DNA from: Enterobacteriaceae endosymbiont of Donacia cinerea
Lineage (GTDB): Bacteria > Pseudomonadota > Gammaproteobacteria > Enterobacterales > Enterobacteriaceae
Direction of reading: 5' to 3'
NCBI RefSeq assembly: GCF_012569925.1
Contig: NZ_CP046204.1
Location: 64,314 to 128,313, forward strand
Length of the DNA: 64,000 nucleotides
Shown here: positions 1-64,000 of the stretch, piece by piece
Layout: each line of letters starts with the position of its first letter
Numbering within the stretch: position 1 is the stretch's first letter
The notes under the pieces: generated by a model
Told to the model about the DNA's origin: nothing
Databases searched by the model: none
What the model saw: the letters and a program-made list of their open reading frames with translations, nothing else
Position numbers and translations under genes: made by a program

Positions 1-812
1 TCGGTTAAAATTTTATATATCTTTTCTATTTTAATATTTAATTTACTAAACATATAAAAGATAATTGCAGGATCAATATTTCCACATCTAGTTCCCATAA
101 CTAAACCTTCTAGAGGAGTTAATCCCATTGAAGTATCAATACTTTTACCATTTTTTATAGCAGTAATAGATGAACCATTACCTAAATGACATGAAATACA
201 ATTCAATTTATTTAATGGAATATTTAATATTTTTGCAGCGATTATACTAACATATTTATGACTAGTACCATGAGCACCATATCGACGTATTTTATATTTT
301 TCATAAAATTTTATTGGTAAAGCATATAAATACGATGTTTCAGGCATTGTTTGATGAAAAGAAGTATCAAACACAGCGACCTGTTTATTTTGTAAATGAG
401 GTATAATTTTTATAACTTCTTTAATACCTACTAATTGAATAGGATTATGTAAAGGTGCAAAAATAGATGCCTTATTTATTGCTTCTATAACTTTTTTCGT
501 AACAATAACAGGATTTGTAAATTTTTCTCCTCCATGAACTATACGATGACCTACTGCAATTATATTATTATATAATAAAGTTTTTTTTAAAATATATTTT
601 ATTAAATAATTTAATATGATTTTATGATCAATTTTTGAGTAAAAAAATTTTTTTTGTTTTTGATTATTAAAATCCCATTTAATATAAGAATCTGTATTTT
701 TAAAATTTTCTGATAAACCAGATAATAAAATTTTTTTTTTTAAAACATTTATAACTGAAAATTTTAAAGAAGAACTACCACAATTAATAACAAGTATTAA
801 TTTATTTATCAT
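1..812 (-). CDS. ackA: Acetate kinase, N-terminal part (cut by window edge)
   Basis: AckA interconverts acetyl phosphate + ADP and acetate + ATP, the last step of the Pta-AckA overflow pathway in the cytosol. The frame starts with ATG at 812 and stays open for 270 codons to the window edge; E. coli AckA has about 400 residues, so roughly the last third lies outside. Visible family motifs are NCGSSSLKF near residue 10, GHRIVHGGEKF, FDTSFHQTMP, RRYGAHGTSH, HLGNGSS and DTSMGLTPLEGLVMGTR, all in order and without frameshift across the T-rich tracts. No neighbour on this strand precedes it. pta, its usual partner, would lie outside the window. Confidence 0.96.
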   Translation of the reverse strand, partial: MINKLILVINCGSSSLKFSVINVLKKKILLSGLSENFKNTDSYIKWDFNNQKQKKFFYSKIDHKIILNYLIKYILKKTLLYNNIIAVGHRIVHGGEKFTNPVIVTKKVIEAINKASIFAPLHNPIQLVGIKEVIKIIPHLQNKQVAVFDTSFHQTMPETSYLYALPIKFYEKYKIRRYGAHGTSHKYVSIIAAKILNIPLNKLNCISCHLGNGSSITAIKNGKSIDTSMGLTPLEGLVMGTRCGNIDPAIIFYMFSKLNIKIEKIYKILT

Positions 813-961
813 ATATTTTCCTAAAAAAATATTATTTAATAAGTAAAATTCAATTATATATAAAAAAATTATAAAATTATATATAAGATAAATTATAATT
901 TTTTTTTTAAAACAAAATATAATATATACAGAATTAATAATTTAATATATTATATACGAAT

Positions 962-1033
962 GGCGCATTGGCAGAATGGTTTATGCAGAGGATTGCAAAT
1001 CCTTTTATTTCGGTTCGATTCCGGGATGCGCCT
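962..1033 (+). tRNA. cysT: tRNA-Cys (GCA)
   Basis: A 72-nt cloverleaf: acceptor GGCGCAT pairs with ATGCGCC, the anticodon loop is TTGCAAA with anticodon GCA, and the T-arm carries TTCGATT. The discriminator is T, the tRNA-Cys identity base. CCA is not encoded (ATT follows). Together with the next tRNA-Leu it is the remnant of the E. coli glyW-cysT-leuZ operon; no tRNA-Gly is seen upstream. Confidence 0.96.
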
Positions 1034-1065
1034 ATTTTAAAAAAATAATTTATTTATTTTATTTT

Positions 1066-1152
1066 GCCCAGATGGTGGAATTGGTAGACACAAGGGACTT
1101 AAAATCCCTCGGCATTTATACTGCTATGCGGGTTCAATTCCCGCTCTGGGTA
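1066..1152 (+). tRNA. leuZ: tRNA-Leu (UAA)
   Basis: An 87-nt class II tRNA with a long variable arm. Acceptor GCCCAGA pairs with TCTGGGT (first pair G-U) and the discriminator is A. The anticodon stem AGGGA/TCCCT encloses loop CTTAAAA, giving anticodon UAA. It follows tRNA-Cys by 32 nt, as cysT-leuZ do in E. coli, so the two are probably one transcript. CCA is not encoded. Confidence 0.95.
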
Positions 1153-1161
1153 TTAGAGTTT

Positions 1162-1632
1162 TTATAAAACATATTTATATCTTTGTAAAATATTATTAAA
1201 ATAAATAAAAAATAATGATTTTTTTTCAATTAAAAAATATTTATATAAACTTCTATCTATATTATTTAATGAATATAAAAAAAGCAAAATTATTAAACAT
1301 CCTTTAAAAATTCCAAAAAATAATCCTAATATATTATTAATATTTTTTATATTATATTGATTAATAATTTTTCGATTTAAGTATTTTTTAATAATATATC
1401 CTGATAAAAAAGTTAATATAAAATAAATAAATAATAAAAAAATTTTTTTAAAATAAAGATTAATTATTTTTTGATTTTTTATAAAAATAAAATAATTATA
1501 ATATTTTTTAGATATATAAAATGATATAAACCAATTAAATATTATAAAAATTTCTTTTATAAATCCTCTAAAATAACCAAATATTATAGAAAATAACAAT
1601 ACTAATATAAATAAATAATCAATAATAAACAT
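1162..1632 (-). CDS. cvpA: Colicin V production protein homologue, inner-membrane protein
   Basis: This 156-residue, very hydrophobic protein matches CvpA (162 residues in E. coli) in length and layout: MFIIDYLFI at the N-terminus, the family's FRGFIKE segment after the first membrane helix, and a G-rich LGLFFGIFKG segment before the last helix. About four membrane segments can be drawn. CvpA is an inner-membrane protein of poorly defined role; in E. coli it sits upstream of purF, which is missing here. Its neighbour truA is also near cvpA in E. coli (truA-dedA-accD-folC-dedD-cvpA), so the intervening genes appear deleted. Assignment rests on family resemblance in a low-complexity sequence. 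Confidence 0.85.
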   Translation of the reverse strand: MFIIDYLFILVLLFSIIFGYFRGFIKEIFIIFNWFISFYISKKYYNYFIFIKNQKIINLYFKKIFLLFIYFILTFLSGYIIKKYLNRKIINQYNIKNINNILGLFFGIFKGCLIILLFLYSLNNIDRSLYKYFLIEKKSLFFIYFNNILQRYKYVL

Positions 1633-1712
1633 ATTTTTTACATCAATTTTTTTATTTAATTTAAATTATACAATTTATTTAAAATAAAATCTTTTTTTAA
1701 TAGAAAATTTTA

Positions 1713-2540
1713 CTAAAATAAATTTTTTAAAAAAAAATGTAAATTATTATTTATATTTGGAATATGAAAATATTTTGGATATTCAACTTCTACTAAAAAT
1801 AAACCGTTTGGTTTAACTGTAGCTGCAGCTTTAGTTCTATCTTTCATTTTTATTAATTTTAATAACCAATCTTCTTTTTTATTACCAATTCCTATTTCTA
1901 ATAAACTTCCTACAATATTTCTAACCATATGATATAAAAAAGCATTTGCTTTAATATCTATTAAAATATAATTTCCATATTTTTTAATATTACAATCTAA
2001 GATTCTTCTATATGAAGAACCAATTAATTTATTTCCAGATCTAAAAGATGAAAAATCATGTTCTCCTAATAAATATTTTATTGCATTTTTTATTTTTTTT
2101 ATATTTAAATTATAATGATAAAAAGTAACTAAATTATTTAATATAGCAGATCTATATTTATTATTATAAATAATATAAAAATATCTACGAGATAAAGCGC
2201 TAAATCTAGCATGAAATTTTTTATTTACAGATATGATCCAATTTACAACTATATCATTAGGTAAAAGACTATTTATACCTAAGATCCAGGATTTTTTTTT
2301 TCTAAAACTATATGTTTCAAAATGAATAACTTGTCCTAAACTATGTACACCCACGTCAGTTCTACCTGCACAAAAAATTACTATGTTATGATTTGCTACT
2401 TTAGAAATAGCATTTTCTAAATACTCTTGTATAGTTTTTTTATAATATTGTTTTTGTTTTTGCCATCCATGATAATTAGTACCATTATATTCTACTCCTA
2501 GTGCAAATTTATATATTTTTATAAATTTAAAATTTGTCAT
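1713..2540 (-). CDS. truA: tRNA pseudouridine(38-40) synthase
   Basis: TruA isomerises uridines 38-40 in the anticodon stem-loop of many tRNAs. The 275-residue product is close to the E. coli length. The catalytic aspartate is D62 in the CAGRTDVGVHSLGQ block (about residues 57-70), preceded by the ALGVEYNGTNYHGWQ N-terminal motif. The C-terminal FLYHMVRNIVG segment of the family is intact. It lies upstream of cvpA on the same strand with an 80-bp gap. Retention of tRNA modification is typical of reduced symbionts. Confidence 0.96.
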   Translation of the reverse strand: MTNFKFIKIYKFALGVEYNGTNYHGWQKQKQYYKKTIQEYLENAISKVANHNIVIFCAGRTDVGVHSLGQVIHFETYSFRKKKSWILGINSLLPNDIVVNWIISVNKKFHARFSALSRRYFYIIYNNKYRSAILNNLVTFYHYNLNIKKIKNAIKYLLGEHDFSSFRSGNKLIGSSYRRILDCNIKKYGNYILIDIKANAFLYHMVRNIVGSLLEIGIGNKKEDWLLKLIKMKDRTKAAATVKPNGLFLVEVEYPKYFHIPNINNNLHFFLKNLF

Positions 2541-2682
2541 ATGATATTTTTATATCTTTATATTATTTTATAATATTATATTTTACTAAAAATTAGTTAC
2601 ATTTTAAAAAAAATTATATAAAATAATGTTTTAATAAATAAAATTTTAATAATTTTAACAAAATTAAAATACATGTTTATGT

Positions 2683-3912
2683 ATGAGTATAAATATAATG
2701 AAAATATATAAAAAAAATAATAAATTTATTAACAATATATTAAAATTAATTATTATTGTATTTTTAGTATATTCAACAGTTATATATGCAAATGAAAATA
2801 TATTTAATATTATATCTCAACCAAATATTGATGTTAAATCATATATTTTAATAGATTATAACACGGGTATGATTTTAACTGAAAAAAATTCAAACGAAAT
2901 TCAAACACCAGCTAGTTTAGCAAAAATTATGACTAGTTATGTAATAGGAAAAGCATTAGTAAAAGGTAAATTACATAGAAATGATATAGTTATTATTGGA
3001 AAAAATGCTTGGGCGGCTGGTAATGAAGAATTTAATGGTTCATCATTAATGTTTTTAAAAATAGGAGATCGTATTTCTGTAAAAAATTTGATAAAAGGAA
3101 TTATATTACAGTCAGGAAATGATGCATGTGTTGCTATGGCAGAACATATATCTGGTAATCAAAAAAATTTTGTAAATTTAATGAATTTCTTTGCTAAAAA
3201 AATAGGATTAAAAAATACTCATTTTAAAAATGTACATGGATTAGATGAAATTGGACAATATACATCTGCAAAAGATATTGCAATTATGGGAACATGTTTA
3301 ATACGTGATTTTCCTTATGAATATTCAATATATAAAGAAAAATATTTTACTTTTAATCATATTTCTCAAAAAAATCGTAATTTATTATTATGGGATAAAA
3401 CATTAAATGTAGATGGAATTAAAACTGGTCATACTGAAAATGCTGGTTATAATATAATTGCTTCTGCAACACAAAATAATATGAGATTAATAGTTGTCCT
3501 TTTAGGAGATAAAACAGAACAAGATCGTAAAAAAAATAGTAAAAAACTATTGAATTGGGGATTCGAAACTTTTCGTACAATTAATCCAATAAAAAAATAT
3601 CAAAAAATAGCTTCTATTCCAATTTTATATGGTAAACATAGTCATGTAAGAATTGGTATTAAAAATAATGTTTTTTTAACAGTTCTTAAAAATCAAGAAA
3701 AAAAAATTAAAATTTTATATCATATTAAAAATAATAAAATTTTTGCTCCAATTTATAGAAATCAAGTATTAGGTAATTTAACTTTTATGATTAATAACCA
3801 TATAATTGGTAATTATCCATTAATTGCATTAGAAAATATACCAAAGGGTAATATTTTTGTTTGTTTTTTAGATTATATAAGATTATTATTAAGTAAATGG
3901 ATTCATCAATAA
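2683..3912 (+). CDS. dacA: D-alanyl-D-alanine carboxypeptidase, PBP5 type
   Basis: PBP5 trims the terminal D-Ala from periplasmic peptidoglycan pentapeptides. All three penicillin-binding motifs are present: S78-L-A-K81, S144-G-N, and K247-T-G. A hydrophobic signal segment spans about residues 19-35. The last 19 residues (IFVCFLDYIRLLLSKWIHQ) form the amphipathic helix that anchors PBP5 to the outer face of the inner membrane, as in E. coli DacA. ATG at 2683 or the in-frame ATG at 2698 could both be used; no clear Shine-Dalgarno decides. lipB follows directly, as in the E. coli dacA-ybeD-lipB cluster with ybeD lost. The cell therefore still maintains a peptidoglycan wall. Confidence 0.95.
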   Translation: MSINIMKIYKKNNKFINNILKLIIIVFLVYSTVIYANENIFNIISQPNIDVKSYILIDYNTGMILTEKNSNEIQTPASLAKIMTSYVIGKALVKGKLHRNDIVIIGKNAWAAGNEEFNGSSLMFLKIGDRISVKNLIKGIILQSGNDACVAMAEHISGNQKNFVNLMNFFAKKIGLKNTHFKNVHGLDEIGQYTSAKDIAIMGTCLIRDFPYEYSIYKEKYFTFNHISQKNRNLLLWDKTLNVDGIKTGHTENAGYNIIASATQNNMRLIVVLLGDKTEQDRKKNSKKLLNWGFETFRTINPIKKYQKIASIPILYGKHSHVRIGIKNNVFLTVLKNQEKKIKILYHIKNNKIFAPIYRNQVLGNLTFMINNHIIGNYPLIALENIPKGNIFVCFLDYIRLLLSKWIHQ

Positions 3913-3955
3913 TTATTTATTTTTTAAATAAAAAATAGTATTTCAATAAATATTA

Positions 3956-4582
3956 ATGTATAAAAAAAATTTTATTATAAGAGATTTAGGAATAGAATCA
4001 TGGTATATAACTTATAAAAAAATGTATTATTTTAATTATATAAGATCTGATAATACATTAGATGAAATATGGTTAGTTGAACATACTCCTGTTTTTACAC
4101 AAGGAAAATTATCTAAAGTAAAAGATATTTTATCTTATAAACATAAAATACCAGTATTTAATACTGATAGGGGGGGAAAAATTACATATCATGCTCCAGG
4201 ACAACAAGTTATATATATTTTAATTAATTTAAAAAAAAGAAAAATAAAAATTAAATTATTAATTTCTATTTTAGAACAAACTATAATTAATATATTATTA
4301 TATTTTAATATTAAACCTGATTGTCCTTTTAATCATCCTCCTGGAGTATATATTAATAATAAAAAAATTGCATCTATAGGAATAAAAATTTCAAAAGGAT
4401 TTACTTCACATGGAATATCATTTAATATTAATATGAACTTATTACCTTTTAAATATATTAATCCATGTGGTTTTGATAAATTAAAAATGACTCAATTAAA
4501 AGATTTTATTCCATATATAAAACCAATAACAATTAAAAAATTATTAATAAAAGAATTTTTATTATTAATAAGTAATACTTAA
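3956..4582 (+). CDS. lipB: Octanoyl-[ACP]:protein N-octanoyltransferase
   Basis: LipB moves octanoate from octanoyl-ACP to lipoyl domains, the first step of endogenous lipoate synthesis. The 208-residue protein matches the family (213 in E. coli). The RGGKITYHAPGQ motif lies at 72-83, the active-site lysine is K137 in KIASIG, and the acyl-thioester cysteine is C171 in INPCGF. lipA follows after 89 bp on the same strand. The substrate links the pathway to the fab genes in this window; the targets would be E2 subunits such as AceF, outside the window. Confidence 0.96.
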   Translation: MYKKNFIIRDLGIESWYITYKKMYYFNYIRSDNTLDEIWLVEHTPVFTQGKLSKVKDILSYKHKIPVFNTDRGGKITYHAPGQQVIYILINLKKRKIKIKLLISILEQTIINILLYFNIKPDCPFNHPPGVYINNKKIASIGIKISKGFTSHGISFNINMNLLPFKYINPCGFDKLKMTQLKDFIPYIKPITIKKLLIKEFLLLISNT

Positions 4583-4671
4583 GACTAATTAAATTTATTT
4601 TTTTTTAAAAATTTTTATTTTATAATATTAAATATATTTTTTAAATACATAATTTATGCAATTTATATGAT

Positions 4672-5541
4672 ATGAAACAAAAAATTTTAAAAAAACCTAA
4701 TTGGATTAAAATTAAATTTTCTACAAAAAAGATTAATAAAATAAAAAAAATTAAATCTATTTTAAAAAAAAATAGATTATATTCAGTTTGTGAAGAAGCA
4801 TCTTGTCCTAATTTAATAGAATGTTTTGGAAAAGGACAATTAACTTTTATGATTTTAGGTAATATATGTACAAGAAATTGTCCATATTGCGATGTAATTC
4901 ATGGTAGACCAAAAATTAAATATAATAAAAATGAAGCTTCTAACTTAGCTAATACTGTTTTTAAAATGAAATTAAAATATGTTGTTATTACTTCAGTTAA
5001 TCGTGATGATTTACATGATGGAGGTGCAAATCAATTTCTTGAGTGTATAAAAGAAATACGTAAAAAAAATTCTAATATTAAAATAGAAATTTTAGTACCT
5101 GATTTTAAAAATTGTATGGAAAAAGCTTTAAATATATTTAGTTATTCATTACCTGATGTTTTTAATCATAATATAGAAACAATAAAACGTTTATATTATA
5201 AAATACGTCCTTCAGGTAAATATCAAAAATCTTTAATATTATTAAAAAAATTTAAAAATTTATTTCCTAATATTTTAACTAAATCAGGTTTAATGGTTGG
5301 TTTAGGAGAAACAAAAGAAGAATTATTTAATACTATAAAAGATCTTAAATATAGTAAAGTTGATATTTTAACTATAGGACAATATTTACAACCTAGTCAA
5401 CATCATATACCTGTTCATAAATATATTAGTTTAAATGAATTTTCTCAAATTCAAAAAGAAGCAAAAAAACTTGGTTTTAAAAAAGTAATCTGTGGTCCTT
5501 TTATACGTTCTTCATATAATGCAGAAAAATTTTCTTTTTAA
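4672..5541 (+). CDS. lipA: Lipoyl synthase (radical SAM)
   Basis: LipA inserts two sulfurs into protein-bound octanoate. Both Fe-S clusters are supported: the auxiliary cluster by C40, C45 and C51 (CEEASCPNLIEC) and the radical-SAM cluster by C66, C70 and C73 (CTRNCPYC). The C-terminal serine ligand is in RSSYNAE (S280). The protein has 289 residues against 321 in E. coli; the missing part is only the variable N-terminus before KKPNWIKIK. It pairs with lipB to give a complete octanoyl-to-lipoyl route. Confidence 0.97.
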   Translation: MKQKILKKPNWIKIKFSTKKINKIKKIKSILKKNRLYSVCEEASCPNLIECFGKGQLTFMILGNICTRNCPYCDVIHGRPKIKYNKNEASNLANTVFKMKLKYVVITSVNRDDLHDGGANQFLECIKEIRKKNSNIKIEILVPDFKNCMEKALNIFSYSLPDVFNHNIETIKRLYYKIRPSGKYQKSLILLKKFKNLFPNILTKSGLMVGLGETKEELFNTIKDLKYSKVDILTIGQYLQPSQHHIPVHKYISLNEFSQIQKEAKKLGFKKVICGPFIRSSYNAEKFSF

Positions 5542-5562
5542 ATTTTTCTGTAGTAAAATAAT

Positions 5563-5690
5563 GCCTCTGATAAAATTTAAAAATTTTATGTTTAATTATT
5601 TAGAATAAATAAAATAATTAAAAATTTTTAATTTATTAAAATAATAAATATTTAAAATAATTTTAATAAAAAATAAATTTTTTCAGAGGC
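5563..5690. repeat. Long-range inverted repeat between convergent lipA and cspE
   Basis: GCCTCTGA at 5563-5570 is the exact reverse complement of TCAGAGGC at 5683-5690. The match continues into the A/T flanks for about 16 bases with one mismatch. Inside, ATAAAATTT-AA-AAATTTTAT (about 5570-5589) is a second, perfect hairpin. The arms are the only G/C-rich bases in a 186-bp spacer. It could fold the 3' ends of both mRNAs or delimit a small RNA; no known RNA family was recognised. Confidence 0.5.
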
Positions 5691-5727
5691 AAATTTTATT
5701 CAACCTTTTCTTACTAACTAAAAAAAT

Positions 5728-5937
5728 TTAAAGAGCAACAACATTAGCAGCAGAAGGTCCTTTGGCTCCGTTAGTAATTTCAAATTCTACTCTTTGGCCT
5801 TCGGTTAATGTTTTAAAACCACTACTTTGAATGGCAGAAAAATGTACAAAAACATCTTTGCTACCATCTTCAGGAGTAATGAAACCAAAACCTTTAGATT
5901 CATTAAACCACTTAACGTTACCTTTAATCTTGGACAT
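5728..5937 (-). CDS. cspE: Cold-shock protein, CspE type
   Basis: This 69-residue single-stranded nucleic-acid chaperone is nearly identical to E. coli CspE. It carries RNP1 (KGFGFI) and RNP2 (VFVHF) on the OB fold and ends in [13 protein letters not shown]. The start is ATG at 5937, with the Shine-Dalgarno AAGGT about 10 bases upstream; the TTG just before it is not needed. It faces lipA tail to tail; the two genes are also close in E. coli. Its sequence has drifted far less than its neighbours, and codons such as GGC and GCC are unusually frequent here, consistent with strong selection on an abundant protein. Confidence 0.95.
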
Positions 5938-6137
5938 CAATTATTACCTTTACATAAAAATAGACACCGAATTTGTGTCATTTAAAAGTACATCAATTAA
6001 TAATACATTTGTCTAGTGAAACAAATCAAAAAAGTGAGAAATATCGAGTTTTTAAATATTTTTTTAAAAAAAATATTTAATTTTTTTATTATTATTAATA
6101 ATTTTATTAAATTTATATTATATAAGGACAAAAATTT

Positions 6138-6911
6138 ATGTGTTTACTATCAGGGAAAAAAATATTAATTACTGGCATTTTAAATAAATTATCTATTGCA
6201 TATGGTATAGCTCGTGTTATGTATAAACATAAAGCAAATTTAATTTTTACATATCAAAAAAAAAAAAATAAAGATAAAATAGAAAAATTAGTAAAAAAAA
6301 TGACAAAAAATCCAATTATAAAATGTGATTTATCTAAAGATAGAGATATTAAATCTTTATTCATTAAAATATCTAAGATATGGAATAAATTTGATGGTTT
6401 TGTACATTCTGTTGCATTTACTCCTAATAATGCTTTAAAAAAAGATTTCATTCAAAATACATCGCGTTTAGTATTTCAAATTTCTCATGATATTAGTTCA
6501 TATAGTTTATTAGGTATGATAAAAGAATGTGTTAATATATTAAATCATAAGTCTTCAATTATAGTATTAACTTATTTAGGAGCAAGATGTGTTATACAAA
6601 ATTATAATATTATGGGATTAGCAAAAGCTTCATTAGAAGCTAACATCCGTTATATAGCATGTAATATTGGTAATAAAAATATTAGAATTAATGGTATTTC
6701 TCCAGCACCTATAAAAACTATTGCATCTTCAGAAATAAAAAATATTTATAAATTAATAAAATTATATAAAAAAAACAGTCCTTTATTAGAAAAAATTACT
6801 ATAAATCATATAGGTAATGTAGCTACTTTTTTAGCTTCTGATTTATCTTTAGGTATTACAGGAGAAATAATAAATTTAGATTCAGGATTTAATATAAAAA
6901 TAAATTATTAA
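6138..6911 (+). CDS. fabI: Enoyl-[ACP] reductase (NADH)
   Basis: FabI performs the last reduction of each fatty-acid elongation cycle. The 257-residue protein aligns without gaps to E. coli FabI over its first 170 residues, so numbering carries over: Y146, Y156 and K163 of the active site are all present (TYLGA, NYNIMGLAK). Position 93 is Ala instead of the usual Gly (HSVAF for HSIGF). The SDR nucleotide fold begins KKILITGI. AGGA at about 6124-6127 is a good Shine-Dalgarno for ATG 6138. With fabD, fabG, acpP and fabF it makes a minimal type II fatty-acid elongation set. Confidence 0.96.
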   Translation: MCLLSGKKILITGILNKLSIAYGIARVMYKHKANLIFTYQKKKNKDKIEKLVKKMTKNPIIKCDLSKDRDIKSLFIKISKIWNKFDGFVHSVAFTPNNALKKDFIQNTSRLVFQISHDISSYSLLGMIKECVNILNHKSSIIVLTYLGARCVIQNYNIMGLAKASLEANIRYIACNIGNKNIRINGISPAPIKTIASSEIKNIYKLIKLYKKNSPLLEKITINHIGNVATFLASDLSLGITGEIINLDSGFNIKINY

Positions 6912-7056
6912 TAATTTATTTTTATGTTTTTATATAAAATAAAAAATTTGAAAAATTAATTAATAAATGATAATTTTTAATTTTAAATAAATATTTTTTA
7001 TTTTATTTAATTTTATTAAACAAACATATTTTCTTATATTCAAGGAATAAATATAT

Positions 7057-8598
7057 ATGATAATTGGAATACCAAAAGAAAAATATTTTAAAGAAACTAG
7101 AATAGCAATGACTCCTTTAAATATTAAAAAATTAATAAAATTAGGATTTACAGTATATGTTGAAAAAGATGCAGGTAATCTTTCCTATTTTAAAAATCAA
7201 GATTTTATAAATGAAGGAGCAAAAATAGTAAAAAATGAAAAAATTTGGGAATCAAATATAATAATAAAAATTCATCCTCTTGATACAGAAGAAAGTAAAT
7301 TAATAAAAAATAATAGTACATTAATTAGTTTTATTTGGCCTAATAAAAATCATTTATTATTAGAAATTTTAGCAAAAAAAAATATAACTACTATTGCAAT
7401 GGATGCAGTACCTAGAATTTCTAAAGCTCAATCTTTAGATGCATTAAGTTCAATGAATAATTTAGCAGGTTACAGAAGTATTATAGAATCTATAAATTTA
7501 TTACAAAGAACTCCAAATGGACAAATAACAGCTGCAGGTAAAATATTACCAGCAAAAATAATGGTTATTGGAGCAGGAGTAGCTGGATTATCAGCAATTG
7601 GAACTGCTAAAAGTTTAGGAGCAAAAGTAATTGCTTTTGATAAAAGAAAAGAAGTAAAAGAACAAATTCATAGTATGGGTGCTGAATTTTTAGAATTAAA
7701 ATATTATCAAGAAGATAATGATAATGAGTATAAAACTCTTTCATCAAAAAAAAAAATAGAATTAGAACAAAATTTTTTTAATAATATAGTAAAAACAACA
7801 GATATTATAATCACAACAGCTGTTATTCTAAATAAAAAAGCACCAATTTTAATTACTAAAGATATAGTTAAATTAATGAAACCAGGTAGTATTATTTTTG
7901 ACCTTGCAATTGAAAGTGGAGGAAATTGTGAATTAACAAAAATTAATAAAATGATTACTACAGATAATAATATAAAAATCTTAGGATTTACTAATTTAAC
8001 AAACAAATTAGCTCCACAAGCTTCTCAATTATATAGTACAAATATTGTTAATTTAATGAATTTATTATCTAAAAATAATTTAGGTAAAATTAATATTGAT
8101 TTAAAAGACGAAATTATTCGAAATATGACTATTATTTATAATAGTAAAATTATTTGGCCTGCTCCAGAAATTAAATTTAAAAAAACAAAAAAAAATATAA
8201 AAAAAACTAATAATTTTAGCAATAAAAAAAATAGTACAAAAAAAAATATATGTTTTTTTAAAAGTAAATATTTTTTGTATATTTTAGGAATATTTTGTAT
8301 TTACTATATAACAAAATCCGTTCCACATGAAATAATACCACATTTTATTATTTTTTTATTATCTTGTATAATAGGATATTATGTAGTATGGAATGTTGAT
8401 CATAAATTACACACACCACTAATGTCTGTTACTAATGCAATTTCTGGTATTATTATTATTGGATCTATCTTACAAGTAAATAGTGATTATTATACTATAA
8501 TTATATTTTCATTTTTAGGAACTTTATTATCCAGTATTAATATTTTTGGAGGTTTAACTATTACTCAACGTATGTTACAAATGTTTCGTAAAAATTAA
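7057..8598 (+). CDS. pntA: NAD(P) transhydrogenase, alpha subunit
   Basis: PntA forms, with PntB, the proton-driven inner-membrane transhydrogenase that makes NADPH from NADH. The 513 residues match E. coli (510). The N-terminal domain I binds NAD(H): GAGVAGLSAIGTAKSLGA starts near residue 172. After a Lys/Asn-rich linker (about 370-405) come about four membrane helices. AAGGAA sits 13 bases before ATG. pntB follows 13 bp downstream with its own Shine-Dalgarno, so the pair is an operon. It probably supplies NADPH for FabG and biosynthesis. Confidence 0.97.
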   Translation: MIIGIPKEKYFKETRIAMTPLNIKKLIKLGFTVYVEKDAGNLSYFKNQDFINEGAKIVKNEKIWESNIIIKIHPLDTEESKLIKNNSTLISFIWPNKNHLLLEILAKKNITTIAMDAVPRISKAQSLDALSSMNNLAGYRSIIESINLLQRTPNGQITAAGKILPAKIMVIGAGVAGLSAIGTAKSLGAKVIAFDKRKEVKEQIHSMGAEFLELKYYQEDNDNEYKTLSSKKKIELEQNFFNNIVKTTDIIITTAVILNKKAPILITKDIVKLMKPGSIIFDLAIESGGNCELTKINKMITTDNNIKILGFTNLTNKLAPQASQLYSTNIVNLMNLLSKNNLGKINIDLKDEIIRNMTIIYNSKIIWPAPEIKFKKTKKNIKKTNNFSNKKNSTKKNICFFKSKYFLYILGIFCIYYITKSVPHEIIPHFIIFLLSCIIGYYVVWNVDHKLHTPLMSVTNAISGIIIIGSILQVNSDYYTIIIFSFLGTLLSSINIFGGLTITQRMLQMFRKN

Positions 8599-8611
8599 GG
8601 AGAATTTATAA

Positions 8612-10018
8612 ATGTTTGATAGGTCATTAATATTTATATATACTATATCTGCAATATTATTCATATTAAGTATTGCTAATCTTTCAAAAAAAGAAACCTC
8701 TAAAAGAGGTAATTTATTTGCTATTAATGGTATGCTTATTGCTATTATTATTACTATATTAAAATCTCCAATAAATAATATTGGTTATGTATTAGGAGCA
8801 ATTTTTTTAGGTTCTATTATAGGTATTATTATTTCAAAAAAAATTGACATGACCAAAATGCCTCAATTAATAGCAATATTACATAGTTTTGTGGGATTAA
8901 CTGCTATTCTTGTCGGATTTAATAATTATTTATTATTAATTTATAATAAAATTTTATTTTATAAAAATATTCATATTCAATTAATAGAAATCTTTATTAG
9001 TATTTTTATTGGTTCAATAACTTTAATAGGTTCTATTGTTGCTTTTAGTAAATTATCAGGATTTATTAAATCAAAAACTTTAAATATAAAATATAAAAAT
9101 CAAATACATATTTGTACTTTAATAATATCATTTATTTTTATGATAATTTTTTTAAAAACACATAATGTAACATTACAAATTACAGCATTAGGATTAATAT
9201 TTTTAATTTCATTAATATTTGGTTTCCATTTAATAATGAGTATTGGTGGAGCAGACATGCCTGTAGTAATTTCAATGTTAAATTCTTATTCAGGATGGGC
9301 AGCTGCATCTTCAGGATTTATGTTAACTAATGATTTATTAATTATAACTGGAGCTTTAGTTGGTTCTTCTGGTGCTATTCTATCATATTTAATGTGTAAA
9401 GGAATGAATAGATCGTTTATTAATGTACTACTTGGTGGAAATAATAAATTTTTTAATAAAAATATTATTACAACACAAAAAGATAAAGATATACAAAGTT
9501 TTAAAAAAATATCTATTGAAAATACAGTAGAAATGTTAAAAAATTCTAATAGAATTATTATTGTTCCTGGATATGGATTAGCTGTATCTCAAGCACAATA
9601 TCCACTTTCCGAAATAGTAAAAAAATTACGTTTATTAGATATTATAGTAAAATTTGCTATTCATCCTGTAGCAGGACGTTTACCTGGTCACATGAATGTA
9701 TTATTAGCAGAAGCTAATATACCATACGATATAGTATTAGAAATGGATGAAATTAATAAAGATTTTATTAATACAGATACTGTATTAGTAATAGGTGCTA
9801 ATGATACAGTTAATCCATTAGCTCAAGAAGATATTAATAGTCCAATATCAGGTATGCCTGTATTAGAAGTTTGGAAAGCTAATAATATTATTATTCTTAA
9901 AAGAAGTATGAATCAAGGATATTCAGGTATTAGTAATCCTTTATTTTATAAAGATAATAGTTATATGTTATTTGGTGATGCTAAAGATATAATAAATAAA
10001 ATTTTGAAAATTATATAA
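8612..10018 (+). CDS. pntB: NAD(P) transhydrogenase, beta subunit
   Basis: PntB holds most of the proton-conducting membrane domain and the NADP(H)-binding domain III. The 468-residue product (462 in E. coli) shows about eight to nine hydrophobic segments over residues 1-265, then the soluble domain with [30 protein letters not shown] and GANDTVNP motifs. TAAGGAG immediately after the pntA stop is a strong ribosome-binding site. A 12-bp hairpin just past the stop is a plausible terminator. Confidence 0.97.
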
Positions 10019-10021
10019 TAT

Positions 10022-10067
10022 TAAAGTTTACTCGCTGTATGTAAGTAAAATACTAGAGTAAACTTTA
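10022..10067. terminator. Hairpin between convergent pntB and rne
   Basis: TAAAGTTTACTC (10022-10033) pairs perfectly with GAGTAAACTTTA (10056-10067) around a 22-nt loop. It lies right after the pntB stop, and rne converges from the other side about 95 bp away. No long T run follows, so it may be a terminator or an mRNA 3'-end stabiliser. Confidence 0.5.
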
Positions 10068-10161
10068 TAAATTATTAAAATAATATTTTTATAAATAAAA
10101 TCGATTTTTTATATAAATATTTTTTTATAAAATATTAGTTTTTTTATAATATATAAAAAAA

Positions 10162-12609
10162 CTATGGTCTTTTTACTGGAGATGTAGCATATCTTTTAGC
10201 TGCATGTCCCCCTGCGCCTTTCTTATTTTTTGAATTAAACGATGAATTAATTAATTTATTATTAAAATAATTTGGAAAATTATTTTGTATTTTTTTTCCA
10301 TTTGATAAAATATAACTTTTATACATTTTTTTTTTTGTTAAAAAATTATTATTTTTAATTTTAAAATGATGTTTATCAATTAAATCTGGAATAATTATAT
10401 TTGTTTTAGATATTAAATTTTCTTTAAAATTTAATTTTACTTTATCTAATATTATTTTATTAGTTTTAATATGATTCTTTAATTTATTAAATCCAATTTT
10501 ATTTTCTATAGAAAATTTAGATATATTATTTTTTTGATCTTCAGTAATAATATTATTTTTAATATATTTCTTTTTATTTAAATAAGAATTTTTATTTACT
10601 TGTATTTTTAAAAATTTTTTTAATTTAAAATAATTAAAATTATTATGACTATTTTTTTGATTTTTATATATTAATTGATTATTTAATTTTATTGGTTTTA
10701 AGTTATTTTTTATTAAATTAGAAATTGGAACATTTTTTTTTTTATAAAAATTTAAAATTTTTTCTTTGTTCAAATTTGTTTTATTTAAAAAATTATTAAT
10801 ATTTTGACTTAAACTACTTTTTTTATTATAAAATAAATATTTATTAAATATATTTAAAATAATTTTATTTATAAAGATTATTTTTTGTATAAAAAAATTT
10901 TTAAATTTTTTTAAATAAATTTTTTTTTTCTTTAAAAAATTAAATAATTTACATTTTTTAAAAAAAGAATAATTTTTTTTTTCTATTCTGGATTGATTAT
11001 ATATTTTTGATGTTTTAAATTTAATATCTTTATTTATCAAAATTTTATTTAAAAACTTATTTTTAAAATAATGATAACTATTAAAACTTAAATTTAATTT
11101 AAGAATTTTTTTTATAAAAAAATAAACATTTTTTTTATCTTCTCCATGTTTTATTCTTAAAATATAATAATTAGGTGTATTTAATTTATCATTAGGAATT
11201 ATAAAAGTTCTTATTTTTCTATTTTCAATTGCATTTACTACATTTCTTTTTTCATTTAACAAATAAGATGCTATTGTTACAGGAACTATAGCATATACTT
11301 CTTTTGTATTTTCTTTAAAAGATTCTTCTTCTATTAATCTTAAAATAGATAAAGATAAAGACTTACTATTTCTTAAATTACCATTTCCTAAACATCTAGG
11401 ACATAAATAATAACTAGATTCTTTTAAAGATGATTTTAATCTTTGACGAGACATTTCTAATAATCCAAATTTTGAAATATTATTTATTTGAATTTTAGCT
11501 CTATCTTGACTTATCTTATTTAATAATCTTTTTTCTATAATTTTTTTATTTTTTAAAAGTACCATATCAATAAAATCTATAACAATTAATCCTCCTACAT
11601 CTCGTAATCTTAACTGTCTAATAATTTCATCAGCTGCTTCTAAATTAATATTTAAAGCTGTTTCTTCAATATCTATACCTTTAGTAGCTTTAGAAGAATT
11701 AACATCAACTGATGTTAATGCTTCTGTAGTATCAATAATAATTGATCCACCTGAAGATAATTGAACTTTTCGTTGAAAAGCAGTTTCAATTTGTGATTCT
11801 ATTTGATAATGACTAAATAAAGGAACAGTTCCTTTATATAACTTAATTTTATGTTTTAAATCTGACCTTCCTAAAATATTAATATGTTTTTTTGCTAATT
11901 TTAATATTTTAGGATTATCAATTAAAATTTCATTAATATCTTGATATAAATAATCACGTAATGCTCTGACAATTATATTACTTTCCTGATATATTAAAAA
12001 TGGAGCAGGTTTATGTTTAGCTGTATTTTTTATTGTTTCCCAATGTTTTAACCTAAATTTTAAATCTAATTTAAATGTTTCTATATTTTTACCTAAACCA
12101 GCTGTACGAATAATTACACTCATATTATGAGGTAAGTATAATAATGATATAATATTTTTTAAATATTTTCTATTATCACCTTCTATTTTTCTTGATATTC
12201 CATTTGAATTAGGATTATTAGGCATTAATACTAAATAACTTCCAGCCAAACTAATAAATGTTGTTAATGATGCTCCTTTATTCCCTCGTTCTTCTTTATT
12301 TATTTGTACAATAATTTCTTTACCAAGTAATAAAGAATCTTTTAAATTTAGTTTATTATATAAATTTTGATTAGAAAAATATTCTTTTGTAATTTCTTTA
12401 ATTGGTAAAAAACCATGTTTCTCTACTCCATAATCTACAAAAACAGCTTCTAAACTTGGTTCAATACGTGTAATTTTACCTTTATATATATTAGATTTTT
12501 TTTGTATATAATTAGAATTTTCTATATCTAAATCATATAACTTTTGTCCATCTACTAAAGCAACACGTATTTCTTCATGTTGAGTAGCATTTATTAACAT
12601 TCTTTTCAT
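10162..12609 (-). CDS. rne: Ribonuclease E
   Basis: RNase E is the essential endoribonuclease for mRNA decay and rRNA/tRNA processing and the scaffold of the degradosome. The N-terminal half follows E. coli closely: MKRMLINATQ start, S1 domain (NIYKGKITRIEPSLEAVFVDYG), the catalytic aspartates in TSVDVNSS and VIDFIDM, and the Zn-link CPRCLGNG. The total is 815 residues against 1061. Residues from about 530 to 790 are Lys/Asn/Ile-rich low complexity with no recognisable scaffold motif. The last 20 residues (KKGAGGHAAKRYATSPVKRP), however, resemble the PNPase-binding tip of the E. coli enzyme. Confidence 0.95.
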   Translation of the reverse strand: MKRMLINATQHEEIRVALVDGQKLYDLDIENSNYIQKKSNIYKGKITRIEPSLEAVFVDYGVEKHGFLPIKEITKEYFSNQNLYNKLNLKDSLLLGKEIIVQINKEERGNKGASLTTFISLAGSYLVLMPNNPNSNGISRKIEGDNRKYLKNIISLLYLPHNMSVIIRTAGLGKNIETFKLDLKFRLKHWETIKNTAKHKPAPFLIYQESNIIVRALRDYLYQDINEILIDNPKILKLAKKHINILGRSDLKHKIKLYKGTVPLFSHYQIESQIETAFQRKVQLSSGGSIIIDTTEALTSVDVNSSKATKGIDIEETALNINLEAADEIIRQLRLRDVGGLIVIDFIDMVLLKNKKIIEKRLLNKISQDRAKIQINNISKFGLLEMSRQRLKSSLKESSYYLCPRCLGNGNLRNSKSLSLSILRLIEEESFKENTKEVYAIVPVTIASYLLNEKRNVVNAIENRKIRTFIIPNDKLNTPNYYILRIKHGEDKKNVYFFIKKILKLNLSFNSYHYFKNKFLNKILINKDIKFKTSKIYNQSRIEKKNYSFFKKCKLFNFLKKKKIYLKKFKNFFIQKIIFINKIILNIFNKYLFYNKKSSLSQNINNFLNKTNLNKEKILNFYKKKNVPISNLIKNNLKPIKLNNQLIYKNQKNSHNNFNYFKLKKFLKIQVNKNSYLNKKKYIKNNIITEDQKNNISKFSIENKIGFNKLKNHIKTNKIILDKVKLNFKENLISKTNIIIPDLIDKHHFKIKNNNFLTKKKMYKSYILSNGKKIQNNFPNYFNNKLINSSFNSKNKKGAGGHAAKRYATSPVKRP

Positions 12610-12946
12610 AATAACTTACTCATGTATTTATTTTATAAATTTATTAATATTTTTATACAAAAACAAAAAAATTATATAATAAGAAAATTATATTTAATAT
12701 TTAATGAATAGGTAAAAACTAAAATACTAATTATTTTATAATAATAGAATATACTTTATGATTATGTATATTTTATAAAACTTTATAAAAAATTATTAAC
12801 TAAAATAATATTAACATAAAATTTTATTTTAAATAATAATTTTATATTAAAGCATATTAAAATAATAAATATTATTATATTTTTTTATATTTTTTAATTA
12901 TATTAATATAATTGCTAATTTATTTTATAAATATTTTTATAATATT
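12610..12946. promoter_or_regulatory. Divergent rne/rluC spacer
   Basis: This 337-bp gap lies between the divergent starts of rne and rluC and is almost all A/T. It must hold the promoters and 5' untranslated regions of both genes. In E. coli the rne leader has structured elements for RNase E autoregulation; I see no clearly conserved hairpin, small ORF or RNA gene here. Confidence 0.5.
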
Positions 12947-13882
12947 ATGTACAAAATTATAATTGTTCCATCTGTTATTGATACACAAAGAATTGATAAT
13001 TTTTTAATAAATAAATTTAAAAATGTACCTAAAAGTATGATATATAGAATGTTAAGAAAAGGAAAAATAAAAGTTAATAAAAAAAAAATACTTCCAAAGT
13101 TTAAAATTAAATCTCATGATATAATAAAAATTCCTGATATATATCTAAATAAAATAAAACCAGTTAAATATAACTTAACTTTAGATAAAATAAAATTTTT
13201 AAAAAAAACAATTATTTTTGAAGATGAATATATTTTAGTTATAAATAAACCTTCTGGTATAGCAGTACATGGAGGTAGTGGAATTAACTATGGTATTATT
13301 GAAAATTTTAGATGTTTATTTAAAAAAAAAAAATTTTTAGAACTTGTACATAGAATTGATAAAGAAACTTCTGGTATTTTATTAATAGCTAAAAAAAGAT
13401 CAATATTAAAAACTTTACAAAAACAATTAATGGAAAAAAAAATAATTAAAGAATATATTGCCTTAGTTAAAGGTAATTGTTTCAAACAAAAATATATTTA
13501 TATTAAAAATTTTTTAATAAAAAATTTTTCAAATAAAAAAATTAAAGTAAAAATAGATAATAAAGGTAAATATGCAGAAACTAAATTTAAAATAATTAAA
13601 AATTATAAAGATATTATGTTAATAAAAATTAATCCTATAACAGGGAGAACACATCAAATTAGGGTTCATATGTCTTATTTAAATTTTCCTATCGTTAATG
13701 ACCAAAGATATGGTGATGAGAATTTTAATTTTCAATTTCAAAAATATTATAATTTAGATAGATTATTTTTACATGCTAAAAGTATTACTTTTATACATCC
13801 AAAAAATAATAAAAAAATTAGAATTTTTGCTCCATTAAGTAATGAATTAAATAATTGTTTATTAAAATTAAGATGTAAATAA
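12947..13882 (+). CDS. rluC: 23S rRNA pseudouridine synthase RluC
   Basis: RluC makes pseudouridines 955, 2504 and 2580 in E. coli 23S rRNA. The 311-residue protein has an N-terminal S4 RNA-binding domain (about residues 12-75) followed by the RsuA/RluA catalytic domain. The catalytic aspartate is D138 in HRIDKETSG. TGRTHQIRVHM is the family's second signature. It sits divergent from rne and upstream of rpmF, as in E. coli, so RluC is favoured over RluD or RluA on context. No Shine-Dalgarno is obvious. Confidence 0.93.
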   Translation: MYKIIIVPSVIDTQRIDNFLINKFKNVPKSMIYRMLRKGKIKVNKKKILPKFKIKSHDIIKIPDIYLNKIKPVKYNLTLDKIKFLKKTIIFEDEYILVINKPSGIAVHGGSGINYGIIENFRCLFKKKKFLELVHRIDKETSGILLIAKKRSILKTLQKQLMEKKIIKEYIALVKGNCFKQKYIYIKNFLIKNFSNKKIKVKIDNKGKYAETKFKIIKNYKDIMLIKINPITGRTHQIRVHMSYLNFPIVNDQRYGDENFNFQFQKYYNLDRLFLHAKSITFIHPKNNKKIRIFAPLSNELNNCLLKLRCK

Positions 13883-13985
13883 ATAATATTGCAAATATAA
13901 ACAAACATATTTATAATAAAAATTTATTTAATTAGATATTATATAACATTACTCGATAATATAAAAAGGTATATAAATAAATAAT

Positions 13986-14177
13986 ATGGCTGTTCAAAAA
14001 CATAAAAAATCAAGATCTAAAAGAGGAATGAGACGTTCTCATGATAAATTATCTAATAATAAAATTTTATTAATAAATAAAAAAACAGGAAGAAAATATT
14101 TATATCATCATATAACTGATGATGGATTTTATAGAGGAAAACGTATTCTTATTAAGAATAATAATAATGTAAAATAA
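13986..14177 (+). CDS. rpmF: 50S ribosomal protein L32
   Basis: The 63-residue product begins MAVQKHKKSRSKRGMRRSHD and contains HHITDDGFYRGK, both diagnostic of L32. The C-terminus is a few residues longer (IKNNNNVK). In E. coli rpmF leads an operon into plsX-fabH-fabD; here fabD starts only 16 bp after the rpmF stop, so plsX and fabH have been deleted. Confidence 0.97.
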   Translation: MAVQKHKKSRSKRGMRRSHDKLSNNKILLINKKTGRKYLYHHITDDGFYRGKRILIKNNNNVK

Positions 14178-14193
14178 ATATTTATTATAAAAT

Positions 14194-15149
14194 ATGAAAA
14201 AATTTGCTGCTGTTTTTCCTGGACAGGGAACTCAATTTACTGGAATGATATCTTGCTTATATATAAAATATAAAATTATAAGGGAAACTTTTTATTTTGC
14301 TTCAGAAATACTTGGATATGATCTATGGAACCTTATTAAAAATGGACCTTTAAAAAAATTAAATAAAACATACTATACACAACCTGCTATTTTAGTAACA
14401 TCTATAGCTATATATAAACTATGGATACAAAAAAACAAAATATTACCTAGTATAGTTACTGGTTATAGTTTAGGTGAATATACAGCTATGGTATGTAGTA
14501 ATATTATTAGTTTTATGGATGCTATTAAAATAGTAGAATTCAGAGGAAAATTAATGCATGAAATATCATCTCATTTGAATGATTTCAAAATTAATGGATA
14601 TTATATGAAAACTATTATTGGATTAAAAAAAAAAAAATAGAAAATATTTGTAAAAAAATATCAATAAATAATAATGTTATTTCAATATCAAATTATAATT
14701 CTCCTAATAATATAACAGTTAGTGGAAATAAATTAGCTATAATAAAGGCCATTAAAATATTTAAATCTTTAGGTGCATATATAATACCTATTAATATAAA
14801 TATACCTTCTCATTGTTTATTAATGAAACCAATAGCATATAAATTTAAAATTTTTTTAGATAAAATTATTATAAATAAACCAAATATTAAATTTATTAAT
14901 AGTACAAATTGTAGACATGAAAACTCATCTAAAAAAATCAAAAAAAATTTAGTAAAACAATTATATTCTACAATTAATTGGGTGGGATGTATAAATTTTA
15001 TAGAAAAACAAAATATATTTAATATAATAGAATTTACTCCTAAAAATATGTTGAAAAAAATATCACAACAAATTACAAAAAATATTAATATAAATTCAAT
15101 TTATAATGTAAAAACATTTCTTTTAACATCTAAAAAATATAAAATTTAA
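14194..15149 (+). CDS. fabD: Malonyl-CoA:ACP transacylase, interrupted by a 1-nt frameshift in an A13 tract
   Basis: FabD loads malonyl groups from CoA onto ACP. The first frame (14194-14640, 148 residues) carries FPGQGTQ and the nucleophile S92 in GYSLGEY, then runs into a TAG after thirteen A's (14625-14637). The next frame continues the protein exactly: one added A turns IIGLKKKK-stop into IIGLKKKKIENICKK, matching E. coli IIGLDDASIAKACEE. It goes on through SISNYNSPNNITVSGNK and the catalytic His in IPSHCLLMKP to TAA at 15149. With the extra base the protein would have 318 residues (309 in E. coli). Conservation on both sides suggests a working gene rescued by slippage, rather than a dead one. 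Residue 91 is Tyr where E. coli has His. Confidence 0.9.
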
Positions 15150-15158
15150 TACAAACAT

Positions 15159-15911
15159 ATGTTAAAAAATATTCATTTTAAAAATAAAATAGCTTTAGTT
15201 ACTGGAGCAAGTAAAGGGATAGGTTATAGTATTGCTAACACATTAGCAAATTATGGTGCCTATGTAATAGGTACGTCAACTAATATTAATGGAATAAAAA
15301 AAATTAATAATTATTTAGGTAAAAATGGAACTGGTTTAATTCTTGATTTAAAAAATAAATCACCATGTATGATTAATAATTTAATTAGATATATTATAAA
15401 TAACTTTAAAAAATTAGATATACTTATTAATAATGCTGGGATCATATATGATAGGCTTGTATTAAATATGACAGATTATCAATGGGATGATGTATTACAA
15501 ATTAATTTAACTTCTATTTTTAGAATTTGTAGAGAAGTTATTTATTATATGTTAAAAAAATCATTTGGTCGTATCATTAATATTGGATCTACTATAGGAA
15601 TTACTGGAAATATAGGACAAGCTAATTATGCAGCATCTAAATCAGGAATTGTTGGATTTAGTAAATCTTTAGCTAGAGAAGTAGCTTCTAAAGGTATTAC
15701 CGTAAATGTTATATCTCCTGGTTATATTAAAACTAATATGACATTAAATCTTCAAAAAAAAAATCATGATAGTATCATAGCACAAATTCCATCTAAACGT
15801 TTTGGTTATCCTCAAGAAATAGCTGATGCTGTAATTTTTTTAGCTTCTGAAAAAGCATCTTATATTACAGGAGAAATACTTAATATTAATGGTGGTTTGT
15901 ATATGGGATAA
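15159..15911 (+). CDS. fabG: 3-oxoacyl-[ACP] reductase (NADPH)
   Basis: FabG reduces beta-ketoacyl-ACP in fatty-acid elongation. The 250-residue SDR protein has the cofactor motif TGASKGIG, NNAGI, the catalytic Ser in NIGSTIG, and YAASK (Tyr and Lys). It ends GGLYMG, close to the E. coli C-terminus GGMYM. It starts 10 bp after fabD and precedes acpP as in the E. coli fabDG-acpP-fabF order. Confidence 0.97.
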   Translation: MLKNIHFKNKIALVTGASKGIGYSIANTLANYGAYVIGTSTNINGIKKINNYLGKNGTGLILDLKNKSPCMINNLIRYIINNFKKLDILINNAGIIYDRLVLNMTDYQWDDVLQINLTSIFRICREVIYYMLKKSFGRIINIGSTIGITGNIGQANYAASKSGIVGFSKSLAREVASKGITVNVISPGYIKTNMTLNLQKKNHDSIIAQIPSKRFGYPQEIADAVIFLASEKASYITGEILNINGGLYMG

Positions 15912-15974
15912 TTTTATTATTTTATTTTTTCAAAATAAATTATCTAAAATAATTTTATAGGAAATATAAAGATT

Positions 15975-16214
15975 ATGAGTAATTCTATTACTAAACGTAT
16001 TAAAAAAATCATTATTAATCAATTAGGAATTAAAAAAAAAAAATTTTTTCATGATTCTTCTTTTAAAAAAGATTTAGGTGCAGATTCTCTTGATACTATA
16101 GAAATTATAATGGCCTTAGAAGAAGAATTTAATATTGAAATTTTAGATGAAGATGCTGAAAAAATTACTTCTCTTCAAGAAGCTATTAATTATATTAATA
16201 ATTATAAAAAATAA
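15975..16214 (+). CDS. acpP: Acyl carrier protein
   Basis: The 79-residue acidic helical protein carries the phosphopantetheine attachment serine in DLGADSLDT (about residue 38) and the following helix [11 protein letters not shown] that contacts Fab enzymes. It also serves LipB in lipoate synthesis. AGGA lies 15 bases before ATG. An exceptionally long hairpin follows immediately after its stop and separates it from fabF. Confidence 0.98.
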
Positions 16215-16282
16215 AATTTAATTGATATTATGGGATAGAGTAAAAATATATTTTTACTCTATTCCATAATATTAATTAAATT
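16215..16282. terminator. Long near-perfect hairpin between acpP and fabF
   Basis: Positions 16215-16248 pair with 16249-16282 to make a stem of about 34 bp in the DNA, broken only by two G-T (G-U) pairs. The core is TGGGATAGAGTAAAAAT. Even with a small loop, about 30 pairs can form in RNA. It starts at the acpP stop codon. It could terminate or attenuate transcription, or protect the 3' end of the abundant acpP mRNA, since fabF continues in the same direction. No T run follows. Confidence 0.6.
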
Positions 16283-16312
16283 ATTAAATATAATTTATAT
16301 AGAAGATATATA

Positions 16313-17557
16313 ATGTTTAAACATAGGCGTGTAGTAATTACTGGTATTGGTATGATTACTCCAATAGGAAATTCAATAGAATCTAATTGGTTTAATCTTA
16401 TTAATGGTAATAGTGGTATTAATTTTATTAATACTTTTAATACTAGTAAATATAAAACTAAAATTGCTGGATTAATAACAAATTTTAAATATCAGAATTA
16501 TATTTCTGATAAAAAAAAAAAAAATATTGATTTATTTATTCAATACGGTTTAGTAGCATGTAAAGAAGCTATTAAAAATTCTGGTTTAATATTAAAAAAA
16601 TCTTACAATCCTAGATTTGGAATTTCTGTAGGTTCTGGTTTAGGAGGTATTAATTTAATAGAAAAAAATGCTAATATTTTATATAAAAAAGGCCCTAAAA
16701 AAATAACTCCATTTTTTATGACATCAACACTTATGAATATGTTAACCGGGAATATTGCAATAAATTATAAAATAACAGGACCTAGTTTAACAATTAGTAC
16801 AGCTTGTAGTTCTGGAATACATAATATTGGAATTGCTTTTAAGATGATATCTTATAATGATGCTGATGTAATGATAACAGGAGCTTCAGAAAAAGCTATA
16901 ACACCTTTAAGTTTAAGTGGTTTTTGTGCAATGAATGCTTTATCTAAAAGAAATAATAAACCACAACAAGCAAGTAGACCATGGGATAAAGATAGAGATG
17001 GTTTTGTACTTGGAGATGGTGCAGGTATAATAATTTTAGAAGAATATAATCATGCAAGAAAAAGAAATGCAAATATTTTGGCTGAATTAGTAGGTTTTGG
17101 GATGAGTAATGACTCATATCATATAGCTGCTCCTTCCATTAATGGAGAAGGAGCACAATTAGCAATGTTAAATGCACTTAAAGATGCTAATCTTGATCCT
17201 GAAAAAATTAAATATATAAATGCACATAGTACATCAACTATTTTAGGAGATATAGCGGAAGTAAATGCTATTAAGAAAATTTTTAAAAATAATTGTTATA
17301 AATTATGTGTAAGTTCTACTAAATCAATTACTGGACATTTATTAGGTGCTGCTGGTGCAATTGAATCTATTTATTCTATTTTATCTTTAAAAAATCAAAT
17401 AGTTCCTCCTACAATTAATTTAGATAATCCTGATAAAAATTTAGATTTAGATTTTATTCCTAAAATTTCAAGAGATGTTCGTAATATGGAATATGTATTA
17501 TGTAATTCTTTTGGTTTTGGAGGAACTCATGCATCATTAATTTTTAAAAAAATATAA
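16313..17557 (+). CDS. fabF: 3-oxoacyl-[ACP] synthase II
   Basis: FabF condenses malonyl-ACP with acyl-ACP. The 414-residue protein keeps the Cys-His-His triad: Cys in STACSSGIHNIG, the first His in NAHSTST (the family norm is NAHGTST), and the second His in SITGHLLGAAG. The C-terminal NSFGFGGTHASLIFKKI is as in E. coli. Because fabH is missing from this cluster, FabF (or a FabB elsewhere) may also have to start chains. tmk follows 90 bp later, with pabC and mltG of the E. coli cluster deleted. Confidence 0.97.
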   Translation: MFKHRRVVITGIGMITPIGNSIESNWFNLINGNSGINFINTFNTSKYKTKIAGLITNFKYQNYISDKKKKNIDLFIQYGLVACKEAIKNSGLILKKSYNPRFGISVGSGLGGINLIEKNANILYKKGPKKITPFFMTSTLMNMLTGNIAINYKITGPSLTISTACSSGIHNIGIAFKMISYNDADVMITGASEKAITPLSLSGFCAMNALSKRNNKPQQASRPWDKDRDGFVLGDGAGIIILEEYNHARKRNANILAELVGFGMSNDSYHIAAPSINGEGAQLAMLNALKDANLDPEKIKYINAHSTSTILGDIAEVNAIKKIFKNNCYKLCVSSTKSITGHLLGAAGAIESIYSILSLKNQIVPPTINLDNPDKNLDLDFIPKISRDVRNMEYVLCNSFGFGGTHASLIFKKI

Positions 17558-17647
17558 TTTTTAATATTTAAAATTTTTATTTTTTTATTTATAAAAATAA
17601 ATATTATATTATGATCTAATAATAGATATATAATCTTAAAAAATAAA

Positions 17648-18268
17648 ATGAATAAAAAAAAATTTATTGTAGTAGAAGGAATAGATGGTTCAGGAAAATC
17701 TACTATTTGTCATTATATAATGAAATTATTTAATAATCTTAATATTAAAAATGTAATTAGAACTCATGAACCAGGAGGGACTCCAATTGCAGAAAAATTA
17801 AGAAATATTATTAAATTCTCTAAAGGAGAAAATTTTTCTTATAAAACAGAATTATTATTAATATATGCTGCTAGATTACAATTATTAGATAATGTTATAA
17901 GAAAAAATATTGATAATAATTGGATTTTATCAGATAGATATGATTTATCTACATTTGCCTATCAAATAGGGGGGAGAAATATAAATAAAAAAATTATATT
18001 ATTTTTACAAAATTTTATTAATAATAATATAAAACCAAATATAACTATTTATTTAGATGTAAATCCTATAATTTCTTTACAAAGAAGAAAATTTAAAACA
18101 TATGATAGAATTGAAAAAGAATCTATAAATTTTTTTTCTAGAGTTAGAAATTATTATTTAAAAATAGCTAATAAAAGTAAAACTATAAAAATAGTTAATG
18201 CAAATAATAATTTAAAAAATGTAAAATTATCAGTTAAAAAAATTATATATAAATTAATATCACCATAA
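17648..18268 (+). CDS. tmk: Thymidylate kinase
   Basis: Tmk phosphorylates dTMP to dTDP. The P-loop is GIDGSGKST at residues 11-19, the DRYDLST motif follows, and the LID-side segment is YDRIEKESINFFSRVR. The 206 residues match the E. coli length (213). The stop codon is followed after one base by the ATG of holB, the same gene pair and near-overlap as in E. coli, so the two are translationally coupled. Confidence 0.96.
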   Translation: MNKKKFIVVEGIDGSGKSTICHYIMKLFNNLNIKNVIRTHEPGGTPIAEKLRNIIKFSKGENFSYKTELLLIYAARLQLLDNVIRKNIDNNWILSDRYDLSTFAYQIGGRNINKKIILFLQNFINNNIKPNITIYLDVNPIISLQRRKFKTYDRIEKESINFFSRVRNYYLKIANKSKTIKIVNANNNLKNVKLSVKKIIYKLISP

Positions 18269-18269
18269 A

Positions 18270-19286
18270 ATGAAAAAAAATCCTATTTCACCATGGTATC
18301 CATGGCTAGATTATTTTTATAAAAAAATAATTTATCAGTTTTTAAATAAAAAAAATTATAAAGCTTATATTTTTTGTTCTTTAAATGGATTAGGTACAAA
18401 TACTTTAATTTTTGCTTTAATTAAATGGATTTTTTGTATAAATAAAAAAAAAATTTTTAGTTGTTCTAAATGTAAAAATTGTATTTTAATAGAAAAAAAT
18501 ATTCATCCTGATTTACATATTATTCAAAATAATAAAGAAAAAATTAGCATTGGTATAGAATTAATTAGAAATATTACTGATATTATTTATAAATCATCTT
18601 ATAAAGATATTGGTAAAATTATATGGTTTCCAAATGCTAATAAATTAAATATTTCATCTAGTAATGCTATTTTAAAAATTTTAGAAGAATCTTCTAATAA
18701 TACTTGGTTTTTTATACAATGTAAAAATAAAAATGACGTATTACCCACAATATATAGTAGATGTCAATTTTGGTATATATATCCTCCAAATGAAAAAATA
18801 GGAATATTATGGTTAAAAAAAAAAATTAAAAATAATAAATTTTTTAAAAAAAAATCTATAAAAACTGCACTACGTATATGTAATAATGCACCCATTTATG
18901 CATATAAATTATTATATAACGTAATATGGGAAAAAAGAAATATTTTGTATAATATTTTAGTTTCTTCTTTAGAAGAAGATATTATGAATTTATTATCTAT
19001 AATAGATGATAAAAATATTTTATTATATTTAAATTGGATTTATCTAATTTTATTAGATGTAATTAAAATGCATCTAAATATAGATAAAAAATTTTTTTAT
19101 AATTTAGATCAAATATATATTATACACAAAATATCTAATTTAATTTTAGTAGATAAAATTTTATTAATGATAAAAAAAATATTATTTTTTAATAATATTT
19201 TAATAAAAATTAATGTAATTAATCATAAATTAGTATTAATTAATTTATTATTTTCTTTAGAAAAAATATATAAATATAATAAATAA
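18270..19286 (+). CDS. holB: DNA polymerase III, delta' subunit
   Basis: HolB is part of the clamp loader. The zinc-binding cysteines C56, C65, C68 and C71 keep the E. coli spacing (9, 3, 3). The P-loop position reads GLGTNTLI, degenerate as in other delta' subunits, which do not bind ATP. ILKILEESSNNTWF and SRCQFW are clamp-loader signatures. The C-terminal third is Ile/Lys-rich and poorly conserved. Length is 338 against 334 in E. coli. Confidence 0.94.
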   Translation: MKKNPISPWYPWLDYFYKKIIYQFLNKKNYKAYIFCSLNGLGTNTLIFALIKWIFCINKKKIFSCSKCKNCILIEKNIHPDLHIIQNNKEKISIGIELIRNITDIIYKSSYKDIGKIIWFPNANKLNISSSNAILKILEESSNNTWFFIQCKNKNDVLPTIYSRCQFWYIYPPNEKIGILWLKKKIKNNKFFKKKSIKTALRICNNAPIYAYKLLYNVIWEKRNILYNILVSSLEEDIMNLLSIIDDKNILLYLNWIYLILLDVIKMHLNIDKKFFYNLDQIYIIHKISNLILVDKILLMIKKILFFNNILIKINVINHKLVLINLLFSLEKIYKYNK

Positions 19287-19331
19287 TAATACTTATTAAA
19301 TTTCATAATGAAAAAAATTAGGATATTTATA

Positions 19332-20789
19332 ATGTTTAATAACACATTCGCCAATATGCAAAAAATAGGTAAATCTTTAATGTTACCAGTATCTGTTTTA
19401 CCAATAGCAGGGATATTATTAGGTATCGGATCAGCTAATTTTTATTGGATACCTAATGTTATTTCTAATATTATGGAAAAAACAGGTAGTTCTGTTTTTG
19501 CTAATATGCCATTAATCTTTTCTATTGGGGTTTCTTTAGGATTTACTCAAAATAATGGTGTATCTGCATTAGCATCTGTTGTTTCTTATGGTATTTTAAC
19601 AAAAACTATTGAAGTTATGATACCTATTTTATTAAATAATCACTTAACACAAGAAATAGTAATTCAAAAACATCTTGCAGATACAGGAGTATTAGGTGGT
19701 ATTATATCTGGTTCAATTGCAGCATATATGTTTAATCGTTTTCATAATATAGAATTAGTTGAATATCTTGGTTTTTTTTCTGGTAAACGTTTTGTTCCTA
19801 TTATTTCTGGATTAGCATCTATTTTTATTGGTTTATTATTATCTTTTATATGGATTCCTGTCGGAAAATTCATACAATTTTTTTCATATTGGGCTGCTTA
19901 TCAAAATCCTATTTTTGCATTTGGTATTTATGGAATTATAGAAAGAAGTTTATTACCTTTTGGATTACATCATATTTGGAATGTTCCATTTCAAATGGAA
20001 ATAGGTTCATTTATTAATATAGCTACTAAACAAATATATCATGGTGATATTGCTAGGTATATAGCTGGAGATCCCTCTGCAGGAAAATTAGCAGGAGGAT
20101 TTTTATTTAAAATGTATGGCTTACCTGGAGCAGCTATTGCTATCTGGCAAACATCAAAAAAAGAAAATAAAAAAAAAATTGGTAGTTTAATGTTATCAGC
20201 AGCATTAACATCTTTTTTTACAGGTATTACTGAACCAATAGAATTTTCCTTTATGTATACAGCACCATTATTATATATAATACACATTATTTTATCTGGT
20301 TTATCTTTTCCTATTTGTATTATACTAGGAATGAGAAATGGGACAAGTTTTTCTCATGGACTTATTGATTTTATTATTTTGAGTGGTAATGGTTCTAAAA
20401 TATGGTTATTCCCAATAATAGGTTTTATTTATGCAATTTTTTATTATTACATATTTAAAATAATAATTATGAAATTAAATTTACAAACTCCAGGACGTGA
20501 AAAAATACAAAATAATACATATACAGATAATTATATATCATCAAATTATATTCAAAAATTAGTAAAAGCTTTTGGTGGAGGAAATAATATTACTAATTTA
20601 GATGCCTGTATTACTAGATTACGTATAAGTGTTGTCAACATAAAAAAAGTTAATTCAAAAGAATTAAAATTATTAGGAGCTTCTGCAGTTATTATTGCTG
20701 GTAATGGAGTTCAAGCTATATTTGGAACTAAATCTGATAATTTAAAAACAAAAATGGATAATTTTATAAAAGAAAATAATTATAAATAA
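19332..20789 (+). CDS. ptsG: PTS glucose-specific enzyme IICB
   Basis: PtsG imports and phosphorylates glucose through the inner membrane. The start is set at ATG 19332 ([27 protein letters not shown]) because it matches the E. coli N-terminus and has TAGGA upstream; an ATG 24 bases earlier adds no conserved residues. The EIIC domain has about ten hydrophobic segments and the sugar-site motif GITEPIEF. The C-terminal EIIB domain carries the phosphorylated C426 in LDACITRLR. Total 485 residues (477 in E. coli). EI, HPr and EIIA-Glc must be encoded elsewhere. Strong conservation implies host glucose as the main carbon source. Confidence 0.97.
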
Positions 20790-20801
20790 ATGTAAAATAT
20801 T

Positions 20802-21152
20802 ATGAATAATAAAGAAAATATATTTCAACAAATTTTATCTAAAAAGATTATTGCTGATATTATTTATAAGGATGATTTAGTAACAGCTTTTAATGACAAA
20901 AAACCACAAAGTCCAATACATGTTTTAATCATACCTAATATTTTTATAAAAACACTTAACGATGTTAATCATAATCACGAATTAGTTTTAGGAAGAATGT
21001 TATTAGTTGCATCAAAAATAGCTAAAAAAAAACATATCAATAAATCTGGATATAGAATTGTTATTAATTGTAATAATCATGGAAATCAAACAATATTTTA
21101 TTTACATCTTCATTTATTAGGAGGTAGAAAAGGTTTGAAAATATTTTTTTAA
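20802..21152 (+). CDS. hinT: HIT-family purine nucleoside phosphoramidase
   Basis: HinT hydrolyses adenosine phosphoramidates and aminoacyl-adenylates. The 116-residue protein has the family pattern KIIADIIYKDDLVTAFNDKKPQSPIHVLIIP and the C-terminal HIT motif. That motif reads YLHLHLLGG: H102 and H104 are present, but the first His of the H-x-H-x-H triad is Y100 (TAT at 21099-21101). It lies downstream of ptsG, as in E. coli. Function is likely reduced or altered but not obviously lost. Confidence 0.93.
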   Translation: MNNKENIFQQILSKKIIADIIYKDDLVTAFNDKKPQSPIHVLIIPNIFIKTLNDVNHNHELVLGRMLLVASKIAKKKHINKSGYRIVINCNNHGNQTIFYLHLHLLGGRKGLKIFF

Positions 21153-21202
21153 TTTTTAAGTATATTTTTCATTAATAAAATTTTAAAGAACATAATTTTT
21201 TA

Positions 21203-21235
21203 TTGCTATGTATTTAATAAAAAAATACATAGCAA
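21203..21235. terminator. Bidirectional hairpin between hinT and gapA
   Basis: TTGCTATGTATTT (21203-21215) pairs perfectly with AAATACATAGCAA (21223-21235), a 13-bp stem with a 7-nt loop, midway between the convergent ends of hinT and gapA. T-rich sequence lies on both sides. It is the best terminator candidate in the window. Confidence 0.65.
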
Positions 21236-21251
21236 GATTATATTTTAATTT

Positions 21252-22250
21252 TTATTGAAAAATATGTAAGATTAAATCTAATATTTTAGAAGAATATCCT
21301 GTTTCATTATCATACCAAGAAATTAATTTAAAAAAATTATTACTAATAGCTATACTTGCTTTTTTATCAAAAATAGATATTAATGTTGATCCATTAAAAT
21401 CACTTGATACAACATCATCTTCTGTATATCCAATAATATCTTTCATATAATTATGAGAAGCAAATTTAATTACTTCATAAATATCTGACAATGTAGTTTT
21501 TTTTATAACTTTTACCGTAAAATCAACAACTGAAACATTAGCAATTGGTACTCTTAAAGATATCCCTGTCAATTTATCATTTAATTCAGGTAAAACAAGC
21601 CCTACTGCTTTTGCAGCTCCAGTACTTGAAGGAATAATATTTTGATATGCCCCTCTACCTCCTCTCCAATCCTTACTAGAGGGACTATCTACAGTTTTTT
21701 GTGTTGAAGTTACTGCATGAATAGTAGTCATAAGACCATTTTCAATATTATAATGATCATGTATAATTTTAGCTAATGGAGCTAAACAATTAGTAGTACA
21801 TGAAGCATTAGAAATAATATCTTGTCCTTTATAATTGTTAAAATTTACTCCACTAACAAACATAGGAATAGAATTATCTTTAGGAGGAGCTGTAATAATA
21901 ACTTTTTTAGCACCTGCAATAATATGTTTTTTTGCTAATTCTTTTGTTAAAAAAATACCTGTAGATTCTACAACAACATCAATTTGTAAATCACCCCATT
22001 TTAATTTACTAGGATCTGGTTCAGAAAAAATATGTATAATATTTTTATTTATAATAAGATTATTATTATTAATTTTAATTTTTTTCTTAAAAAGTCCATG
22101 TGTCGAATCATATTTAATCATATATGCCATATAATTTATTTCTAATAAATCATTAATAGCTATAATTTTAATTTTTGTATTTTTTTGAGCAGCACGAAAA
22201 AAAATACGGCCTATTCGACCAAATCCATTAATAGCAACTCTAATAGACAT
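21252..22250 (-). CDS. gapA: Glyceraldehyde-3-phosphate dehydrogenase A
   Basis: GapA oxidises glyceraldehyde-3-phosphate to 1,3-bisphosphoglycerate with NAD+. The 332 residues start [15 protein letters not shown] (Rossmann fold). The catalytic cysteine is C151 in SNASCTTNC and the partner His is in [20 protein letters not shown] near the C-terminus is the family signature. AGGAGATAAG precedes the ATG. It is the link between FbaA and Pgk, both also in this window. Confidence 0.98.
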
Positions 22251-22317
22251 TTACTTATCTCCTATTTATTAATACAAAAAAATAATTTAAAATAAATTTT
22301 TTAATTTATTTATAAAT

Positions 22318-24111
22318 TTATGCAATATACAAAGAATATATTTTTTGAGAATTTAAAGATTCTTCATTATTGAAAATGATATTTATATAATTTTGAATTA
22401 AATTAGATAAAATAAATCTATTTGAATTCATTAAAAGATCTAATATAGAAAAAGTATTTGTATCTTCCCATTGTAGATTTATATTTTTTATTTTAGTTAA
22501 TTGTGAAATTTTTATTATTGCACTATCAAAATCACCTATATCATCAATTAATCCATATTTTTTAGCATCTTTACCTAAAAAAACCATACCATTAGCTAAT
22601 TTTTTAACTTGTTCAATAGGTAAATGTCTTTGTTTAGAGACTAAATTAATAAATTTTTTATAACCATTTTTTATATTTAATTCTATTATTTTTTTTTCTA
22701 TAGAAGATAATTTCTCATTTAGAGAAAGGTTAAATCTTTCTGATATACTAACACCATCTTTATTAATACCAATAAAATTTAAAACATTATTAAAATTATT
22801 TATAACACCAAAAATACCAATAGAACCAGTTAAACTAACTGGATCAGCAATTATAAAATCAGCTATTGTAGATATCCAGTATGCCCCTGATGCAGCTACT
22901 TTACCCATTATAACTACTATCGGTTTATGCACTTTTTTTAACAAAGCTAATTCATTATAAATTGCTTGTGATGCTATAATATCTCCTCCCGGACTATTAA
23001 TTTTTAATATTAATCCTTTAATTTGTGGATTTTTATAAACTTGATGTATTGCATTAATAATAATCTGACTTCCATTACTACCATATGTTATAAGTCCATC
23101 TATTGTTATAACTGAAATATTACCATTATCTTTCTGAATACCATTATCTATATATAATTTTATATAATCATTAATATTAATTTTATTATATGTATTTGTA
23201 TTTTTATCTAAACCAAAATTTTGAATCATCTCTTTTTCAAAATCATGATTATCAGATATTTTATCTACTAATTTGTTTTTTAACGCAAATAAAGTTAAAT
23301 CACCATGAAGTTTTTCTAAAGAAATTAAAAAATTTTGATCTGTAGGAAAAATTTCTTCTTTAGTTAATTTTCTATTAATTGATACCGTAGTTAAATAATC
23401 ATCCCATAAATTATTAATTAATTTATTCATAGCAACTTTATCATTAAAAGACATGTTGTTTCTGAAAAAAGGTTCTACAGCAGATTTATATTTTCCTACT
23501 CTAAATATATAAGTTTTTATTTTTAGATTTTGTAAAAGTTTTTTATAAAAATTTTTTTTGAAACTTAAACCAGATAGTTTTACAGTACCATATGGTAGTA
23601 AAAAAATCTTATTAGCAAAACTAGCTAAATAATATTGATTATTATTATATATATCTGAAATTGCATATATTTTTTTACCAGTTTTTTTAAATCTATTTAA
23701 ATACTTACCTATATACCTTAAAGAAGGTATATCATTAATATTTAAATTGTCAAGTTTTAATATAATTCCATTAATATTATTATCTTGTTTCGCATAGTTT
23801 ATAGCATAAGCTATATTGATAACATCATGTTTTTTTTTATTTGTAAACTTATCAAATAATTTGAATATTAAATTTTTTTTATAAAAAGGTTCATTATTAA
23901 AATTTTCATCAAAATTAATTTCTAATACTTGATGATTTTTTTTTAATATTCTATTATCTACATTTTTTCTATGACGAACATTATATATATAATAACATAA
24001 TAAAGATACTAATAATATAAAAATAATATTTATTATTAACGTTCTAGTAAAATTAATTAAAGACCATAAGTAACAACAAAAAAATTTTACTAAATTCAAT
24101 AACTTAATCAT
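22318..24111 (-). CDS. sppA: Signal peptide peptidase, protease IV
   Basis: SppA degrades cleaved signal peptides in the inner membrane with a Ser-Lys dyad. K209 (VGKYKSAVEPF) and S408 (KVAASGAYW) sit at essentially the E. coli positions (K209, S409). A single N-terminal membrane anchor spans about residues 22-45. The two tandem S49 peptidase domains are both present; total length is 597 against 618. It is downstream of xthA on the same strand. Its presence agrees with continuing Sec-dependent export, for example of PBP5. Confidence 0.95.
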   Translation of the reverse strand: MIKLLNLVKFFCCYLWSLINFTRTLIINIIFILLVSLLCYYIYNVRHRKNVDNRILKKNHQVLEINFDENFNNEPFYKKNLIFKLFDKFTNKKKHDVINIAYAINYAKQDNNINGIILKLDNLNINDIPSLRYIGKYLNRFKKTGKKIYAISDIYNNNQYYLASFANKIFLLPYGTVKLSGLSFKKNFYKKLLQNLKIKTYIFRVGKYKSAVEPFFRNNMSFNDKVAMNKLINNLWDDYLTTVSINRKLTKEEIFPTDQNFLISLEKLHGDLTLFALKNKLVDKISDNHDFEKEMIQNFGLDKNTNTYNKININDYIKLYIDNGIQKDNGNISVITIDGLITYGSNGSQIIINAIHQVYKNPQIKGLILKINSPGGDIIASQAIYNELALLKKVHKPIVVIMGKVAASGAYWISTIADFIIADPVSLTGSIGIFGVINNFNNVLNFIGINKDGVSISERFNLSLNEKLSSIEKKIIELNIKNGYKKFINLVSKQRHLPIEQVKKLANGMVFLGKDAKKYGLIDDIGDFDSAIIKISQLTKIKNINLQWEDTNTFSILDLLMNSNRFILSNLIQNYINIIFNNEESLNSQKIYSLYIA

Positions 24112-24143
24112 TTTTCACCTATTTTTTTTTAAACAAAAATTTA

Positions 24144-24950
24144 TTAAATATTTTTAAATTTTACCCAAATAGGAGCGTGATCTGAAGGTTTAATTAAATT
24201 ACGAATAGAATATTCTATATTTGAATCAGAATAATATTTTATTAATGAATGAGTAATAAAAATATTATCAATTCTTAAACCGTTATTAATAAGAAATCCT
24301 TTCGATCTATAATCAAACCAAGAAAATTTATTATTTATTAAAGGATTCATTAATCTCCAAATATCAAATAAACCCCAATTAAGTAATTTATTAATATAAA
24401 ATCTTTCTTTTGGTAAGAATGAACACTTTCCCTGCTTTAGCCATTTTTTACGATTTTTTTCTCCTATACCTATATCAAAATTCGAAATACTAATATTAGT
24501 ATCTCCCATAATTATAATATGATTTTCTGGATTTAAATTTTTTTTAATATAAAAATATAAATTTTTGAAAAAATTAATTTTATAATTAAATTTTATATTA
24601 TTATTTTGATTATCTCCTTGAGGACAATAACAATTTATAATTTTTATATTACCAATAGAACTATTTAAATCAATCATTATTAATCTTTTTTGATTATTAA
24701 GATTTTTTAAAAAATTTTTTTCGATATGAAAAGGTTTATTTTTACTTAATATAGCTACTCCGTAATATTTTGATTGTCCACAGATAAAAGTATTATATCC
24801 CAACCTATATATTTTTTCTCTCGGAAAATTTTTATTATCTACTTTTATTTCTTGTAATCCAATTATATCAGGTTTATATATTTTTATAATCAATTTTAAT
24901 TGATGTATATGAGCTCTTATACCATTAATATTAAATGAAAAAATTTTCAT
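24144..24950 (-). CDS. xthA: Exonuclease III, AP endonuclease
   Basis: XthA is the main abasic-site endonuclease and a 3'-5' exonuclease in base-excision repair. Motifs appear in order: FSFNINGIRAH, LQEIKVD (metal-binding Glu), NCYCPQGD, GDTNIS, and the C-terminal catalytic SDHAPIWVKF. The 268 residues equal the E. coli length. SppA follows 32 bp downstream on the same strand. Confidence 0.97.
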   Translation of the reverse strand: MKIFSFNINGIRAHIHQLKLIIKIYKPDIIGLQEIKVDNKNFPREKIYRLGYNTFICGQSKYYGVAILSKNKPFHIEKNFLKNLNNQKRLIMIDLNSSIGNIKIINCYCPQGDNQNNNIKFNYKINFFKNLYFYIKKNLNPENHIIIMGDTNISISNFDIGIGEKNRKKWLKQGKCSFLPKERFYINKLLNWGLFDIWRLMNPLINNKFSWFDYRSKGFLINNGLRIDNIFITHSLIKYYSDSNIEYSIRNLIKPSDHAPIWVKFKNI

Positions 24951-25017
24951 AAAATTTAATTTTAAATTTAAATATCAATATTACTATTATAAAATAATTA
25001 ATTAAAAAAATTTTTTT

Positions 25018-26484
25018 TTATAAAATAAATTTAAATAAAAAAAATAATTTTTCTATTAATTTTTTCCAATATGGTCTTTTTATCCATAAATTATATTTTA
25101 ATTTTTGTGATTTTAAAATATATTTATTTTGTAAATATAAAAGTGATTTATTAAAAATAATATCATCTATAATTAAATTAATTTCAAAATTTAAATAAAT
25201 ACTTCTTATATCTAAATTTACGGTACCTATAAAACTAATTTTTTTATCTATGATAATACTTTTTGTATGTAAAAAACCTTTTTTTAATTGATAAATTTTT
25301 ACTCCAGATTTTAATAATTTATAAAAAAAAAATTTACTTGCCCAATAAATAAAAATTGAATCGTTAACTTTAGGAATAATAATTTTTACATCTACTCCTC
25401 TTTCAGAGGCTATACAAATAGCTGATAATAAATTATTACTTGGTATTAAATAAGGTGTTGTAATAATTAAACTTTTTTTAGATAAAAATATCGCTGTAAT
25501 TAAAGAGTTATGTATTATTTTTTTAGATAATTGTAACCCAGAAAATACTACTTGTATTCTGTTTATATTATTTTTATTTTTATATTTAACTAAATTATTT
25601 TTTAATTGATTAATGGATAAAATATATTTTCCTGTTTCAATTTCCCAATCGTATGAATAAATAATACTAATTGTATTAACAATTGGACCAGTTATACGTA
25701 TCATTAAATCAATCCATTCTTTTGTTTTAATATTTTTTTTGAAATAAGATGAATCTATCATATTCATACTACCAACATAAGCTATTTTATTATCAATTAA
25801 TATGATTTTTTTATGTTGTCTTAAATCTATACGAGAATGAAAAAAATTAAAAATTGTAATCTTTAATGATTTAATAATACAAATACCAACATGAATCATA
25901 AGTTTATACCAATAACTATAAAAAAAACTTTTACTTCCAATATAATCTAGCATAATATAACATTTGACACCTCTTTTAGCTGCTAAAATCATATATTTTG
26001 AAATTTCATTTACTAATCCTTTTGGAATCCAGATATAAAATACAATATGTATACTATATTTTGCTAATTTTATATCATTAATTAATGATATAAATAATTT
26101 TGATGATGATTCTATTAATTTAATAGAATTATTAGTCATACTAAATAAATTTTGTTTATTTTCACATAATTGAAATAATGTTTGTATTTTTTGATTCAAA
26201 TATATATTTTTATGATGTAATTTGTAATGTTTTTGTAGTTTTTTTAATAATTTACTATAATAAAGCCATATTTTTTTTGCTTTTTGAGATTTATACTGTG
26301 TATTTGAATAAATTTCACCAAAAATAAAATAAAAAATTATCCCTATTTTAGGAAAAACATATAAAACAAGATACCACAGTACATAAGACTTTATGTCTTT
26401 ATGTTTAAGGAAGATTCTAATTATAATATAAATTATTATTATAATTTTAATATTTGACAAAATTAAATTTAAAAAATTAATCAT
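25018..26484 (-). CDS. clsA: Cardiolipin synthase A
   Basis: ClsA joins two phosphatidylglycerols to cardiolipin in the inner membrane. Two N-terminal membrane helices (about residues 8-25 and 35-57) are followed by two phospholipase-D HKD motifs: HKKIILIDNKIAYVGSMN in the middle and HTKSIIIDKKISFIGTVN near the C-terminus, each with the H-x-K-x4-D pattern. The 488 residues match ClsA (486). ClsA is favoured over ClsB or ClsC by length and by its membrane segments. Confidence 0.94.
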   Translation of the reverse strand: MINFLNLILSNIKIIIIIYIIIRIFLKHKDIKSYVLWYLVLYVFPKIGIIFYFIFGEIYSNTQYKSQKAKKIWLYYSKLLKKLQKHYKLHHKNIYLNQKIQTLFQLCENKQNLFSMTNNSIKLIESSSKLFISLINDIKLAKYSIHIVFYIWIPKGLVNEISKYMILAAKRGVKCYIMLDYIGSKSFFYSYWYKLMIHVGICIIKSLKITIFNFFHSRIDLRQHKKIILIDNKIAYVGSMNMIDSSYFKKNIKTKEWIDLMIRITGPIVNTISIIYSYDWEIETGKYILSINQLKNNLVKYKNKNNINRIQVVFSGLQLSKKIIHNSLITAIFLSKKSLIITTPYLIPSNNLLSAICIASERGVDVKIIIPKVNDSIFIYWASKFFFYKLLKSGVKIYQLKKGFLHTKSIIIDKKISFIGTVNLDIRSIYLNFEINLIIDDIIFNKSLLYLQNKYILKSQKLKYNLWIKRPYWKKLIEKLFFLFKFIL

Positions 26485-26561
26485 ACTAATTAAATAGAAT
26501 TTTTAAAATATATAAATTTTAGTTAAAAAAATAAAATTTTCTATTTTAAAATGCTAAAATT

Positions 26562-27614
26562 TTAAATTTTAAAAAGAAAATTAATAATATCCCCATCCTG
26601 TATTATATAATTCTTACCTTCTATTTTCATTTTACCAAATAATTTTACTTTTTTTTTACATTTGTAAAAAATAAAATCTTTATAATGAATTATTTGTGCT
26701 CTAATAAAACCTCTTTGAATATCACTATGAATTTTTTTAGCAGCAATAAATGTTGTAGTACCTTTTAAAATACTCCATGATTTTGTTTCTTTAATCCCTA
26801 CTGTGTAAAAAGTATGTAAATTTAATAACTTAAAACTAAAAATTATTATTTTTTTTAAATCGTCATTTTCATTTATTGGTAATAATTTTTGTTTTTTATG
26901 AAGATTTTTAATACATATTTTTAAAATTAAATATTTTTGATTAAGAATATTTATTTCTTCTGAAAAAAAATTATTTTTAGTATAGATATCATTATATTCA
27001 CCTATATTAGCAATAATAATTATTGGTTTAATTGTTAATAATTTTAAACTTTTTAAAAAATTTATTTCTTCTATATTTAATTTTAATAAATTTAATAATT
27101 TACCATTTTTTAAATGATTTAAACAAATATTAAACAGATATCTCCATTGATTTAAATATTTTTCATTACTTTTTTGAGAAATATTATTTTGTAATTTATA
27201 TAATAAATTTATATCAAATTGAATTATTTCATTATTTATGATATGAACATCTTTTATTGGATTATATGATAAATTTAATATATTTTTATTTTTAAAACAA
27301 CGTACCACATGAATTATAGCATCAACTTCTGATATATTATGTAAAAATTGATTTCCTAACCCCTCTCCTTTTGAAGCTCCTTTTATTAAACCAGCAATAT
27401 CAACAAAAGTTACTATTGATTGTATAGTTTTTTTAGATTTTACAATTTTAGATAAATAAAATAATCTATCATCAGGAACACTTACTATACTAGTATTTGG
27501 TTTTATTGTACAAAAAGGATAGTTTAATGCATTTACATTAGATTTAGTTAATGCATTGAATAATGTTGACTTTCCTACATTAGGTAAACCTATAATACCA
27601 CATTTTAATCCCAT
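26562..27614 (-). CDS. ychF: Ribosome-binding ATPase YchF (Obg family)
   Basis: YchF is a conserved Obg-family ATPase that binds ribosomes and is linked to the oxidative-stress response. The P-loop GLPNVGKSTLFNALT is at residues 9-23. VDIAGLIKGASKGEGLGNQFL is the switch II region and the C-terminal TGS domain ends with IQDGDIINFLFKI. The central coiled region is Lys/Leu/Asn-rich and drifted. It is 350 residues against 363. pth lies upstream by 13 bp, as in E. coli pth-ychF. Confidence 0.95.
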   Translation of the reverse strand: MGLKCGIIGLPNVGKSTLFNALTKSNVNALNYPFCTIKPNTSIVSVPDDRLFYLSKIVKSKKTIQSIVTFVDIAGLIKGASKGEGLGNQFLHNISEVDAIIHVVRCFKNKNILNLSYNPIKDVHIINNEIIQFDINLLYKLQNNISQKSNEKYLNQWRYLFNICLNHLKNGKLLNLLKLNIEEINFLKSLKLLTIKPIIIIANIGEYNDIYTKNNFFSEEINILNQKYLILKICIKNLHKKQKLLPINENDDLKKIIIFSFKLLNLHTFYTVGIKETKSWSILKGTTTFIAAKKIHSDIQRGFIRAQIIHYKDFIFYKCKKKVKLFGKMKIEGKNYIIQDGDIINFLFKI

Positions 27615-27627
27615 TATGTTATCCTTA

Positions 27628-28212
27628 TTATTTTTTAGAATGTAAATAATTAATTGCTGTATTATAATTACTTGTTTTAATAAATATTAATAAAGCTTTT
27701 ATACTCTTTTTTATTGCAAAATTAATATTTTTTTGTTCAATACTATTCGGATAATTTAATACAAAATTATTTACTTTCATTTTATCTCCTGGATGTCCTA
27801 TACCTATTCTTAGTCTATAAAATAATGTATCATTAAAAATTTTAATAATACTATTAATTCCATTATGCCCTCCGCTACTTCCTCCATATTTAAATTTTAT
27901 AATTCCAGGTAAATAATCCAATTCGTCATGAATAATTAAAATATTTTTTAAAAAAATTTTATAAAATTTAGATACAGCAAATATTGATTTACCTGAATTA
28001 TTCATAAATGAATTTGGTATTAATAACATTATTTTTTTATTAAAAATATTAAAATAACCTATATATTCATTTAATTTTTTTATTTTTTTAAATTTTATAT
28101 TAAATTTATTAGATAAATTTAAAATATAATTAGAACCTATATTATGACGAGTATTAAGAAATTTATTATTTAAATTGTTACCTAATCCTACTATCATTTG
28201 AATATTATTCAA
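27628..28212 (-). CDS. pth: Peptidyl-tRNA hydrolase
   Basis: Pth frees tRNA from peptidyl-tRNA that drops off ribosomes. The 194 residues (as in E. coli) contain the catalytic His in LNTRHNIGS, the Asn in PNSFMNNSG, the Asp in IIHDELD, and GGHNGINSI. It sits between prs and ychF on the minus strand, probably in one transcript with both. Confidence 0.96.
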   Translation of the reverse strand: MNNIQMIVGLGNNLNNKFLNTRHNIGSNYILNLSNKFNIKFKKIKKLNEYIGYFNIFNKKIMLLIPNSFMNNSGKSIFAVSKFYKIFLKNILIIHDELDYLPGIIKFKYGGSSGGHNGINSIIKIFNDTLFYRLRIGIGHPGDKMKVNNFVLNYPNSIEQKNINFAIKKSIKALLIFIKTSNYNTAINYLHSKK

Positions 28213-28235
28213 TTGTTTACCTTATTAATTTTAAT

Positions 28236-29183
28236 TTATTTAAACATTATAGAAATCGATTCTTCGTTACTAATTCTTCTTATTGCTTCTGCAAGCATAT
28301 AAGATAAAGTTAATACTCTAACATTATCTAATTTTTTTATTTTTTTTGTTAATGGGATACTATCACATACAATAATCTCATCTATTACAGAATTAGAAAT
28401 ATTTTTAATAGCATCTCCAGAAAAAATAGCATGAGTAACATAAGCAAAAACTTTTGTAGCTCCATGATTTTTTAATGCTTTTGCTGCCTGACATAATGTT
28501 CCTGCTGTATCAATAATATCATCTATTAAAATACAATCTCTATGATTAACATCGCCAATAATATTCATAATTTCAGTATTATTAAAATTAGGTCTTCTTT
28601 TATCTATTATAGCCATATCTGTACCATTAAATAATTGTTTTGCTATAGATCTTGCACGTATAACTCCTCCAATATCAGGTGAAACTATAATAGGATTGTT
28701 ATATATATTTTTTGATATATCTTTTAAAAAGATAGAACTTGCAAAAACATTATCAACAGGAACATTAAAAAATCCTTGAATTTGTTCTGCATGTAAATCA
28801 ACTGTTAATATTCTATCAACACCTACTCTAGATAAAAAATCAGCTATTACTTTTGCAGTAATAGGAACTCTTGCAGAACGTATTCTTCTATCTTGTCTGG
28901 CATAACCAAAATAAGGGATAACTGCTGTTATTCTTCCTGCAGAAGCTCGTTTAAATGCATCAATCATTATAATTAATTCAATTAAATTATCATTTGTAGG
29001 ATTACAGGTAGACTGTATAATAAAAATATCACTTCCTCTTATATTTTCATTTATTTTTACAGATATTTCTCCATCACTAAATCTACCCACAAAAATTTTT
29101 CCTAAATTAATATATAAATGATTAGCAATTTTCATTGCTAAATTAGGAATAGCATTTCCAGCAAATAATTTCATATTAGTCAT
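28236..29183 (-). CDS. prs: Ribose-phosphate pyrophosphokinase
   Basis: Prs makes PRPP from ribose-5-phosphate and ATP, the precursor of purines, pyrimidines, NAD and histidine. The 315 residues equal E. coli Prs. Signatures include [13 protein letters not shown], the ATP site [10 protein letters not shown], the metal site [11 protein letters not shown], and the PRPP loop [10 protein letters not shown]. In this genome its product feeds directly into the complete his operon at 47-54 kb. AAGGAAT precedes the ATG. Confidence 0.98.
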
Positions 29184-29407
29184 AAAAATTCCTTATAATT
29201 ATATTTATAATTATTCTTAAAATATTTATATTTGAAAAATTTTATATTAATAAAAATTTAATAATTTATATTAAATATTATTATATAATATAATATAATA
29301 TTATAATTATTATTAATAAGAAAAATAATATTAATACACATTAATATTATTACGTTTATAATAAAAAATATTTTATTTATAAAGTTTGAAATATTAAAAT
29401 CATAATT
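29184..29407. promoter_or_regulatory. Divergent prs/prfA spacer
   Basis: This 224-bp gap must contain the prs and prfA promoters. It includes 85 consecutive bases (29235-29319) made only of A and T. hemA, which precedes prfA in E. coli, is absent. No RNA gene or small ORF was recognised. Confidence 0.45.
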
Positions 29408-30481
29408 ATGAATTCTTATATTCTTAAAAAACTTAATATTTTATATAAAAGATATAATTATATATCAAAAAAGTTAAGTGATTATAAAACATATAATAAC
29501 AACAATTGTTTACGTAATTTATCAAAGGAATATTCAAAATTATCTAATATAATTAAATTATTTAAAAAGTGGAAACAATTAAAATTAAATTTAATTAATA
29601 ATAAAATTTTATTAAAAGAAAAAGATAAAGAAATATATCTAATGGTATTAGAAGATATAGAAAATATTAAAAATAAACAAAAAAAAGTAGAAAAAATACT
29701 ACATAAGTTACTTATTCCTCAAAATAAAGAAGATGATCGTAATTGTTTTTTAGAAATTAAAGCAGGTTCTGGAGGAAATGAAGCAGCTATTTTTGTCAAA
29801 GACATTTCAAGAATGTATATTAGATATGCAGAATCAAAAAAATGGATGATAGAAATTATACATATTCATTATAGTGAAAATAGTAATGGTTTTAAGGAAA
29901 TTATTTTAAAGATTACAGGAATAGGAGTATACGGAAAATTAAAATTTGAATCAGGAGGTCACAGAGTACAAAGAATTCCTGAAACAGAATCACAAGGAAG
30001 AATACATACTTCTACTTGTATTATTGCTGTTATGCCTGAATTATTAAAAACAGAAATTTCTGAAATAAATAACCAAGATTTAAAAATTGATACATTTAGA
30101 TCTTCAGGAGCAGGAGGTCAACATGTTAATACAACAGATTCTGCTATAAGAATTACTCATATTCCTACTGGAATTGTAGTAGAATGCCAAGATGAAAGAT
30201 CACAACATAAAAATAAATCAAAAGCTTTATCTGTTTTAGCTGCAAGAATAAATAAATTAGAAATAGATAAAAGAAATAAAGATAATGCAATAAAAAAAAA
30301 AATATTATTAGGTAGTGGTGATCGTTCAGATAGAAATAGAACATATAATTTTATTCAAAAAAGAGTAACAGATCATCGTATTAATTTAACACTTTATAAA
30401 TTAAATGAAATTATGGATGGTAATTTGGATATTTTAATAAAACCAATTATCCATCAATATTATTATAAAAATAAATTATAG
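29408..30481 (+). CDS. prfA: Peptide chain release factor 1
   Basis: RF1 terminates translation at UAA and UAG. GGQ is at residues 236-238 in SSGAGGQHVNTTDSA, and the stop-codon-reading tripeptide of the PxT type is P191-E192-T193 (E. coli has PAT). The 357 residues match E. coli (360). prmC, which methylates the GGQ glutamine, follows 19 bp downstream as in E. coli. Confidence 0.97.
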   Translation: MNSYILKKLNILYKRYNYISKKLSDYKTYNNNNCLRNLSKEYSKLSNIIKLFKKWKQLKLNLINNKILLKEKDKEIYLMVLEDIENIKNKQKKVEKILHKLLIPQNKEDDRNCFLEIKAGSGGNEAAIFVKDISRMYIRYAESKKWMIEIIHIHYSENSNGFKEIILKITGIGVYGKLKFESGGHRVQRIPETESQGRIHTSTCIIAVMPELLKTEISEINNQDLKIDTFRSSGAGGQHVNTTDSAIRITHIPTGIVVECQDERSQHKNKSKALSVLAARINKLEIDKRNKDNAIKKKILLGSGDRSDRNRTYNFIQKRVTDHRINLTLYKLNEIMDGNLDILIKPIIHQYYYKNKL

Positions 30482-30500
30482 TTTATTATAAAGATAACAA

Positions 30501-31343
30501 ATGATTATTAGTCAATACATAGAATATTCTTCTAATATTTTAAAAAAAAATAAAATTTTAGCATATCAATTAGAATCAGTTATGATATTATCTTTCGTTC
30601 TAAAAAAATCTAAAGCATGGATTTATGGTTTTAGTGAAACTAAAATAAATTATAAACAATATAAAATATTAAAAAATTTATTAAAAAGAAGAATTAAAGG
30701 AGAACCAATAGCATATTTATTAGGTTTTTGTGAATTTTGGTCATTAAAAATTCAAGTATCTCCTTATGTTTTAATACCTCGTAGAGATACAGAAATCTTA
30801 GTAAATATTGTTTTAAAAAAAATTAATATTAACACAAAAAAAATATTAGATTTAGGTACTGGAAGTGGAATTATATCTTTAGCGATTGCTTCTAAATATA
30901 ATTTTATTAATATTACTGCTACAGATATTTCTAAAAAAATTATTAATTTAGCAAAATATAATGCTAAAAAATTACATATTAATAATATTAATTTTTTAAT
31001 AAGTAATTGGTTTAGTAATTTAAAAAATAATAAATTTGATATTATAGTAAGTAATCCCCCTTATATAAGTTATTTTGAATATTTATTAATTAAAAAACAA
31101 CTGAAATTTGAACCAATTAAATCATTAGTATCATTTAATAATGGATTAGCTGATTTATACCATATTATTTTGAATGCTTTAAAATATTTAAATAATTATG
31201 GTTGGTTAATATTAGAACATGGATATGAACAAGGTTATATTTTAAAAAAAATATTTAAAATTAAACAATTTAAAAATATAATGCAATATTATGATATACA
31301 ACAACATTATAGAGTTATTTGTGGGCAAAAAATTTTAAATTAA
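30501..31343 (+). CDS. prmC: Release factor glutamine methyltransferase
   Basis: PrmC methylates the Gln of the GGQ motif in RF1 and RF2 using SAM. The SAM-binding site is DLGTGSGIISLAIA, and the catalytic NPPY is at 185-188. The N-terminal helical domain carries the RRIKGEPIAYLLGFCEFW signature of the family. The length of 280 matches E. coli (277). SAM would come from MetK, encoded at 61 kb. Confidence 0.96.
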   Translation: MIISQYIEYSSNILKKNKILAYQLESVMILSFVLKKSKAWIYGFSETKINYKQYKILKNLLKRRIKGEPIAYLLGFCEFWSLKIQVSPYVLIPRRDTEILVNIVLKKININTKKILDLGTGSGIISLAIASKYNFINITATDISKKIINLAKYNAKKLHINNINFLISNWFSNLKNNKFDIIVSNPPYISYFEYLLIKKQLKFEPIKSLVSFNNGLADLYHIILNALKYLNNYGWLILEHGYEQGYILKKIFKIKQFKNIMQYYDIQQHYRVICGQKILN

Positions 31344-31415
31344 TATTTTTAATATATTTAAAAGAAAAATTTTGTTATTATTAAAAAAATATATTTACTA
31401 CTTTAAAAGTAAAAA

Positions 31416-32678
31416 ATGGAACAAAATGATAATTCTAAAAAAATAAATTTATCTAATAAAATAAAATTATTAGAAATAGATCACAGAATTATAGGAAAAA
31501 AATTAAATCTATATCATTTCCAAAATGAATCTCCAGGAATGGTTTTTTGGCATAATAATGGTTATATTATTTTTAAAGAATTAGAAAAACTTTTACGTTT
31601 AAAACTAAATAAATATAATTATTTAGAAGTAAAAACTCCTTTAATAACTGATTTTTCTATTTGGAAAAAAACAGGTCATTGGAAAATTTATAAAGAAGCT
31701 ATTTTTACTACTTTTTCTGAAAATAGAAATTATTGTATAAAACCTATGAATTGTCCCGGACATATTCAAATTTTTCAACAAAAATTAAAATCATATAGAG
31801 ATTTACCCTTAAGAATTGCAGAATTTGGAATTTGTCATAGAAATGAACCTTCTGGTTCTTTACATGGTTTAATGAGATTAAGAAATTTTACACAAGATGA
31901 CGCTCATATTTTTTGTACAAAAAAACAAGTTATAAAAGAAATAGAAAATTGTATTAACATGATGTACGATATTTATCATATTTTTGGTTTTAAAAAATTT
32001 CTTGTAAAATTATCTACTAGACCAATTAATAAAATTGGTAATAATATAATTTGGGATAAAGCAGAAAGAGATTTATCTTATATTTTAAAAAAACTAAATA
32101 TTAAATTTGAATCTCAAAAAGGGGAAGGTGCATTTTATGGTCCTAAAATAGAATTTTCTTTTTTTGATTGTTTAAATAGAGAATGGCAATGTGGTACAAT
32201 ACAATTAGATTTTACATTACCAAAATGTTTGAATTTATTTTATATTAATACTAAAAATAAACATAGTACTCCAGTAATCATTCATCGTGCAATTTTAGGT
32301 TCATTAGAAAGATTTATAGGTATTCTTCTTGAAGAATTTGCTGGGTATTTACCTATTTGGTTAACTCCAATACAAATAATAATTTTAAATATTAGTGAAA
32401 AACATACTGAATATGTTTTAAAAATATTTGAAATTCTTAGAAAAAATAATTTTCGTGTTAAATACAATATAAAAAATCAAAAAATTTCATTTAAAATTAG
32501 AAAATATACTATACAACATATTCCTTATATTTTAATTTGTGGTGATAAAGAAATTAAAAGTAATAATATCTCTGTAAGAGATTGTTTTGGTAAAAGTTTG
32601 GGATTTATGAAAATTCATGATATTATTAGTAAAATAAAAAAAGAAATTAGTAATTATTATATTAATAAAAAAAATTAA
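31416..32678 (+). CDS. thrS: Threonyl-tRNA synthetase lacking the N-terminal TGS and editing domains
   Basis: This enzyme charges tRNA-Thr. The class II catalytic core and the C-terminal anticodon-binding domain are complete, including the zinc ligands in MNCPGH, DDAHIFC and VIIHRAILG. But the protein has 420 residues against 642 in E. coli. Alignment begins at IDHRIIGKKLNLYHF, which corresponds to about E. coli residue 240, so the TGS domain and the N2 domain that hydrolyses Ser-tRNA-Thr are gone. An in-frame TAA lies at 31410, six bases before the ATG, and the 72-bp upstream gap has no remnant, so this is a real N-terminal deletion. No clear Shine-Dalgarno is visible. The E. coli thrS operator structure was not recognised. 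Confidence 0.95.
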   Translation: MEQNDNSKKINLSNKIKLLEIDHRIIGKKLNLYHFQNESPGMVFWHNNGYIIFKELEKLLRLKLNKYNYLEVKTPLITDFSIWKKTGHWKIYKEAIFTTFSENRNYCIKPMNCPGHIQIFQQKLKSYRDLPLRIAEFGICHRNEPSGSLHGLMRLRNFTQDDAHIFCTKKQVIKEIENCINMMYDIYHIFGFKKFLVKLSTRPINKIGNNIIWDKAERDLSYILKKLNIKFESQKGEGAFYGPKIEFSFFDCLNREWQCGTIQLDFTLPKCLNLFYINTKNKHSTPVIIHRAILGSLERFIGILLEEFAGYLPIWLTPIQIIILNISEKHTEYVLKIFEILRKNNFRVKYNIKNQKISFKIRKYTIQHIPYILICGDKEIKSNNISVRDCFGKSLGFMKIHDIISKIKKEISNYYINKKN

Positions 32679-32690
32679 GAGAGGTAAAAT

Positions 32691-33230
32691 ATTAAAATTG
32701 GAAAAAGAAACATACAATTATCACGACCTAATAAAATAAATAAAAATATTAGGAGTAAAATTGTAAGATTAATAGGATTAAATGGTGAACAAATTGGTAT
32801 AGTTAATATAAAAGAAGCTTTAATCAAAGCAAAAAACACCGGTTTTGATCTAGTTGAAATTAGTCCTAATTCTGAACCTCCTGTTTGTCGTATAATGGAT
32901 TATGGTAAATTTTTATACACTAAAAATAAAGCTTCTAAAGAACAAAAAAAAAAACAAAAAATAATACATTTAAAAGAAATTAAATTCCGTCCAGGAACAG
33001 ATACAGGAGATTATAAAATTAAATTACGTAACATAATTCGTTTTTTAAAAAAAGGAGATAAAATAAAAGTTACTCTAAGATTTAGAGGAAGAGAAATGGT
33101 TCATACAAAACTTGGATTTTTTATGTTAAATAGAATTAAAAATGATTTACAAAATTTAGCTATAGTAGAATCTTTTCCATCTAAAGTTGAAGGTAGACAA
33201 ATTATAATGATTTTAATACCAAAAAAATAA
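32691..33230 (+). CDS. infC: Translation initiation factor IF-3 with AUU start
   Basis: IF-3 binds the 30S subunit and proofreads start codons. Reading upstream from MDYGKFLY in frame reaches ATT at 32691, which gives [21 protein letters not shown], aligning from residue 1 with E. coli IF-3 ([20 protein letters not shown]). No ATG or GTG occurs in the equivalent position, and an in-frame TAA lies at 32685. The product has 179 residues against 180. GAGAGGT at 32679-32685 is a good Shine-Dalgarno. E. coli infC uses the same AUU start for autoregulation. It lies in the thrS-infC-rpmI-rplT order. Confidence 0.93.
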
Positions 33231-33260
33231 TTATTAATAAAAAATTTGGATTTTCATAAT

Positions 33261-33458
33261 ATGAATAAATTAAAAACAGTACGTAGTGTTGCTAAACGTT
33301 TTAAAAAAACGAGGAATGGTTTTTTTAAACATAAACAAGCAAATTTAAGACATTTATTAACAAAAAAAAGTAAAAAACAAAAAAGATCTTTAAAACAAAA
33401 AAAAATAGTTAAAAAAGGAGATTCATATTCATTAAAAATTTGTTTACCTTATTTATAA
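33261..33458 (+). CDS. rpmI: 50S ribosomal protein L35
   Basis: The 65-residue basic protein [20 protein letters not shown] with [15 protein letters not shown] matches L35. ATG at 33261 is chosen because it aligns with the E. coli start; an in-frame TTG at 33246 would add five non-conserved residues. Its stop codon is inside a perfect hairpin (33443-33469). Confidence 0.95.
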
Positions 33459-33469
33459 AATAAGGTAAA
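33443..33469 (+). terminator. 12-bp hairpin overlapping the rpmI stop
   Basis: TTTACCTTATTT (33443-33454) pairs perfectly with AAATAAGGTAAA (33458-33469) around a 3-nt loop. It overlaps the last rpmI codons and precedes rplT by about 40 bp. Without a T run it is more likely an mRNA processing or stability element, or a weak attenuator, than a full terminator. Confidence 0.45.
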
Positions 33470-33507
33470 TATATATAAAATATAATAATTACAGGAATTT
33501 AAATTAT

Positions 33508-33855
33508 ATGGTAAGAATTAAACGTGGAGTTACTGCAAAAGCAAGACATAAAAAAATAATTAAACAAGCAAAAGGATATTATGGATCAAGATCTAGAACT
33601 TACAGATCTGCATTTCAAGCAATAATTAAATCTGGACAATATTCATATAGAGACAGGAAACAAAAAAAAAGAAGGTTTCGTCAATTATGGATTATGAGAA
33701 TTAATGCAGCAGTACGTCAAAAAAAAATGTCTTATAATCATCTAATTTTTAAATTAAAAAAAAATAATATTAATATAAATAGAAAAATTTTAGCCGATAT
33801 AGCTACTTTTGATTATTCATCCTTTGAAAAATTAATAAATTTTATAAGTAATTAA
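33508..33855 (+). CDS. rplT: 50S ribosomal protein L20
   Basis: L20 is needed for early 50S assembly. The 115-residue product starts [17 protein letters not shown] and contains [12 protein letters not shown], as in E. coli. CAGGAAT gives a Shine-Dalgarno before ATG. In E. coli L20 represses rpmI-rplT translation; whether that control persists cannot be read here. Confidence 0.97.
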
Positions 33856-33860
33856 TTTAA

Positions 33861-33897
33861 TAAATTTTATTTATTAAATAAAATTTACGTTTTTTTA
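33861..33897 (+). terminator. Terminator/attenuator-like hairpin before pheS
   Basis: TAAATTTTATTTA (33861-33873) pairs perfectly with TAAATAAAATTTA (33875-33887), and TTTTTTT follows from 33890. This sits where E. coli has the pheM leader-peptide attenuator. No start codon or Phe-rich leader peptide is present, so it can act only as a plain partial terminator. Confidence 0.5.
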
Positions 33898-33941
33898 TAT
33901 ATAAATATTTATATTATTATTTTATTAACGAGCATATTTGT

Positions 33942-34937
33942 ATGTTATCTGATGATATAGTTATTATTGCAAAAAAGGAAATTGATGCAGTAAAAAATAT
34001 TAATAATTTAAATAAATTAAAAATTAAATATTTAGGTAAAAAAGGATATATTACAACACAATTTTTATTAATAAAAAATTTAAATAAAAAAGAAAAAATT
34101 TATAAAAGTATTATTTTAAATAAACAAAAAAAACAAATAAAAAAAATAATAATAAAACGTAAAAAAGAAATAGAATTAGAAAAAAACGATGAAAAATTAT
34201 CTAATCAAAAAATTGATATTACTTTACCAGGAAAATATATTAAAATTGGTTCAGAGCATCCTATTAAAACGATAATTAATGAAATCGAGGAATTTTTTAT
34301 AAATATTGGTTTTAAGATAGTTACAGGACCAGAAATAGAAGATGTTTATCATAATTTTGATGCTTTAAACATTTCAAAAAATCATCCGATAAGAAAAGAA
34401 CAAGATACATTTTGGTTAGATAAAAATGTTTTATTACGTACTCAAACATCTAATATACAAATTAGAATAATGAAAGAAGAAAAACCTCCTATACGTATAT
34501 TAACTTCTGGAAAAGTATATCGTAATGATTATGATAGTAATCATACACCTATGTTTCATCAAATAGAAGGTTTATTTATTGATAAAAAAGTAACTTTTAC
34601 TAATCTAAAAGGAATATTAAGTTTATTTCTCAATTTTTTCTTTAATAAAAAATATAAAATACGTTTTCGACCTTCTTATTTTCCTTTTACTGAACCTTCT
34701 TTAGAAGTAGATATTTTAAATAAAAATAAACAATGGATAGAAATTTTAGGAGCAGGAATGGTACACCCTAATGTATTAAAAAACATTAAAACAAATTTTT
34801 CTAAATATTGTGGATTTGCTTTTGGTTTAGGAATAGAAAGATTAGCTATGTTACGTTATAATATTAATGATATTCGTTTATTTTATGAAAACGATATACG
34901 TTTTCTTAAGCAATTTAAATTTAATAATTTTATATGA
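33942..34937 (+). CDS. pheS: Phenylalanyl-tRNA synthetase, alpha subunit
   Basis: PheS carries the class II active site of the alpha2-beta2 enzyme. Motif 2 is seen around SGKVYRNDYDSNHTPMFHQIEG and motif 3 in FGLGIERLAMLRY; Ala in CGFAFGLG, the Phe-specificity residue, is kept. The N-terminal helical coiled-coil is Lys/Asn-rich. The 331 residues match E. coli (327). pheT starts inside the last codons (4-nt ATGA overlap). Confidence 0.97.
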   Translation: MLSDDIVIIAKKEIDAVKNINNLNKLKIKYLGKKGYITTQFLLIKNLNKKEKIYKSIILNKQKKQIKKIIIKRKKEIELEKNDEKLSNQKIDITLPGKYIKIGSEHPIKTIINEIEEFFINIGFKIVTGPEIEDVYHNFDALNISKNHPIRKEQDTFWLDKNVLLRTQTSNIQIRIMKEEKPPIRILTSGKVYRNDYDSNHTPMFHQIEGLFIDKKVTFTNLKGILSLFLNFFFNKKYKIRFRPSYFPFTEPSLEVDILNKNKQWIEILGAGMVHPNVLKNIKTNFSKYCGFAFGLGIERLAMLRYNINDIRLFYENDIRFLKQFKFNNFI

Positions 34938-37402
34938 TAAAATTTAGTGAATCATGGTTAAATAAATGGTTAAACTATGATAAAGATATCAATTATTTAT
35001 CAGAAAAAATAACAATGTTAGGTTTTGAAGTAGAAAAAATTGAATATATTAAAAAAAATATAAATTTTGATAATATTTACATAGGAGAAATAGTTAAATT
35101 ATCTTTATATACAACAAATCCTAAAATTTATAAATTAAAAATTTTAATTAATAATGGAAAATTATTAAAAATATTTTCTGATATAGATAATCTTAAAAAT
35201 AAAACTAAAATTATTTTAGCAACTCAAAATTCATCTTTATATAAAAAATATATTAATATTCCAGAATATTCTTTTTTATTAAAATCAGAAGGTTTATTAT
35301 GTTCTAATAAAATTTTTAATTTATATAAAAATAATCTTTTAAAAAAAAATATTATTAAAATATCTGATAAGAGTTTTAACGGAGAAAATGCAAATAAATA
35401 TTTAAATATAACAGATAATATTTTATATATTAACATACCTACTAATAGACCAGATTGTTTAAGTATCTTAGGATTTACTAGAGATTTATCCGTTTTAAAA
35501 AAATTTTTTTCTTTTAAAAAACCATATATTAATATAAATAAAAAATTAAAAAAATATAAAATTAATATTAATTTTAATAAAAATATTAATGATGTATTAT
35601 ATCAATATAATTATTGTATAATTAAAAATATTAATTTAAAAAAAGAAATACCATTTTTTATTAAAAATCAATTATTACAATCTGGAATTAAAATTATACC
35701 TGAAAATCCATTATTAAATATTTATAACTATATAGTTTTAGAATTAGGATACCCAATTCAATTTTATGATTTAAATAAAATTCAAGGAGATATTTATATA
35801 GAAAATAGTGAAAAAAATAAAAGTAATTTTTTAGATTTTGAAAATCAAAAAATTAATTTAATAAATGATAATTATCTTTTATTAATAAAAGATAATTATA
35901 AAATAATTTCTATACCAGGAATAATACAAAATAAACATATAATTGTTAACTTAAAAACAAAAGATATTTTTATAGAATGTTTATTTATAAAAAAAGAATA
36001 CTTTAAATTTTTATTTAGTAAAAATCCTTATTTTAATAATACTACTAATATTTATAATAGATTTTTAGACCCGTATATTCAAAAAGAAGTTATAATAAGA
36101 ACAGTAAATTTAATTTTAAAAATATTTGGTGGAGATAGAAGTAAAATTTATACAACAAATATTAATAATGTTAATTATATAAAAAAAGAAATTAAATTAT
36201 CATTTAAACATATATATAAAATTTTAGGTTTCAATATTTTGAAAAAAAAAATAATTTATATTTTAAATAAATTAGGTTTTTCAATACTTAAAAAAACAAA
36301 TGATAATTACTTAATTAAAGTACCTAGTTGGCGTAATGATATAATAATTGAAGAAGATTTAATAGAAGAAATTATACGTGTATATGGATATAATAAAATT
36401 CCTGAAAAAGTAAAAATATATTTAATTAAAAAAAATATTTTAAATAAAAAAAAAATAAAATTAAAATATACAAAAGTTAATTTTAAAAAAATTAAAAATA
36501 TTTTAATTCATAAAGGATATCATGAAGTAATTAATTACAGTTTTATTAATCCTAAAATACAATCAATATTGTATCCAAACATAAAAAATATTAGGATTAT
36601 TAATCCTCTTACAAATGAAACATCAGTTATGCGTAATTCTTTATCATATGGTTTAATAAATAATATTATCTATAACCAAAATCGACAACAAAAAAATTTA
36701 CGTTTTTTTGAATATGGATTATGTTTTTTAAAAGATTTAAAAGAAAAACTAGGAATTACTCAAAAATTAATGTTATCTGGAATAATAAATGGAAATTTAT
36801 ATTCTAATTATTGGAATATAAATAAAAAATTAATAAATTTTTATGATATTAAAGGTGATATAGAATATATTTTTAATTTTTTTAATAAAAATAATCTAAT
36901 AGAATTTCGGCCACAATACAAACTGAAAATATTACATCCATATATAAGTTCATCAATATATTTTAATAATATATATATTGGATATATCGGTATGTTACAT
37001 CCTAAATTAATTAATTTTTTTAATATAAAATATGATACTTTTTTGTTTGAAATTTTTTTTGACAAAATTATTATTAATAATAATTTTAATTTTAATAAAA
37101 TTATTAATTTTCCAATAAACAAAAGAGATATATCTTTTTCTATAAAAAAAAATATATGTTTTATAGAAATTTCTTCTTTATTAAAAAGACTAAAAATAAA
37201 AGAAATAATAAAAATAGATTTAATTGATATATATCAAGGAAATAATATTCCTATAGGATACAAAAATATTACTTTAAGTTTATTTATACAAAATAAATAT
37301 CATACATTACAAGAACAAGAAATTAACAATATTTTAAATAAATGTATTTTAGCATTAAAAAATAAATTTCAAATTTTATTAAGAGATAAGATTTTTAATT
37401 AA
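34934..37402 (+). CDS. pheT: Phenylalanyl-tRNA synthetase, beta subunit with degenerate editing site
   Basis: PheT supports tRNA binding and, in most bacteria, hydrolyses Tyr-tRNA-Phe. The 822 residues (795 in E. coli) include the B5 domain (IEEDLIEEIIRVYGYNKIP), the catalytic-like core, and the C-terminal FDX domain (FPINKRDISF). In contrast, the B3/B4 editing region is eroded. DVTNYVLLELGQPMHAFD of E. coli reads NIYNYIVLELGYPIQFYD, GGIFGGEHSG reads PGIIQNKHII, and the [21 protein letters not shown] block keeps little beyond NRFLDP. The N-terminal EMAP-like tRNA-binding domain is also drifted. The reading frame is intact, so aminoacylation is probably kept. Confidence 0.95.
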   Translation: MIKFSESWLNKWLNYDKDINYLSEKITMLGFEVEKIEYIKKNINFDNIYIGEIVKLSLYTTNPKIYKLKILINNGKLLKIFSDIDNLKNKTKIILATQNSSLYKKYINIPEYSFLLKSEGLLCSNKIFNLYKNNLLKKNIIKISDKSFNGENANKYLNITDNILYINIPTNRPDCLSILGFTRDLSVLKKFFSFKKPYININKKLKKYKININFNKNINDVLYQYNYCIIKNINLKKEIPFFIKNQLLQSGIKIIPENPLLNIYNYIVLELGYPIQFYDLNKIQGDIYIENSEKNKSNFLDFENQKINLINDNYLLLIKDNYKIISIPGIIQNKHIIVNLKTKDIFIECLFIKKEYFKFLFSKNPYFNNTTNIYNRFLDPYIQKEVIIRTVNLILKIFGGDRSKIYTTNINNVNYIKKEIKLSFKHIYKILGFNILKKKIIYILNKLGFSILKKTNDNYLIKVPSWRNDIIIEEDLIEEIIRVYGYNKIPEKVKIYLIKKNILNKKKIKLKYTKVNFKKIKNILIHKGYHEVINYSFINPKIQSILYPNIKNIRIINPLTNETSVMRNSLSYGLINNIIYNQNRQQKNLRFFEYGLCFLKDLKEKLGITQKLMLSGIINGNLYSNYWNINKKLINFYDIKGDIEYIFNFFNKNNLIEFRPQYKLKILHPYISSSIYFNNIYIGYIGMLHPKLINFFNIKYDTFLFEIFFDKIIINNNFNFNKIINFPINKRDISFSIKKNICFIEISSLLKRLKIKEIIKIDLIDIYQGNNIPIGYKNITLSLFIQNKYHTLQEQEINNILNKCILALKNKFQILLRDKIFN

Positions 37403-37482
37403 AATTAATTTTATTAATCAAAGTTTTTTTTTTATAAATAATATATATTATTATTATAATAAATAAATATACTTTATAAAAA

Positions 37483-38169
37483 ATGTTTACAGGTATTATT
37501 CAATCTATAGGTATAGTTCAAAATATTATTTTGAAAAAAAATTTATATTTTTTATATATCAAAACAAATAAAAATTTTCTAAAAAATTTAAAAATAGGAG
37601 AATCTATTTCTAATAATGGATGTTGTTTAACAATTATTAAATTATATAATAACATAATGATTTTTAATATAATTAAACAAACCTTTAATAGTACAACTTT
37701 TAAAAAAATAAAAATTAGAGATTATGTAAATCTTGAAAAACCTATAAAAATTAATAATTTTATAGGAGGACATATAGTTTCCGGACATATTACTAGTACA
37801 GCTATTATTACTAATATTAAAAACTATACTTCTTCTAAAATTTTATGGATAAAACCTAATAATATTTTACAAATGAAATATATTCTAAAAAAAGGATCTA
37901 TATGTATAGATGGTGTTAGTTTAACAATAGATAAAAAATTAAAAAACAAATTTAGTGTAAATATAATACCAAAAACATTATTTAAAACTACATTATCTAA
38001 AAAAAATATTTATAATTATGTAAATATTGAAACTGATATACATACTAGAACTATTATAAAAACTGTAGAAAAATTATTTAATAATATAAAATATTTAAAA
38101 AAAAATATTAAAAGGAATATGGATGATAAAAAAAAAAATAAATATTATAAAAAAATTAGAAAATCATAA
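37483..38169 (+). CDS. ribE: Riboflavin synthase, alpha chain
   Basis: It dismutates two 6,7-dimethyl-8-ribityllumazines to riboflavin. Two tandem lumazine-binding repeats are seen: MFTGIIQSIG at the N-terminus with SNNGCCLTI, and GGHIVSGHIT with CIDGVSLTID in the second half. The gene is called ribC in E. coli. The product has 228 residues against 213; the last 30 are a Lys/Asn-rich extension with no counterpart, and 47 bp of it overlap the start of tyrS in another frame. It sits near mdtK, as in E. coli ribC-mdtK. Presence suggests riboflavin supply. Confidence 0.93.
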   Translation: MFTGIIQSIGIVQNIILKKNLYFLYIKTNKNFLKNLKIGESISNNGCCLTIIKLYNNIMIFNIIKQTFNSTTFKKIKIRDYVNLEKPIKINNFIGGHIVSGHITSTAIITNIKNYTSSKILWIKPNNILQMKYILKKGSICIDGVSLTIDKKLKNKFSVNIIPKTLFKTTLSKKNIYNYVNIETDIHTRTIIKTVEKLFNNIKYLKKNIKRNMDDKKKNKYYKKIRKS

Positions 38170-39403
38170 TATTTTATATCAAGTAACTAATAAAGATAAT
38201 TTATCTAAAATTTTAAATGAAACAAAAATTAACCTATATTGTGGTTTCGATTTAACGGCAGATAGTTTACATATAGGTCATTTAATACAATTAATTGTAC
38301 TTAAATATTTTCAAGAATTAGGACACAAACCAATAATTTTATTAGGAGGAGCTACAAGCTTAATTGGAGATCCTAGTTTTAAATTAAAAAAAAGAAAAAT
38401 TAATCCAATAGATCATATTAATATTTGGTTTCATAAAATTAGTTTACAACTAAATAATTTTTTAGATTTTAATTGTGGTAAAAATAGCGCTATTATAATT
38501 AATAATTATGAATGGTTTCATAAAATGAATATTTTATTTTTTTTAGAAAAAATTGGAAAATATTTTAATGTTAACCATATGATAAATAAAGATGCCATAA
38601 AAAAGAGAATGATAAATAATAATATTGAAGGAATTTCTTATACTGAATTTTCCTATAATTTATTACAATCATATGATTTTGCTTACTTAAATAAAAAATT
38701 TAATGTAATTCTCCAAATTGGAGGTTCAGATCAATGGGGCCATATTGTATCAGGAATAGATTTAATAAAAAAAATAAACAAAAAAAAAGTTTTTGGATTA
38801 ACTACTAATTTAATTATTAAAAATGATGGAACAAAATTTGGAAAAACTGAAAAAAAAACTATTTGGTTAGATTCTCAAAAAACTAATCCATATAAATTTT
38901 TTCAATTTTGGTTAAATATACCAGATTCAATTATATTTAATTTTTTAAATATGTTTACTAATTATGAATCAAAAATCATTAATACTTTTAATAGAAAAAA
39001 AAATAATATTAAAAAAAATAGTCCTCAATATTTTCTTGCAGAATATATGACAAAAATGGTTCATGGAGAAAATAATTTAATTATATCCAAAAAAATAACT
39101 AATTTACTTTTTTATAAAAATATAAATGATTTTTCAGAAAATGATTTTTTAATATTACTTAAAAATATTAAAAATATTTATTTAGAAAATAAAAATATTG
39201 ATTTAAAATCAATATTAGTTTTAAGTAAACTTGCATCTTCTAAAAATAAAGCATCTATTTTAATTAAATCAAATTCTATATATATTAATAATGAAAATAT
39301 ATCTAATACTATATTTATATTTACAAAATTTTATAAAAAATTTAATCATTTTTCTCTTTTACGTAAAGGTAAAAAAAAATTTTGTTTAATTTATTGGAAA
39401 TAA
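38123..39403 (+). CDS. tyrS: Tyrosyl-tRNA synthetase
   Basis: A class I synthetase charging tRNA-Tyr. The HIGH-type motif is HIGHL after FDLTADSL, the Tyr/tRNA block is QIGGSDQWGHI, and the KMSKS-type loop is KFGKT. A C-terminal S4-like domain ends LLRKGKKKFCLIYWK, as in E. coli. The 426 residues equal the family length (424). ATG at 38123 is chosen because AGGA (38113-38116) is well spaced and the alignment starts there, even though it lies inside ribE. Confidence 0.96.
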   Translation: MIKKKINIIKKLENHNILYQVTNKDNLSKILNETKINLYCGFDLTADSLHIGHLIQLIVLKYFQELGHKPIILLGGATSLIGDPSFKLKKRKINPIDHINIWFHKISLQLNNFLDFNCGKNSAIIINNYEWFHKMNILFFLEKIGKYFNVNHMINKDAIKKRMINNNIEGISYTEFSYNLLQSYDFAYLNKKFNVILQIGGSDQWGHIVSGIDLIKKINKKKVFGLTTNLIIKNDGTKFGKTEKKTIWLDSQKTNPYKFFQFWLNIPDSIIFNFLNMFTNYESKIINTFNRKKNNIKKNSPQYFLAEYMTKMVHGENNLIISKKITNLLFYKNINDFSENDFLILLKNIKNIYLENKNIDLKSILVLSKLASSKNKASILIKSNSIYINNENISNTIFIFTKFYKKFNHFSLLRKGKKKFCLIYWK

Positions 39404-39438
39404 GAAAAATTTTTATTTTTAAACATATAAAATTTACA

Positions 39439-39511
39439 TGCGTTCTAGAGGATTTGAACCTCTGACTTTCACCATGTCATAGTGACACTCTAACCACTGA
39501 GTTAAGAACGC
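39439..39511 (-). tRNA. tRNA-Val (GAC)
   Basis: On the minus strand, acceptor GCGTTCT pairs with AGAACGC, with discriminator A. The anticodon stem TCACT/GGTGA encloses loop ATGACAT, giving anticodon GAC. The T-arm is AGAGG-TTCAAAT-CCTCT. In E. coli the two tRNA-Val(GAC) genes valV-valW also lie beside mdtK; here one copy remains. CCA is not encoded. Confidence 0.94.
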
Positions 39512-39556
39512 ATATAAAAAAATTGAAAGACATTATATAATATATATATTTAATAA

Positions 39557-40897
39557 TCAATTTTTTTGTATTTTTAAAATACGTAATATAGTTAATATAA
39601 CTGCAATAATTAAACCAATAATAAATCCAATCCAAAAACCAGGAGGACCCATACGATGGGTAATTAAATTAGTAATGGATAAAATATAACCAATAGGTAA
39701 ACTAATGATCCAATATGATATAAATGTAATTAAAAAAATAAATTTAGTATCTTTATATCCTTTTAAAATACCTGAACCAATTATTTGGATAGAATCTAAA
39801 AATTGATAAATAGATGCTAGTAATATTAAATTTGATGATAAATTTATAATATTTTTACTACAATTATACAATGAAGCAATTTTTTTCTTAAAAAAAAAAC
39901 TTATTAAAATAATAATAGTGGATATCACTATTCCTAAAATTTGTGAAATTAAACTAATAGTTTTTGCTCTATCTTTACGACCTAAACCTAAATAAAATCC
40001 TACTAATATAGTAGTAGCTATACTTAAAGATAAGGGAATAATAAAAATTAAAGAACTAAAATTTAAAGCTATTTGATGACTAACAATATCATCTACTTTC
40101 ATTTTAGACGAAATTAATAAAGATACAATACTAAATAATGTAATTTCAAAAAAAATAGATAACCCAATAGGTAATCCTAATTTAAATATTTTTTTTAAAA
40201 TTTTAAAATTAGGTTTATTAAAAAAATTGAAACATCTAATTTTTTTAAAATAAATAGATTTAAACATCCATGTTATAGTTATAAAAAATAATATCCAATA
40301 TATTAATACTATAGAAATAGTACAGCCTAAAATACCTAATGGAGGTATATAAAAAAAACCATAAATACAAATATAATTAATTGGTATATATATAATTACA
40401 CCAATCCAACTAATAACCATATCAGGTATAATTAAATTTAATGATACACACAAACAACGTAATATTTGTAATAGTAAATATCCAGGTATACTTAAAACAA
40501 TTATGTTTAAAAATTTTTTTATTTTTAATATAAAAAATAAATTATGAAATAATAAAGATATTAAAAAATTTATTTTATATAAAATAAACATCATTATACA
40601 TGATAATATTATTGCTAATAAATATGATTGTTCAATATAATTTATTATTTTTTTTTGCTTATTAGATACATATAATTTTGTAATAATAGGTATTAAAGAT
40701 AAAAAAATACCATGTCCAAATAATATTATTGGTAACCAAATTGATGTTCCTATTGCTAATATAGCAATATCAATTTTATTAAAAGAATTTGACATGATAA
40801 TATTTATTATACTTATTAAAAAATAAGCTGTTTGTGTTAAAATTATTGGTATAGCAATATTTAATAATTTTTTTGTTTCAATTAAATATTTTTGCAC
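39557..40897 (-). CDS. mdtK: MATE-family multidrug/Na+ antiporter
   Basis: This 446-residue protein has about twelve membrane helices in two similar halves, as MATE transporters do (MdtK has 457 residues). Family-like segments are IALNFSSLIFIIPLSLSIATTILVG and LGLPIGLSIFFEITLFSIVS. Context beside ribE and tRNA-Val supports MdtK/NorM. In E. coli it exports cationic drugs and peptides; in a symbiont the real substrate is unknown. It is one of few transporters in the window. Confidence 0.9.
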   Translation of the reverse strand: MQKYLIETKKLLNIAIPIILTQTAYFLISIINIIMSNSFNKIDIAILAIGTSIWLPIILFGHGIFLSLIPIITKLYVSNKQKKIINYIEQSYLLAIILSCIMMFILYKINFLISLLFHNLFFILKIKKFLNIIVLSIPGYLLLQILRCLCVSLNLIIPDMVISWIGVIIYIPINYICIYGFFYIPPLGILGCTISIVLIYWILFFITITWMFKSIYFKKIRCFNFFNKPNFKILKKIFKLGLPIGLSIFFEITLFSIVSLLISSKMKVDDIVSHQIALNFSSLIFIIPLSLSIATTILVGFYLGLGRKDRAKTISLISQILGIVISTIIILISFFFKKKIASLYNCSKNIINLSSNLILLASIYQFLDSIQIIGSGILKGYKDTKFIFLITFISYWIISLPIGYILSITNLITHRMGPPGFWIGFIIGLIIAVILTILRILKIQKN

Positions 40898-41033
40898 ATA
40901 TTTTCTCTCTCACATTTTTAATATTTATTAATAATATATTTTATTAAATAAATTTTACTTTTAAAAATTTTTAAATTATTATATATATAATTATATTAAT
41001 TTTTTTATTATTAAAAATAAAGTAGAAAATTTC

Positions 41034-41348
41034 ATGCAAATTTTTGATAAAATTAAAAAACAAATTAATAATAATCGTGTAATTTTATATATGAAAGGAG
41101 ATCCAAAAAATCCTCAATGTGGTTTTTCTGATAGAGCTGTTAAAATTATTTTATTTTATAAAATTAAATTTACTTATATTGATGTTTTAAAAAATCCAGA
41201 TATTAGAAAATATTTACCGAAATATGCTAACTGGCCAACGTTTCCCCAATTATGGGTGCAAAATAAATTAATAGGGGGTTATGATATTTTATATACGTTA
41301 CATAATAACGGTGAATTAAAAAATATTTTAGATTTTAAAAAAGAATAA
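41034..41348 (+). CDS. grxD: Monothiol glutaredoxin 4
   Basis: GrxD carries or repairs Fe-S clusters. The active site is C29-G-F-S, typical of monothiol CGFS glutaredoxins, with WPTFPQLWVQNKLIGGYDI forming the GSH-binding region. The 104 residues are slightly fewer than in E. coli (115). Fe-S clients in this window include LipA. rnt converges from the other side, as in E. coli. Confidence 0.96.
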   Translation: MQIFDKIKKQINNNRVILYMKGDPKNPQCGFSDRAVKIILFYKIKFTYIDVLKNPDIRKYLPKYANWPTFPQLWVQNKLIGGYDILYTLHNNGELKNILDFKKE

Positions 41349-41368
41349 TTTATATATTTTATGAAATA

Positions 41369-42007
41369 TTAAGAATAAATAGGAGGCCATCCACCTTTTT
41401 TTTTCCATTTATTTACTAGTTTACAAAATAATTTAGCAGTACGATTAGTATCATATAATGCTGAATGTGCTTGATTATTATCAAATGATATATTAAGTGC
41501 ATGACAAGATTTAGCTAAAACAGTTTGACCTAAAATTAAGCCACACATTGAAGCTGTATCAAATATTACAAAAGAGTGAAATGGGTTATATCTTTCCATT
41601 TTTGTTCTTTTAATGGCTTCCATAATAAAACTATGATCAAAACTAGCATTATGAGCTACTATAACTGCTTTTTTACATCTATTTATTTTTATATCTTGAG
41701 AAATTTTTTTAAAAATAATTTTTAATGCTTCTTTTTCAGCTATAGCTCCTCTTAAGGAGGTGTTAATATTAATACCATTAAAAGCTAATGCTTCTGGAGA
41801 AATATTTGAACCTTTAAATGGTAAGATATGAAAATGTAATGTTTCATTTTTTTTTAACCAACCATTATGCATTTTTAATGTGATTAAACTTATTTCTAAT
41901 ATAGCATTGTATTTAGAATTAAATCCTGAAGTTTCTATATCAATTACAACAGGATAAAAACCTCTAAATCTATAAGATAATAAGTCTAATTTTGATAAGT
42001 TATTCAT
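41369..42007 (-). CDS. rnt: Ribonuclease T
   Basis: RNase T is a DEDDh 3'-5' exonuclease that matures tRNA and 23S rRNA 3' ends. Its motifs are [10 protein letters not shown] (Exo I), [14 protein letters not shown] (Exo II) and [14 protein letters not shown] (Exo III with the general-base His). The 212 residues match E. coli (215). It may be important for trimming tRNAs before CCA addition, because the tRNAs here lack an encoded CCA. Confidence 0.96.
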
Positions 42008-42190
42008 TTTTATTCTTTGAACTTTTATTTAAATATATTTCATATTAATATTATATAAATAGATAAGTTATACTTTTATAAAAAAAAATACAAGTATAAA
42101 ATATTTTTTATATTTATGTTTTTAAAAATATTAATATTTTAATAAAATTATTTTATTTAAAATAATTTTAGTGAATTAAAGGCGATAAAA

Positions 42191-42958
42191 ATGTTAACAA
42201 AAGTAATTAAATTTAAAAAAAATAATTTTTCATTTTATGTAATTTATTTATATAATAGTGAACCTGAACTTATATTTAATGAAATTAAAAAAAAAATAAA
42301 TCATTCTCCTATTTTTTTTAAAAATATGTCAGTTATTATTAATATTTATTATATAAAAAATGAAATAAATTGGAAAAAAGTTTATAATGCTATTATTGCT
42401 ACAGGAATTAATATTATAGGAGTAAGTGGTTGTAATAATAAAAATATAATTAAAAATATAAATAGTACAGGGTTACCTATTTTATTTACAAATAATAAAA
42501 ATAATAAAAAAATTAATAATATTGATATTAATAATCAAAAAAATAATACTAATAATATAGTACCAAAATCCATTATTAAAATAATAAAAGAAAAAAGTTC
42601 ATTATCATCAAATAAAAATATTAATTTTAATAAAAGTAAAATTATTTTTAATCCTATTAGATCTGGACAACAAATTTATGCTTATAATAGTGATTTAATC
42701 ATTATAAATAATGTTAGTACAGGAGCTGAATTAATAGCAGATGGTAATATTCATGTTTATGGTTTTATGAGAGGAAAAGCTTTATCTGGAGCTAATGGAG
42801 ATAAAAATTGTCAAATTTTTTGTAATCAATTATTTGCTGAAATGTTATCTATTGCTGGTGAATATTTACTTCAAGATCAAATTCCTAATAAATTTTTAGG
42901 AAAATCATCAAGAATATATTTAAAAAATAAAGTATTAACAATAAAATTATGTAATTAA
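42191..42958 (+). CDS. minC: Septum site-determining protein MinC
   Basis: MinC inhibits FtsZ away from midcell. The C-terminal beta-helix domain is well conserved (RSGQQIYAYNSDLIIIN, GAELIADGNIHVYG, RGKALSGANGD, CQIFCNQLFAEMLSIAGEY). The N-terminal FtsZ-binding domain is drifted, and an Asn/Lys-rich linker (about residues 108-150) makes the protein 255 residues against 231. AAAGGCG precedes ATG. It heads minC-minD-minE. Confidence 0.95.
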   Translation: MLTKVIKFKKNNFSFYVIYLYNSEPELIFNEIKKKINHSPIFFKNMSVIINIYYIKNEINWKKVYNAIIATGINIIGVSGCNNKNIIKNINSTGLPILFTNNKNNKKINNIDINNQKNNTNNIVPKSIIKIIKEKSSLSSNKNINFNKSKIIFNPIRSGQQIYAYNSDLIIINNVSTGAELIADGNIHVYGFMRGKALSGANGDKNCQIFCNQLFAEMLSIAGEYLLQDQIPNKFLGKSSRIYLKNKVLTIKLCN

Positions 42959-42992
42959 CTTTTATTTAAATTTCATATTAAAGGAAATTCTA

Positions 42993-43802
42993 ATGCGTAT
43001 AATTGTTGTTACTTCAGGTAAAGGTGGAGTAGGTAAAACTACTTCAAGTGCTGCTATAGCTACAGGATTATCTAGAAATGGTAAAAAAACAGCTGTTATT
43101 GATTTTGATATTGGATTACGTAATCTTGATCTAATTATGGGATGTGAAAGAAGAGTTGTTTATGATTTTATTAATGTTTTACAAGGTGAAGCGACATTAA
43201 ATCAGGCATTAATAAAAGATAAAAAAAATAAAAATTTATACATTTTACCTGCTTCACAAACAAAAAATAAAGATGCCTTAACTTATAAGGGGGTCGAAAT
43301 AATTTTTAAAAATTTATATACCATGAATTTTGATTTTATCATTTGTGATTCACCTGCAGGAATTGAAACTGGAGCTTTAACTGCATTATATTTTGCAGAT
43401 GAAGCAATTATTACTACTAATCCTGAAATTTCTTCTATTAGAGATTCTGATAGAATTTTAGGTATTATTTCTTCACAATCTAAAAGAGCTAAATATGGTG
43501 AAGAACCTATAAAAGAATATTTATTATTAACACGTTATAATCCTGTTAGGGTAGATTGTGGCGATATGTTAAGTATTGATGATATTATCGAAATTTTAGG
43601 TATTAAAATAATAGGAGTTATTCCAGAAGATCCTTTAGTTTTAAGAGCATCAAATCAAGGTAAAAGTATTATTTTAAATAATAATTCTAATGCTTCACTA
43701 GCATATAATGATACCGTAAAACGTTTATTAGGAGAAAAAATTCCTTTACGTTTTATAAAAATTGAAAAAAAAAATTTTTTACAACGTTTGTTTTGGAGAT
43801 AA
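42993..43802 (+). CDS. minD: Septum site-determining ATPase MinD
   Basis: MinD is the membrane-cycling ATPase that recruits MinC. The deviant Walker A motif is K10-G-G-V-G-K-T16. DFDIGLRNLDLIMG and DSPAGIETGA follow. The C-terminus KKNFLQRLFWR keeps the amphipathic membrane-targeting helix. The 269 residues match E. coli (270). AAAGGAAA is the Shine-Dalgarno; minE starts one base after its stop. Confidence 0.97.
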   Translation: MRIIVVTSGKGGVGKTTSSAAIATGLSRNGKKTAVIDFDIGLRNLDLIMGCERRVVYDFINVLQGEATLNQALIKDKKNKNLYILPASQTKNKDALTYKGVEIIFKNLYTMNFDFIICDSPAGIETGALTALYFADEAIITTNPEISSIRDSDRILGIISSQSKRAKYGEEPIKEYLLLTRYNPVRVDCGDMLSIDDIIEILGIKIIGVIPEDPLVLRASNQGKSIILNNNSNASLAYNDTVKRLLGEKIPLRFIKIEKKNFLQRLFWR

Positions 43803-43803
43803 T

Positions 43804-44088
43804 ATGAATTTTATTAATTTTTTTTTATCAAAAAAAAATAAAACTGCTAATATTGCTAAAAAAAGACTACAGATTATTATATCAGAAGAATCAAAAAAAG
43901 GGTATATTTATCCTTGTTATATAACACAATTAAAACAAGAAATATTAAGAGTAATTTCTAAATATGTTAAAATTAATCCAAATATGATTAATATAGAATT
44001 AGATGATAAAAAAAAAAATATATCAAAACTAGAATTAAATATTACTTTACCTAAAGCAAAAGAATATATTAAAAATAATAATAAATAA
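43804..44088 (+). CDS. minE: Cell division topological specificity factor MinE
   Basis: MinE drives pole-to-pole oscillation of MinCD. ATG at 43804 gives a 94-residue protein starting MNFINFFLSKKNKTANIAKKR, aligning with the E. coli start; an upstream in-frame ATG at 43762 lies inside minD and is not used. The anti-MinCD helix AKKRLQIIISEE and the dimerisation part IELDDKKKNISKLELNITLP follow. GGAGATA at the minD stop provides a Shine-Dalgarno. Confidence 0.95.
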   Translation: MNFINFFLSKKNKTANIAKKRLQIIISEESKKGYIYPCYITQLKQEILRVISKYVKINPNMINIELDDKKKNISKLELNITLPKAKEYIKNNNK

Positions 44089-44096
44089 AAACTATT

Positions 44097-44774
44097 TTAA
44101 AATATATTTTTAATATAATTAATTTTATAGTCTTTTTTTATTCTTTTTTTATTTAATAAAATATTATTAATAATATTAATAATTTCTTCTGAAAAAAAAG
44201 TATTATTTTCAATAAAATATATTTTTAAATTTTTATTTAATATTTTTTTTATATCATTTTTTAAATATTTATTAATATTAGATATTACCCATATTCCTTT
44301 TAATAATAAAATTTTTTTTATAAAATTTTTATAATTTAATAAGCATTCATTATTTTTTCCAATCCATAAACCATGCTTATTTTTTCTATATAAAGAAAAA
44401 TATAGAAATTCTTTATTACATTTAATAATTGTTATAATATTTTTAATTCCTGTTATTTTCCAAGATTTTTCTGCTAAAATCATTAAATGTGATAATCCTA
44501 TTTTAGGAATATTAAAAACATAAGAAATACTTTCTATTGTTGCTATTCCTATTCTTAGGCTTGTAAAATTACCAGGACCTAAATTATATCCTAATAAATC
44601 TATTTTAGATAATGATATATTTGTTTCCTTTAGAAGATCATTAATTAAAAATAATATATATTTAATATGTGAACAAGGACAATATTTAATTTTTTTATAA
44701 ATAATTCCGTTATTTTTTAAAATGACGGAACAGTATTCTGTAGATGTATCAATAGTTAAAATATTTTTATACAT
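44097..44774 (-). CDS. tsaB: tRNA threonylcarbamoyladenosine synthesis protein TsaB
   Basis: TsaB (YeaZ) is a partner of TsaD in making t6A37 on ANN-decoding tRNAs. The N-terminus ILTIDTSTEYCSVIL and the GYNLGPGNFTSLRIGIATIES segment are diagnostic of the ASKHA fold in YeaZ. The 225 residues match E. coli (231); the C-terminal third is drifted. TsaB lacks catalytic activity by itself, so tsaD, tsaC and tsaE should occur elsewhere. Confidence 0.92.
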   Translation of the reverse strand: MYKNILTIDTSTEYCSVILKNNGIIYKKIKYCPCSHIKYILFLINDLLKETNISLSKIDLLGYNLGPGNFTSLRIGIATIESISYVFNIPKIGLSHLMILAEKSWKITGIKNIITIIKCNKEFLYFSLYRKNKHGLWIGKNNECLLNYKNFIKKILLLKGIWVISNINKYLKNDIKKILNKNLKIYFIENNTFFSEEIINIINNILLNKKRIKKDYKINYIKNIF

Positions 44775-44800
44775 ATAATTCTTATTTAATAATAAATTTA

Positions 44801-44828
44801 TTGTTTAAAATTTAAATTATGTTATAAT
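44801..44828 (+). promoter_or_regulatory. Possible sigma-70 promoter upstream of hslV
   Basis: TTGTTT (44801-44806) and TATAAT (44823-44828) are separated by 16 bases within the 266-bp tsaB/hslV divergent spacer. A perfect TATAAT is expected by chance in such A/T-rich DNA. No heat-shock (sigma-32) GC-rich -10 element is visible. Confidence 0.3.
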
Positions 44829-45040
44829 TCTAATGTTTTAATAAAAATTCAACTATTCTATTAATGATTATAATATATTATTTTATAATAATAAAATATT
44901 AAATATTTAAAATGAGAATAAATCTCAATCTAATAATAATTTTATTAAGATTTCTAAGAAATTTTAATATAAAATTATTTATGTATATATATATTGTTAT
45001 GAGATATAAAATAATAATAATGAAGTGAGGGATAAAACTC

Positions 45041-45568
45041 ATGACAACAATAGTTAGTGTAAGAAAAAATGGTAATGTGGTTATCGGTGGTGATGGACAA
45101 GCAACTCTGGGTCATATTATAATGAAAGGAAATGTTAAAAAAATTAGGAAATTATATCATGATACAGTAATTGCAGGTTTTGCCGGTGGAACTGCAGATG
45201 CATTTACTCTTTTTGAATTATTTGAACAAAAATTAGAAGTATATCAAGGAAATTTAACTAAGTCAGCAGTAGAATTAGCTAAAGATTGGAGAACAGACCG
45301 TATTTTACGTAAACTAGAAGCGTTATTAATAATTGCAGATAAAATTACCTCCTTAATAATTACAGGTAGTGGAGATGTTATTCAACCTGAAAATGATATA
45401 GTTACTATTGGTTCCGGTGGCCCATATGCGCAAGCGTCAGCTCGTGCTTTATTTGAAAATACGGATTTAAGTGCATATGAAATAGTAAAAAAATCTTTAA
45501 ATATAGCAGGAGATATTTGTATTTATACTAATCATAATTTTACTATTGAAAAATTACAATGTAAATAA
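45041..45568 (+). CDS. hslV: ATP-dependent protease peptidase subunit HslV
   Basis: HslV is the N-terminal-threonine protease core of the HslVU complex. After Met removal the catalytic Thr is exposed ([11 protein letters not shown]). The family blocks [28 protein letters not shown] and [12 protein letters not shown] are nearly unchanged from E. coli. The 175 residues equal the E. coli length (176). GTGAGGGA precedes ATG. hslU follows 20 bp after the stop. Confidence 0.98.
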
Positions 45569-45588
45569 GCATGAGGAAAATGCTAATT

Positions 45589-46911
45589 ATGTCTGAAATG
45601 ACCCCCAAAGAAATTGTTAAAGAATTAGATAAATTTATTATTGGACAAGAAAGTGCAAAAAAAGCTGTAGCTATAGCATTAAGAAATCGTTGGCGTCGTA
45701 TGCAATTAAATGAAAATTTAAGACAAGAAGTTACACCTAAAAATATATTAATGATAGGTCCTACTGGTGTTGGAAAAACAGAAATTGCACGTAGATTAGC
45801 AAAACTAGCTAATTCTCCTTTTATTAAGGTAGAAGCAACTAAATTTACTGAAATTGGTTATGTTGGTAAAGAAGTAGATTCTATAATTCGTGATTTAACT
45901 GATGTAGCTATAAAAATGATAAAGATACAAGCATTCAATAAAAACTGCAATAGAGCCAGAGAAATGGCAGAAGAAAGAATTTTGAATGTTTTAATTCCAA
46001 ATAAAAATAACTGGAATCAAGAAGATAATAGTATTGAATCCATTAGACAAAAATTAAAAATTAAACTTAATAATGGATTATTAGATAATCAAGAAATTGA
46101 AATTAATGTATCCAGTACCCCTATGGGTATAGAAATTATGGCACCTCCAGGTATGGAAGAAATGACTAGTCAATTACAATCATTATTTCAAAATTTAGGA
46201 GGTAATAAACAAAAAAAACGTAAATTAAAGATTAGAGATGCTTTTAAACTATTAATAGAAGAAGAAGCTGGTAAATTAATTAATAATGAAGATATTAAAC
46301 AAAAAGCTATAGAAGCAGTAGAACAAAATGGTATTGTTTTTTTAGATGAAATAGATAAAATTTGTAGAAGAAGTAATAATGTATCTTCTGATATTTCTAG
46401 AGAAGGAGTTCAAAGAGATTTATTACCATTAGTAGAAGGATGTACTGTATCAACAAAACATGGAATGGTTAAAACAGATCATATTTTATTTATTGCTTCA
46501 GGATCATTTCAAATATCTAAACCTTCTGATTTAATTCCTGAATTACAAGGAAGATTACCTATTAGAGTAGAATTAAAAGCATTAACTAGTAATGATTTTG
46601 AAAGAATTCTTACAGAACCCGATACATCTATAACAATACAATATAAAGCATTATTAGCAACTGAAAAAGTAAATATTATCTTTACTAAAGATGGTATTAA
46701 AAGAATTGCAGAATCTGCATGGAAAGTTAATGAAACTACAGAAAATATAGGAGCTAGGAGATTACACACTGTTCTTGAGCATTTAATGTCTGATATCTCT
46801 TATAATGCTAATGAATATGATAATAAATCAATTATTATTGATAAGAATTATGTAAGTAAACATCTTGATACATTAATTATTAATGAAGATATTAGTAGAT
46901 ATATCTTATAA
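45589..46911 (+). CDS. hslU: ATP-dependent protease ATPase subunit HslU
   Basis: HslU is the AAA+ unfoldase that feeds HslV. ATG at 45589 ([20 protein letters not shown]) matches the E. coli start and has GAGG 12 bases upstream; the ATG at 45571 would add six unmatched residues. Walker A is GPTGVGKT (57-64) and Walker B VFLDEIDK. The C-terminal tail SRYIL, which inserts into HslV, is kept. 440 residues against 443. High conservation suggests strong selection for protein quality control. Confidence 0.97.
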
Positions 46912-46969
46912 TATATTAACTTATAATAAAAAATTTTATAATTTATAATTTCCTCAAAAATTCTTAAAA

Positions 46970-47578
46970 TTATGAATTTCTTTTTTTTAAAATTTTGATG
47001 ATATCATATAAACTAATATTTTTTATTTTTAATAAAACTATTAAATGATAGATTAAATCAGCTGTTTCTTGTATAGTTTCATTTTTATTATTATCATTTG
47101 CAGCTATAATGGTTTCTATAGCTTCCTCTCCTACTTTTTGTGTAATTCTTTTTAATCCACTTTGATATAAATTATAAGTATATGAGGATTCTATAGAATT
47201 TTTTTTTTTATTTAAAATATTTTCTAATAAATATAAAAAAGTAAAATCTGATATAGTTTTTTTAAAACAACTATATTCATTTAAATGGCATGTTTTATTT
47301 ATAGGTTTAACTAAAATAAGTAATGTATCTTTATCACAGTCTGTTGTTATTTTTTTTAAATATAAGAAATTACCTGTTGTTTCTCCTTTTGTCCATATTC
47401 TATTTTTAGTTCTAGAAAAAAATGTTACTTTTTTTGTTTCTAATGTAATTTTAAGAGATTCTTGATTCATATATGCATGCATAAGTATTTGTCCTGAAAT
47501 TTTATGTTGTATAATAACAGGAATTAATCCATTTGTTTTAAACCAATTTAAATTATTTAAATTATTTTGTTTCAACAT
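46970..47578 (-). CDS. hisI: Bifunctional phosphoribosyl-AMP cyclohydrolase / phosphoribosyl-ATP pyrophosphatase
   Basis: HisI (HisIE) catalyses steps 2 and 3 of histidine synthesis. The N-terminal cyclohydrolase domain has [27 protein letters not shown] and the zinc cysteines in CHLNEYSC. The C-terminal pyrophosphatase helices are [20 protein letters not shown] and [13 protein letters not shown]. The 202 residues match E. coli (203). It is the last gene of the his operon and overlaps hisF by 7 nt. Confidence 0.97.
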
Positions 47579-48351
47579 ATTCTTACCTCAATATTTTTTT
47601 TATATAAAAATTTTTTTAATGTATGAATATTAATAATATTTTTATGAAATATTGATGCAGCTAAAGCTCCATCGACATTTATTTTTTTATGAAAAACTTC
47701 ATAAAAACTATTTAAAGAACCTGCTCCACCTGAAGCTATTAAAGGAATTTTACAAATTTTTCTTACTTTTTTTAATTGAACTAAATCATATCCTTTACAT
47801 AATCCATCTTGATTCATCATATTTAATACTATTTCTCCAGCACCTAATTCTTGTACTGTTTTAATCCATTCAATTGTTTCCCATTTAGTTATTCTTATAT
47901 TTTTTTGATTACCAGTATATTTATATACATAATATTTTTTATCTTTTTTGTTATACCAAGAATCTATTCCTACAACAATACATTGTTTTCCAAAATATTT
48001 AGATAATTTTGTAATTAAAGAAGGATTATTTAATGCAGGAGTATTTATAGATATTTTTTCAGCTCCTAAATATAATATTTTTGCAGCGTCATCTATAGAT
48101 TTTATTCCTCCTGCTACACAAATAGGTATACTAATTATTTTTGCAATTTGAGATATCCATTTTTTATTCACTAAACGTTTATCAATAGATGCTGTTATAT
48201 CATAAAACACTAATTCATCAGCTCCTTCTTTATCATACTTATGAGCTAATGATAAAATATCTCCTACAATTTTATGATTTTTAAATTTTTTTCCTTTAAC
48301 TACTACATTTTTATAAACATCTAAACAAGGAATTATTCTTTTTGCCAACAT
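47572..48351 (-). CDS. hisF: Imidazole glycerol phosphate synthase, cyclase subunit
   Basis: HisF, with HisH, converts PRFAR plus ammonia to IGP and AICAR. It is a TIM barrel of 259 residues (258 in E. coli). The catalytic Asp residues lie in IPCLDVYKN near residue 11 and in [14 protein letters not shown]. The phosphate-binding loops are VAGGIKS and ASGGAGS. It overlaps hisA by 19 nt and hisI by 7 nt. Confidence 0.98.
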
Positions 48352-49073
48352 AAATTAGCCTCTTGAATAGTAAATTTTTTTTCTAAAAAAGCTCTTCCTA
48401 TAATTACATGTTTTACTCCACTATTTTTTAAATTAATAATATCTTTTAATGAAGAAATACCTCCTGATGCTTGAAAAAATATTTCTGGATATTTTTTTAC
48501 TATTTCAGTATATAAATTTATATTTGGTCCTAAAAATGTCCCGTCTCTAGAAATATCTGTACATAAAACATGTTTTAATCCTAAATATAAAAATTTTTCA
48601 ATAATATCTTCAAAAATTATATTACTTCTATTTTGCCATCCATTAATAAATACTATTTTCTGATTATTTTTATTAATTTTAATATCTAATGCTAAAATTA
48701 TAGAATATGGATTATACAATTTAAACCATTTTTTGACATTTTCGAAATCTTGAATAATTGAAGAACCTAATATAATTTGAACTTTAGATGTTAAATTAAA
48801 AATTAAATCTATATCTTTTTTATATCTAATACCTCCCCCTAATTGTATTTGAGGTAATTTATTTTTAAAAATATTTTTTAATAAAATTATTTGTTTTTTA
48901 TTTGGATTTTTTGCTCCATCTAAATCTATGATGTGAATTTTTCGAGCTCCTTGTTTAATATACTTTTGTATATAGAATAAAGGTTTATGTAAATATTTAC
49001 GTTTTAAATTAAAATCTCCTTGATGTAATCTAACTACTTGTCCTTTTATTAAATCAATTGCGGGAATAATCAT
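48333..49073 (-). CDS. hisA: ProFAR isomerase
   Basis: HisA isomerises ProFAR to PRFAR, step 4 of histidine synthesis. The TIM barrel of 246 residues (245 in E. coli) has the catalytic Asp in [19 protein letters not shown], the IDLDGAK loop, LGGGIR, the second Asp in [14 protein letters not shown], and ASGGISS. It lies between hisH and hisF, in standard operon order. Confidence 0.98.
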
Positions 49074-49081
49074 ATTTTATT

Positions 49082-49672
49082 TTATATATTTAAAAAATTT
49101 TCAATTAATTGAATACCATTAATTCCTGATCTTTCTGGATGAAACTGTACTCCAAAAAAATTTCTTTTTTGAATAACAGAACTAAAAACTTTTTCATAAT
49201 TAGTGGTAGCTATTGTATAATCATTAATATTAATATTATAACTGTGTGAAAAATAAAAATAAGAATTTTGATTAATATTATGAAATAATGGTGATGTTAC
49301 TATATTATTTACTTTATTCCATCCCATATGAGGAATAGGTGTATATTTATTATTCATTAAATTGACAGAATAATTTAAAATACCTAATGTAGAAATTCCA
49401 CCATTTTCTTCGCTATATTTCCCTAAAATTTGCATACCTAAACATATTCCTAAAATATCTGTCTTACAATTTTGAATTAATTTTACTAAATTATCACTTT
49501 TTAATTTTTTTATTATAGAATTTGCAGAACCGACACCTGGTAAAAAAATTTTTTCAGCATTTAAAATTAAATCCTTATTATTTGTAATTTCAGAGTTAAA
49601 TCCTATTTTTTTTATAGTAGATTTTAAAGAACAAAAATTACCACAAGATGTATCTATAATAACAATTTTCAA
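49082..49672 (-). CDS. hisH: Imidazole glycerol phosphate synthase, glutamine amidotransferase subunit
   Basis: HisH supplies ammonia to HisF from glutamine. The triad is complete: Cys in DILGICLGMQ, and His and Glu in VQFHPERSG. The oxyanion strand motif is PGVGSA. The 196 residues match E. coli. Its first four bases overlap the end of hisB, which suggests translational coupling. Confidence 0.98.
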   Translation of the reverse strand: MKIVIIDTSCGNFCSLKSTIKKIGFNSEITNNKDLILNAEKIFLPGVGSANSIIKKLKSDNLVKLIQNCKTDILGICLGMQILGKYSEENGGISTLGILNYSVNLMNNKYTPIPHMGWNKVNNIVTSPLFHNINQNSYFYFSHSYNININDYTIATTNYEKVFSSVIQKRNFFGVQFHPERSGINGIQLIENFLNI

Positions 49673-50736
49673 ATTAAAACTCCTTTTGAACTAGGAATAA
49701 TATTATTTACTATTTTTATAGCTTGTTTTAAAGAACATCCAAATGCTTTAAATAAACTTTCTATTTTATGATGATCATTTTCTCCTGTAACTTTTAAATA
49801 TATATTACATGACATAGAATATGATAAAGAATAAAAAAAATGTTTAATCATTTCTGTACTTAAATCACCAATTTTTTGGTATTTAAATTTTACATGATAT
49901 TGTAAATATGGTCTGCCTGATAAGTCTAATGAGCATTGAGCTAATGATTCATCCATTGGTAATAAAAAACCAAATCTATTAATTCCCTTTTTGTTACCAA
50001 TAGCTTTTGTAAAAGCTTGTCCTAATGATATTGCAATATCTTCTATTGTATGATGATCATCAACATATAAATCTCCTTTACTATAAATATTTAAAATAAA
50101 TCCTCCATGTATTGCTATTTGTTCTAACATATGATTTAAAAAATTAATTCCAGTATTAATATTATTTTTACCTTTTGTATCTAAAAATAATTCAATATGT
50201 ATTGAAGTTTCTTTTGTTAATCTTTTTATTATAGCATATCTTTTTATTGGTGTTAACTTCGTTAAAATATTTAACCAATTACATGTTTTTTTATTATATA
50301 AAATACCATTAATTCCAATATTTTTAGCTAATTCAATATCAGTTAAACGATCTCCTATAACATAACTATTTTTTTTATCTAAATTATTATTTATATATAA
50401 ATTTAATAGTGTTGTATTTGGTTTTCTACAAATACAATTTTCATAAGAAAAATGAGGACAAATAAAAATATTTTCAAATTCTATATTTTGAGATTTAAAA
50501 ACATTAATCATAAAATTATGAGGAATATTAAAAGATTTATAAGGAAAATATTTACTACCTAAACCATCCTGGTTTGTAATTATTACAAATAAATATGAAA
50601 GTTTTTTTAACTCTGATAATGCAATAATAACATATTTTTCAAAAAATAATTTATTGATATCATCAACTTGATAATTATTTTTAGGTTCAGATATTAAAGT
50701 CCCATCTCTATCTATAAAAAGTATTTTTTTTAACAT
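49669..50736 (-). CDS. hisB: Bifunctional histidinol-phosphatase / imidazoleglycerol-phosphate dehydratase
   Basis: HisB carries out steps 7 and 9. The N-terminal HAD phosphatase has FIDRDGTL, TNQDGLG, the zinc loop CPHFSYENCICRKP, and GDRLTDIELA. The C-terminal dehydratase has the manganese-binding DDHHTIED and ENDHHKIES motifs. The 355 residues equal the enterobacterial bifunctional form, which itself marks the lineage as enterobacterial. Confidence 0.98.
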   Translation of the reverse strand: MLKKILFIDRDGTLISEPKNNYQVDDINKLFFEKYVIIALSELKKLSYLFVIITNQDGLGSKYFPYKSFNIPHNFMINVFKSQNIEFENIFICPHFSYENCICRKPNTTLLNLYINNNLDKKNSYVIGDRLTDIELAKNIGINGILYNKKTCNWLNILTKLTPIKRYAIIKRLTKETSIHIELFLDTKGKNNINTGINFLNHMLEQIAIHGGFILNIYSKGDLYVDDHHTIEDIAISLGQAFTKAIGNKKGINRFGFLLPMDESLAQCSLDLSGRPYLQYHVKFKYQKIGDLSTEMIKHFFYSLSYSMSCNIYLKVTGENDHHKIESLFKAFGCSLKQAIKIVNNIIPSSKGVLI

Positions 50737-50764
50737 ATAATAAATTCTTTTTTATAAAATTTTA

Positions 50765-53179
50765 TTAAGATAATTGTTGTAATTCAAAAAATAATTTTTT
50801 GCATTCAAATATTGTTCCTATTGTAATTCTTAAACAATTATTCAAATTTTTTTGATAATTTTGATTTCTTACAATTATTTTTTTTTTATTTAATTTTTTA
50901 AATATAAAATCAGAATTATGAAATTTTACTAAAATAAAATTAGTTGAACTATTGAATACATGTTTTACACAACGACAATTATTTAAATTTTTTATTAACC
51001 ATTTTTTATTATTAATTATTGTTTTTACATTATCTTTCATAATAATTAAATTTTTTGTACTTAAAGCTTGTATAGCTATATCTATAGAAGGCCCAGATAG
51101 TGGATATGGTGCAATAACTTTAAGTAAAGTATTAACAATATATTTATTTGTTAAAATAAAACCACAACGTAATCCTGCTAATGCAAATGCTTTTGATAAA
51201 GTTCTTAGTATAATTAAATTATGATATTTATTTATAAAATAAGTTAAAGTTTGATCTATACAAAACTCAATATATGCTTCATCAATAACAATAATTGCCG
51301 TATTTTTTGTTAATTTTAGTAATTCTATTATATTATTTTGATTTATATAATTACCAGTAGGATTATTTGGATTACAAATATAAATAATTTTAACATTATT
51401 AAGATTTTTTTTAATTTTATCTAAATTTAATTCCCAATTTTTATTACTATTAATAGTTATATATTTTATATCTAATATTTGAGCAGTCACACGATACATA
51501 TCATACGTTGGGGGACAAAATAAAATTTTATCCTTTTTTTGATTACAGAATGTACGCATAATTAAATCAATACCTTCATCTGCTCCTCTTGTAACTAAAA
51601 TGTTTTGAATATTTAAATTTACATATTTACTATATAAAATAATTAATTCTTGAGATTGTGGTTCTGGATATTTATTAAATATTTTTTTATTTAAGGAAAA
51701 ATAAGAAATTATAGGAGATTCATTAGCATTTAATGCAATTAAATTATTATTAGTATTATCTCCTTTATATAATAATCTTGCAGATTTATATGGAATTAAA
51801 TTAATAATATTTTTTTTAATTATTTTATTAATAGTGTTTATTTTTTTATTTTTTTCTTTATTTAAATAATTTTCATTAATATATTTTTTTCTTATTGTAA
51901 CAGAATTACTATGACCTAATAAATTTTCTTTTTTTGCCATAATTTCTACTGTATTAGAAATATTTAGTAATCCTTGTTTAGTTAATCTTTGTACAGACAT
52001 TCTTTTTTGAAAATCTGAAATTCCTAGACATGAATAAGTTGAAGCATAACCATAAGTAGGTAAAACATGATTAGTTCCTGAAGCATAATCTCCAACTGAT
52101 TCTGGAGTCCAATTACCTAAAAAAATTGATCCTGCATTAATAATTTTAGGTAAAATTTTTTCATAATTACGACATTGGATAATAAGATGTTCAGGAGCAT
52201 ATTTATTTATTATTTTTATACATTCTTCTATATTTTTTGTTATTATAATATAACTCTTATTAAGAGATCTTTGTGCTATATGTTTTTTAGGTAATTTTTC
52301 TAATTGTTTAAAAAGCTTATTTCTAACTAATTTTGCTACTTCCTCTTCAATAGTAATTAAAAATACCTGTGAATCTATTCCATGTTCTGCTTGTGATAAT
52401 AAATCAGCTACAATAAAATTGTAATTTGCTGATTTATCAGCTAAAATCATTAATTCTGATGGACCTGCTGGCATATCTATAGAGATATTTTTATATATTT
52501 TATTTTGATTACTTACTTGTCTTTTAGCTTCTGTAACAAAAACATTTCCTGGGCCAAAAATTTTATCTACTCTATTAATAGATTCTGTACCAAAAGCCAT
52601 TGCTGCTATAGCATGAGCCCCTCCTACTTGGAAAATATTTTTTATATTACATAAATATGCAGAAAATAAAATTTCATTAGATATTGGAGGAGGAGAACAT
52701 AATATAATATTAGGACATAATGCTAATTTAGCCGGAATTCCTAACATTAATACAGTAGAAAATAATGAAGATGTACCTCCAGGAATATAAAATCCTATTT
52801 TAGATATAGGACGATAAATTTGTTTACAAAATACTCCAGGTATAATCTCAATAATTTTATTTTTTAATATTTGATATTTGTGAAATTTATATATATTATT
52901 ATACGCATTTTTTATAGCATTTTTAATTTTTTTATCTATATAAATTTTTGAATTATATATTTTTTTTTCATTGATTTTTAAATTATTAACTTTAATTTTA
53001 TCAAATAAAAAATTATATTTTTTTAATGCATCATCTCCTTTATTTTTTACTTGATCTAAAATATCAGTTACATTATTTTTAATTTTTTTATCTATTAAAA
53101 ATATTGGTCTAGATAATATATTTTTTTTTTGTTCTTTATTATAATTATGCCAATAAATTAAATTATTCATAATTTTCAT
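50765..53179 (-). CDS. hisD-hisC: Fused histidinol dehydrogenase - histidinol-phosphate aminotransferase
   Basis: One uninterrupted 804-codon frame encodes two enzymes. Residues 1 to about 431 are HisD (steps 10 and 11): IGFYIPGGTSSLFSTVLML, SQAEHG (zinc site), and YAPEHL with the catalytic Glu-His. Residues from about 458 are HisC (step 8): NANESP, CNPNNPTGN, DEAYIEF, and the PLP lysine in TLSKAFALAGLRCG. Between them, about residues 432-457, is a Lys/Asn/Ile linker with no stop and no internal ATG. In E. coli these are separate genes. Two A7 tracts in the linker are the likely site where the hisD stop was lost. hisG ends 5 bp upstream. Confidence 0.92.
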   Translation of the reverse strand: MKIMNNLIYWHNYNKEQKKNILSRPIFLIDKKIKNNVTDILDQVKNKGDDALKKYNFLFDKIKVNNLKINEKKIYNSKIYIDKKIKNAIKNAYNNIYKFHKYQILKNKIIEIIPGVFCKQIYRPISKIGFYIPGGTSSLFSTVLMLGIPAKLALCPNIILCSPPPISNEILFSAYLCNIKNIFQVGGAHAIAAMAFGTESINRVDKIFGPGNVFVTEAKRQVSNQNKIYKNISIDMPAGPSELMILADKSANYNFIVADLLSQAEHGIDSQVFLITIEEEVAKLVRNKLFKQLEKLPKKHIAQRSLNKSYIIITKNIEECIKIINKYAPEHLIIQCRNYEKILPKIINAGSIFLGNWTPESVGDYASGTNHVLPTYGYASTYSCLGISDFQKRMSVQRLTKQGLLNISNTVEIMAKKENLLGHSNSVTIRKKYINENYLNKEKNKKINTINKIIKKNIINLIPYKSARLLYKGDNTNNNLIALNANESPIISYFSLNKKIFNKYPEPQSQELIILYSKYVNLNIQNILVTRGADEGIDLIMRTFCNQKKDKILFCPPTYDMYRVTAQILDIKYITINSNKNWELNLDKIKKNLNNVKIIYICNPNNPTGNYINQNNIIELLKLTKNTAIIVIDEAYIEFCIDQTLTYFINKYHNLIILRTLSKAFALAGLRCGFILTNKYIVNTLLKVIAPYPLSGPSIDIAIQALSTKNLIIMKDNVKTIINNKKWLIKNLNNCRCVKHVFNSSTNFILVKFHNSDFIFKKLNKKKIIVRNQNYQKNLNNCLRITIGTIFECKKLFFELQQLS

Positions 53180-53184
53180 TTTAA

Positions 53185-54084
53185 TTACTCCATTATTTTT
53201 TCAATAGGTAAAACTAAAATAGAACTTGCTCCTAATAATTTTAGTTTTTCCATTTTTTCTAAAAATAGTGTTTCATTACACACCATGTGTATGGCTACTT
53301 TTTTAGTTTCACCTACTAATGGTAAAATAGTAGGACTTTGTACATATGGTAGTAAAGACATAACCGTTTTTAATTTTTTATTAGGGATATGTAACATTAT
53401 ATATTTAGATTCTCTAGCTTTAATAACTTCTTTAATTTTTGTTAATAATTTATTTATTAATTGTTGTTTAAAATTTGTTATTTTATCATAACGTTGTATT
53501 AAACATGCTTGTGAAGTATATATAATTTCTACTTCTTTAATTCCATGTGCTTCTAAAGTTGCTCCTGTGGATACTAAATCACAAATAGCATCTGATAAAC
53601 CTAATCTAGGTGCCAATTCTACTGAACCATTTAACATACAAGATTTAAATGTAATATGATGTTGATCAAGATATTTTTTTAATAAATTAGGATAAGAAGT
53701 TGCAATACAAGTATTTTGTAAAGATTGTAGACCTGTATAATTTTTATTAATAGGTATTGCTATAGATAATCTACATATACCAAAATTTAATTTTCTTAAT
53801 GTTAAATAATTTGCATTATCTCCTCTTGATAACCTATTTAAAACTTCTTCTTCTAAAACATTTTTACCAATTATTCCTAAATCAACTACACCTTCCATAA
53901 TTAATCCGGGTATATCATCATCACGTACTTTTAAGATATCAATCGGCATATTCTCTGCAAAAGCTATTAACTTTTGTTGTTGTAAATTGATTTTAAGACC
54001 ACAACTCTTTAAGAGTTTACTAGATTCTTTGCTTAAACGACCAGATTTTTGCATAGCTATGCGTAAACGATTGTTATCTAGCAT
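53185..54084 (-). CDS. hisG: ATP phosphoribosyltransferase
   Basis: HisG condenses ATP and PRPP, the committed and normally feedback-inhibited step. The 299 residues equal the long-form enzyme of E. coli, including the C-terminal ACT-like regulatory domain (from about 225). [18 protein letters not shown] and the PRPP-site region [14 protein letters not shown] are clear. GGAT before ATG is the Shine-Dalgarno. It is first in the his operon; no His-rich leader peptide was found upstream. Confidence 0.98.
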
Positions 54085-54214
54085 ACTTTTATCCTTTTTT
54101 TATTTTCAAACATTAATTTTTTTTTAAAAATTAATTAGTTTATTTAAACTTAAATAAGTTATAAAAAAATAACAACTATTTTTATTAACAAATTTTATTT
54201 AAAATAAAAAATAT

Positions 54215-54679
54215 TTATTTTTTTATATATCCAAAATCTTCATTTAAAGGATTTTTGGCTGAAATACGAGCTAATTTATCACATTTATTATTCATTTTAT
54301 TATATGAATGACTCTTAATCCATTTCCAATAAATATTATGATTAGATAACAATAATTCTAATCTTTTCCATAAATCAATATTTTTAACTTTTTTTTTATT
54401 ATTACGTAACCAATTACATTTTTTCCAATTTTGTAACCATATTGTAATTCCTTTTTTTAAATATTTACTATCAGTAAATATATAAATATTACAATTTTCT
54501 TTTAATGATTCTAATGCAATAATAGAAGCCATTAATTCCATTCTATTATTAGTAGTTAAAAAAAAACTTTTAGTCAAAATTTTTTCATATTTATGATATT
54601 GTAATATAGCAGCACAACCTCCAGGACCAGGATTATATATACAAGAACCATCAGTAAAAATATTTATATTTTTATACAT
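54215..54679 (-). CDS. rnhA: Ribonuclease HI
   Basis: RNase HI cleaves RNA in RNA-DNA hybrids. All active-site residues fall at E. coli numbers: D10, E48, D70, H124 and D134 (FTDGSC, NNRMELM, FTDSKYL, KSHSYN, KCDKLA). The 154 residues equal E. coli (155). It is divergent from dnaQ by 38 bp, exactly the E. coli arrangement, and lies 130 bp upstream of hisG on the same strand. Confidence 0.97.
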   Translation of the reverse strand: MYKNINIFTDGSCIYNPGPGGCAAILQYHKYEKILTKSFFLTTNNRMELMASIIALESLKENCNIYIFTDSKYLKKGITIWLQNWKKCNWLRNNKKKVKNIDLWKRLELLLSNHNIYWKWIKSHSYNKMNNKCDKLARISAKNPLNEDFGYIKK

Positions 54680-54717
54680 ATTATTTTAATAAAACTTATA
54701 TTATTTACATAACAAAT

Positions 54718-55449
54718 ATGAAAAAAATTAATATACGTCAAGTAGTTTTAGATACAGAAACAACAGGAATGAATTTATCATATCCCTACTATATAGGACA
54801 TCGTATTATAGAAATAGGAATAATAGAAATTATTAATCGTAATATTACTAAAAATTATTTTCACACATATATTAATCCACAAAAAATTATAAGTAAAGAA
54901 GCATTTAATATCCACGGTATTTCTAATAAATTTTTATATAAAAAACCTATTTTTTCTGATATTTTTAATAATTTTCTTAATTTTATAAAAGATTCTGAAC
55001 TTATTATTCATAATGCTCAATTTGATATTAGTTTTTTAAATTATGAATTATCATTGTTAAAAAAAAAATTACCTAAAATTGAAAATATTTGTAAAGTAAG
55101 AGATACATTAAAAATGGCTAGAAATCTGTTTCCTGGAAAAAGAAATTCATTAAATTCTTTATGTTCTAGATTTAATATTAACATAAATAAACGTAATTTA
55201 CATGGAGCTTTATTAGATGCAAAATTATTAGCAAAAGTTTTTTTATTTATGACTACAAAACAAAATTCTTTTAAATTAGATTTTCTAAAAGAAAAAAATA
55301 ATAACTTTAATAATAAGTTAGAATTTCTATGTAAAAAATCGATAAAAAAAAAATTATTAATTGTAAAAGCTTCTAAAGAAGAATTAAAATTACATAAATT
55401 AAAATTAAAATTAATTAAAAATACATGTGGTTTTAATTTATGGAAATAA
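54718..55449 (+). CDS. dnaQ: DNA polymerase III, epsilon subunit (proofreading exonuclease)
   Basis: Epsilon provides 3'-5' proofreading in the replicase. The DEDDh residues are at E. coli positions: D12, E14 (LDTETTG), D103 (HNAQFD), H162 and D167 (HGALLDAK). The 243 residues equal E. coli. The C-terminal alpha-binding part is Lys-rich, but the last residues remain. tRNA-Asp follows 65 bp downstream, as aspV does in E. coli. Replication proofreading is thus kept while tRNA-synthetase editing is eroding. Confidence 0.97.
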   Translation: MKKINIRQVVLDTETTGMNLSYPYYIGHRIIEIGIIEIINRNITKNYFHTYINPQKIISKEAFNIHGISNKFLYKKPIFSDIFNNFLNFIKDSELIIHNAQFDISFLNYELSLLKKKLPKIENICKVRDTLKMARNLFPGKRNSLNSLCSRFNININKRNLHGALLDAKLLAKVFLFMTTKQNSFKLDFLKEKNNNFNNKLEFLCKKSIKKKLLIVKASKEELKLHKLKLKLIKNTCGFNLWK

Positions 55450-55514
55450 TAAAAAAACATAAAAAAATATTGACGATTAACAATATGATATATATGATAA
55501 TATTTATTATCATG

Positions 55515-55587
55515 GTGCGATAGTTCAGTTGGTTAGAATACCGGCTTGTCACGCCGGGGGTCACGGGTTCAAGTCCCGTTCGCACCG
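55515..55587 (+). tRNA. aspV: tRNA-Asp (GUC)
   Basis: Acceptor GGTGCGA pairs with TCGCACC with discriminator G. The anticodon loop is TTGTCAC with anticodon GTC, and the T-arm is CGGG-TTCAAGT-CCCG. It is the most GC-rich stretch nearby. The position downstream of dnaQ equals aspV of E. coli. CCA is not encoded. Confidence 0.97.
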
Positions 55588-55625
55588 TATTATTATTTGT
55601 TTTAGAAAAAATTAATATAACAATA

Positions 55626-56459
55626 TTAATCATTGTTAATCCATAATACACATGATTTTTTATATAATTCTAAATTATTTTTTAAAATATTAATTAAATC
55701 TGAACAAATTTCTTTTTTATTTATAAAATCATTAATCCAAAAAAAAATAGTAAAATTAATAGAATTATTAGTTATCTCATCTAAAATAACATTAACAATT
55801 GAATTTTTTATTATTTTATCATTTACTGAAACAGTATCTAATAAAATTTTTTTTATTATATTTATATCTTTTTGTATTAAATTTCTTGCAATACCTAAAG
55901 TAATTTTATTACGATACTCATTAGATTTAGAAAAATTTATTATATTTTCAGTGAGTATTTTCCCATTAGGAACAGATATAATACTTCCATTAAATGTTTT
56001 AAAAAGAGTACAAAAAATTTCAACATTAGTAATTTTACCAGTTACATTACCAATGTTAATATAATCTCCTACTTTAAAAATACGAAAAGTAATAATTAAT
56101 AATCCTGATGCTAAATTTGCTAGAGCACTTTGCCATGCTAAACCAATTACTAATCCTATAGTCCCAAATGCAGCAAAAATTGAGGATGTTTTTAATCCTA
56201 TACTACTTAATGCACTAACAATAACAAATACAGTTAAACTATATTTAAAAATATTTGTAAGAAATCCAGTTGTAATAGGATCTATATTTCTAATAGTAAA
56301 AACATTTCTTATTGTTTTAGTAACAATTTTAACTCCCCATAATCCAAAAAATAGAATCATACCAGCTAAAATAAAATGTTCACATTGATATAAAATAAAA
56401 ATTTTATTTTGAAAGATAGAAGATATTATAAAATCTAATACACTAGTAAATTTATTCAT
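55626..56459 (-). CDS. mscS: Small-conductance mechanosensitive channel
   Basis: MscS opens on membrane tension to release solutes in hypo-osmotic shock. Three membrane segments span about residues 20-135. The pore helix TM3 keeps the Gly/Ala pattern GLVIGLAWQSALANLASG, followed by IFKVGDYI and the cytoplasmic beta domain (VEIFCTLFKTFNGSIISVPNGKI). 277 residues against 286. It precedes fbaA-pgk in the E. coli order pgk-fbaA-mscS. Confidence 0.95.
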   Translation of the reverse strand: MNKFTSVLDFIISSIFQNKIFILYQCEHFILAGMILFFGLWGVKIVTKTIRNVFTIRNIDPITTGFLTNIFKYSLTVFVIVSALSSIGLKTSSIFAAFGTIGLVIGLAWQSALANLASGLLIITFRIFKVGDYINIGNVTGKITNVEIFCTLFKTFNGSIISVPNGKILTENIINFSKSNEYRNKITLGIARNLIQKDINIIKKILLDTVSVNDKIIKNSIVNVILDEITNNSINFTIFFWINDFINKKEICSDLINILKNNLELYKKSCVLWINND

Positions 56460-56517
56460 ATTATATAATCCATTTTATGAAATAATTCGTATTTTTTTTA
56501 TAATTAAAATAATTTTT

Positions 56518-57597
56518 TTATAAAATATTAATTGCATTTAGTTCTTTAAATGTTTTTTCTAATCGTTTTTGCATAGAAATTTGCGATGCTCTAATCCATG
56601 ATCTAGGATCATAATATTTTTTATTTGGTTTATTCAAACCTTCTGGATTTCCAAGTTGTTTTTGTAAATATTTTTTATATTTTTTATAAAAATTTAATAC
56701 ACCTTTCCATGTAGCCCACTGTGTATCTGTATCAATATTCATTTTAACAACACCATAATTTATAGAATCTTTAATTTCTAATAATGAAGATCCAGAACCA
56801 CCATGAAATACAAAATTTATAGAATTATTAGGTATATTATGTTTTTTACTAATAAATTTTTGTGAATCTTTTAAAATTTCAGGTAATAATTGTACATTTC
56901 CTTTTTGATATACTCCATGCACGTTTCCAAAAGAAGCTGCAATAATAAATTGAGAACTAATTAGTTTTAATTTTTCATAAGCATAATTTATATCATAGGG
57001 ATCTGTATATAATGACTTTTTATTTATATTACTATTATCAATACCATCTTCTTCTCCACCTGTACATCCTAATTCTATTTCTAATGTCATTTGCATTTTT
57101 GACATTCTTTTTAAATAACGACTACATATTTTAATATTATTTTTAATAGATTCTCTAGATAAATCTATCATATGAGATGAAAATAAAGATTTTTTATGTG
57201 TTAAATAATATTTTTCACTTTCATTTAGTAAATTATCAATCCAAGATAATTTATCTTTTGGGCAGTGATCAGTATGTAAAATAACCGGAATACCATAATA
57301 TTTAGCAATATTATGAACATGTTTAGCACCAGATATAGCTCCAATTATTGAAGCTAATTTTGGATTTTTTTCTTGTAATCCTTTACCTGCAATAAAAGAA
57401 GATCCTGAGTTAGAAAATTGAATAATTACAGCAGATTTTAATTTTGCTGCAGTTTCTAAAACTATATTAATAGAATCAGTACCTATACAATTAATAGCCG
57501 GTAAGGCAAATTTATTTTCTTTTGCTATTCTAAATATTGTTTGTACGTCATGACCAACAACAACGCCTGGTTTTATAAAATTTAAAATTTTAGACAT
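56518..57597 (-). CDS. fbaA: Fructose-bisphosphate aldolase, class II
   Basis: FbaA cleaves fructose-1,6-bisphosphate. Zinc ligands and active-site motifs are present: VILHTDHCPKD, ELGCTGGEEDG, FGNVHGVY, and FHGGSGSS. The 359 residues equal E. coli FbaA. It lies between pgk and mscS on the minus strand, the same order as in E. coli. Confidence 0.98.
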   Translation of the reverse strand: MSKILNFIKPGVVVGHDVQTIFRIAKENKFALPAINCIGTDSINIVLETAAKLKSAVIIQFSNSGSSFIAGKGLQEKNPKLASIIGAISGAKHVHNIAKYYGIPVILHTDHCPKDKLSWIDNLLNESEKYYLTHKKSLFSSHMIDLSRESIKNNIKICSRYLKRMSKMQMTLEIELGCTGGEEDGIDNSNINKKSLYTDPYDINYAYEKLKLISSQFIIAASFGNVHGVYQKGNVQLLPEILKDSQKFISKKHNIPNNSINFVFHGGSGSSLLEIKDSINYGVVKMNIDTDTQWATWKGVLNFYKKYKKYLQKQLGNPEGLNKPNKKYYDPRSWIRASQISMQKRLEKTFKELNAINIL

Positions 57598-57671
57598 AAT
57601 ATATAATTTACATACCTTATTAAAATTTTTTTTTGTTAATATTTTTATTATTTTAATTTTTAAATAAAATA

Positions 57672-58826
57672 TTATGAAATATTTTCTAACATAGATATAA
57701 CAGGTAATGAATTTCCTTCTATATATTTTAAAAAAGATCCTCCACCTGTAGAAATATATGAAATTTTATTAAAAGAATTAAATAATTCTATTGCAGCTAA
57801 AGTATCTCCACCTCCTACAATAGAAAAAGCATTACTATGTGTAATAGCTTTAATTATCATTTCAGTTCCTTTTCTAAATTTTTTAAATTCAAAAACTCCA
57901 ATAGGTCCATTCCATAATATGGTTTTAGCTTTTTTTAACTCATATTTTATTACATTTATAGTTTTATTACCTATATCAAGAATTCTTTCATTTTTTAAAA
58001 TATTATGAATATCTTTATTTTTTATTAAAGAATTATTAGTAATAGATGTACTAACTATACAATCAGTAGGTATAATTATATTTTTATATTTTTTAATTAT
58101 TTCTTGAGCTAGTAAAATTGCATTAGGTTCATATAATGAATTTCCGATATTATTATTTAATGATAATAATGTATTTGCTATACCTCCACCTACAATAACT
58201 TTGTTTGATAATTTAGCTAATTTTTTTAAAATATTAAATTTAGTTGAAATTTTAGATCCTCCTATAATAGAAATTATAGGTTTTTCAGGATTTTTTAAAA
58301 ACTTATTTAAATTTTTTATTTCATTTATTAATAATAATCCCGCACAAGATTTTTTAGCAAAATTAATAATACCATATGTAGATGAATGAATACGATGTGA
58401 AGTTGCAAAAGCATCCATTACAAATATATCACATAAAGATGCATATTGTTTAGATAATTTTTCGTTATTATTTTTTTCACCAATATTAAAACGAACATTT
58501 TCTAAAAGAATAATTTCATCTTTTTTAAAATTACATACATTTAAATAATTTCTCTGTAAAACAACTTTGTGATTTAAAATTTTTTCTAAATATATAGCAA
58601 TTTTTTTTAAAGAAAATAATTTATCATATTTTCCTTCAATAGGTCTTCCTAAATGAGAAGCTATAATAATTTTAGATTTTTTTTCTAAAGCATATTGTAT
58701 AGTAGGTAATGATAATTTAATTCTAATATCAGAAGTAATATTACCCTTTATATCTAAAGGTACATTTAAATCAGATCTAATTAATAAAATTTTATTTTTA
58801 ATATCTAAATCTAAAATACTTAACAT
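57672..58826 (-). CDS. pgk: Phosphoglycerate kinase
   Basis: Pgk makes ATP from 1,3-bisphosphoglycerate. N-terminal substrate residues are in LIRSDLNVPLD, SHLGRP and MDAFATSHR. The C-terminal nucleotide domain has IIGGSKISTK, WNGPIGVFEF and GGGDTLAA. The 384 residues match E. coli (387). epd, which separates pgk from tktA in E. coli, has been lost. Confidence 0.98.
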   Translation of the reverse strand: MLSILDLDIKNKILLIRSDLNVPLDIKGNITSDIRIKLSLPTIQYALEKKSKIIIASHLGRPIEGKYDKLFSLKKIAIYLEKILNHKVVLQRNYLNVCNFKKDEIILLENVRFNIGEKNNNEKLSKQYASLCDIFVMDAFATSHRIHSSTYGIINFAKKSCAGLLLINEIKNLNKFLKNPEKPIISIIGGSKISTKFNILKKLAKLSNKVIVGGGIANTLLSLNNNIGNSLYEPNAILLAQEIIKKYKNIIIPTDCIVSTSITNNSLIKNKDIHNILKNERILDIGNKTINVIKYELKKAKTILWNGPIGVFEFKKFRKGTEMIIKAITHSNAFSIVGGGDTLAAIELFNSFNKISYISTGGGSFLKYIEGNSLPVISMLENIS

Positions 58827-58860
58827 AAATAATTAATCCTATTTAATATAATTAAAATCA

Positions 58861-60873
58861 TTAATTATATGATTTTAAAAGTTTTTTTATTTTTAAAATA
58901 ATATTTTCAACAGTAAAACCAAATTTTGTAAATAATTTATTTGCAGAAGCAGAATAACCAAAAGTATTAATACCAATTACACTACCACTTAAACCTACAT
59001 ATTTATACCAAAAATCTTTTGCTCCAGCTTCAATAGCTACTTTACATTTTATATTTTTAGGTAATATATAATTTTTATATTCTTTTGTTTGTTTATCAAA
59101 AGTATCAGTAGAAGGCATTGATACTACTCTAATTTTATATTTTAAAAAAGATAACTTTTTATATACTTTAACCGCTAAAGATACTTCTGAACCTGTAGCT
59201 ATTAATATAATTTGAGGATTGTTATCTAAACAATCTTTTAAAATATATGCTCCATATGATATAAAGGATATTTGTTTTTTACTTCTTTTTTGTTTTAGTA
59301 GATTTTGCCTAGATAAAATTAATATCGTTGGTTTATGTATATTTTCAATACTAATTTTCCATGATATTGCTGTTTCAATTTGATCACATGGACGCCAAAT
59401 ACTAATATTCGGAATTAATCTCAAACTAGATAATTGTTCTATTGGTTGATGTGTTGGTCCATCTTCTCCTAAACCAATAGAATCATGAGTAAAAATCATT
59501 ATATTTCTTATTTTCATTAAAGCAGCCATTCTTATTGCATTACGACAATAATCTGAAAAAACTAAGAAAGTAGATGTATAAGGGATAAAACCATTATATA
59601 AAGAAATACCATTTGCTATTGCTAGCATACCGAATTCTCTTACTCCATAATAAATATAATTTCCATTTTTAAATTGATTAATTGGTTTAGAATTTTTTAA
59701 AAAAGTTAAATTACTACTAGATAAATCTGCTGAACCTCCAAACAATTCTGGTAATAATTTTGAATATTTTTGTAAAATATATTGAGATGATTCTCTTGTA
59801 GAAAAATTAGTATTAATATCATTATTTAATTTAAAAATAATATTATTAATTTTATTATTCCAATCTAAAGGAAGTATATTTTTAATTCTTCTTTTTAATT
59901 CTTTAGCTAAAATAGGAAATTCATTACAATAATTTTTAAACATATTTTTCCATTTTAATTCTTTTATATTACCTATTTTTTTAGCATCCCATTTTTTATA
60001 AATAGAAGAAGGAATTTTAAAAGGTTGATAATTCCAATTTAAATTTTTCCTTGTTAAGAAAACTTCTTTTTCACCTAAAGGTGAACCATGTGAAATATTT
60101 TTTCCAGATTTATTAGGTGATCCAAAAGCGATAATTGTATTACAAATTAATAAAGAAGGTTTATCTTCTTTTAAAGATTTAGTTTTATTAATAGCTTTTT
60201 CTATACTTTCAAAATTATGTCCATCTATATTAGAAATCACATTCCAACCATAAGATTCAAATCTTTTTTTTGTATTATCAGTAAACCATCCTTTAATATT
60301 TCCATCTATAGAAATACCGTTACTATCATAAAAAACAATTAATTTTTTTAATTTTAGTGTTCCAGCTAAAGAACATACTTCATGAGAAATCCCTTCCATT
60401 AAACAACCATCACCTAAAAAAACATAAATATAATGATTAATAATATTATAATTTAACTTATTAAATTGTGCAGCTAATGTTTTTTCAGCTATTGCCATAC
60501 CAACAGCATTAGCTAATCCTTGTCCTAAAGGACCTGTACTAGTTTCAATATTAGGAGTACATCCAAATTCAGGATGTCCTGGTGTTTTAGAATATAATTT
60601 ACGGAAATTTTTTAAATCAGAAATTGTTACATTATATCCAGTTAAATGTAATAAACTATAAAGTAACATAACGCAATGTCCATTAGATAATATAAACCTA
60701 TCACGATTAATCCATTTGGGATTATTAGGATTATGATTTAAATAATTACGCCATAGTACTTCAGCTATATCTGCCATACCCATAGGAGCACCAGGATGTC
60801 CAGATTTAGAATTTTCTATAGCATCTATACTTAAAAATCGAATAGCATTAGCAAGATCTTTTCTAGAAGGCAT
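58861..60873 (-). CDS. tktA: Transketolase
   Basis: Transketolase exchanges two-carbon units in the non-oxidative pentose phosphate pathway, providing ribose-5-phosphate for Prs and erythrose-4-phosphate. The thiamine-diphosphate site GDGCLMEGISHE, the N-terminal SGHPGAPMGMADIAEVLWR, and the pyrimidine-domain FTHDSIGLGEDGPTHQPIEQ are present. The 670 residues match TktA (663). The gene order metK-tktA-pgk-fbaA mirrors E. coli. Confidence 0.98.
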   Translation of the reverse strand: MPSRKDLANAIRFLSIDAIENSKSGHPGAPMGMADIAEVLWRNYLNHNPNNPKWINRDRFILSNGHCVMLLYSLLHLTGYNVTISDLKNFRKLYSKTPGHPEFGCTPNIETSTGPLGQGLANAVGMAIAEKTLAAQFNKLNYNIINHYIYVFLGDGCLMEGISHEVCSLAGTLKLKKLIVFYDSNGISIDGNIKGWFTDNTKKRFESYGWNVISNIDGHNFESIEKAINKTKSLKEDKPSLLICNTIIAFGSPNKSGKNISHGSPLGEKEVFLTRKNLNWNYQPFKIPSSIYKKWDAKKIGNIKELKWKNMFKNYCNEFPILAKELKRRIKNILPLDWNNKINNIIFKLNNDINTNFSTRESSQYILQKYSKLLPELFGGSADLSSSNLTFLKNSKPINQFKNGNYIYYGVREFGMLAIANGISLYNGFIPYTSTFLVFSDYCRNAIRMAALMKIRNIMIFTHDSIGLGEDGPTHQPIEQLSSLRLIPNISIWRPCDQIETAISWKISIENIHKPTILILSRQNLLKQKRSKKQISFISYGAYILKDCLDNNPQIILIATGSEVSLAVKVYKKLSFLKYKIRVVSMPSTDTFDKQTKEYKNYILPKNIKCKVAIEAGAKDFWYKYVGLSGSVIGINTFGYSASANKLFTKFGFTVENIILKIKKLLKSYN

Positions 60874-61090
60874 AATATAAATTACTCCTAAATTTTAATA
60901 AAATATTTTTTAAAAAAATTCTTTATATAAAAGAAATATATACGTAAAATGTTTTAAAATCTATTTTTTATAATTTTAAAATTTTTAAATATAAAATTTA
61001 TTTAAAATAATAACTTTATTTACATTTTATTTTATTTAAATATATACTAACTTAATTAAGATTTTTTTTTTAAAATAGAAGGTATTACTA

Positions 61091-62248
61091 ATGACGGAAT
61101 ATTTATTTACTTCAGAATCTGTATCAGAAGGACATCCTGATAAAGTAGCAGATCAAATTTCTGATGCTATATTAGATGATATAATAAAACAAGATATTAA
61201 TTCTCGTGTAGCATGCGAAACATATATTAAAAATAATATGGTATTAATTGGAGGAGAAATAACAACAAAAGCTATTCTAAATATAGAAAAAGTAACTAGA
61301 AAAACTATAAAAGAAATAGGATATACTAATCCAAATTCAGGATTTGATGCTAATACATGTACTATATTAAATATTATTAGTAAACAATCTGAAGATATTA
61401 ATAGGGGAATAACATCTAATTTAGATAAATATAATCAAGGAGCTGGAGATCAAGGATTTGTATTTGGATATGCAACAAATGAAACTGATGTCTTTATGCC
61501 AGCACCTATTATATATGCACATAAATTAGTATATCAACAAGCATTAATTAGAAAAAAAAAAATTTTATCCTGGTTAGAACCAGACGCTAAAAGTCAAATT
61601 ACTTTTAAATATAAAAATAATAAAATTATTAATATAGATTCTGTAGTTTTATCAACACAAATTTCAAAAGAAATACCATTTAAAAAATTAGAAGAAGCTG
61701 TTATGGAAGAAATTATTAAACCCATTTTACCTAAAATATGGATAAATAAAAAAACAAAATTTTTTATTAATCCTTCAGGTCGTTTTGTTATAGGAGGACC
61801 TATAAGTGATTGTGGTTTAACAGGAAGAAAAATTATCGTAGATACTTATGGTGGTATGGCTAGACATGGAGGAGGAGCTTTTTCAGGAAAAGATCCATCT
61901 AAAGTAGATAGATCAGCAGCTTATGCTGCTCGTTATATAGCAAAAAATATAGTTGCATCATCTTTAGCTTCACGATGTGAAATACAAATTGCATATATTA
62001 TTGGTATTGCTAATCCCATTTCAATAATGATAAATACATTTGGTACTGGAAAAGTGTCTAATGAAAAAATAATTACATTTATCCGTGAAATTTTTGATTT
62101 AAGACCTTTTAATTTAATTAAAATGTTAGATTTATTAAAACCAATATATAAAGAAACAGCATCTTATGGTCATTTTGGTAGAAATATTTTTTCATGGGAA
62201 AAAACAGATAAAGTATATAAATTTAAAGATTTTTTTAAAATTAAATAA
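61091..62248 (+). CDS. metK: S-adenosylmethionine synthetase
   Basis: MetK makes SAM from methionine and [33 protein letters not shown] (the family hexapeptide), and [23 protein letters not shown] are all intact. The 385 residues equal E. coli (384). GAAGGTA is the Shine-Dalgarno. SAM users in this window include PrmC and LipA. It converges on gyrA with only 19 bp between. Confidence 0.98.
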
Positions 62249-62267
62249 AAAATTTTATGACTATAAA

Positions 62268-64000
62268 TTAAATTTTTTGAATACTAACAACTTTTTCATT
62301 AAGTTTTGTTTTTATTATGATAACTCCTTTAGTATTACGTCCAACAACACAAATTTCAGATATATTAATACGTATTAATGTACCCATATTAGTAATAATC
62401 ATTACTTGATCATTATCTTTAACTTTTAAAGCATCTACTAATTTTCCATTTCTATTATTAATTTTCATTGATATAATTCCTTTTGTGGATCTAGATTTTG
62501 TAGGAAAAGCTTTATTATTAGTACATTTACCATATCCATTTTCTGTTATAGTAAAAATATTTTTTTGAAAATTACTTTTTATAATTATTAATGAAACTAC
62601 ATAATCTTTTTTCTTTTTTAAAAAACTAATGCCTTTTACACCTACTGTATTTCTTCCTATTGATTTAATTTGAGATTCATTAAATTTTACTACTTTACCT
62701 AAAGAAGAAAATATCATAATTTTATCATTTTGTTGAATTATAGAGACAGCTATTAAAGTATCATTTTTTTTTAATTTTATTGCAATAATTCCATTATATC
62801 TAGGTTTATTAAATTTATTCAAATTTGTTTTTTTTACCTTTCCTTGTGCAGTAACCATAATTAAACTAAAATTATCTTTATAGTTATTTATTACAATAAA
62901 AGTGTTAATAATTTCATTATTTTTTAAGGGAATTAAATTTATAATAGGTCTTCCTTTTGCATACCTGTTAGCTTCAGGTATATTATAAACTTTTAACCAA
63001 TATAAATATCCTTTATTAGAAAAACATAAAATATTATCATGAGTATATGCTATTAATATTTTAGATATAAAATCATTATCTTTTAATTTTATAGCTATTT
63101 TACCTTTACCTCCTCTATGTTGTAAATTATATTCAGTAATTTTTTGATATTTAATATATCCTTGATGAGACAAAGTAATAATAACTTTTTCATGATTAAT
63201 TAAATCTTTTTTTTGAATTATAGAATGATTATTTGAAATAATTTCTGTTTTTCTTTTATCTCCAAATTCTTTTTTTATTAATATTAATTCATTATATATT
63301 ACTTTCATTAAATATTCATAATTTTCAATAATTTTAGTTAAATTTGATATTTTGTATATTAAATTTTCATATTCTATACATAATTTTTTATGTTCTAAAT
63401 TTGTTAATTTATTTAATTTTAAATCTAAAATAGCTGTAATTTGTTTATAACTAAAATGATAATTATCATTAAATTTTATTAAATTAGAATTAGTTAAATA
63501 AATATTTAATGTTTTTTTTTCTTGTAAATTAAATATTTGAAATATATTTGGTATTTTCCAAGATTGTAAATAAATTTTATTTTTTAAAGTTTCTGATATT
63601 TTAGAAGAACGTATAATTTTTATAATTTTTTTTATATTTAATAAAGCTACTATTAGTCCTTCTAATATATGTGCTTTAATACGAGATTTTTTTATTTCGT
63701 AATTTGTTCGTCTTATTACTATTTCACGTCTATGAGAAATAAATGCTTTAATTATATTTTTTAAAGACATTAATGTAGGTTTACCTTTATATAAGGAAAC
63801 CATTTTTATACTAAAAGTAGTTTGCAAAGGAGTTAATTTATATAAAGTATTTAAAATTACATTAATAGATGTATCTTTTTTTATTCTAATTAAAATTCTT
63901 ATACCATCTTTATCAGATTCATCTCTTAAAGTTTTAATACCTTGAATTTTTTTTTCTTTTATTAAATTAGCTATTTTTTCTATTAATTTAGATTTATTTA
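62268..64000 (-). CDS. gyrA: DNA gyrase subunit A, C-terminal part (cut by window edge)
   Basis: The frame is open to the right edge (about 577 codons here); the catalytic Tyr lies outside. Seen are the coiled-coil end of the breakage-reunion domain (KIQGIKTLRDESDKDGIRI, IKAFISHRREIVIRRTNYE) and the six-bladed C-terminal DNA-wrapping domain. The GyrA box reads QHRGGKG instead of QRRGGKG. The protein ends GVIIIKTKLNEKVVSIQKI, right after the last blade, so the acidic tail of E. coli GyrA (about 35 residues) is missing. An internal Met at 63827 is not the start. Confidence 0.96.
   Translation of the reverse strand, partial: NKSKLIEKIANLIKEKKIQGIKTLRDESDKDGIRILIRIKKDTSINVILNTLYKLTPLQTTFSIKMVSLYKGKPTLMSLKNIIKAFISHRREIVIRRTNYEIKKSRIKAHILEGLIVALLNIKKIIKIIRSSKISETLKNKIYLQSWKIPNIFQIFNLQEKKTLNIYLTNSNLIKFNDNYHFSYKQITAILDLKLNKLTNLEHKKLCIEYENLIYKISNLTKIIENYEYLMKVIYNELILIKKEFGDKRKTEIISNNHSIIQKKDLINHEKVIITLSHQGYIKYQKITEYNLQHRGGKGKIAIKLKDNDFISKILIAYTHDNILCFSNKGYLYWLKVYNIPEANRYAKGRPIINLIPLKNNEIINTFIVINNYKDNFSLIMVTAQGKVKKTNLNKFNKPRYNGIIAIKLKKNDTLIAVSIIQQNDKIMIFSSLGKVVKFNESQIKSIGRNTVGVKGISFLKKKKDYVVSLIIIKSNFQKNIFTITENGYGKCTNNKAFPTKSRSTKGIISMKINNRNGKLVDALKVKDNDQVMIITNMGTLIRINISEICVVGRNTKGVIIIKTKLNEKVVSIQKI

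Follow-up and report, generated by a model that had tools for sequence, protein, structure and literature searches.

The fabD gene of the Enterobacteriaceae endosymbiont of Donacia cinerea is interrupted by a single-base frameshift at a run of thirteen A residues, and the same break is found in the symbionts of three genera of reed beetles. On the basis of comparative sequence analysis we consider it probable (roughly 0.7) that this is an ancient, one-off frameshift in a gene that is still functional, and that full-length FabD would be produced mainly through RNA-polymerase slippage, by which one A would be added to the transcript.

The fabD locus and its break

The analyzed stretch of DNA (64 kb; referred to here as the window) belongs to a two-contig genome that totals 468,015 bases, with a chromosome of 462,896 bases; Reis et al. 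2020 give 462,896 + 5,119 in their Table 1 (PMC7289800). FabD is single-copy in this genome. The features of the locus are the following:

13986-14177, + strand: upstream neighbour of 63 aa, called as an open reading frame and presumed to be rpmF
14194-14640, + strand: fabD first part, zero-frame open reading frame of 148 aa, from ATG 14194 to TAG; Pfam Acyl_transf_1 match over the cut-off
14625-14637, + strand: A13 tract, where slippage is proposed; all 19 related genomes have A9, A10 or A13 at this codon
14638-14640, + strand: zero-frame stop TAG, directly 3' of the A13 tract
14595-15149, + strand: fabD second part, -1 (+2) frame, 184 open codons, stop 15147-15149
15159-15911, + strand: fabG, intact, starting 9 bases past the fabD stop
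15975-16214, + strand: open frame of 79 aa, called as an open reading frame and presumed to be acpP
16313-17557, + strand: intact open frame of 414 aa, called as an open reading frame and presumed to be fabF

Catalysis by FabD depends on a Ser, an Arg and a His residue. The nucleophile motif G-Y-S-L-G-E-Y lies inside the first part, with the Ser codon at 14467-14469, and the catalytic His is encoded by CAT at 14811-14813 in the second part, in which the FabD sequence proper begins at about 14636 and which gives a sub-threshold Pfam match. The first ATG, GTG or TTG of the second frame is the ATG at 14823, downstream of the catalytic His codon. With one base more at the tract, or with a -1 step, the two parts are read as a FabD of 318 aa, residues 1-306 of which align with a solved bacterial FabD (E 8.8e-71). 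Read across the junction, the gene shows full-length homology to FabD together with the catalytic Ser, Arg and His motifs, and it is open apart from a single-base frameshift, which lies in an A/T tract at least about 9 bases long. A preliminary description of the locus had reported thirteen A's followed by an in-frame TAG, the restoration of a full-length FabD by one added A, and a catalytic His kept by the second part. All of this was confirmed, the tract and the stop being in phase with the ATG at 14194.

Conservation of the break among reed-beetle symbionts

The comparison set consisted of 24 reed-beetle symbiont genomes of the same genus, including that of the D. cinerea symbiont itself. 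In 19 of them (16 from Donacia, two from Macroplea and one from Neohaemonia) the break in fabD lies at one shared codon, and its phase is identical throughout. Counted from the aligned start, the N part of these shifted genes spans 147-155 codons, the continuing frame is open for 184-190 codons in all 19, and reading through the junction gives 316-321 aa. All five Plateumaris genomes have an intact fabD of 320-321 codons from the aligned start, in which the corresponding position holds no stretch of seven or more A's, and the restored peptide of the shifted genomes can be aligned with this intact clade without a gap over the junction. All 24 genomes have the sequence motifs that surround the three catalytic residues (Ser, Arg, His). 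Additionally, 17 relatives from other genera have open fabD frames of at least 308 aa at the best match.

The tract is A13 in seven of the shifted genomes, A10 in eleven and A9 followed by G in one; the variants are A10-C-AA in D. vulgaris and A9-G in D. tomentosa. Tract codons 145 and 147 are Lys codons in each of the 19 shifted genomes and in none of the five intact ones. This suggests that the A-run itself has been kept, two of the three tract positions being Lys. Lys codons are spelled AAA in 97% of cases within the window (70 AAG of 2,133), so the all-A spelling alone means little.

In the protein database, where the N part alone is represented, the proteins of two more species of the published table, D. 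semicuprea and D. versicolorea, have 147 and 160 aa, respectively, with the same KKK end. A further entry (P0006) may stem from one more reed-beetle symbiont with this break: it is a 148-aa FabD N part, 84% identical, and its contig measures 104,830 bases.

Origin and age of the frameshift

A single change is sufficient to explain the distribution of the break on a tree of RluC plus FabG, which was rooted on Plateumaris by choice and in which FabG was missing in two of the 24 rows. The same result was obtained with an outgroup-rooted tree of FabD plus FabG from which the tract columns had been removed: the 19 shifted genomes group together (98/97), with the intact Plateumaris clade as their sister, on a tree that has some long branches in the outgroup and two free-living rows of differing letter make-up. 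Two free-living bacteria served as outgroups, along with three other symbionts whose FabG is partial; the Escherichia and Pectobacterium rows were dropped for want of a usable FabD. A FabF search for relatives returned 80 loci of free-living or other bacteria, none of which belonged to the genus; of four candidates tested for the outgroup, two were usable.

From these trees we infer that the frameshift has a single origin, in the ancestor shared by the Donacia, Macroplea and Neohaemonia symbionts, and has been inherited since. The preliminary description had spoken of a missing base. The break is real, and it appears to be the ancestral state of the whole clade of 19 genomes rather than a local loss. 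The host branching given by Reis et al. is the same, and the diversification of the host subfamily is placed there at 75-100 million years (PMC7289800). Together with the single change on the tree, this would make the frameshift younger than 75-100 million years and let it predate the separation of Macroplea/Neohaemonia from Donacia.

Split fabD genes in other small genomes

The search was extended to 93 small genomes (up to about 0.9 Mb) of the family, outside the genus and with a match among 392. Open frames of at least 313 aa were present in 13 of these, and the remaining 80 were examined further. The fabD gene is split in nine of the 93 (9/80 of those examined further), namely in G232 and G112, which belong to one genus and are split at different sites; in G284, G330 and G158 of one genus; in G296; and in G325, G254 and G148 of one genus (g126). 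Two of these genera are Buchnera. The junction carries A10 in eight of the nine and A9 in G284, and in six of the nine the shift has to be corrected in the same direction as in the D. cinerea symbiont. In genus g126, whose member G254 is Buchnera, fabD is split at A10 near residue 79, the phase is the opposite one, and all three genomes also have a split fabG. In the Buchnera-type genome G112 (L146), fabD is split at the codon homologous to that of the D. cinerea symbiont, with the tract at 734-743; the shared codon is an apparent case of convergence.

PheT and FabG were used as controls in the same 80 genomes. In 76 of them PheT has its full length and no frame split, although one of the 76 (G154) has an in-frame TGA; the other four comprised one without a match, two with weak partial matches and one cut between contigs. 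FabG is split in three of the 80, all of one genus, and in G260 it matches only from residue 35. In Fisher tests, which ignore relatedness, the frequency of splits in fabD was distinguishable from that in PheT (p 0.003), though not from that in FabG (p 0.13). The idea of fabD as a unique frameshift hotspot is accordingly weak.

Proposed bypass of the frameshift

In the proposed mechanism, RNA polymerase would slip on the A9-A13 run and introduce one extra A in a fraction of the transcripts. These would be in frame and would yield full-length malonyl-CoA:ACP transacylase, and the remaining transcripts would yield the 148-aa stub without the catalytic His. Slippage on runs of 9 A or T is known from bacteria, and a review puts the corrected transcripts at 12-50% in the symbionts of aphids and ants (PMC5009743). 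Homopolymers were the site of 151 of the 157 transcription insertions in Buchnera, which mostly added one A or T, the direction needed at fabD; against slippage, frame-restoring transcription errors were not detected, according to the same report (PMC5574713). Public RNA-seq reads of 2 x 150 bp (ENA PRJEB73718) have been mapped to the symbionts of D. marginata, D. thalassina, D. versicolorea and M. mutica. The tract is A9-A10 in 12 of the 19 shifted genomes. Tracts of this length should slip less than A13, and the FabD yield may therefore be low there.

One added A in the transcript and a -1 ribosomal step give an identical protein. The main rival explanation, which we regard as rather unlikely, is that ribosomes read unedited mRNA into full-length FabD by a -1 frameshift, programmed or casual, at A AAA AAA. 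This slippery heptamer is present in the right phase in all 19 genomes (as A AAA AAG in D. tomentosa), and the zero-frame stop comes right after the A-run in 13 of the 19 and right after the A AAA AAG of D. tomentosa. The latter resembles the slippery site of E. coli dnaX, with which fabD shares both the A AAA AAG/A site and the -1 direction. However, E. coli dnaX gives two useful products with the help of stimulators, whereas no conserved stimulator was seen for the symbiont fabD in the 19 genomes, as judged from Shine-Dalgarno-like words and from folding relative to shuffled sequences. A Shine-Dalgarno-like word upstream of the tract was found in only one of the 19, and folding downstream was about that of shuffled sequences (mean z -0.44), with two of the 19 (D. 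thalassina and Neohaemonia) under -2. Moreover, the tract is always at least 9 long, which exceeds what the heptamer needs, and the opposite phase of the split in genus g126 means that a single -1 ribosomal step cannot mend fabD there.

It is very improbable that the two parts have become separate genes, with products that combine into a split FabD. Each half has been conserved with an open frame, and a GTG codon overlaps the stop in three of the 19 genomes. Nevertheless, in 11 of the 19 the second frame lacks ATG, GTG and TTG all the way from the stop preceding it to a point 60 codons beyond the beginning of the tract, which makes separate translation of the second half unlikely, and the first ATG of this frame in the window lies beyond the catalytic His codon. 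Furthermore, the position of the break is presumably inside a subdomain of the FabD fold, which we also count against two genes.

The comparison of genomes supports the earlier proposal in so far as a full-length FabD would still be obtained by bypass at the poly(A) tract. The full-length product itself, a bypass mainly at the level of transcription by polymerase slippage, its efficiency and the activity of the product are what we infer from the sequences.

Selection on the two halves of fabD

Pairwise omega values (NG86; rough values at about 20% GC) were calculated for 11 shifted and three intact pairs, and all 14 pairs gave omega below 1. In the second half omega was 0.19-0.70 in the shifted pairs and 0.35-0.55 in the intact pairs, and in the first half 0.10-0.34 and 0.26-0.34, respectively. 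The second half had the higher value in 10 of the 11 shifted pairs (in one of them by 0.186 vs 0.184) and also in all three intact pairs, so the difference points to no loss of constraint beyond that of the intact clade. The differences at codon positions 1, 2 and 3 numbered 167, 100 and 213 in the second half, and 111, 67 and 226 in the first half. On these values, the second half is under purifying selection.

These results bear on the explanation that fabD is a pseudogene, or is becoming one, and that the conserved open frames are remnants, which we consider highly improbable. The frame has been lost in 19 genomes, and AccA and FabH were not found, so the pathway is possibly marginal. Against this, the second frame is open in all 19 and omega is below 1 in every pair. 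The catalytic motifs are retained throughout, and no second frameshift or stop was found inside the fabD reading in any of the 19, despite an N part that has diverged to 56% identity. The break has thus been kept in all 19 shifted genomes without decay of the gene, and neither accumulated stops or frameshifts nor relaxed selection were found in them.

A homopolymer assembly error, which the preliminary description had itself named as a possible refutation, is effectively excluded: homopolymers are generally error-prone and all assemblies apart from that of the M. mutica symbiont are short-read only, but the 19 assemblies agree in phase with tracts of 9, 10 and 13 and with the D. vulgaris and D. 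tomentosa variants, and the M. mutica assembly, made from PacBio plus Illumina data, shows the break with A10 by two sequencing technologies. Assembly error, pseudogene and two genes were all rejected on the evidence given against each.

The fatty-acid pathway of the symbiont

We take the neighbours of fabD to be rluC, rpmF, fabG, acpP, fabF, tmk and holB, with rpmF named after its sequence and its place in the gene order. The preliminary description calls the remaining fab cluster intact. This is true of fabG, acpP and fabF, which are open; rpmF and fabD are adjacent, with plsX and fabH absent between them, and FabH was not found in the D. cinerea symbiont genome. AccA was not found in any of the 24 reed-beetle symbiont genomes, the intact clade included. 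A loss of AccA linked to the frameshift was considered and rejected, since AccA was not found in the intact clade either, which leaves no correlation. A FabZ/FabA-type dehydratase is present.

AccC was searched for with the CPSase/biotin-carboxylase ATP-grasp domain against the 24 genomes. Frames of CPSase size (1,073-1,120 aa) were found in 23 of them and broken pieces in G003; weak matches occurred in frames of 314-320 aa in five genomes. None of these frames resembles AccC. During this search, two interrupted CPSase matches were observed, unlike the other 22 genomes: a large CPSase gene, probably carB, with internal stops in the D. piscatrix symbiont (G003:C1:184672-186716), and an interrupted domain match in the D. 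crassipes symbiont (G016:C1:182836-185175).

Fatty-acid synthesis is described as retained in reed-beetle symbionts in the genome report (PMC7289800). Since AccA was not found, malonyl-CoA would come from the host and FabD would be the entry step; the symbiont may therefore depend on host malonyl-CoA admitted by FabD. With AccA not found in the 24 genomes and FabH not found in that of the D. cinerea symbiont, it is less evident than in E. coli that FabD is needed.

A tentative and somewhat doubtful extension of this idea is that the off-frame state of fabD is itself selected, as it could provide a low, slippage-limited dose of the sole entry for host malonyl-CoA. Such selection would account for the lack of reversion by +1 A in all 19 genomes, and for the repeated occurrence of split fabD in Buchnera-type lineages, once at the homologous codon (G112).

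Relation to known systems

Frameshifted poly(A)-tract genes of Buchnera and Blochmannia are reportedly rescued by transcriptional slippage, according to Tamas et al. (2008) as cited in PMC3017870 and PMC5009743. The present case is the same in that an AT-rich insect symbiont has a frameshift in a long A-run of an otherwise intact gene; it differs in that the gene is fabD, that the break characterizes one clade of 19 genomes, and that it is known from sequence alone. A Blochmannia study of 2010 reportedly found an old, conserved homopolymer frameshift without decay. That frameshift concerns another symbiont lineage and another gene, whereas the one in fabD extends over three of the four sampled host genera, with the fourth as an intact sister. 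In Blochmannia vafer, eight frameshifted genes are described, including dnaX, dnaG, dxs, pth, ribF and visC (PMC3017870). As in fabD, genes essential in E. coli are among those broken at A/T tracts there and are read as functional; fabD does not occur in the text of that paper. The word "frameshift" does not occur in PMC7289800, nor do "frameshift", "fabD" and "slippage" in PMC12508126.

Homopolymer frameshifts retained in insect symbionts are thus a known class, to which fabD is an unusually well-resolved addition. What is new, as judged from the genomes compared, is the retention over three host genera without reversion, together with the recurrence of split fabD. In public annotation fabD appears as a stub of 147-160 aa in those species that the protein search returned, and fatty-acid synthesis could consequently be called broken in these symbionts. 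Since a single origin is inferred, the sister clade is intact and the descendants are many, it can be asked whether homopolymer frameshifts are tolerated or maintained.

Frameshifts and tracts elsewhere in the genome

The 64 kb of the window were scanned for frame changes against the open reading frames of the P. sericea and M. mutica symbionts, with window matches for 63 of 70 and 79 of 90, respectively, and fabD was the only gene in which one was found. A frame change flagged at 34867-34934 proved to be an artefact, caused by an out-of-frame open reading frame overlapping pheS upstream of pheT. The window contains 54 A-runs of at least 9 on the coding strand of open reading frames of at least 150 aa, a size just above that of the fabD N part. 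No general breakage of genes was seen at long tracts: 19 of the 20 other A/T runs of at least 13 in the genome lie within single open frames of 95-1,122 codons. The longest A/T run found is a T20 at G000:C1:414244, with no open frame of more than 28 codons across it. Two A/T13 runs, at G000:C1:216320 and G000:C1:341417, are located only 2 and 7 codons, respectively, before the end of their open frames and are possible sites of C-terminal frameshifts.
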